Shown here piece after piece: positions 1-23,430 of a stretch of 23,430 bases of DNA. This stretch comes from a virus: positions 1-23,430 of the IMG/VR virus record IMGVR_UViG_3300032296_001731; one strand, given 5' to 3'. A program made the position numbers and the translations under genes. Each line of letters opens with the position of its first letter. The stretch's first letter is position 1. The notes beneath the pieces were generated by a model, which saw only the letters and a program-made list of their open reading frames with translations, was not told the origin of the DNA and did not search any database.

Positions 1-708
1 CCGCATCTTAGCTATGTACCGGTGTGACGCAGCTCGTTCTGGCAACCAAGTAGACAGATCTAAATGGCGTGAAAAGTGGTATTGGGATTCAGGATACCTG
101 CCTTGAAAATAATATTCACGAGCCAGGTAAAACTGGTTCCTATCATCCATTGGAGATTCTTTAACCGCTAGTTCAAGCAATGGCAAATACTGCGATCGAG
201 ACTTTGTAGAATCGGGATGATGATGTATTTCTAAGCCAGGTACCCATTGTTGTATTTCTGTTTGTTGAGGCTTAAGAACCTCATGTACTGGATGTTTCCA
301 TTCGTATCCGTGCCGGGCGTGGATCTTGTCCCCACCATAAACCAAACCTTCTGACCCGTCGTCATTCCAAGACCAAACATATTTGTATCTTGGTCTGGTG
401 GTTTCTGGGTTCATTTCTTCTAAGACTTGCCGCCATCCCGGTAACAAATATTCGTCCATGTCCAAAGCAATACAAATATCAATATCGTCAGGCAGAAACT
501 CCAACGACTTGTTGCGAGCCTCATCAAATCTCCAAGGGTCAATACGGCATTCTTCTACATGAACGCCGGCTCCACGAGCTACTGCCACGGTGTTGTCCGT
601 TGATCCGGTATCCAAGATAAACCTGTAGTCTGCTTCGACGGCTGAGTCTGCCCATCGATATACAAATTGTTCTTCGTTGAGTGCGATGGTGTATACAGCG
701 ATTTTCAT
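1..708 (-). CDS. Glycosyltransferase family 2-like protein (partial, C-terminus off the left edge)
   Basis: 236 codons are open from an ATG at 708 to the window edge with no stop, so the C-terminus is missing. The N-terminus reads MKIAVYTIALNEEQ, followed by DTGSTDNT and then ALDMDEYLLPGW around residues 80-92. These are the nucleotide-sugar-binding start, the S/TDNT loop and the DxD-type metal motif of GT-A glycosyltransferases that use UDP- or GDP-sugars. A later stretch (residues about 150-230: LAREYYFQGRYPESQ, then W, ERA) looks like a TPR-type tail, as in many GT2 proteins that modify proteins or surface glycans. It follows the fibre genes on the same strand, 21 nt beyond the preceding stop. 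It could decorate virion fibres or alter host surface glycans; the sequence does not say which. The family call is firm and the target is unknown. Confidence 0.88.
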   Translation of the reverse strand, partial: MKIAVYTIALNEEQFVYRWADSAVEADYRFILDTGSTDNTVAVARGAGVHVEECRIDPWRFDEARNKSLEFLPDDIDICIALDMDEYLLPGWRQVLEEMNPETTRPRYKYVWSWNDDGSEGLVYGGDKIHARHGYEWKHPVHEVLKPQQTEIQQWVPGLEIHHHPDSTKSRSQYLPLLELAVKESPMDDRNQFYLAREYYFQGRYPESQYHFSRHLDLSTWLPERAASHRYIAKMR

Positions 709-729
709 ATGATTCCCTTCAGTTGGTTA

Positions 730-864
730 CTATTCGGCTGGTCGTACCAGTGGTGATGGTGGTTCTTCTTCGTGTTCCCACAAAACAAGCGTGTCACCTG
801 ACAACGCCCATCCCGAATCAAATTCTGCGTCTAGTAATAACTGAACCATTGGTGGGGTAATCAC
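730..864 (-). CDS. Small acidic protein of 44 aa at the end of the fibre genes
   Basis: A GTG start at 864 overlaps the stop of the preceding fibre gene as GTGA. It has a clear AGGAG Shine-Dalgarno about 8 nt upstream, inside that gene, which is why I prefer it to the internal ATG at 849 (39 aa). The product begins VITPPMVQLLLDAEFDSGW, followed by LSGDTLVLWEHEEEPPSP, so it is acidic and Pro-rich at the C-terminus. I know no function. Tiny acidic proteins of this look often follow fibre genes in phages of this type and may be assembly factors or virion tips, but that is inference. The strong ribosome site and exact overlap argue that it is translated. Confidence 0.65.
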   Translation of the reverse strand: MITPPMVQLLLDAEFDSGWALSGDTLVLWEHEEEPPSPLVRPAE

Positions 865-1439
865 GCTGCTATCTCCTGTAAAATCATATAAGAGTCACTT
901 CCATTTCCTTGTACTTCAGCAAGCGAAGCAGAAATAAAGTTTGCGTACTGAACTTTATATGTTGTTGCAGATGTTGTTGATGGGGAATCAAGATAAAGAA
1001 GAGGGATTGTTCCGACAACAGTAATTGCTGTTCCTGAGTAAAGGTTTGCATAAGAGGTTGTAATCGTGGTTGAATCACGAAGAATTCGTAAATTAACTGC
1101 ACTTCCAGAATTGGTTGATGTTTTTGCACACGGCATAGACACGTAAATTAGTATTTTGCTTGATGTTGATTTAGGTGTTATGGAAGCAGAAAGCCCTGTA
1201 TCTGCAAAAGTTGCAGTTGCGTTTTGCAAAGCACCTGTGCCTATGTCATAAACGGTTTGTAGGATTGTTCCGTTGGTTGGTGTGGTCGCAGAGATGTATC
1301 GCCATGCTGTGCCATTCCAAATCGCAACCATATCCGTGTCAGTCTCGTAAATCATCTGACCCTCATACGGGGCTGTAGGGCGTGTCGTTGATGTGCATAC
1401 ACCAGGGCGTAACCCTGTTGAATTATTACTAATAGCCAT
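861..1439 (-). CDS. Fibre-like protein 3, shared N-terminal module with a divergent C-terminus
   Basis: 192 aa. Residues about 10-50 carry a module (GLRPGV, RPTAPYEGQMIYETDTD, IWNGTAWRY) that is shared with the two genes upstream in the operon (1439-2152 and 2272-2919). The following 140 residues are Ser/Thr/Ala-rich beta-type sequence unlike those of its neighbours and end in SYMILQEIAA. A conserved anchor with a variable distal part is typical of phage tail-fibre or spike subunits that meet different receptors. The ATG at 1439 overlaps the previous stop as TAATG. It is the most diverged of the three paralogues: the NSPAQNP linker present in the other two is missing. Role inferred from composition and position only. 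Confidence 0.65.
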   Translation of the reverse strand: MAISNNSTGLRPGVCTSTTRPTAPYEGQMIYETDTDMVAIWNGTAWRYISATTPTNGTILQTVYDIGTGALQNATATFADTGLSASITPKSTSSKILIYVSMPCAKTSTNSGSAVNLRILRDSTTITTSYANLYSGTAITVVGTIPLLYLDSPSTTSATTYKVQYANFISASLAEVQGNGSDSYMILQEIAA

Positions 1440-2152
1440 TACGAATTCCTATATCCATAGACACGAATAGTCCCGCCCGTGATGTTTCCTGTTGATGGCG
1501 TAATCGTAAAGGCTGTGTATGAAGTTGCGTCGTTAAGAAAACCAGCGTAATTGTTCATAAAATAAGTAGTAGATGAACCAGTTGAGATAGTTCTTGCAAT
1601 TGTTCTTTTAGCATTAAATGGATTGTCTAATTCAGTTTTACTTGACAATGCGTTTGTGCTGGCGTAACCAACATCCCAAAAAGCGTTATTCGCAACAGCA
1701 TTAAAAGAACTATTTGTGCCATCATATTTAGCGAACATTCCACCGTAGTAATAACCAGTTACCGTTGAGCCAAGCGTCAAGCGAAGGTTTAAGTCTGTAC
1801 TTGCCACACCACCACTAATCATAATCACATAATTGTCGTAAGTTGCACTGAACGCACTAGACACGGTAACGCTAGTGTTTGATGTACCAATAGTGACGAC
1901 ACCACCCGATACCGTTGCAGCCGTACCACCAGCAGAAGTAACTGTGCAGGTAGTAATCAATGCTAAACCATCAGGGTTTTGTGCGGGACTGTTCGGGATA
2001 ACCCACGCTGTACCATTCCACACAAGCAACTGGTCCGTGTCCTTCTGAAAAATAACTTGACCCTCATACGGTGATGCAGGTCGTGCGGCTGTGTTGTCTA
2101 TAACGCCTGGTTTGATTATTGATGACGCACCGATTTGTTGTGTGATACCCAT
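1439..2152 (-). CDS. Fibre-like protein 2, shared N-terminal module
   Basis: 237 aa. The N-terminal module reads KPGVIDNTAARPASPYEGQ, then VIFQKDTDQLLVWNGTAW and VIPNSPAQNPDGL, nearly identical to that of 2272-2919. The distal part is a different beta-rich, Ser/Thr/Asn/Gly-rich domain and ends GGTIRVYGYRNS. The same GGTI.VYGYR ending closes the 215-aa paralogue, so both ends are conserved around a variable middle. It is probably a structural fibre or receptor-binding subunit. The ATG at 2152 overlaps the stop of a 38-aa gene as TAATG, which implies coupled translation. No enzymatic motif is visible. Confidence 0.68.
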   Translation of the reverse strand: MGITQQIGASSIIKPGVIDNTAARPASPYEGQVIFQKDTDQLLVWNGTAWVIPNSPAQNPDGLALITTCTVTSAGGTAATVSGGVVTIGTSNTSVTVSSAFSATYDNYVIMISGGVASTDLNLRLTLGSTVTGYYYGGMFAKYDGTNSSFNAVANNAFWDVGYASTNALSSKTELDNPFNAKRTIARTISTGSSTTYFMNNYAGFLNDATSYTAFTITPSTGNITGGTIRVYGYRNS

Positions 2153-2268
2153 TATGCAGGTCCTTCCGATGTTGCTTCTTCAGTCCAGCCTGATGCAAGT
2201 AGGGCTTCGTATTCTTCTTCAGTCATCTCACGGACTTCATTATCTATTTGAATGTTTGGTCTTGTCAC
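2152..2268 (-). CDS. Small acidic protein of 38 aa between fibre genes
   Basis: A GTG start at 2268 lies 3 nt after the previous fibre gene's stop, with AGGAAA about 8 nt upstream. The stop overlaps the next ATG as TAATG. The product reads VTRPNIQIDNEVREM, then TEEEYEALLASGWTEEA. The strongly acidic EEEYEALLASGW helix is a pattern I associate with tiny proteins next to tail-fibre genes in other phages; their role is unknown. Sitting precisely between two paralogous fibre genes with no spare bases supports it being a real gene. It might be a fibre chaperone or a coupling peptide, which is inference. Confidence 0.6.
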   Translation of the reverse strand: MTRPNIQIDNEVREMTEEEYEALLASGWTEEATSEGPA

Positions 2269-2271
2269 AAT

Positions 2272-2919
2272 TTATTTCCTGTATCCATAAACAGTTATAG
2301 TTCCACCTGTAAATGTGCCTGCGGGAATTAAAGCAAAAGATGTAAATGCAGTTGCAACGGCATGAATACCTGAGTTATTACCAGCGTTAGTTGAGGCTGA
2401 ATAACTACAATTGCCAAATGTTGTGTATTTAGCGAGATTAGGACTAAAAACATCTAATCCAACATGACACAAATTTGCGTCGCAATAACCCACAAAAGTC
2501 CATGCAGCACCAGCACTTGCACCAATTCCTGCTGGTGTAGGTGTTCCGTAAAGTGTTCCGTAGATAAGGGAATTGCTGTAAGTGCTTGTGACATTGCCTC
2601 CAATAGTCATGCTTACGGTGCCTGAGCCTGTTCCGCCTGTGTAAATAATGCGGTAGTTGTCGTAATCGGTTGAAAATGCGTTAGTGACGGTCACGCTAGA
2701 AACAGCGGTGCCAACAGTTTGTGATTTAATAAATTCTAGTCCTGTTGGGTTTTGTGCGGGACTATTAGGTATCACCCAAGCCGTGCCGTTCCACACAAGC
2801 AGTTGGTCAGTATCTTTCTGGAAAATCATCTGACCCTCAAACGGTGACGCTGGGCGAGTAGCAGTGCTATCAACCACGCCAGGTTTCAAACCAGCAAGAC
2901 CATTAGAAGAAATAGCCAT
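2272..2919 (-). CDS. Fibre-like protein 1, shared N-terminal module
   Basis: 215 aa from the ATG at 2919, which overlaps the previous stop as TAATG. A TTG 18 nt upstream in frame would add six residues but lacks support, and paralogues also start with MAIS. The N-terminus is GLKPGVVDSTATRPASPFEG, then QMIFQKDTDQLLVWNGTAW and VIPNSPAQNPTG. The distal region is Gly/Ser/Thr/Ala-rich with several aromatics and ends GGTITVYGYRK. It is the closest relative of the protein at 1439-2152 in the anchor and in the last residues. Likely a virion fibre or spike subunit; receptor and fold unknown. Confidence 0.68.
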   Translation of the reverse strand: MAISSNGLAGLKPGVVDSTATRPASPFEGQMIFQKDTDQLLVWNGTAWVIPNSPAQNPTGLEFIKSQTVGTAVSSVTVTNAFSTDYDNYRIIYTGGTGSGTVSMTIGGNVTSTYSNSLIYGTLYGTPTPAGIGASAGAAWTFVGYCDANLCHVGLDVFSPNLAKYTTFGNCSYSASTNAGNNSGIHAVATAFTSFALIPAGTFTGGTITVYGYRK

Positions 2920-3254
2920 TAGATAGTGCGGTCCCAACCCGTGATAGTCACCGTCACCTTAGAAGCCGTATCAGACAAACCCTGAACAGTCTCAGCAGCC
3001 TCCAACACCAAACCAGTATCCAACACAACCGTATCGTAACCAGCCACAGGCAAATTATACGTGAAGCAGTTAGCAGCAGTAGCAGCAGTACCACGAGCAA
3101 GTGTTATCAACCTGTCAACCCCATCAGTATTACAAATCACAATCTGCTTAATTGTGTACTGATGACCCGAAGGCACCGTAAACAACGTCGTAGTAGAAGT
3201 ACCCACCTGTGTAGGTACAGTCAACATTTTTGGGAATACATCACCAGCAGCCAT
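2919..3254 (-). CDS. Small virion-structure-like protein of 111 aa
   Basis: The sequence starts [18 protein letters not shown] and continues with beta-type segments (TLFTVPSGHQYTIKQIVICN, LITLARG, YDTVVLDTGLVLEAAETV) and a final VTVTITGWDRTI. This alternation of short strands without catalytic motifs resembles the small beta-sandwich head or tail proteins found near phage fibre genes. It overlaps the collagen-like gene upstream and the first fibre gene downstream by TAATG at both ends, so it is locked into the fibre series. I do not recognise a named family. Structural role inferred from position and composition. Confidence 0.55.
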   Translation of the reverse strand: MAAGDVFPKMLTVPTQVGTSTTTLFTVPSGHQYTIKQIVICNTDGVDRLITLARGTAATAANCFTYNLPVAGYDTVVLDTGLVLEAAETVQGLSDTASKVTVTITGWDRTI

Positions 3255-4363
3255 TAGAACTCCATGTTCATCATCGTATAAGTCATTATATTACTTGTTG
3301 TCTGTGTCGGTGCAGACGGACCCGTGGGACCAGTTGGACCAGCTGGACCTGTAGGTCCCGTTACTGTGGATGCTGCACCAGTGGCTCCTGTTGGTCCTGT
3401 TGGTCCTGTAGCACCGTCGACACCAATGATGCCGTTAGTACCAGCAGGGCCAGTCGGTCCAGTAGGACCAGTCACAGTAGAAGCCGCACCGGTAGGACCA
3501 GTTGCACCAGTAGGGCCTGTAGGCCCTGTTACTGTGCTTGCAGCACCTGTAGGCCCTGTTGGTCCGGTTACAGTAGAATCTGCGCCTGTAGGCCCTGTAG
3601 GGCCTGTTACAGTAGAAGCTGCGCCGGTCGGACCAGTAGGACCAGTAGGACCAGTGGGTCCTGTTGATCCAGTTGGGCCAGTTACACCTTGAGGACCAGT
3701 TGGACCGGTATCGCCAATATTTCCAGCAAGAGAAAAACTCCACAGACTAGAGGTTCCAGAATTACCAATTGTATCTACAGTCATGGTCATAGTAGTTCCG
3801 GATACTGTGACAATACCTTCCATATAACTTGTTGATGACAATGGATTTATTGCACGAACCCTTTGACCAGATTGATATGCGTTTGGCCATGGAGATGAAA
3901 TAGTAAAAGTTTTTGAGCCAACCCCAATGGTATTTGATGTAGCAGAAGTAACACCAGAATATCCAGCACCAGTTTGACCGGTAGGGCCTGTTACCGTAGA
4001 AGCCGCACCTGTTGGTCCGGTTGGACCAGTTGCACCAGTTGGACCCGTCGGCCCGGTTACGGTTGATGCCGCACCCGTTGGTCCCGTTGGACCAGTAACG
4101 GTAGACGCTGCTCCAGTCGGACCAGTCGGACCAGTTACAGTGCTTGCAGCACCGGTAGGACCCGTAGGGCCTGTAGGACCCGTGGGACCAGTTGGACCTT
4201 GTGGGCCGGCGTTAGATGTACCAACAACGGTAATAGTGTAATCAACAGAAGTGTATGCAATAGGATCGACGTTTGGTCTGGTTACAACAATAGATTTATT
4301 GCCATAATACGTGCCTGTAGACGAAAGGTCTGTTCTGGTGACAACAATGTTGGTTGTTGGCAT
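3254..4363 (-). CDS. Collagen-like fibre protein with two GPT-rich helices and a central insert domain
   Basis: 369 aa. Residues 1-52 form a non-collagen head ([15 protein letters not shown] and on). Residues about 53-133 are Gly-X-Y repeats, mostly GPT. Residues about 134-218 are a globular insert rich in Ser/Thr/Val (from [11 protein letters not shown] to FSLAGNIGD). Residues about 219-350 are a second collagen-like stretch, followed by a short tail ending MMNMEF. The unit [11 protein letters not shown] (once GADSTVT) occurs nine times and adds one residue to the Gly-every-third register, so each is a regular interruption. Phage proteins of this kind form trimeric fibres, usually in the tail. 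GAGG lies 5 nt before the ATG. The repeat DNA uses varied codons, so copies are much less alike than their peptides. Confidence 0.85.
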
Positions 4364-4364
4364 G

Positions 4365-4703
4365 TTACCTCGTTACATCAGGAAGAACTACAAAAGCTCC
4401 AGCAATAACAGTACTTACAACACCAGAAGCAGTTTCTTGAAGATCCCAAACATAGTTATATGGATTAAGGCTTAGAGTGCTAGCAGAACTCAATGTCAGG
4501 GACAATGTGCCAGCAGCGCCGCTTACAATAGTGCAGGTAAAAGTAGCGGCCGGCGTGGGGTCTTCATAGTCGGCACGAACCATTGCAGCATAAGTGCGAC
4601 CCGTAATATCGATAGGGGTAGTACCGTTTGTGGTCATCGTCACACCTACGGTGACGTTATCGCCCCGTGTGGTTACTAGATCCTGTTCTGCTGGCGTTGC
4701 CAT
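4365..4703 (-). CDS. Small beta-sandwich structural protein of 112 aa (baseplate or fibre associated, putative)
   Basis: The sequence starts [19 protein letters not shown], with an Ig/BppU-N-like alternating pattern: [47 protein letters not shown] and a final FVVLPDVTR. The segments GRTY.A.VR, Y.WDLQ and the closing DVTR match a common small phage protein that precedes fibre genes, often called baseplate or fibre-connector. The match is by eye. The ATG at 4703 overlaps the stop of the 57-aa membrane gene (TAATG). One base separates its stop from the collagen-like gene's ATG, so the two are probably translated in step. No cysteine cluster or enzyme motif. Confidence 0.55.
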
Positions 4704-4876
4704 TATTCATCGACTCCTATGCCACCAAAGACTATGGCAACAATATTAACACCCAAAGTGGCGGCACTGATAAACAAAGCCTTGCTGAGTGTCTCCCCTG
4801 ACAGCGTAATCAAGATTAGACCTGTACCAGAGGCCCACAATAATAGGGAAACTATAGCTCCGAAGTATTTACGCAT
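4703..4876 (-). CDS. 57-aa two-transmembrane protein (holin-like possibility)
   Basis: An ATG at 4876 opens a 57-aa frame. Hydrophobic segment 1 covers residues about 5-25 (FGAIVSLLLWASGTGLILI). A short polar turn (SGETLSK) follows, then segment 2 at about 33-53 (ALFISAATLGVNIVAIVFGG) and the acidic end GVDE. It starts 12 nt beyond the stop of the secreted Thr-rich protein and ends as TAATG into the next gene. There is no clear Shine-Dalgarno. Two TM helices in under 60 residues is the build of many small holins, but no endolysin is visible nearby. It could equally be a membrane partner of the preceding secreted, membrane-anchored protein. Function open. Confidence 0.6.
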   Translation of the reverse strand: MRKYFGAIVSLLLWASGTGLILITLSGETLSKALFISAATLGVNIVAIVFGGIGVDE

Positions 4877-4888
4877 GGGTAGATTTTA

Positions 4889-5890
4889 TCATTTCCGGCG
4901 GATGATTGGTGGAGCAGCCGCTAATACAACACCTACGACGATAAGTGTTCTGCGTTGCTTGACAGGGACTTTTGAGCCAACCGGAACATATGTATCCACG
5001 GCCCCACCAAAAACGTTGACTTCCTGCTCAAAAGCTTGACGTACTTCTTCAGGGGCAGATTGAACGCTGGCAACCAGCTCTTCTAACTGCGTATCAGAAA
5101 GATCGTTTACCTCTAAAGCAGCAAAAACCTCTTCAGCTTCATCTTGTGTAAGTGTTGCCAAAACTTCAGGATCGGTAGCTATTTCAGCAGCTTGGTCAGC
5201 TGTCACCGTTGGCGGTATCGTCACCGGGATGGTCGTTGTTGTTGCCGGGATCGTAGTAGTTGTTGTCGTTGCAGGGACAGTCGTTGTCGGAACAGTAGTA
5301 GTAGGTATCACTATTAATGTCGTGGATGTGGTATTTTGGACCCATGTTGTCGTCGTTTCCGGTATTGAAGTCGTTGTTGGTGGCAGTGTGGTTGTTGTGG
5401 TTGTGGTTGTTGTGGTGGTGGTAGTAGTAGATGTGGTTGTGGTGGTTGATGTTGTGGTTGTCGACGTTGATGTTGTGGTTGTCGGTTCTTCTGTGGTAGA
5501 TGTTAGCATTGACCCCATACCGTTGAAACCAAGTTCGTACTGTAAGTTCCAACCTCCACCTGTACGCCAAGCATTAGGATCGCCGCAGCAAATACCAGCC
5601 CTGAGCCGATAACGACCGGCAGGCACGGCAATAGAAATATAGGACTGTAAACCAAACGAGTCATCGTTGGCGGCAAGAAGATTCCCTTGTTCGTCGTATA
5701 CCCAAAGCATTGGATCAGAAGGATAACCTTCAATCATGTAGGTTTGAGCCACAAATTGAGTAGGTTCCGGATAATCAAACCAAATGTCTGTTGGTTCCGT
5801 TATGATGTAATTCTGAGCTGCCGCCCCAGAAACTGAGAAAAACGCTAATACTCCAATTAGTAAAACTAAATACCTAGCGTATTTGTGCAT
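4889..5890 (-). CDS. Secreted, Thr-rich, C-terminally membrane-anchored protein
   Basis: 333 aa. Residues 1-26 are a signal peptide (MHKYARYLVLLIGVLAFFS, then VSGAAAQN, with an AAA-type cleavage site). Residues about 30-115 resemble a PPC-like beta domain: DPMLWVYDEQGNLLAANDD, then SYISIAVPAGRYRLRAGICC. Residues about 130-225 are almost pure Thr/Pro/Ser, a mucin-like linker. Residues about 228-300 are acidic and helical (TADQAAEIATDPEVLATL and on). The end holds PVKQRR, a hydrophobic helix (TLIVVGVVLAAAPPII) and RRK, as in an anchor with a positive stop. It sits among virion genes, which is unusual for a secreted protein. It might coat the cell surface during infection, for example to block adsorption, or serve the virion. 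Thr-rich linkers like this are frequent in Actinobacteria. Confidence 0.75.
   Translation of the reverse strand: MHKYARYLVLLIGVLAFFSVSGAAAQNYIITEPTDIWFDYPEPTQFVAQTYMIEGYPSDPMLWVYDEQGNLLAANDDSFGLQSYISIAVPAGRYRLRAGICCGDPNAWRTGGGWNLQYELGFNGMGSMLTSTTEEPTTTTSTSTTTTSTTTTTSTTTTTTTTTTTTTTLPPTTTSIPETTTTWVQNTTSTTLIVIPTTTVPTTTVPATTTTTTIPATTTTIPVTIPPTVTADQAAEIATDPEVLATLTQDEAEEVFAALEVNDLSDTQLEELVASVQSAPEEVRQAFEQEVNVFGGAVDTYVPVGSKVPVKQRRTLIVVGVVLAAAPPIIRRK
5226..5500 (-). repeat. Low-complexity Thr/Pro codon tract
   Basis: On the plus strand this stretch is a long run of GTT, GTG and GTA triplets. On the coding strand it is ACN Thr codons with a few Pro and Ile, encoding the mucin-like linker of the secreted protein. 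ACA, ACC and ACT are mixed, so it is not a simple perfect microsatellite. It is still a place where slippage could change linker length in multiples of three without breaking the frame. Confidence 0.8.
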
Positions 5891-5894
5891 TTAA

Positions 5895-6191
5895 TCAAAT
5901 CAGCATGAATGTTAGAGTAGCAATACCTGAGTTAATTAATTTAATAACTGCCCCTGAACCATTCCAAGGATAATCAATTGTTCCTGAATGGTCAGCAACA
6001 AGACAGTTGTCGCCAGAAACGGTCGGGGTTGCAGGAGTTTCACCCAAAGGAGCTGTAGTAAAAAACGTATGAGTGCTTCCAGATCGACCAACAATGCGCA
6101 GAGTCTTGCCGGCTCCAGTAAGAGTTATAGTGTCAACCTGGTCAGCTACGGTTGTAATGCTTTTTGCGTTAGATGCTGTGTATGTAGCCAT
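5895..6191 (-). CDS. Small beta-rich virion-associated protein of 98 aa (putative)
   Basis: The sequence begins MATYTASNAKSITTVADQVD and continues with strand-like segments (TITLTGAGKTLRIVGRSGST, FFTTAPLGETPATPTV, VIKLINSGIATLTFMLI). The repeated short hydrophobic strands and Gly/Thr turns fit a compact jelly-roll or Ig-like decoration protein. It overlaps the 153-aa gene upstream as TAATG and lies two genes after the MCP in the head-to-fibre interval. There is no signal peptide or metal motif. I do not recognise a named family; decoration or head-fibre is inference from position. Confidence 0.55.
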   Translation of the reverse strand: MATYTASNAKSITTVADQVDTITLTGAGKTLRIVGRSGSTHTFFTTAPLGETPATPTVSGDNCLVADHSGTIDYPWNGSGAVIKLINSGIATLTFMLI

Positions 6192-6652
6192 TATTTTTTA
6201 CCTTGATATAGAGAAGTTTGTCTGTGGGTTCCGCCTTCAAGGTGTCCAAGATCCTTAATGATGGCCCAATGTATTTTATCAGCAATTTCTTGCGCCTGCT
6301 CATGTTTTGCATCGTCTTCGGCTTTACGAGCGGCTTCGTTCTTCTTTTGTATTTCTTCAAGCAATCTATGGCCCTTGCGCCAGTCACCTTCAATAAGCTT
6401 TAGAATAAGCGAATGATCGCAGCGTTGCGAAGAACAGGCAATATATGGCGTATTGTGAGCGTCGATCAGCCAGACTTCAAAATGCTGTGTGAGCGGATTG
6501 AAGAGAATGCTCGCTGTAGGGTCTCCCTGCCATCCCGATTCATCTCCTTCACGAACACGACGTGCAATATCGTACACGTCTGTAGAAATCTCAGCCCAAC
6601 CGTCAGCGCCTGGGATGTGTTGCGACAAAATGTCATGAGCTCTTAAATCCAT
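6191..6652 (-). CDS. Hypothetical protein of 153 aa with charged coiled-coil C-terminus
   Basis: The start at 6652 is fixed by a perfect AAGGAGG about 5 nt upstream. The N-terminal half (MDLRAHDILSQHIPGADGW, then SILFNPLTQHFEVWLIDAHN, then IACSSQRCDH) looks globular, with two Cys in a CSSQRC spacing. Residues about 95-135 are Lys/Glu/Ala-rich and helical (LLEEIQKKNEAARKAEDDAK). Its place between MCP-proximal genes and the secreted protein suggests head completion or a virion-associated protein. A hairpin (6676-6708) precedes its ribosome site, and a 73-nt gap separates it from the gene before, so its expression may be tuned separately. Function unknown. Confidence 0.6.
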   Translation of the reverse strand: MDLRAHDILSQHIPGADGWAEISTDVYDIARRVREGDESGWQGDPTASILFNPLTQHFEVWLIDAHNTPYIACSSQRCDHSLILKLIEGDWRKGHRLLEEIQKKNEAARKAEDDAKHEQAQEIADKIHWAIIKDLGHLEGGTHRQTSLYQGKK

Positions 6653-6675
6653 TGTTCCTCCTTAGAATTGTTAGC

Positions 6676-6708
6676 CGGAGCAGGTGAAAGGAGAAAAGTC
6701 CTACTCCG
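6676..6708 (-). promoter_or_regulatory. Intergenic hairpin before the 153-aa gene
   Basis: Nine-base arms (6676-6684 and 6700-6708) with a 15-nt loop. As minus-strand RNA the arms pair fully, with one G-U pair; on plus-strand RNA the same position is a C-A mismatch, so the structure favours the leftward transcript. No U-run follows, so it does not look like a simple terminator. It may protect an mRNA end, attenuate, or mark a processing site between the MCP-proximal genes and the downstream genes. Confidence 0.5.
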
Positions 6709-6725
6709 ACCAACAAACCTATTTA

Positions 6726-7046
6726 TTATGCACCAAAGGCAAATACCCGAACAACAGCAGCCGAAACGTCTGTTGTGCTTGGTACTTCTGCCAATGCTGC
6801 TCCATCTGTGGTTGTGTCAACCCAGAAAAGCTTGATCTTTGGAGCGGTTGTTGAACCGTCCCATGCAGGAACGTAGCCATCTGTAGTGACTGCCCAAAGG
6901 AAGTCAAGTCGGTTGAGACCAAGGGAGACGAGTGAAATCGCTTCTCCCCCGGTCGCATACGACGAGTCAAATGTAACTGTTGCTGTTACAAATTTACGGT
7001 TTCCAGGAACTTCTGGTCCAGTAACAATGCTAACCGATGCAGCCAT
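6726..7046 (-). CDS. MCP-adjacent small structural protein of 106 aa (decoration-like, putative)
   Basis: The sequence starts MAASVSIVTGPEVPGNRKFV. A beta-type series follows (TATVTFDSSYATGGEAISLV, LNRLDFLWAVTTDGYVPAW, IKLFWVDTTTDGAALAEV) and the end is VSAAVVRVFAFGA. The gene starts one base after the MCP stop and is followed by a gap, so MCP and this protein form a tight pair. Small beta proteins directly after the MCP are often head-decoration or head-fibre proteins in marine and freshwater phages, which is the basis of the call. No signal peptide, TM or enzyme motif is present. Confidence 0.6.
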   Translation of the reverse strand: MAASVSIVTGPEVPGNRKFVTATVTFDSSYATGGEAISLVSLGLNRLDFLWAVTTDGYVPAWDGSTTAPKIKLFWVDTTTDGAALAEVPSTTDVSAAVVRVFAFGA

Positions 7047-7047
7047 C

Positions 7048-8316
7048 TTAGATCGTTGTCTCCGTGAGATCCTTGATGACGAAGTTAGCGTTGCGCTGCT
7101 TACATGCGAGTTCTGCGTAGCAAGTCAAAGTTGCTTCGTAGGCATCGGTGTTTGCAACACGGTTCATTACAGCACCGTCAAGATCCATGAAGTTCCAGCC
7201 TTCTCCAACCTGGTGGAACACCATGCTCTCAGGCGAGATGCCATAGAGACGGTTGTTCGGGCAGTCGAAGTCTGCGTAGAGTGTGGTTGGACCTTCATCA
7301 CCTTGTCCGGAGACTGATGGTGAGTAGTACTGAATACCAGCGTAGCCACCCTTGAGCTGCGTCTGCTCCATGTTTCGCTTGAGCGAAAGGAACAAGTTAG
7401 CAACTGACATGTGGACACCTTCTGCAGAAACAAGAAGAGAAGGCTTCTTGCCGCTGTTGATGAGGGTCTTCATGATTGCACCGGTGATAAGAGTTTCGGT
7501 AACTGCACGGTTTGTACCACCGTTGCTGTTTACGTAGCTCTTCCACTTTGGCTGGCTTGATGGGTTGATTGTGTGAAGTACTGCAGAGTCATCAATGATG
7601 GTCTGAACACCTGTCAATTCAATCTGTCCGTCACCAGGAGCACCAGTGTTGCTTGAAGCACCGCCGGCACCAGCACGGAATACGAAGTGCGATGAGGAGG
7701 TGGTTACTGCAGCGCCGGAAATGGCAATGGTCTTGTTGGTTTCGTCAACCGATGTAATGGTACGAGCAGACGCAACTGTTGTTGGAGATGCTACGGTACC
7801 AATGTCAACTACCATGCCACCATCAAAGAAGAGGTTGCGAAGAGCAGTTGTTCCGGTGGTTGAGGCCAAAACGACGGTTGTTGCTGAAGATGTTGTACCA
7901 CACTGAGCGATAACACCATTTGATGTACCCCAGAGTTGACGGTTAACATCCTTCATTGCGTCCTTACGGATGCCTTGCATTTCAGCATCAAGTGCGTCAA
8001 CGAATGCACCACGATCGGTAACAGCCTGGCGGATGGTTGGGCCACTCAACTGGATGCGACCATAGACGTAGCGGACCGGTACGGGGACCGTTGCGTACGC
8101 TTGGTTGCCTGCTGTTGGTAGCGTTGCATTTTCGCTGCGAGCGCCGACACCGGACGAACGACCGAGGTGGAGCGCATGACGGGCAATACGGCCCGTGATC
8201 GTGTCACGACGGGTTTCAATCTGTGAGAGGAGAAACGTAGCTTGGTTTAATTGATCGATGTAATCCTTATAATCGTCTTTGAGGATTGCATCAACTGTGG
8301 AAAGGCTTGCGGGCAC
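7048..8316 (-). CDS. Major capsid protein (HK97-type fold, putative)
   Basis: 422 aa from a GTG at 8316, with AAGGAAG about 8 nt upstream. Support comes mainly from context: it follows the terminase-portal-scaffold run directly. The sequence also fits an HK97-type MCP. There is a helical N-arm (VDAILKDDYKDYIDQLNQA), an RIARHALHLGRSSGVGARSE loop region, a P-domain helix (FVDALDAEMQGIRKDAMKDV), a Gly/Ser/Thr-rich insert around 150-225, and A-domain elements ending with CYAELACKQRNANFVIKDL. It would form the icosahedral shell around the scaffold. It has a private upstream promoter and a long leader, in keeping with the high output an MCP needs. Confidence 0.85.
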   Translation of the reverse strand: MPASLSTVDAILKDDYKDYIDQLNQATFLLSQIETRRDTITGRIARHALHLGRSSGVGARSENATLPTAGNQAYATVPVPVRYVYGRIQLSGPTIRQAVTDRGAFVDALDAEMQGIRKDAMKDVNRQLWGTSNGVIAQCGTTSSATTVVLASTTGTTALRNLFFDGGMVVDIGTVASPTTVASARTITSVDETNKTIAISGAAVTTSSSHFVFRAGAGGASSNTGAPGDGQIELTGVQTIIDDSAVLHTINPSSQPKWKSYVNSNGGTNRAVTETLITGAIMKTLINSGKKPSLLVSAEGVHMSVANLFLSLKRNMEQTQLKGGYAGIQYYSPSVSGQGDEGPTTLYADFDCPNNRLYGISPESMVFHQVGEGWNFMDLDGAVMNRVANTDAYEATLTCYAELACKQRNANFVIKDLTETTI

Positions 8317-8466
8317 TTTATTTACTTCCTTGTTGAAGATAGGGGGTTGTTAATTGGTTTTCACCAACCATCGGCTGATCGTTGTTACTCCGTAACGTAG
8401 AACTGCTTGACTTCCGCCAATTGCCTAAAGGTTGAATAGGTTTTACATCGCCTTATCCAAGGCAAT
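8317..8466 (-). promoter_or_regulatory. Structured 5' leader of the major capsid gene
   Basis: About 150 nt between the predicted start of transcription (near 8466) and the MCP GTG. On the minus strand it holds a GCCTT/AAGGC hairpin (8450-8463), a GTTAC/GTAAC hairpin (8384-8396), and a TTGGT-GAAA-ACCAA hairpin with a GNRA tetraloop (8354-8367). No gene fits here. Leaders like this may stabilise abundant capsid mRNA or adjust translation; that is inference. Confidence 0.5.
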
Positions 8467-8472
8467 ACATTA

Positions 8473-8500
8473 ATTGTATACCTTATATGTGTCGTGTCAA
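8473..8500 (-). promoter_or_regulatory. Sigma70/SigA-type promoter for the MCP gene
   Basis: On the minus strand TTGACA (8495-8500) is followed after 16 bp by TACAAT (8473-8478), nearly consensus at both boxes. It lies just inside the scaffold-MCP gap, so it can make extra MCP transcripts on top of read-through from the upstream operon. The recognised factor is likely the host housekeeping sigma. Confidence 0.65.
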
Positions 8501-8505
8501 GTAAC

Positions 8506-9255
8506 CTAGATGCCAGACTGGTTTAGTCGGGCCATTGCTTTGTCACGAGGAGTCATATTTGCAGCGTTCATCTGTGGAGCAAGTCCACCGTTTGGTGCAG
8601 CAGATGGCATACCTGCAGATGGATTCTGCCGGCGTGAAACAATTGATTGTGCTTGCTGCAAGATCTGATTCTCAACATCAGCGATAGCTGCGGTTAAGTC
8701 AAGGTCTGGACGGTTTTGTGCGGCAGTGATAGCAGCAACAGCCAACGGACTATCCGGATCGTATCCAGCCTCAATCAAAGTATGTTCAATTTCTTGCTCG
8801 TACTGGTTTACTACCTGTTCGTGCTGGAACTCCTGCATACGCTGTTCAACCATCATTTCCACCTGCTCAGGTGTCATTCCAGCCTGGCGACCTTCATAAA
8901 CGGTTTCTTCATACACGTCAGATTGTGTTTGACCCTGTGCGTTAACACCCGCAATTTCGTAGAATCGATCGCCGGCAAGGGTTTTAGCGTTTTCAATCAT
9001 CCAGTTAATGGCTGTATCTTGATCACCATTAGCCCATGCTTGAGCAAAACCCTGCACTGCTTGAGCATCGTCTGGGTGCATATTGTCAAATACTTGACGA
9101 ATTGGCTTGTAACGCTCACGTTCACGGATCCGATCCTGAACTTCAGAACGGTATCTTTCTTCCCAGTTTGTATCCCCACCTGTTTCAACAGGGGCTTCTG
9201 CTGATGCTTCTGACGTTACATAGTCAGCGTAGTTTGTGTCTCCAATTTCGGACAT
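8506..9255 (-). CDS. Capsid scaffolding protein (putative)
   Basis: 249 aa, acidic, mostly helical and rich in Glu/Gln/Ala. It starts MSEIGDTNYADYVTSEASAE. Middle parts (EERYRSEVQDRIRERERYK, MTPEQVEMMVEQRMQEFQHE, VENQILQQAQSIVSRRQ) are coiled-coil-like. The C-terminus is a Pro/Gly/Met/Asn linker ending in a basic MTPRDKAMARLNQSGI, where scaffolds commonly bind the shell. The position between portal and MCP is the classical scaffold slot. The start overlaps the portal stop as TAATG with a strong GGAGG upstream. I see no protease motif, so scaffold removal by a fused protease is not indicated. Confidence 0.8.
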   Translation of the reverse strand: MSEIGDTNYADYVTSEASAEAPVETGGDTNWEERYRSEVQDRIRERERYKPIRQVFDNMHPDDAQAVQGFAQAWANGDQDTAINWMIENAKTLAGDRFYEIAGVNAQGQTQSDVYEETVYEGRQAGMTPEQVEMMVEQRMQEFQHEQVVNQYEQEIEHTLIEAGYDPDSPLAVAAITAAQNRPDLDLTAAIADVENQILQQAQSIVSRRQNPSAGMPSAAPNGGLAPQMNAANMTPRDKAMARLNQSGI

Positions 9256-11216
9256 TACATTCCTCCGGTTTGTTGTTGTTCCTGCATCTCAGCTTCTTGC
9301 TGCATGCCTGTCTGTTGCATAGGAATACCTACGCCAGATTGTAAAGCGGCCATTAGGCCAGGGTCTTGCATTTCGCCCATAGCAGCTTGATCAGCCTGAG
9401 CCATCATTGCTGCTGTTTCGTTAGTCAAATACTGAACGTGAGCCATAATATGCATGTCGATCAGTTGTTTCATTTCCGGATCGGCAAGCTCGTATGCGGG
9501 AGACTTTCTTTCATTATTATGAATTTGAATATGAGCGTCGTGAACGTCAAAGTCTTCAGGGATAACAGGAACACCTTGCATAAGCAAACCGTTTTCCCAT
9601 TCTGCCTTAGAAACGTCAGGATCCATACGGGATAGGAATTGACGAGGATCTGGAAGATCAAGCATCTTGCTAAGAGAACGAGCATCAACGTTTTGGAATA
9701 CAGCAGGGAACTGCTGTGCAAGGCTCGTAATCATAGACTGAGTAGCAATCTTGCTGCGTGGCATTGTTGAGTCCATAGGAACGATAACAGTTGGCTTTTC
9801 GTCAATATCCTTAGCTGTCCAAGTTACTTCGTGGGGAACGCCCTGTTCAGTCAAAAGCATGACTTTGCGTGTAATCTGTGTTGATTCCGCATTCATTCGG
9901 TACAACATCAAAGCCATTTGAGCGATTCTGCCCCAACCAAATGACTGATCTTTAGCCATCGGTCCAAGAGGTGTATCGTCTTTTTCTGCCAATAGCGCTA
10001 GAGCTAAACCACTATTACGGTCGCCGGGTGCTTCACCACGACTTGTTTGGTGGGTATGGAAAATGTCGTCGAGTTCTGCTTCAAGGAATTGAGCTTCGTT
10101 TGAGATCCAACGAGGTACTTCAGGTGCGGTTTGCCAGTGCGGTTCACCAATTTCACTGTTGTATTCCATAATGTCAGCGGGGTCAATAGTGATAGCGTCT
10201 GCGTCATCTACGGATCCTGTTGGCACCATAAGACGAGCATTGGCAGCCTTACGCATGTGTTCAAGAATTGTTGAGCGAGCACGGTTATAGGCGTATTGAA
10301 CGTCCCTCGCCGGCGTTAAAAGCGTATGACCAACCCAACTGTTAGGAATCTTGTTTTGTCTAAACAAAGAAAGGTTAAGGTGCTTGAATGGGAAAGGCCA
10401 TTCGTCTTCCTGCAGAACTACTTTTCCGTTAACGACATGAACCACGCATCCCGGACCACGCGAGGTGGGCCGTTCGTAGTAAACATAGACAAGGGTGGTT
10501 TTGGGCGGCGCTCCACCAGGGCGGCGTAGCAAAATACTGCGGTGACGAGAAGACAACATAGCTTCAGCATCGGCTTTAGGTAGTTCATCAAGGTTGTATC
10601 TTTCCTGTACTTGCTCAGGTGGCAAGCTAGTGCACCTAATCCACCAACGAGCATCTTCTGCGTTTTGGGAACCAGGCTCAAGACTAAACTCATTAATGCC
10701 AAGTGGTGTCAATCTGATACCACCAACAGGAACGGAGATCTGTGAAAGAGGGTCTAGTAAGAAATCCTCACCTTTGTCCGGATCCCAGTCAACGGCAATT
10801 GCGGCAGCTCCACCAAACAATGTCTGAAGAAGAGCCATTTCACGAATATCTTCCCAATGGTTGTGACGTTGTTCACCAAGAAGCAAATACTCCTGCAGAC
10901 GTTGCCGGCGCATAGAGCTATCATCCATACCGGATGGCTGGACTTCCCAAGTTAGTTCAGATTTTGTGAGACGAGCCAAAAGGCTGCGAGTACGAGGACC
11001 ATATTTGTCAACAGTAATACGGGATCCACGTTCAGCTTCGTTAGCGTAATCCAATTCCTGAACAATATTACGAGTAAAGTCCCACCAGATCCATTGGTGA
11101 GAGGCGTAATACGACGCATTCATCCAGTAGTCACGTCGTTCTTTTACAAGATACTGGTCAGATACTTGCCACAAATCGACAATTTTGGCAGCTTCTGGTG
11201 GTGACCAAGGCTTCAC
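9255..11216 (-). CDS. Portal protein
   Basis: 653 aa, in the size range of podovirus or P22-like portals rather than the shorter HK97 type. A GTG start at 11216 overlaps the previous stop as GTGA, with AAGGAG 7 nt upstream. The N-terminus holds KERRDYWMNASYYASHQWIW and DKYGPRTRSLLARLTKSELT; the centre holds YNRARSTILEHMRKAANARL and DIFHTHQTSRGEAPGDRNSG, followed by LALALLAEKDD. These regions match the pattern of large portals. The tail is Met/Gln-rich (QTGMQQEAEMQEQQQ). It forms the twelve-fold ring through which DNA enters and leaves the head and on which terminase docks. It lies immediately upstream of the scaffold. A firm functional call, although the exact family is unproven. Confidence 0.87.
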   Translation of the reverse strand: MKPWSPPEAAKIVDLWQVSDQYLVKERRDYWMNASYYASHQWIWWDFTRNIVQELDYANEAERGSRITVDKYGPRTRSLLARLTKSELTWEVQPSGMDDSSMRRQRLQEYLLLGEQRHNHWEDIREMALLQTLFGGAAAIAVDWDPDKGEDFLLDPLSQISVPVGGIRLTPLGINEFSLEPGSQNAEDARWWIRCTSLPPEQVQERYNLDELPKADAEAMLSSRHRSILLRRPGGAPPKTTLVYVYYERPTSRGPGCVVHVVNGKVVLQEDEWPFPFKHLNLSLFRQNKIPNSWVGHTLLTPARDVQYAYNRARSTILEHMRKAANARLMVPTGSVDDADAITIDPADIMEYNSEIGEPHWQTAPEVPRWISNEAQFLEAELDDIFHTHQTSRGEAPGDRNSGLALALLAEKDDTPLGPMAKDQSFGWGRIAQMALMLYRMNAESTQITRKVMLLTEQGVPHEVTWTAKDIDEKPTVIVPMDSTMPRSKIATQSMITSLAQQFPAVFQNVDARSLSKMLDLPDPRQFLSRMDPDVSKAEWENGLLMQGVPVIPEDFDVHDAHIQIHNNERKSPAYELADPEMKQLIDMHIMAHVQYLTNETAAMMAQADQAAMGEMQDPGLMAALQSGVGIPMQQTGMQQEAEMQEQQQTGGM

Positions 11217-11434
11217 GGTGCAACTCCTTCAGCGGATAAACGCCAGGTGTGGTAATCATCATCGTCCTTTTTAGGCTTCTTCTTGGCAGGAGTAGGTTGC
11301 TTTTCAGCACGAACCATAGCAGTAAAGTCACCCGTGTGCCTAGATACTGCCATTTGTGTTAATCTCCGGTTCTCTCGAACAAGCCAAATTACGACACCCA
11401 TATTACCGAGCGCCACTACAGCCAACCATATCAT
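11213..11434 (-). CDS. 73-aa protein with N-terminal TM helix and Lys-rich tail
   Basis: The N-terminus MIWLAVVALGNMGVVIWLV is a single hydrophobic helix. It is followed by a basic, flexible cytosolic part (RENRRLTQMAV, then QPTPAKKKPKKDDDDYHTW). The ATG at 11434 overlaps the previous stop as ATGA, and its own stop overlaps the portal GTG. A membrane protein between terminase and portal is unusual; it may tether something to the membrane or be injected with DNA. I know no family. The overlapping starts and stops on both sides support a real gene. Confidence 0.6.
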   Translation of the reverse strand: MIWLAVVALGNMGVVIWLVRENRRLTQMAVSRHTGDFTAMVRAEKQPTPAKKKPKKDDDDYHTWRLSAEGVAP

Positions 11435-11832
11435 ATTTCTACCTCATCTGGAGCGGCAACTTTAAAGGATTTCTTCACCGGAGCTTCTTTTGGAACAGCC
11501 GGAATTGATTGAACAGTACGCAAAGCAGACTCTAGTTCTTCAATGCGTTCGGTCAGCTTAATATTAGAATCAGCAAGGGTTTGGTTCATGTCAGCAAGAG
11601 TTGATGAGAAACCAGCTGCCGTAAATTCAATGTTGCGTGATGCCGACACCATGCGAGCCATTTCCATAGCGCAATCTGCACAAATATAGAAACGAGAGTT
11701 AGCGGATGGATTAACATCGTCTGGGCTATTGAAATGATCTAGATCAATCCCGGTGTCAATAGTAGGTGTGTTGATGCTTCTACACATCCAACAGCAACCT
11801 GGTAAATAAAAATAATTGTCAACAAGTAACAT
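11431..11832 (-). CDS. Zinc-ribbon-like protein with coiled coil, 133 aa
   Basis: I start it at the ATG at 11832, which overlaps the terminase stop as TAATG with GGAAG 5 nt before. A second in-frame ATG at 11844 sits directly on AAGG with no spacing. Cys14-x2-Cys17 (CCWMCRS) and Cys51-x2-Cys54 (YICADCAMEMA) form a likely four-Cys zinc ribbon. The segment between them is acidic. A helical heptad-like segment follows (TLADMNQTLADSNIKLTERI), then a basic Lys-rich patch and the acidic end APDEVEI. It sits between TerL and portal, where it could assist packaging or DNA handling, or act as a regulator. No named family recognised. Confidence 0.65.
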   Translation of the reverse strand: MLLVDNYFYLPGCCWMCRSINTPTIDTGIDLDHFNSPDDVNPSANSRFYICADCAMEMARMVSASRNIEFTAAGFSSTLADMNQTLADSNIKLTERIEELESALRTVQSIPAVPKEAPVKKSFKVAAPDEVEI

Positions 11833-13424
11833 TAGTGCTTCCATCCTTGGACTGGCTTACGTTTGCCGGCTCTATCTAGTTTTTCCATATATCGCTGGAC
11901 TCTTCCTTCTGCCCCTTCATTATACCTTTTAGCAGCACGTTTTGGGAGTTCATAGGGTCTACAACCCAATAAATATCGCAAAGCGTCAACTGCGTGATCT
12001 TCGTCTTTTGTTTCCAAATCTTCAGGATTATTTTTAGCATGACGCATCAAAGGCAACGTTCTGATCAAGTTGAAGCAATTGTCAAAGATTTTGAGATGAA
12101 CAGTGCCGTCAATAGGTGAAGGAGCCATGTAACGCTTAACGTTCTGCCAACCACCAACACGTTGGTTTTTAGCTCGTTGACACACAACACCGTTAGTTTG
12201 ATACTGGCCGGCGATTGTTGTACCTGTTCCGGCTGTATTATTAAATGTAGAAGGGTCAATAACGGTCATAGCTATAGATTCCGGTTGTCCATTGCCATCT
12301 ACAGAACGAGACTTTATAAGCCTGGCTTGCTCCGCTGCAGTGAGATTTTTAACGTATGCCTCACGGTAGATATACATAGTCCCGTCTGACGGGTCAAGCG
12401 CACCCCATAAGCAGCAGAAAGGGTTGGCTGTACCAAAGTCGATACCTCTATACCGTTGCCACGATTCCGGTATTTCAAACGAGGGTACGACGTGAATGTT
12501 ACGTTGAAATTCCGAAAAGTACTGCCCCGTAAACGTGTCCCAATCTCCGAGAAGTTTTTGCCTTCTTTCGGTTTCAGGAAGCATCGAAAGGTGCTTTTTG
12601 TAGGTTGGATCAATGTGCGGGTTGTCGACAACAGTTGACGGGACAAAAGCGACGACCAGATGAGTATTGGGATCATGGTCAATTTCAAGGTTCTCAAGCT
12701 CTTGTAAATCATCAGGGATCTCAACCAACTTCACGATAGGTGGATCTTCAAATCCATTAGATACATCATAGACCACAATGTATTTACCGTATTGTGTCGG
12801 CCCTACAAGCATTTGATATAGGAAGGTATGTCCACGGTCACCAGGGTTTGTGGCAAACATAACGTGGGTACGAACGCCACTTGCTGCCATTTTCTTGCTG
12901 GTACGCAAACGACCTGAGATCATGAGCATTTGATACGGGGTAAACTGGGTAGCTTCGTCGAAACCAATAAAATCGTATTCAGCAGACATGAACTGTCCAA
13001 CGTCTTCGTCACGAGAACAATAGCCGTATTCAATAATGCTTCCATTGCCATACCACCAAGCTTTAACGTTGTCTACGGAACGCAAGATTGCGTCTACAAC
13101 TAACTGTGCGTAGCGTACCTGTGTACGGATAATAAGCGAACGACGTAGTTCCGGCAGCGATGTACGGATCAACAGGCTTCTATGGCCCGGATACATAAGG
13201 CTTAATTGGTGTACGTGATAAGCAAGAAGTTCTGATTTACCACCGCCGGCTGCACCACCGTATAAAAGCCAGTCAACTTTCTTTAATAACGCATTAGCTC
13301 TTAGCTGGCGTTCGTTACCTTGCAACGACCAGGCAGTAAGGTCTTCTTCAAGTAACTTGAGATACTCATCCTGCTCCCTTGTTGAAAGCTGGTTAAACTC
13401 GTCATCTGATAACAGAAGACTCAT
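11832..13424 (-). CDS. Terminase large subunit (packaging ATPase and nuclease)
   Basis: 530 aa, the usual length. Walker A is GGAAGGGKS (residues 56-64) and Walker B is FIGFDEAT with Asp156 and Glu157. The coupling motif MFATNPG is at about 189-195. In the nuclease domain, Asp329 (GIDFGTANP), Asp390 (MTVIDPSTF) and Asp476/Asp480 (DEDHAVDALRY) form a RNase H-like acidic set. It cuts and pumps phage DNA into the procapsid through the portal, with the small subunit. It begins as ATGA over the preceding stop and ends as TAATG into the zinc-ribbon gene. All key residues are present, so it is expected to be active. Confidence 0.95.
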   Translation of the reverse strand: MSLLLSDDEFNQLSTREQDEYLKLLEEDLTAWSLQGNERQLRANALLKKVDWLLYGGAAGGGKSELLAYHVHQLSLMYPGHRSLLIRTSLPELRRSLIIRTQVRYAQLVVDAILRSVDNVKAWWYGNGSIIEYGYCSRDEDVGQFMSAEYDFIGFDEATQFTPYQMLMISGRLRTSKKMAASGVRTHVMFATNPGDRGHTFLYQMLVGPTQYGKYIVVYDVSNGFEDPPIVKLVEIPDDLQELENLEIDHDPNTHLVVAFVPSTVVDNPHIDPTYKKHLSMLPETERRQKLLGDWDTFTGQYFSEFQRNIHVVPSFEIPESWQRYRGIDFGTANPFCCLWGALDPSDGTMYIYREAYVKNLTAAEQARLIKSRSVDGNGQPESIAMTVIDPSTFNNTAGTGTTIAGQYQTNGVVCQRAKNQRVGGWQNVKRYMAPSPIDGTVHLKIFDNCFNLIRTLPLMRHAKNNPEDLETKDEDHAVDALRYLLGCRPYELPKRAAKRYNEGAEGRVQRYMEKLDRAGKRKPVQGWKH

Positions 13425-13921
13425 GCGTCACCGGCAACAGCCCTTAAACCACCCTCAACACGACGTTTAGCCTCAAGACGTAGTTCTTCTAATCTAGATT
13501 GACGTGTTTCCGGAGTTTCATTCTGTGTACCGGAAATAGTAGTAGCTTGGTTCATTTCAAGACGAAGAATGTCATGCCAGATCTTTGCAATCTTAGTTGC
13601 TTCTTCAGCGTTCTTGATTTCCCATTCGCCACCTAAAACACGTAAAGCGTGGTCCATCATGATACCAATAGCAAGTTTAGGCAGATCTTCCCTGTCAACA
13701 CCTTCAGCAATCTTTGACATACCCAGTTTTTTGAGCTGTTCTTGAGCTGTAAGGATTTCTTTGCTATAGCCGGCGCGAACGTGTTTGTCACGCTTTTTGT
13801 TTTCTTCACGTGCAATAGTAGCTTTTCGAGCATTCTCAGCAGCATTCTCAGGCGTAAAAGCATACGGCAAAATGTTATTGATTCGTTGCTGTCTAATTTC
13901 TTCGTCTGATGATTGTGCCAT
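13421..13921 (-). CDS. Putative terminase small subunit
   Basis: 166 aa from the ATG at 13921, one base after the previous stop. A longer in-frame start (27 residues more) would overlap the previous gene and lacks a ribosome site. The protein is highly charged and helical (MAQSSDEEIRQQRINNILP, FTPENAAENARKATIAREEN, LPKLAIGIMMDHALRVLGG) and ends with a basic helix (EELRLEAKRRVEGGLRAVAG). Small, helical, charged proteins directly upstream of TerL are usually TerS, which binds the packaging-start DNA and forms a ring. A clear helix-turn-helix cannot be singled out by eye. The call rests on position, size and composition. Confidence 0.55.
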   Translation of the reverse strand: MAQSSDEEIRQQRINNILPYAFTPENAAENARKATIAREENKKRDKHVRAGYSKEILTAQEQLKKLGMSKIAEGVDREDLPKLAIGIMMDHALRVLGGEWEIKNAEEATKIAKIWHDILRLEMNQATTISGTQNETPETRQSRLEELRLEAKRRVEGGLRAVAGDA

Positions 13922-13922
13922 G

Positions 13923-14228
13923 TTATTCCGATTTAGCTGATTGCTCGTAAATGTTTTTCCAAATTTGCATTGATAGCTCTGAAACACCCTGAATAGCAGC
14001 ATGTTCTTCTGAAGTTATAGTTCCAGCGTCGTATGCCATTTTTCCGAGGTTCATAACATATGAACACCCCATAAATATAGCAGAAGCTATGTGTTCAGGC
14101 AATGGATCAGGCCAACCGGCAGACAGTAAACCTGCTAGCGCTTGTGCAGATATTGTTGTATCCGGTGCAGCTATCGTTGAAGATAACAACAGTTTTGTTT
14201 GTTTTGGTGTTGTGTATTTAGTTTCCAT
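13923..14228 (-). CDS. 101-aa hypothetical protein in the WhiB frame
   Basis: From an ATG at 14228 with GAGG about 9 nt upstream, inside the end of the preceding 102-aa gene. It reads METKYTTPKQTKLLLSSTIA, then ALAGLLSAGWPDPLPEHIAS and a helical C-terminus (MQIWKNIYEQSAKSE). The same frame has no stop all the way back to the WhiB domain, so the residues could also be made as the end of a 275-aa WhiB fusion. The internal ribosome site suggests separate translation. Sequence composition looks genuine, but no family is recognised. It precedes the putative TerS by one base. Confidence 0.6.
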   Translation of the reverse strand: METKYTTPKQTKLLLSSTIAAPDTTISAQALAGLLSAGWPDPLPEHIASAIFMGCSYVMNLGKMAYDAGTITSEEHAAIQGVSELSMQIWKNIYEQSAKSE

Positions 14229-14750
14229 CTTAAATGTCCTCGATCTCTCCAATTTCGGGTTGGAATGGGACTCCCAACTTGATTGCCAATGACTCAATCT
14301 CAGGCCAAAGGAAGTTGTAAGCGGCGATAACAACATGTCCGGTTGCTTCCCATCTTTCGGCATAAACTGCTTCAAGTTCATCGTCGGAAACGTCTTTGTC
14401 GGTGTAGTCTTCAAGTTCAAGCCATTCAATGGCTTTATTGGCTGCATCAACTGATCGTCCAAGGAATTCTTCCCAAACGAGTTGTTTATGAGCGGTTTCT
14501 TCGTCAAACGGTTCTGGCGAATAGTTTCCCTTTGCCATGGTGATAATCCTCCATACATTCCAGCAGTGTCCTCTACTGCCGGAAAACTTAGTGCGTATTC
14601 AAGACATTCTTGTCTTACTGGGCATTCATTACATATTGCTCGTGCTTGAGCAAAAAAGTCTTTTCCTTGTGGGTCGGAAGGAAACCAGATGTTGGTGTCC
14701 AACCCCCTACAACTAGCATCCTGTAACCAATTAGAACGGCTCTTCGTCAT
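13923..14750 (-). CDS. WhiB-like iron-sulfur regulator; open frame continues into the downstream gene
   Basis: The start is an ATG at 14750, 20 nt inside the end of ssb. The WhiB domain fills residues 1-80: Cys14 in QDASCRGL, an IWFPSD motif, Cys40-x2-Cys43-x5-Cys49 (ICNECPVRQEC) and the GMYGGLSPWQR turn. These ligate a [4Fe-4S] cluster and contact the host sigma factor. Phage WhiB proteins such as mycobacteriophage TM4 WhiB are known to alter host gene expression and block superinfection. There is no stop after the domain: the frame runs 102 codons through the overlapping gene 14230-14538 and joins the 101-aa frame, for 275 aa in all. The middle part (residues about 85-174) has odd composition, as if overprinted. 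Either a fusion is made, or a stop was lost by a real or assembly indel. Confidence 0.8.
   Translation of the reverse strand: MTKSRSNWLQDASCRGLDTNIWFPSDPQGKDFFAQARAICNECPVRQECLEYALSFPAVEDTAGMYGGLSPWQRETIRQNRLTKKPLINNSFGKNSLDDQLMQPIKPLNGLNLKTTPTKTFPTMNLKQFMPKDGKQPDMLLSPLTTSFGLRLSHWQSSWESHSNPKLERSRTFKMETKYTTPKQTKLLLSSTIAAPDTTISAQALAGLLSAGWPDPLPEHIASAIFMGCSYVMNLGKMAYDAGTITSEEHAAIQGVSELSMQIWKNIYEQSAKSE
14230..14538 (-). CDS. 102-aa acidic hypothetical protein overlapping the whiB frame
   Basis: The ATG at 14538 has a perfect GGAGG 9 nt upstream, so translation is well supported. The acidic product runs MAKGNYSPEPFDEETAHKQL, then VWEEFLGRSVDAANKAIEWL and ELEAVYAERWEATGHVVIAA, and ends GVPFQPEIGEIEDI. 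Its codon pattern is typical of the neighbours. It lies entirely inside the open WhiB frame, shifted by one base. The stop (14230) is followed within two bases by the 101-aa gene's ATG. Function unknown. Confidence 0.75.
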   Translation of the reverse strand: MAKGNYSPEPFDEETAHKQLVWEEFLGRSVDAANKAIEWLELEDYTDKDVSDDELEAVYAERWEATGHVVIAAYNFLWPEIESLAIKLGVPFQPEIGEIEDI

Positions 14751-15114
14751 CTGATTGTGGGGCTGAGGTCTTGCGAGCCGCCGGCATAGTCGTGGTTGTA
14801 GGGATTTCAAACCGTAGGCTCAGCCCACAATCATCGACCAGTACTTCCATATTGGACTTTGTTTCACCACTCTTGGTCTTGTATGAGTCAAGCTTGTATC
14901 GTCCTGTGACCACGACACGGTTTCCCTTGGCGAAGATCGAAGCGATGTTCTCGGCTTGTGCTCCCCAGGCTACGCATCGGTGCCAGGTTGTCTCTGTTTC
15001 CTCACCGTTCTTGCGGGTGTCAGCTACGCTAAAGCGTACTTTAGCCTTGCCTGATGGTGTGAAGGTTAGTTCCGGATCTTGTCCGAGGTTGCCTACGATT
15101 GTGATTAAGTTCAT
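14731..15114 (-). CDS. ssb: Single-stranded DNA-binding protein
   Basis: 127 aa. An OB-fold SSB domain covers residues 1-100: MNLITIVGNLGQDPELTFTP, then KAKVRFSVADTRKN, then TTWHRCVAWGAQAENIASIF, then GNRVVVTGRYKLDSYKTKSG. After a short Ala/Pro/Ser linker it ends in DDEEPF, the acidic tip that recruits replication and repair proteins. It coats single-stranded DNA during replication and recombination. The ATG overlaps the preceding stop as ATGA, with GGAGG 4-5 nt upstream. The only replication protein recognised in the window; the polymerase and helicase must lie elsewhere. Confidence 0.93.
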   Translation of the reverse strand: MNLITIVGNLGQDPELTFTPSGKAKVRFSVADTRKNGEETETTWHRCVAWGAQAENIASIFAKGNRVVVTGRYKLDSYKTKSGETKSNMEVLVDDCGLSLRFEIPTTTTMPAARKTSAPQSDDEEPF

Positions 15115-15386
15115 TGTTCCTCCTGGGGGTTATCTATTTTTATCACATCAGTGTTGGAATTTGGGGCATTCCAGTATTCGTCCCCCCAAATATAGGAAGG
15201 GTGCATACCGAGACGAGTACAAACTCTATCTGCAGTATAGAACCTAATTCCTTGTTTCTTGCGCCATCCACGTAATACGTCACGTGTCACACCGATAGAT
15301 CGGGCATATTGGAATTCATCATGCTCCGGATCACGGGTGATGCGTTCAAATGGCTCAAAAGAGAGCAATGGCTCCTTAACGGTCAT
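15111..15386 (-). CDS. Putative helix-turn-helix DNA-binding protein, 91 aa
   Basis: The centre reads EFQYARSIGVTRDVLRGWRK, then KQGIRFYTADRVCTRLGMHP, then SYIWGDEYW. This gives two short helices with a turn (ARSIGVTRDVLRGWRK) typical of an HTH, and a following YTADRVCTRLGMHPSYIWG helix as in excisionase/XRE-type phage proteins. The flanks are acidic (PEHDEF) and Asn/Glu-rich. Start and stop overlap neighbours as ATGA. It is probably a small regulator acting on phage or host promoters, possibly the one at 16020-16048, but no target is proven. Confidence 0.6.
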   Translation of the reverse strand: MTVKEPLLSFEPFERITRDPEHDEFQYARSIGVTRDVLRGWRKKQGIRFYTADRVCTRLGMHPSYIWGDEYWNAPNSNTDVIKIDNPQEEQ

Positions 15387-15643
15387 CGGGAGAACTCATC
15401 CTTTGCTTTGAGGTATCTGTCTTGAATTTCAAAGACTCTGCGCCATGAAGCTATATTAGTGGAATCGTCCACCAATAGATCAATGGCGTAGCTGAGATCA
15501 TCAGCGATCTTCTCCCAATTGATGCCACCCCAGTGGTTTGTCCGGGGCTTGTTAGGTTTGTTCATCATTTTCTCTTGTTGTATCTTCTCGTGATGAGCGA
15601 TAGCTTTTTCCTGTGCCTTGCGGACTTCGTACCAATCAGCCAC
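15383..15643 (-). CDS. Hypothetical protein, 86 aa
   Basis: A GTG start at 15643 lies inside the end of the preceding gene (8-nt overlap). The sequence is charged: ADWYEVRKAQEKAIAHHEKI, then MMNKPNKPRTNHWGGINWEK, then a helical C-terminus (IADDLSYAIDLLVDD, SWRRVFEIQDRYLKAKDEFS). No motif recognised. The strict overlaps on both sides are the main evidence for the gene. Confidence 0.6.
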   Translation of the reverse strand: MADWYEVRKAQEKAIAHHEKIQQEKMMNKPNKPRTNHWGGINWEKIADDLSYAIDLLVDDSTNIASWRRVFEIQDRYLKAKDEFSR

Positions 15644-15905
15644 GTTCCCACCCTATATTGCTAGCCCGCCAGTTAGTTGGAGCATCATTAGACTCCACAG
15701 CTAGGCGGTGATCGTGATCCTCGTACAACCGGACAATGTGCAGGCACGGATCGCCACCGTCTGCCCAATCTTCTTCCTCGTCTGCAGTAAGGGGCAGACC
15801 ATCGTGGATGTAGCAGATAGGGGGACCGCAGTAACCCATCTCCCACCCATAGCGCAACCATTCTTCGTGGTCCAACGCAACTCTAATAACTTGATCATTG
15901 TTCAC
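15636..15905 (-). CDS. Hypothetical protein, 89 aa
   Basis: The GTG at 15905 overlaps the 27-aa gene's stop as GTGA; a TTG one codon earlier is less likely. The sequence is acidic and rich in Trp, Tyr, His and Cys: VNNDQVIRVALDHEEWLRYG, then WEMGYCGPPICYIHDGLPLT, then DEEEDWADGGDPCLHIVRLY, then EDHDHRL. Three Cys and several His (CGPPIC and CLH) could bind a metal, but no standard spacing is met. Function unknown. Confidence 0.6.
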   Translation of the reverse strand: MNNDQVIRVALDHEEWLRYGWEMGYCGPPICYIHDGLPLTADEEEDWADGGDPCLHIVRLYEDHDHRLAVESNDAPTNWRASNIGWERG

Positions 15906-15985
15906 CAAACACCCCCTTCAGGATCTTTATCTCTAGGCTTTGGTGCTGGATTCTCTCCATCCCAACGGATAATGTCTTCTTGCAT
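15902..15985 (-). CDS. 27-aa peptide, first gene of the leftward operon
   Basis: The ATG at 15985 has a strong GAGGAG about 6 nt upstream. The peptide is MQEDIIRWDGENPAPKPRDK followed by DPEGGVW. A longer GTG start at 16096 in the same frame lies upstream of the promoter at 16020-16048, so transcripts from that promoter cannot include it; I therefore use the short form. The stop overlaps the next GTG. It could be a functional micropeptide or a leader that loads ribosomes onto the operon. Confidence 0.55.
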   Translation of the reverse strand: MQEDIIRWDGENPAPKPRDKDPEGGVW

Positions 15986-16019
15986 AGCTGCTCCTCTGCA
16001 GTAGTAAGTGTTATTGTGA

Positions 16020-16048
16020 ACGATACAGGCAGATCGATCAGTTGTCAA
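16020..16048 (-). promoter_or_regulatory. Sigma70/SigA-type promoter of the leftward operon
   Basis: On the minus strand a perfect TTGACA (16043-16048) is followed after 17 bp by TATCGT (16020-16025). Expected start is near 16013, 28 nt before the 27-aa ATG. The spacer holds the palindrome TGATCGATC(A/T) at about 16031-16040, which could be an operator. This looks like the entry promoter for ssb, whiB, packaging and head genes. Confidence 0.7.
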
Positions 16049-16320
16049 CAGTATTGGGAAAATAATAATTATTTCTCCACAGGTTGCAATTGACACCTAC
16101 AGGGTGTAATCTCTACCTACAACTTACAGACTCATGGCTGTATCACTATTGCAAGTGACGGGGCACTCATACTAGGGAACTAGGGTAGATGAACCCTGCA
16201 ATCAAGTTAACGACGAGACATACGTTTTCCCCTATTGCGTAAGAGGTTCAAGCAGCGTTATGAACGTCATCTCATTAAATATTCCGGTGTCGGCTAAAAC
16301 AAACTAGCTACGGCGACCAT

Positions 16321-16332
16321 CTACGTACGTAG
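16321..16332. repeat. Perfect 12-bp palindrome CTACGTACGTAG
   Basis: A perfect inverted repeat in the gene-free region. Dyads of this size can be operator sites for dimeric regulators. A related TACTACGTATAAG lies near 16452. No direct evidence of binding. Confidence 0.4.
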
Positions 16333-16375
16333 TAAACCGTGGGGGGAGCTAATAAACCCACGCCCGTGTAGCGAG

Positions 16376-16394
16376 TATCCACAAAATATCCACA
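16376..16394. repeat. Pair of DnaA-box-like repeats (TATCCACA twice, 11 bp apart)
   Basis: TATCCACA occurs at 16376-16383 and 16387-16394, each differing from the DnaA consensus TTATCCACA only at the first base, one helical turn apart. A third near-match, TTCTCCACA, lies at 16073-16081 beside an AT-rich stretch (16058-16074). This arrangement resembles a replication origin but is weak on its own. Confidence 0.35.
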
Positions 16395-16799
16395 GCATGT
16401 GCAAAAAAAGCTCGCACACCAGGGTAATCCCCCCAGGGATGGAGATTTCTTACTACGTATAAGGGAGAATAAGCCTTCGGCATCGGTTCAATATCGTCGT
16501 TTTGGAGCAAAAAGGGCCAAGAAGTAGAAAAATGGACCGTTGTACGACGTTTTAACGCTAAATCTGCCCAAATTGAGGTGAAAAATTTAAATCAATGTCT
16601 ACACATCGGTTTTGAAAAAGTCAAACGTACGGGAGTTTGTAATCATTTCGCGCCCTGGGGCCCCCTTTGGGTGGTGGGGGGTGGCCGTGTGGCGTGGTGG
16701 ATCTGGGCCGGTGGGTTGGGGTATGCCAGCTGGTGGGCTGGGTCTTCTCATCTTGTTGGGGTCTGCTGGGTCTTCGCCAGCGTCGCCACGTCGAGCCGC

Positions 16800-16827
16800 G
16801 ACCCGACCGACCCGACCCGACCCGACC
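16800..16827. repeat. GACCC/GACC tandem repeat with G-quadruplex motif on the minus strand
   Basis: Six consecutive units (GACCC, GACC, GACCC, GACCC, GACCC, GACC). On the minus strand this gives GGG runs separated by TC, fitting a G-quadruplex rule with loops of 2, 2 and 6. A hairpin with 7-bp outer arms plus GGG/CCC abuts it (16828-16860). Confidence 0.65.
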
Positions 16828-17045
16828 GAGAGAATGGGCAGGCCCGACCCTTCTTCTCTCGCTCTGCTTCCAGCTGGTCGGTCTGATTAGTGGCGCAAGT
16901 TTGGAGACCACGACCCAGGCAGCCGGCAGAGTTGCCCAGGGTGAGCTAGGTCGAATGGTGGAATGACCGTGTGAGGCGTATAGCTCGCTCTCGCTGGGCG
17001 TTTCTGCTGGTTGCTCACTTGTCCGCATTACTCCCCAAACAGCAA

Positions 17046-17073
17046 GAGACCCCACCACGAAGGGCAGGGTCTC
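17046..17073 (-). terminator. Strong hairpin, probable terminator of the 17114-17524 unit
   Basis: 28 nt with 12-base arms around a TTCG loop; 11 of 12 positions pair when two G-U pairs are counted. On the minus strand it is followed by TTGCTGTTT, a weak U-tract. A shorter hairpin CCCCGA-CTA-TCGGGG (17089-17103) lies between it and the gene's stop, so two hairpins stand in tandem. Confidence 0.65.
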
Positions 17074-17113
17074 CTATGTCTGCTAGTTCCCCGATAGTCG
17101 GGGCGTAGCTGGG

Positions 17114-17524
17114 TTAGGTATGTCGGGCGTTCAGTTGTTCCCAACCAAAAGCGTGAGCGTGAGCAGTACAGAGAGTACGCATCCAGTCGGGACTATCGCC
17201 GTGACCCGTCTTCCAGTTCGCAGGAGCTGGCAGACCTTCGCAGTGAACGCCGTAACGACCTGCGTATTCACAACCAGCTACAACCCTGAGACCGTTCCAC
17301 AGTGGCATCGCGGCCAGATCGAGTTTGTCCCCACACTTGTGAGAACCCAAGTCGTACCACTCGCCACAACCAGCGCACAGCTCTCTGATGAGTGCCGAGA
17401 GTGGCAGGTGTTCACCGTGTACCAGCTCCCACGCATACCAATCCATAGCCGACGCTAGGTCGGGGAAGCAACGCCACTCGGCTGACCCCCCCGAACGATA
17501 GAGAGTGACTTTTATTTTGTCCAT
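17114..17524 (-). CDS. 136-aa hypothetical protein with zinc-binding-like motif
   Basis: I use the ATG at 17524, preceded by GAAAGTAGGAACT; an ATG five codons upstream lacks spacing. The protein reads MDKIKVTLYRSGGSAEWRCF, then ALIRELCAGCGEWYDLGSHK, then CGD, later VVAGCEYAGRYGVHCEGLPA and TLCTAHAHAFGW. Cys50-x2-Cys53, His62 and Cys64 have a zinc-finger look, and more Cys/His follow (CEYAGRYGVHC, CTAHAH), so one or two zinc sites are plausible. It forms its own transcription unit, with terminators on both sides (17046-17103 after, 17588-17626 before). Function unknown. Confidence 0.65.
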   Translation of the reverse strand: MDKIKVTLYRSGGSAEWRCFPDLASAMDWYAWELVHGEHLPLSALIRELCAGCGEWYDLGSHKCGDKLDLAAMPLWNGLRVVAGCEYAGRYGVHCEGLPAPANWKTGHGDSPDWMRTLCTAHAHAFGWEQLNARHT

Positions 17525-17587
17525 AGTTCCTACTTTCATTCAGCTAGTCACGAGCAACCAGCAAGCAAACAATATCAGCTGGGTGAC

Positions 17588-17626
17588 ATAAAACGAAAGA
17601 CCCCCACGCCCGAAGGAATGGGGGTC
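17588..17626 (-). terminator. Rho-independent terminator after the 17662-19063 unit
   Basis: 8-bp stem GACCCCCA/TGGGGGTC (17599-17606 with 17619-17626) and a 12-nt loop, followed on the minus strand by TTTCGTTTTAT. A textbook intrinsic terminator for leftward transcription. Confidence 0.8.
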
Positions 17627-17661
17627 AGTCGCGCGACGTGATCCGGCAGCTGTCGCCCTGG

Positions 17662-18051
17662 CTAATCGTCGGGGGCGTTGTAGTCGTCAGGGTCGGGAGT
17701 GGTGCTCTCTCGCTCTGTCGGTGCTGGCTCGCTTACTTTGGCATAGAGACAGACGGTTGATAACTCGTTGTCCGTGTACCAAGTGAACTGAATAGACAGA
17801 CCGTAACCTTCGGCTATTCGCTTCATAGTCGCTTTACGCTGACGGACATTCTGTTGAACGCTGTACAGGGTCTGTGCGTCGGTGAACCGATACGCGAACA
17901 CTTTACACCACTGCTCGGCGTTGGCTTCGCAGAACAGAACAGCCTTGTCGCTGTTGTTCTCCCTGCCAGGTCGCTTAGCTTTGGGGGCTGGTGCTGGTGG
18001 TTCTTCCACCGTGAACATCTGCCCCAGTTGCTTAGGTTCTTCTATTTTCAT
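17662..18051 (-). CDS. 129-aa hypothetical protein, conserved small-phage-protein pattern
   Basis: The start ATG at 18051 has AAAGGCGAAGAG before it; an upstream in-frame ATG is less supported. The N-terminus is Pro/Lys/Glu-rich (EEPPAPAPKAKRPGR). The core reads DKAVLFCEANAEQWCKVFAY, then RFTDAQTLYSVQQNVRQRKA, then LSIQFTWYT and LSTVCLYAKV; the tail is acidic (PDPDDYNAPDD). The core (Trp, then VF, a charged helix, then an aromatic strand) resembles the protein at 23087-23371, and I think both belong to a small family seen in actinophages. Last gene of a three-gene unit ended by the terminator at 17588-17626. Confidence 0.6.
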   Translation of the reverse strand: MKIEEPKQLGQMFTVEEPPAPAPKAKRPGRENNSDKAVLFCEANAEQWCKVFAYRFTDAQTLYSVQQNVRQRKATMKRIAEGYGLSIQFTWYTDNELSTVCLYAKVSEPAPTERESTTPDPDDYNAPDD

Positions 18052-18089
18052 CTCTTCGCCTTTCATAACGTGATCTGGTCTAGCTGGTG

Positions 18090-18446
18090 CTACTCGTCAA
18101 GGTCGCCCGACATAAGACCAGTAAGCCAGTCGTCGCACTCTCTCGGTCGGTCTGCGTATTCACAAAGAGCCTTACCGAGCTTGTCCAGCTCCATCCAGCC
18201 GAGACCCTCAACAGCTCCACCAAAGCCACCCTGCTCATTGCGCCCCCAAGTAGAGAGACGACAGCCATATTGCTCATCGGAATAGCCCACTATGTCAAGG
18301 AACAGGGGAAAGGGTCGGCGTGGGTCTCGGTGGTCATAGTTCAGCGACCAGCTCCACAGGTCAGCGATAGCCCCGACAAATGCCGGCGCAGCTTCGACAT
18401 AATCCCAAATAGTTTGGGGGTCTTGGGTGGTGTCTTCGGTTTCCAT
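18090..18446 (-). CDS. 118-aa acidic hypothetical protein
   Basis: The ATG at 18446 overlaps the preceding stop as TAATG. The sequence is acidic and Trp-rich: METEDTTQDPQTIWDYVEAA, then PAFVGAIADLWSWSLNYDHR, then FPLFLDIVGYSDEQYGCRLS, then RECDDWLTGLMSGDLDE. It looks like a single globular domain with no TM and no known catalytic motif. Middle gene of its unit. Acidic small phage proteins often bind host proteins or mimic DNA; here that is only a thought. Confidence 0.6.
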   Translation of the reverse strand: METEDTTQDPQTIWDYVEAAPAFVGAIADLWSWSLNYDHRDPRRPFPLFLDIVGYSDEQYGCRLSTWGRNEQGGFGGAVEGLGWMELDKLGKALCEYADRPRECDDWLTGLMSGDLDE

Positions 18447-19063
18447 TACTCGCCCTCGCTCTCGTCGTCGTCGTTCACTTGCGATGAAGCGTGAAGAACG
18501 GTCACAAGACGAGCGACCAGCCCCTTCACCTTGTCAGCGTCGGGGGTGGTCTCGGTCGTGGCGACTGTTATCAGCTCCATAAGTGCCGAGCCGTAGCCCT
18601 CGCCCCATACAGCCCAGCCCACGCTGTCAAGTGCCTCGGCTAGCTGGCCTGAACCGTCTTCGGTCTCTACGGTCTCGGCGTTATCGCCAAAGTCCAGACG
18701 GCTAATGCGTGTTCCGTCTTCGGCGTAGCAACAAGCCACACGAAGCCGACGGCGCTCGGCGTGTTCAGAAGGTCGCCCCTCTATCTTTCCGTCTGCCCCC
18801 AACGGCGCACCCCAGCCAGTTGTTACAACAACAAAAGCAGAGGGGAACAGGTCGGGTAGGTCGGACTGTGTCCGACGCTCCCAGCGTTGAGCCGAGTAGA
18901 TAGCTAACGCTCCGTAAATGTCGCTGGTGACTGTGGGAACTAGTACCCATTCAGAGCCGTAACGCTCGTAGATTTCGGGCGTTTCTATTTCGTCGCCTGA
19001 GAAGCTGGGCGTTGCCCCTACCCAGTTGTCTAGGTGGCATTTCGCCAATGTTTCTGTGGTCAT
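18446..19063 (-). CDS. 205-aa acidic hypothetical protein
   Basis: The ATG at 19063 is preceded by GAAAGGTAGAACA; a longer frame to 19138 crosses the terminator at 19111-19154 and is rejected. The sequence is MTTETLAKCHLDNWVGATPS, then SEWVLVPTVTSDIYGALAIY, then DLPDLFPSAFVVVTTGWGAP, then RLRVACCYAEDGTRISRLDF, with a very acidic end (VNDDDESEGE). First gene of a three-gene leftward unit. I do not recognise it; the mixed strand/helix pattern suggests a soluble globular protein. Confidence 0.65.
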   Translation of the reverse strand: MTTETLAKCHLDNWVGATPSFSGDEIETPEIYERYGSEWVLVPTVTSDIYGALAIYSAQRWERRTQSDLPDLFPSAFVVVTTGWGAPLGADGKIEGRPSEHAERRRLRVACCYAEDGTRISRLDFGDNAETVETEDGSGQLAEALDSVGWAVWGEGYGSALMELITVATTETTPDADKVKGLVARLVTVLHASSQVNDDDESEGE

Positions 19064-19110
19064 TGTTCTACCTTTCGTAGTGCCGACACTATGCCGACAA
19101 AGAGAGACTA

Positions 19111-19154
19111 AACGAAAGACCCCCGACAAGTCAAGCAACTAGCCGAGGGTCTTT
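19111..19154 (-). terminator. Terminator after the 19198-19383 gene, possibly bidirectional
   Basis: 13-base arms (19115-19127 with 19142-19154) and a 14-nt loop. On the minus strand all positions pair counting two G-U pairs, and TTTCGTTTAG follows. On the plus strand two of these become mismatches, though TTTCTGTTTTTATTT follows. A perfect palindrome TGCCAGCTGGCA lies just outside (19168-19179). Confidence 0.75.
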
Positions 19155-19197
19155 CTGTTTTTATTTCTGCCAGCTGGCAACGCAGCCAGATCGAGGA

Positions 19198-19383
19198 CTA
19201 TTCCTGGCGACGCTGGCGAGCTGGGTGAAGAAGTTTAGAAAGTGCTAGACGCTCTCGCTCTGACTGTTCCAGCTCTCGCCCTAGTTCTTCCAGCTGATGA
19301 CGTAGCCGGTCTGCCCAGATGAGAACCCCCAGCAGTACCACTACAAAGATGATGAGGTAACCCCATACTTCGCTCTCGCTCAT
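19198..19383 (-). CDS. 61-aa single-TM protein with coiled-coil tail
   Basis: I start at the ATG at 19383, with AAAGGA about 8 nt upstream. Residues 7-24 are a TM helix (WGYLIIFVVVLLGVLIWA). A strongly heptad-like helix follows (LRHQLEELGRELEQSERERL), with a basic end (HPARQRRQE). It is alone in its transcription unit between two terminators. The build resembles small phage membrane adaptors or the inner spanin type, but a spanin is not expected for an actinobacterial host without the usual outer membrane, and no lysis gene is near. Probably a membrane-tethered regulator or exclusion factor. Confidence 0.6.
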   Translation of the reverse strand: MSESEVWGYLIIFVVVLLGVLIWADRLRHQLEELGRELEQSERERLALSKLLHPARQRRQE

Positions 19384-19424
19384 TCCTTCATTCCTTTCGT
19401 TAGGCATTGTTGCCACTCGTGACA

Positions 19425-19465
19425 ATAACAAAGCCCCGACTATCGGGGGGTGATAGTCGGGGCTT
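19425..19465 (-). terminator. Rho-independent terminator of the AAA+/VWA operon
   Basis: A perfect 14-bp stem (19431-19444 with 19452-19465) with a 7-nt loop, followed on the minus strand by TTTGTTATTG. The stem includes CCCCGACTATC, which recurs in the small hairpin at 17089-17103. It closes the unit that starts at the promoter at 22663-22691. Confidence 0.8.
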
Positions 19466-19515
19466 CATTGATGTTGGGGGAGAAAGGGCAAAGAACCCCA
19501 ACGCCCTGAATGTTA

Positions 19516-20319
19516 TCAGTCGTCGTCGTCGTTTCCACTTAGATCGAGTTCGTCATTATCCAAAGCGAACGCCACCATTTTCAGAACCAGCGACATTACT
19601 TCGTTCGCGCTCTCGTCGCCGCGACGAAGCAGGTTCATTGAGTAATCCATAAGACCAGCTGGGGTTAGGTCGTGACCTTCTCTCGCTACTTCGCTCAACA
19701 GCGAGAGCAGGGTCATAGTTTTGATAAGTATCTCATCTATCGCACCACAAGCTCGCACATTGTCGTCGCCTACTTCACCAGTCCATTGCTCACTTATCTC
19801 CACAGTCGGCTCACAACCTGGGGGGAACATTGTTACCTCACCAAGCAGACCCGACAAGCTGATGATGTTCACCACTCGTACTGGCACACTCCCTGCTCGT
19901 AAAGCGATTAGTTCCTCGGTGCTTGCCTGCTCAATAATGCTTCTCTGCTGGTCTTCGGGCAACTGGTCAAATAGACACGGCTCGCCAGTTTCAGGGTGTT
20001 CTGTTCCCCACCTACCTTCGCCGTGAGAAATGATAAGCAAACCAAGAACCTCGGTCACATCTTCACGGTCTATACCGTTCTCCACATCTTGACGAACCAT
20101 AGACATAGCTTCTCGAAATGTTTCCATAAGAGCGTCAGTACCCCATTCGGTAATACTGCCCAGCTTCCACCGTGACACTCGCTCACCGTTCTGTACTTCG
20201 GACACTCGCAAGTAGCACATACTTTTAGCGTCGTCGTAAGTTCTCGCAGGTAGTCGGTACTTGTCGTGCCAGTCAGCTAACAATGTTGCTGGTCTTGTTT
20301 CTTCGTATGTGTATCTCAT
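19516..20319 (-). CDS. 267-aa acidic protein, third gene of the AAA+/VWA operon
   Basis: The ATG at 20319 has AAGGA 9 nt upstream; a TTG nine codons earlier overlaps the VWA gene and is less likely. The N-terminus reads MRYTYEETRPATLLADWHDK. A helical acidic middle follows (MVRQDVENGIDREDVTEVLG), then EHPETGEPCLFDQLPEDQQ, then EILIKTMTLLSLLSEVAREG, and the end is DLSGNDDDD. I recognise no family. It shares EHPETGE, including 22 identical bases, with the AAA+ ATPase of the same operon. It probably partners the AAA+/VWA pair as a substrate, adaptor or regulator, which is inference from operon position. Confidence 0.68.
   Translation of the reverse strand: MRYTYEETRPATLLADWHDKYRLPARTYDDAKSMCYLRVSEVQNGERVSRWKLGSITEWGTDALMETFREAMSMVRQDVENGIDREDVTEVLGLLIISHGEGRWGTEHPETGEPCLFDQLPEDQQRSIIEQASTEELIALRAGSVPVRVVNIISLSGLLGEVTMFPPGCEPTVEISEQWTGEVGDDNVRACGAIDEILIKTMTLLSLLSEVAREGHDLTPAGLMDYSMNLLRRGDESANEVMSLVLKMVAFALDNDELDLSGNDDDD
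19980..20001. repeat. 22-bp exact repeat shared with 22218-22239
   Basis: Two identical 22-bp copies, both coding on the minus strand for EHPETGE in the 267-aa protein and in the AAA+ ATPase. In the ATPase the motif lies between Walker B and sensor 1, where MoxR/CobS proteins normally have it. In the 267-aa protein it is unexpected. Confidence 0.75.
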
Positions 20320-20335
20320 TTTTGTTTTTCCTTTT

Positions 20336-21811
20336 TTACTTGCCAAGTGCGTTGGCGATTATTTCCACGAACTTATGTCGGGGTCTAACCCCACGCTTCA
20401 TTTCGGCCACAAGCCGGACTGCTTCGTTCGCATCTTCTACGCCAATGATGTTGTACTTGTACGACAACATAGCGCACTCTTTGATTAGGTCAGCCGATGA
20501 ATAGTCACCTTTGCCAGTAACAAATCCGTCGCTAACCCAAACAATGAAGTCCTTCGGTTTTTTTCTTTGACGTATCGCCCAACGGAGCGCAGGACTATCT
20601 ACGCCATTGCCGTTGTTCAGGTCTAAATGCTGAAACTCGCTCTCACCAATCATTCGCCCATTGCGAGCCAAAATCCAAGCGTTGGCGTTGTCTTTGCCAC
20701 GATAGGTGTACGCCATAATCGTCGCACCAGCGAAGTGTTTGAGTATCGCTTTCACATCGTCGTGACTAACACTCATAGAACCTGAACAGTCAAACACAAC
20801 TGTCCCACCGTCACCACGAACTACCTCACGAAAAATACGCCGTTCAGGGTCGGTTAGCAGCCGATCTGGTCGAACAGGAAACTTGCCAGTCATAGCTGGG
20901 CGTTTGCGCCGACCAATGAATGAGGTAGCACTCTCTGTTAGCGCAGTCATTCCCCAGCGCAGGTCTTCCCAATGAGATGACATAGGCACGACAGGTGGCT
21001 TGTGTTTTTCTTCATTTTTCTTTTGCCCCAGTTTGGTTTTTTGTGGGGTGGCTGGTGGGTCAGATAGCCATTCGTCAATCATTGTGGCGAGTGGCAGAGT
21101 GTGTTCTACAAATCCGTCAGGAAGAAAAGTGTCCTGATTACCTTTCGTTTTTGTATCTGTCCAGCGATAGCCGATAGGACTGGTATCGGCACGACGACGA
21201 GTAAGCGAGTAACGCGAACTGTTGTCCACCACCCACTCCCTATCTTTTAGGTAGTTCTGAATAGCGTCGGTTGCGTCTTTCCATTCAGGATTTATTCGTA
21301 TCCGTCGCTTGACCGTCTTGTAAGCTTTTGTGTTCCAAGTCGATAGCAACAACGACAAAGCCGAGTGCCAATCTTTATTTTTTACAGCTTCATCAGCAAG
21401 CCCACGCTCTGAACCGTCGGTCATATCGGCAATGTCAGCGATACTTGTACCGTCGTAAGCTTGTCGCTTCGCCCGACCAGCAATGAAATTGACACGGACT
21501 TCTTCGGCAATACGCACCGACGCAGGAGAAATACCCAGCTGGGTCATCAACGCGGCCGGCACAGTTGAGGGTGAGATACGAGCGTGGATGAGTTCGTGAA
21601 GGCGTACTGCTTTTGCTTGCTCACTCTCTCCCATTGGCACGGCTATTTCGTGACTAGCAAAATCGGTGAAGGAAGCTCCACGCTGTAAAGGGGTAGGAAT
21701 TGCTTCCCACCCCCTTCTCATCATTGGGTCAAGTTCACGGTCTGCGCGATCCGATACAAGCCATTCAGGACTAGCGACAACTTCTGTTGTTTTGCGTTTG
21801 TTTTGTGACAT
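20336..21811 (-). CDS. VWA-domain protein with N-terminal HExxH metallopeptidase-like domain
   Basis: 491 aa from the ATG at 21811 (AGGAG 7 nt upstream). The GTG two codons earlier, which would overlap as GTGA, is too close to the ribosome site. Residues 71-78 are LHELIHAR, a HExxH zinc motif (His72, Glu73, His76), followed by AEEVRVN (Glu103/104), a likely third ligand, as in the DUF2201-type putative metallopeptidase. The middle is basic and variable. The C-terminal VWA domain holds the MIDAS set: DCSGSMS (Asp341, Ser343, Ser345), GVDSPAL (around 404-409) and VSDGF (Asp428). HExxH plus VWA next to a MoxR-like ATPase is a known bacterial pairing; CobT is a related VWA partner. It probably binds Mg and the ATPase to act on an unknown target. 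Confidence 0.85.
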   Translation of the reverse strand: MSQNKRKTTEVVASPEWLVSDRADRELDPMMRRGWEAIPTPLQRGASFTDFASHEIAVPMGESEQAKAVRLHELIHARISPSTVPAALMTQLGISPASVRIAEEVRVNFIAGRAKRQAYDGTSIADIADMTDGSERGLADEAVKNKDWHSALSLLLSTWNTKAYKTVKRRIRINPEWKDATDAIQNYLKDREWVVDNSSRYSLTRRRADTSPIGYRWTDTKTKGNQDTFLPDGFVEHTLPLATMIDEWLSDPPATPQKTKLGQKKNEEKHKPPVVPMSSHWEDLRWGMTALTESATSFIGRRKRPAMTGKFPVRPDRLLTDPERRIFREVVRGDGGTVVFDCSGSMSVSHDDVKAILKHFAGATIMAYTYRGKDNANAWILARNGRMIGESEFQHLDLNNGNGVDSPALRWAIRQRKKPKDFIVWVSDGFVTGKGDYSSADLIKECAMLSYKYNIIGVEDANEAVRLVAEMKRGVRPRHKFVEIIANALGK

Positions 21812-21813
21812 TC

Positions 21814-22623
21814 TCACTCTCCTGTTTCTAGTGAACGGCTGGTCAAGTCGTAACGGATACCGACGTGTTCTGGACTTGTAGCTTCTTCGTTGCCGATAGC
21901 CGTACTAATTCGTACAGCTTCCATAATTGCTCTCGCTTCGTAACCAAACACTAAGCGTGTCGCAGTCTCCATACTGATACTTTGAGTAAGTTTGTCAAAC
22001 GCAAAAAACGAACGCAACGAGTAACGGTCGGTTGTACGGTTCGCATAAGACCTAGCTATTGGTTGTAAGTATTGGGGAAGACCCAGCAATGCTTGTGGGT
22101 TTACTTCGTTGATGTTGATACGAACAGGAAATCTATCTACAAGGTTCGCAGGCAAATCTTCTAGGCGTTCGGCGTTAGTAGTTGCGATTATCTCAAAACC
22201 CTTGCGAGGTGAAATGCGCTCGCCAGTTTCAGGGTGTTCACGAACAGCTGAACCGTCGCTATCACAAATAAGCAGCAAGGCCGTGAGAACATCACCTGAC
22301 GCTTGGTCTAGTTCGTCAAGAATGAGACGGTCTCCACCTTCCCACGCTCTCAACGCAGAACCAGTTACAAACTTCCAGTCTTCTTTGCTGGGCTTCCATA
22401 GACCGTCAATGTCGGCTGTGGTCATGTCGGGTGAACACAGAACACGGTAGGCACGACGAGTGCGAACTTCGTCGCCGTGTACATCAGCTGGCGTTTCTAA
22501 ATGGTTGTTGAGCGCATAATAAGTCTTGCCAGTTCCTGGCTGACCGTAAAGCAGAACGCGATCGATACCTGCTTGTAAAGCAATGTCTAGGTCTGCCCAG
22601 CATTGGCTAATTTCTGTTGTCAT
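21814..22623 (-). CDS. MoxR/CobS-like AAA+ ATPase
   Basis: 269 aa from the ATG at 22623, with AAAGGAGAGAG before it; 50 extra upstream residues in the same frame cross the promoter and are rejected. Walker A is GQPGTGKT (27-34), and TTADIDGLWKP (68-78) is typical of the AAA_5/MoxR group. Walker B is LILDE (100-104), sensor 1 is ATTN (Asn150), and LVDRFPV (Arg164) is the likely arginine finger. EHPETGER lies between Walker B and sensor 1. Such ATPases form hexamers that remodel or load cofactors into partners carrying a VWA domain, which is the next gene here with 2 nt between. First gene of the operon. CobS, MoxR and phage homologues are hard to tell apart by eye. Confidence 0.9.
   Translation of the reverse strand: MTTEISQCWADLDIALQAGIDRVLLYGQPGTGKTYYALNNHLETPADVHGDEVRTRRAYRVLCSPDMTTADIDGLWKPSKEDWKFVTGSALRAWEGGDRLILDELDQASGDVLTALLLICDSDGSAVREHPETGERISPRKGFEIIATTNAERLEDLPANLVDRFPVRININEVNPQALLGLPQYLQPIARSYANRTTDRYSLRSFFAFDKLTQSISMETATRLVFGYEARAIMEAVRISTAIGNEEATSPEHVGIRYDLTSRSLETGE
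22218..22239. repeat. 22-bp exact repeat, second copy (see 19980-20001)
   Basis: The copy within the AAA+ gene. Both copies are read in the same frame and give the same peptide core. The two genes are otherwise unrelated, so this is a short local duplication, a gene conversion, or selection on the peptide. Confidence 0.75.
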
Positions 22624-22647
22624 TTTCTCTCTCCTTTGAGGACGGCG

Positions 22648-22677
22648 TTGTTGCCGAGTGTCACTATACGCTACTAT
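22648..22677 (+). promoter_or_regulatory. Rightward promoter of the 99-aa gene (leaderless transcript predicted)
   Basis: TTGTTG (22648-22653) is followed after 18 bp by TACTAT (22672-22677). The expected start lies 7-8 bp later, at the ATG 22685 itself, and no Shine-Dalgarno is present there. Leaderless mRNAs of this kind are common in Actinobacteria. It overlaps the leftward promoter at 22663-22691. Confidence 0.5.
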
Positions 22678-22691
22678 GTCGCTTATGACAA
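22663..22691 (-). promoter_or_regulatory. Sigma70/SigA-type promoter of the AAA+/VWA operon
   Basis: On the minus strand TTGTCA (22686-22691) is followed after exactly 17 bp by TATAGT (22663-22668), leaving a leader of about 30 nt before the AAA+ ATG. It is face to face with the rightward promoter, and its -35 box covers the start of the 99-aa gene, so the two directions may exclude each other. Confidence 0.7.
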
Positions 22692-22984
22692 CACTATACG
22701 ACCTACAAAAAATGGCAGACCGTTTGACCGACAGCTCCCCCCCACCCCAAGACCTGACGAACGGCAAAGACAAGTTTATTGTCGGGTCGGGAAAGTGGAA
22801 AGTGGAAATGGTCGGCGCAGGGTTCTACGCAGTTCGCATTGAGTACGACACCACCGATAACAAAAAAGTTGTGATGAAGGCTCAACAAGAAATGCGTGGG
22901 TTCGCAGACAATCTTTTACAGGCACTTCGCTTCGCAGAGTTTGTCGCCAGCTCCCACCGTCACTACTGGCTGCCGATCGAGTGA
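22685..22984 (+). CDS. 99-aa hypothetical protein, divergent from the AAA+ operon
   Basis: I choose the ATG at 22685 because it lies at the predicted start of transcription; the in-frame ATG at 22676 lies inside the -10 box. The protein is MTTLYDLQKMADRLTDSSPP, then GKWKVEMVGAGFYAVRIEYD, then QQEMRGFADNLLQALRFAEF, ending HRHYWLPIE. A small two-layer domain with a charged helix is likely. It may be a regulator of the divergent unit or an early host-directed factor. No family recognised. Confidence 0.6.
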   Translation: MTTLYDLQKMADRLTDSSPPPQDLTNGKDKFIVGSGKWKVEMVGAGFYAVRIEYDTTDNKKVVMKAQQEMRGFADNLLQALRFAEFVASSHRHYWLPIE

Positions 22985-23005
22985 GGTGGCAATTATTTTT
23001 TTGTG

Positions 23006-23035
23006 TTGTGTTGTCTGCTACGGAACGGATACACT
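23006..23035 (+). promoter_or_regulatory. Possible rightward promoter of the 94-aa gene
   Basis: TTGTGT (23006-23011), 18 bp, TACACT (23030-23035), placing a start near 23042 and a leader of about 45 nt to the ATG at 23087. Both boxes are only partial matches, so this is tentative. A T-run (about 22995-23002) just before it has no clear stem and is not called a terminator. Confidence 0.3.
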
Positions 23036-23086
23036 GGCACTCTCTCTCGCTACCTTCTATGCGGGAACTACTGAAAGATAAAAACT

Positions 23087-23371
23087 ATGTCAGATGAAAC
23101 AAACCTCTCTCTCGGCTCTACGTTTGAAATAAAAACCCCACCGCCAGCACGTAATGGCTCTCGCATTGGTTTACCATTGATGAGCGAGTTCGTTGCTTTT
23201 CTTGATGCGAACGAAGGTGTCTGGGCTGTGTTTCACACTTATGAGTCAAAACAATCAGGATACCAACGTGCTTCTGACTCTCAGAAAAAGTATGGTGGCA
23301 GTTATGAATTCGTCGCTCGCTGTGACGAAAATGGAACAACTGTGTACGGTAGGAAACGACCAATTTTCTAG
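23087..23371 (+). CDS. 94-aa small protein, conserved actinophage-type pattern
   Basis: The ATG at 23087 is preceded by GAAAGATAAAAACT. The N-terminus is a flexible MSDETNLSLGSTFEI segment. The core reads LPLMSEFVAFLDANEGVWAV, then FHTYESKQSGYQRASDSQKK, then YGGSYEFVARCDENGTTVYG, ending RKRPIF: Trp and VF, a charged helix, then a YEF.AR strand. The same order is seen at 17662-18051, so the two may be distant paralogues. Probably a small single-domain nucleic-acid or protein-binding factor; function unknown. Confidence 0.65.
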   Translation: MSDETNLSLGSTFEIKTPPPARNGSRIGLPLMSEFVAFLDANEGVWAVFHTYESKQSGYQRASDSQKKYGGSYEFVARCDENGTTVYGRKRPIF

Positions 23372-23430
23372 CTACATTTAGCACTCGTTAGGTGTATACT
23401 CTCCTTTGCTCCTAACGCCAAAACCCCCCC

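Follow-up and report, generated by a model that had tools for sequence, protein, structure and literature searches.

A three-gene actinophage operon joins a MoxR-type AAA+ ATPase and an HExxH-VWA protein to an acidic third partner

Introduction

Pairs of an AAA+ ATPase and a VWA protein have been described in both phages and cells. The gp24-gp25 pair belongs to the core genes of N4-like phages, where its function is unexplained and it is expressed among the middle, not the late, genes (PMC4193335). It consists of an AAA+ ATPase and a DUF2201_N/DUF2201 metallopeptidase-VWA protein, and our DUF2201 search found gp25 relatives in 576 phage records, often annotated as HNH endonucleases. A 2021 study reported a MoxR AAA+/metallopeptidase-vWA chaperone pair from jumbo phages (PMC7824862). 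In the NorQD mechanism, a finger is inserted in the ring pore and acidic target residues are bound by the MIDAS (PMC9976466, PMC13036017). MoxR-vWA ternary conflict systems, including VMAP, are cellular and have VMAP, iSTAND, FtsH or beta-propeller partners together with effector domains (PMC7159879).

Here we analyze an operon from a bacterial virus of freshwater actinobacteria, contained in a window that comprises the whole 23,430-nt stretch of IMG/VR record IMGVR_UViG_3300032296_001731. As in N4, an AAA+ gene is followed by an HExxH-VWA gene; as in the ternary conflict systems, a third component accompanies the pair.

Results

Organization of the operon

An open reading frame check placed all three genes where they had been predicted, in the claimed order of AAA+, HExxH-VWA and 267-aa acidic protein, forming a single leftward operon with gaps of 2 bp between the AAA+ and VWA genes and 16 bp between the VWA and third genes (Table 1). 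All three lie under the same promoter and terminator. The survey of phage genomes proposed in the original prediction found the AAA-VWA-third gene order in about a dozen IMG/VR contigs, a repetition that exceeds chance. The promoter was the top of 7 matches in the window, as against 3.5 in shuffled sequences, which makes it weak when taken alone; the claim that the operon has its own promoter gains from relatives, 9 of 10 of which keep a -35/-10 pair 67-75 bp upstream of the AAA start and 9 of 10 of which have a spacer of 17 bp. The terminator was likewise borne out, with a 15-bp stem in the pattern scan and a folding z of -8.0, and relatives have rebuilt it in the same place with stems of other sequence (z of -4 to -9).

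Table 1. Features of the operon and its downstream neighbor
Feature	Position	Strand	Basis
Promoter TTGTCA-17-TATAGT	22663..22691	-	Divergent intergenic region; 10/12 consensus match
AAA+ ATPase, MoxR/NorQ/midasin-like, 269 aa	21814..22623	-	ORF, Pfam AAA_5, PDB sequence matches
VWA co-chaperone with putative N-terminal zincin-like HExxH domain, 491 aa	20336..21811	-	Motifs, AF2, NorD fold match
Third gene, acidic phage-only partner, 267 aa	19516..20319	-	ORF, homologue alignment, AF2
Intrinsic operon terminator, near-symmetric	19431..19465	-	Pattern scan, folding, rebuilt stems in relatives
Separate downstream gene, family 'down', 206-aa acidic protein	18446..19066	-	Constant neighbor in viral loci

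The AAA+ ATPase and the HExxH-VWA protein

The AAA+ protein combines Walker A (GQPGTGKT) and Walker B (LILDE) motifs with a sensor 1 and an arginine finger, as expected for the MoxR/AAA_5 type; the Walker A region G29-T34, Walker B residues L100-E104, N150 and R164 are invariant among 9 sequences. It matches Pfam AAA_5 at 1.8e-14 (54.4 bits, cut-off 22) and phage CobS-type PHROG 249 at 1.7e-12, and among PDB sequences it matches midasin (8e-24) and NorQ (2.7e-6). The bpMoxR model gave 14.5 bits, below its cut-off of 27. When 50,697 phage records were searched by tblastn, the only AAA+ match was Sixama gp117, and neither the operon's VWA protein, the third protein nor the 206-aa downstream protein had a match.

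The VWA gene adjoins the AAA+ gene, and its product joins an N-terminal HExxH domain to a C-terminal VWA domain, which is the architecture of gp25. The motif HELIH occupies residues 72-76 and DCSGS starts at Asp341; the MIDAS residues (D341/S343/S345, D405 and D428) are intact, and the MIDAS is kept in 72/72 full-length family members. In an AF2 model (pLDDT 85), the VWA domain was closest in fold to that of NorD as found in the NorQ-NorD complex (Z 9.5, rmsd 4.0 over 161 residues). Together with the synteny and the AAA+ matches to midasin and NorQ, this result supports the predicted single MoxR-VWA-type machine. No match to Pfam PF13203 or PF09967 was found for the VWA protein at E values up to 1, nor among 50 family members at 0.1, and we therefore do not class it as a DUF2201 member; these same models score 3e-87 against N4 gp25.

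An AEExRxN motif follows the HExxH by 26 residues. In the AF2 model, a predicted helix spanning residues 64-79 holds H72, E73 and H76, and another spanning 96-117 holds the invariant E103 and E104, which supports a zincin-like N-terminal domain with a putative metal site. Both motifs occur in 11/11 phages of the HExxH branch, and chromosomal VWA proteins have HExxH in 19/19 and AEExRxN in 18/19 cases. In a sister branch both are missing from 44/44 phages; presence or loss is a single event on the tree, so this joint loss does not count as repeated evidence. The suggestion of an HExxH protease finds support as far as a putative zincin-like site is concerned; both motifs were lost in the large sister branch, and cleavage is a prediction from the motifs.

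The third gene and the PSEHP-motif family

The third protein is acidic (its 276-codon frame encodes 52 D/E and 27 K/R residues) and has 8 invariant residues in 10 homologues, E177 being the sole acidic one among them. Searches of Pfam (E up to 1), PHROG and PADLOC returned no match, nor did 198 host-class genomes; at that Pfam threshold the gene is not of the VMAP, iSTAND or beta-propeller kind. Its AF2 model reached a pLDDT of 81, and the best PDB matches had Z <= 4.6, so no fold was assigned, a result that does not show a new fold. Wherever the locus could be read, the third gene lay immediately 3' of the VWA gene, and a narrower scan of viral contigs with the third-protein alignment gave 8 loci in which the VWA gene again preceded it wherever readable. 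Its occurrence alone would have spoken against a common machine, and it was never seen apart from the VWA gene. Across the same genomes, identity was 31% for the third protein, 49% for the VWA protein and 71% for the AAA+ protein, and the lowest value is what would be expected of a target-facing part. The third gene is missing from two phages that encode the HExxH-VWA protein (L019 and L057), and the neighborhoods of chromosomal AAA+/VWA pairs yielded no homologue of it either. Therefore, the third gene is not essential to the core machine.

Members of the 'down' family, whose 206-aa representative carries the motif GWGAPL...PSEH..RRR, accompany the AAA and VWA genes at almost every related viral locus, and they frequently lie immediately before the AAA gene or between the two. 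With D2, C4 and Catdawg gp79 they make up a group of PSEHP-motif phage proteins. C4, another acidic protein, occupies the slot of the third gene in the sister branch (24/24 representative loci, two as cut-off fragments). Against the 'down' profile the third protein gave a weak match (2e-4 to 3e-3), and against C4 none. Its model matched Catdawg gp79, which bears the PSEHP motif, in Foldseek (prob 1.0, E 2e-4, TM 0.34-0.40), and the third protein may, judging from this model match, be a divergent relative of the family. The claim that it is unrelated to known partners holds by sequence and PDB fold; its model, however, matches viral proteins including Catdawg gp79. The follower gene in locus L106 was considered as a DnaN clamp and found no PDB or Pfam support.

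Chromosomal homologues and gene neighborhoods

That the pair is already known in phages, and is chromosomal in some actinobacteria, had been overlooked in the original prediction. The actinobacterial AAA+/VWA homologues lie between lexA and a LysM-nrdR-dinB cluster. Neighboring genes are a RecT gene in phages and lexA, nrdR and dinB in chromosomes; in N4-like phages they encode a DNA helicase and a polymerase. We considered SOS control and rejected it: no LexA-type box lies upstream of the AAA gene in 15 phage loci, and the boxes at the chromosomal loci are those of lexA and the LysM gene, with none before the AAA gene where lexA is elsewhere. The literature covered here contained no paper on MoxR/VWA together with LexA.

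Discussion

We favor, as the probable though far from certain reading, a NorQD-like ATP-driven remodeller equipped with a peptidase-like adaptor and with a phage-specific target adaptor or dedicated target. The AAA+ protein would form a ring, on which the C-terminal VWA domain, recognized by sequence and model, would dock and hold a target through its metal-bound MIDAS, by analogy with NorQD. In the HExxH branch, the N-terminal zincin-like site would probably cut the presented target. The third protein, which evolves fast, could feed the machine as a phage-specific adaptor or as a dedicated target; its contact with the MIDAS might be made by an acidic residue, for instance E177, or by its acidic tail. 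The gene neighborhoods hint that the target might be a DNA replication, repair or stress-control protein rather than a virion protein.

A chaperone for virion assembly with peptidolytic processing of structural proteins was explicitly proposed for the jumbo-phage MoxR/metallopeptidase-vWA pair, with a precedent in Acidianus two-tailed virus (PMC7824862). We regard this as improbable here, as the operon sits in a non-structural region adjoining RecT-type genes, ~6 kb from the terminase gene, the N4 pair is made up of middle genes (PMC4193335), and homologues occur in bacterial chromosomes amid housekeeping genes. Metalloenzyme maturation by metal or cofactor insertion, as in CobST or NorQD, is the least likely alternative and very doubtful: the AAA+ protein does resemble NorQ and the phage CobS-type PHROG 249, and the VWA protein NorD, but MoxR-VWA likeness is common to systems that do not handle metals, CobST and NorQD have no counterpart of the HExxH domain or third gene, and no CobN or NOR-like target gene was noticed among the neighbors (none of the window's ORFs is CobN-sized, the record being a 23-kb fragment).

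The third gene evolves fast, is unmatched in host-class genomes and is swapped for another gene in relatives, as would suit the targeting subunit of a counter-defence or host-takeover machine that unfolds or cleaves a host protein. Such a role is unlikely: the pair is widely conserved, host chromosomes included, a distribution not usually seen for a tool that serves anti-defence alone, and in PADLOC the VWA and third proteins had no match and the AAA+ protein only weak ones, to IetA and TRIP13 in the P-loop region. The earlier suggestion that the operon disarms a host system is without direct support. We give about the same modest weight to the third protein being not the adaptor but the substrate of the machine, such as a repressor or antitoxin whose degradation is triggered by a signal. 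It is acidic, fast-diverging and encoded in the same operon, and different acidic proteins fill its slot elsewhere, but adaptor and substrate predict the same genetics.

We can also imagine, as a speculation we would not bet on, that phages and actinobacterial hosts share a two-gene metallopeptidase-remodeller. Hosts would keep it in a lexA-dinB DNA-damage locus, and phages would have rebuilt this host stress machine with interchangeable adaptors of their own (the third protein, C4 and the PSEHP family), making it a takeover machine that can be retargeted. In one large branch, the peptidase would have been dropped and only the remodeller kept. The lineage offers natural comparisons that make the function testable: one branch has the peptidase site and another lacks it, the chromosomal versions come without the partners, and the third genes are interchangeable. 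This matters for N4 gp24 and gp25, core genes without known function, and the chromosomal locus beside lexA is a first concrete hint of the cell process that such machines serve.

Comparison with known systems

NorD is not known to carry an HExxH domain. NorQ-NorD, like CbbQ-CbbO, shares with the operon a single-module AAA+ protein and a C-terminal MIDAS VWA, but has a NOR target that the operon lacks. The Gordonia phages Sixama, Boopy, Phendrix and GMA2 have an actinophage three-gene set with a related AAA+ protein (1e-17); however, the order is AAA+, a gene of ~230-280 aa and HETGH-VWA, with the additional gene in the middle. These middle genes, like those of N4-like phages, were considered as third-protein homologues and gave no profile signal. 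The jumbo-phage pair is likened to ours by its two-protein architecture (PMC7824862), whereas the operon belongs to small-genome actinophages, carries an additional phage-specific third gene, and has chromosomal homologues as well as a sister branch that lacks the peptidase motifs. N4 gp25 has an HExxH before its MIDAS, as here, with profile similarity that is weak (0.0017) and confined to the MIDAS region; the N4 AAA+ protein is related to that of the operon only via Gordonia-phage intermediates (1e-17, then 2e-8), and N4 has no gene resembling the third gene. Together, these comparisons show a kind of system already known from N4 gp24-gp25 and the jumbo-phage pair, of which the operon is a divergent, more elaborate distant cousin of gp24-gp25. 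What is new is the third partner, its replacement by C4 in the HExxH-less branch, the constant PSEHP-motif neighbor, and the chromosomal homologues by lexA and LysM-nrdR-dinB.

A conserved three-gene transcription unit

The three ORFs of the operon, encoding an AAA+ ATPase (P0001), a HExxH-VWA protein (P0002) and an acidic third protein (P0003), agree with the original prediction in extent, order and motifs. The AAA+ and VWA genes are 2 bp apart, and 16 bp separate the VWA gene from the third gene. The promoter, the best of 7 sites in the window against 3.5 expected, is near chance taken alone. A -35/-10 pair lies 67-75 bp 5' of the AAA start in 9/10 relatives, with a 17 bp spacer in 9/10. The terminator folds far more strongly than shuffled sequences, and relatives carry a strong stem-loop at the same position with a different stem sequence. 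Therefore, the operon is a conserved transcription unit, with its own promoter and terminator as had been proposed.

Features of the window
Feature	Coordinates (strand)	Length	Remark
Collagen-like GPTGPTG repeat protein and Thr-rich repeat protein with signal-like N-terminus	3254-4363 and 4889-5890		among tail genes
WhiB-like N-terminus (by eye)	13923-14810		true 3' end ambiguous; in-frame run into about 200 more codons, overlapping another ORF
PSEHP-family acidic protein	18446-19066 (-)	206 aa	
P0003, acidic third protein	19516-20319 (-)	267 aa	
P0002, HExxH-VWA protein	20336-21811 (-)	491 aa	HExxH H72/E73/H76; MIDAS from D341
P0001, AAA+ ATPase	21814-22623 (-)	269 aa	

Relatives were collected by IMG/VR scans with the AAA+, VWA and third proteins. 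AAA+ and VWA genes occurred together in all 38 representative loci, and the predicted three-gene order recurred in about a dozen contigs, with a P0003-type gene directly 3' of the VWA gene. Among the IMG/VR relatives scanned, such a gene was never found in any other position; it is absent from two other HExxH phages (L019 and L057). Across the same six genomes, the AAA+ proteins averaged 71% pairwise identity, the VWA proteins 49% and the third proteins 31%.

The HExxH-VWA protein

All 72 full-length VWA family members retain the MIDAS. HExxH and a downstream AEExRxN motif are both present in 11 phages and both absent in 44, and on a tree the HExxH-less phages form one side of a single branch (support 100/100); presence or absence of the motifs therefore reflects a single event. 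HExxH also occurs in Gordonia-phage and N4-like relatives, which makes a loss the probable event. In the protein's model (pLDDT 85), HExxH falls within helix 64-79, and E103/E104 within helix 96-117. The best fold match of its C-terminal part is the NorD VWA domain of the NorQ-NorD structure (Z 9.5, 161 residues). Because it scores only about 0.5 Z over the next, unrelated VWA domains, this rank is not decisive alone, but it is in line with the match between the AAA+ protein and NorQ.

The third protein and its neighbors

P0003 matched nothing in Pfam, PHROGs, PADLOC or NCBIfam. Its fair model (pLDDT 81) had no fold match in the PDB; among viral models, it matched Mycobacterium phage Catdawg gp79 as well as a protein from an uncultured phage. 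Gp79 carries APSEHPDR, the marker motif of the PSEHP family. This family is a constant neighbor, adjoining AAA+, lying between AAA+ and VWA, or downstream. In the HExxH-less branch, a further acidic family, C4, occupies the slot after VWA in 24/24 representative loci, in two of them as a cut-off fragment. C4 is clearly related to the proteins upstream of AAA+ (2.7e-18). P0003 aligned weakly with the PSEHP family (2e-4 to 3e-3) and not with C4, and is possibly a divergent PSEHP-family member.

Proteins with the PSEHP / GWA-P motif and C4 (the 18446-19066 protein and families D/D2/C4 in loci L036-L105) form a large phage superfamily that bears no Pfam or PHROG name. As many as three copies per locus occur alongside AAA-VWA pairs. 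Catdawg gp79 is apparently a member too; it adjoins a DnaN clamp gene, and no AAA-VWA pair occurs in the 30 kb that were read.

Chromosomal homologues

A scan of genomes located the AAA+/VWA pair in actinobacterial MAGs. Of 395 genomes sampled from the same actinobacterial class, 21 carry it. The locus typically reads lexA, AAA+, HExxH-VWA, a LysM gene, nrdR, a PIG-L gene and dinB, with lexA either divergent or simply nearby (loci L108 and L136-L152). HExxH is present in 19/19 chromosomal VWA proteins, and no homologues of the third protein, PSEHP or C4 were found near the pair. Perfect LexA-type boxes lie 5' of lexA and of the LysM gene, paired before the latter. The setting is thus SOS-related; we do not claim SOS control of the pair itself because no box is AAA+-specific. 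One Ilumatobacteraceae MAG (L107, 2355-3993) has two more small VWA genes directly 5' of the pair.

Proposed role and relation to known systems

The nearby WhiB-like (by eye) and RecT genes argue for an actinobacterial host and for an early or middle role. The operon, its motifs, the VWA fold and the co-occurrence of the genes are established by the analysis. Beyond these, we propose that the AAA+ protein would assemble as a ring, the VWA MIDAS would grip a target, perhaps in DNA metabolism, the HExxH domain would act as a peptidase and the third protein would serve as adaptor. In NorQD, a VWA finger enters the AAA+ pore and the MIDAS grips acidic target residues (PMC9976466, PMC13036017).

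Many records label N4 gp25-type proteins 'HNH endonuclease', and Gordonia and Microbacterium phage VWA proteins are labelled 'AAA-ATPase'; both are likely misannotations. The AAA+/HExxH-VWA architecture is already known in phages. It has been recognized in jumbo phages, with a proposed virion-assembly role (PMC7824862), and a DUF2201 protein search returned 576 phage records, many N4-like. N4 gp24 (AAA+, weak Pfam scores) and gp25 are core genes with no known function (PMC4193335, PMC2784036). Unlike the window VWA protein, gp25 fits DUF2201_N-DUF2201. Because the window proteins failed to match DUF2201 models and are linked to N4 gp24-gp25 only via Gordonia-phage intermediates, the system is, judged by sequence, a new divergent form outside DUF2201.
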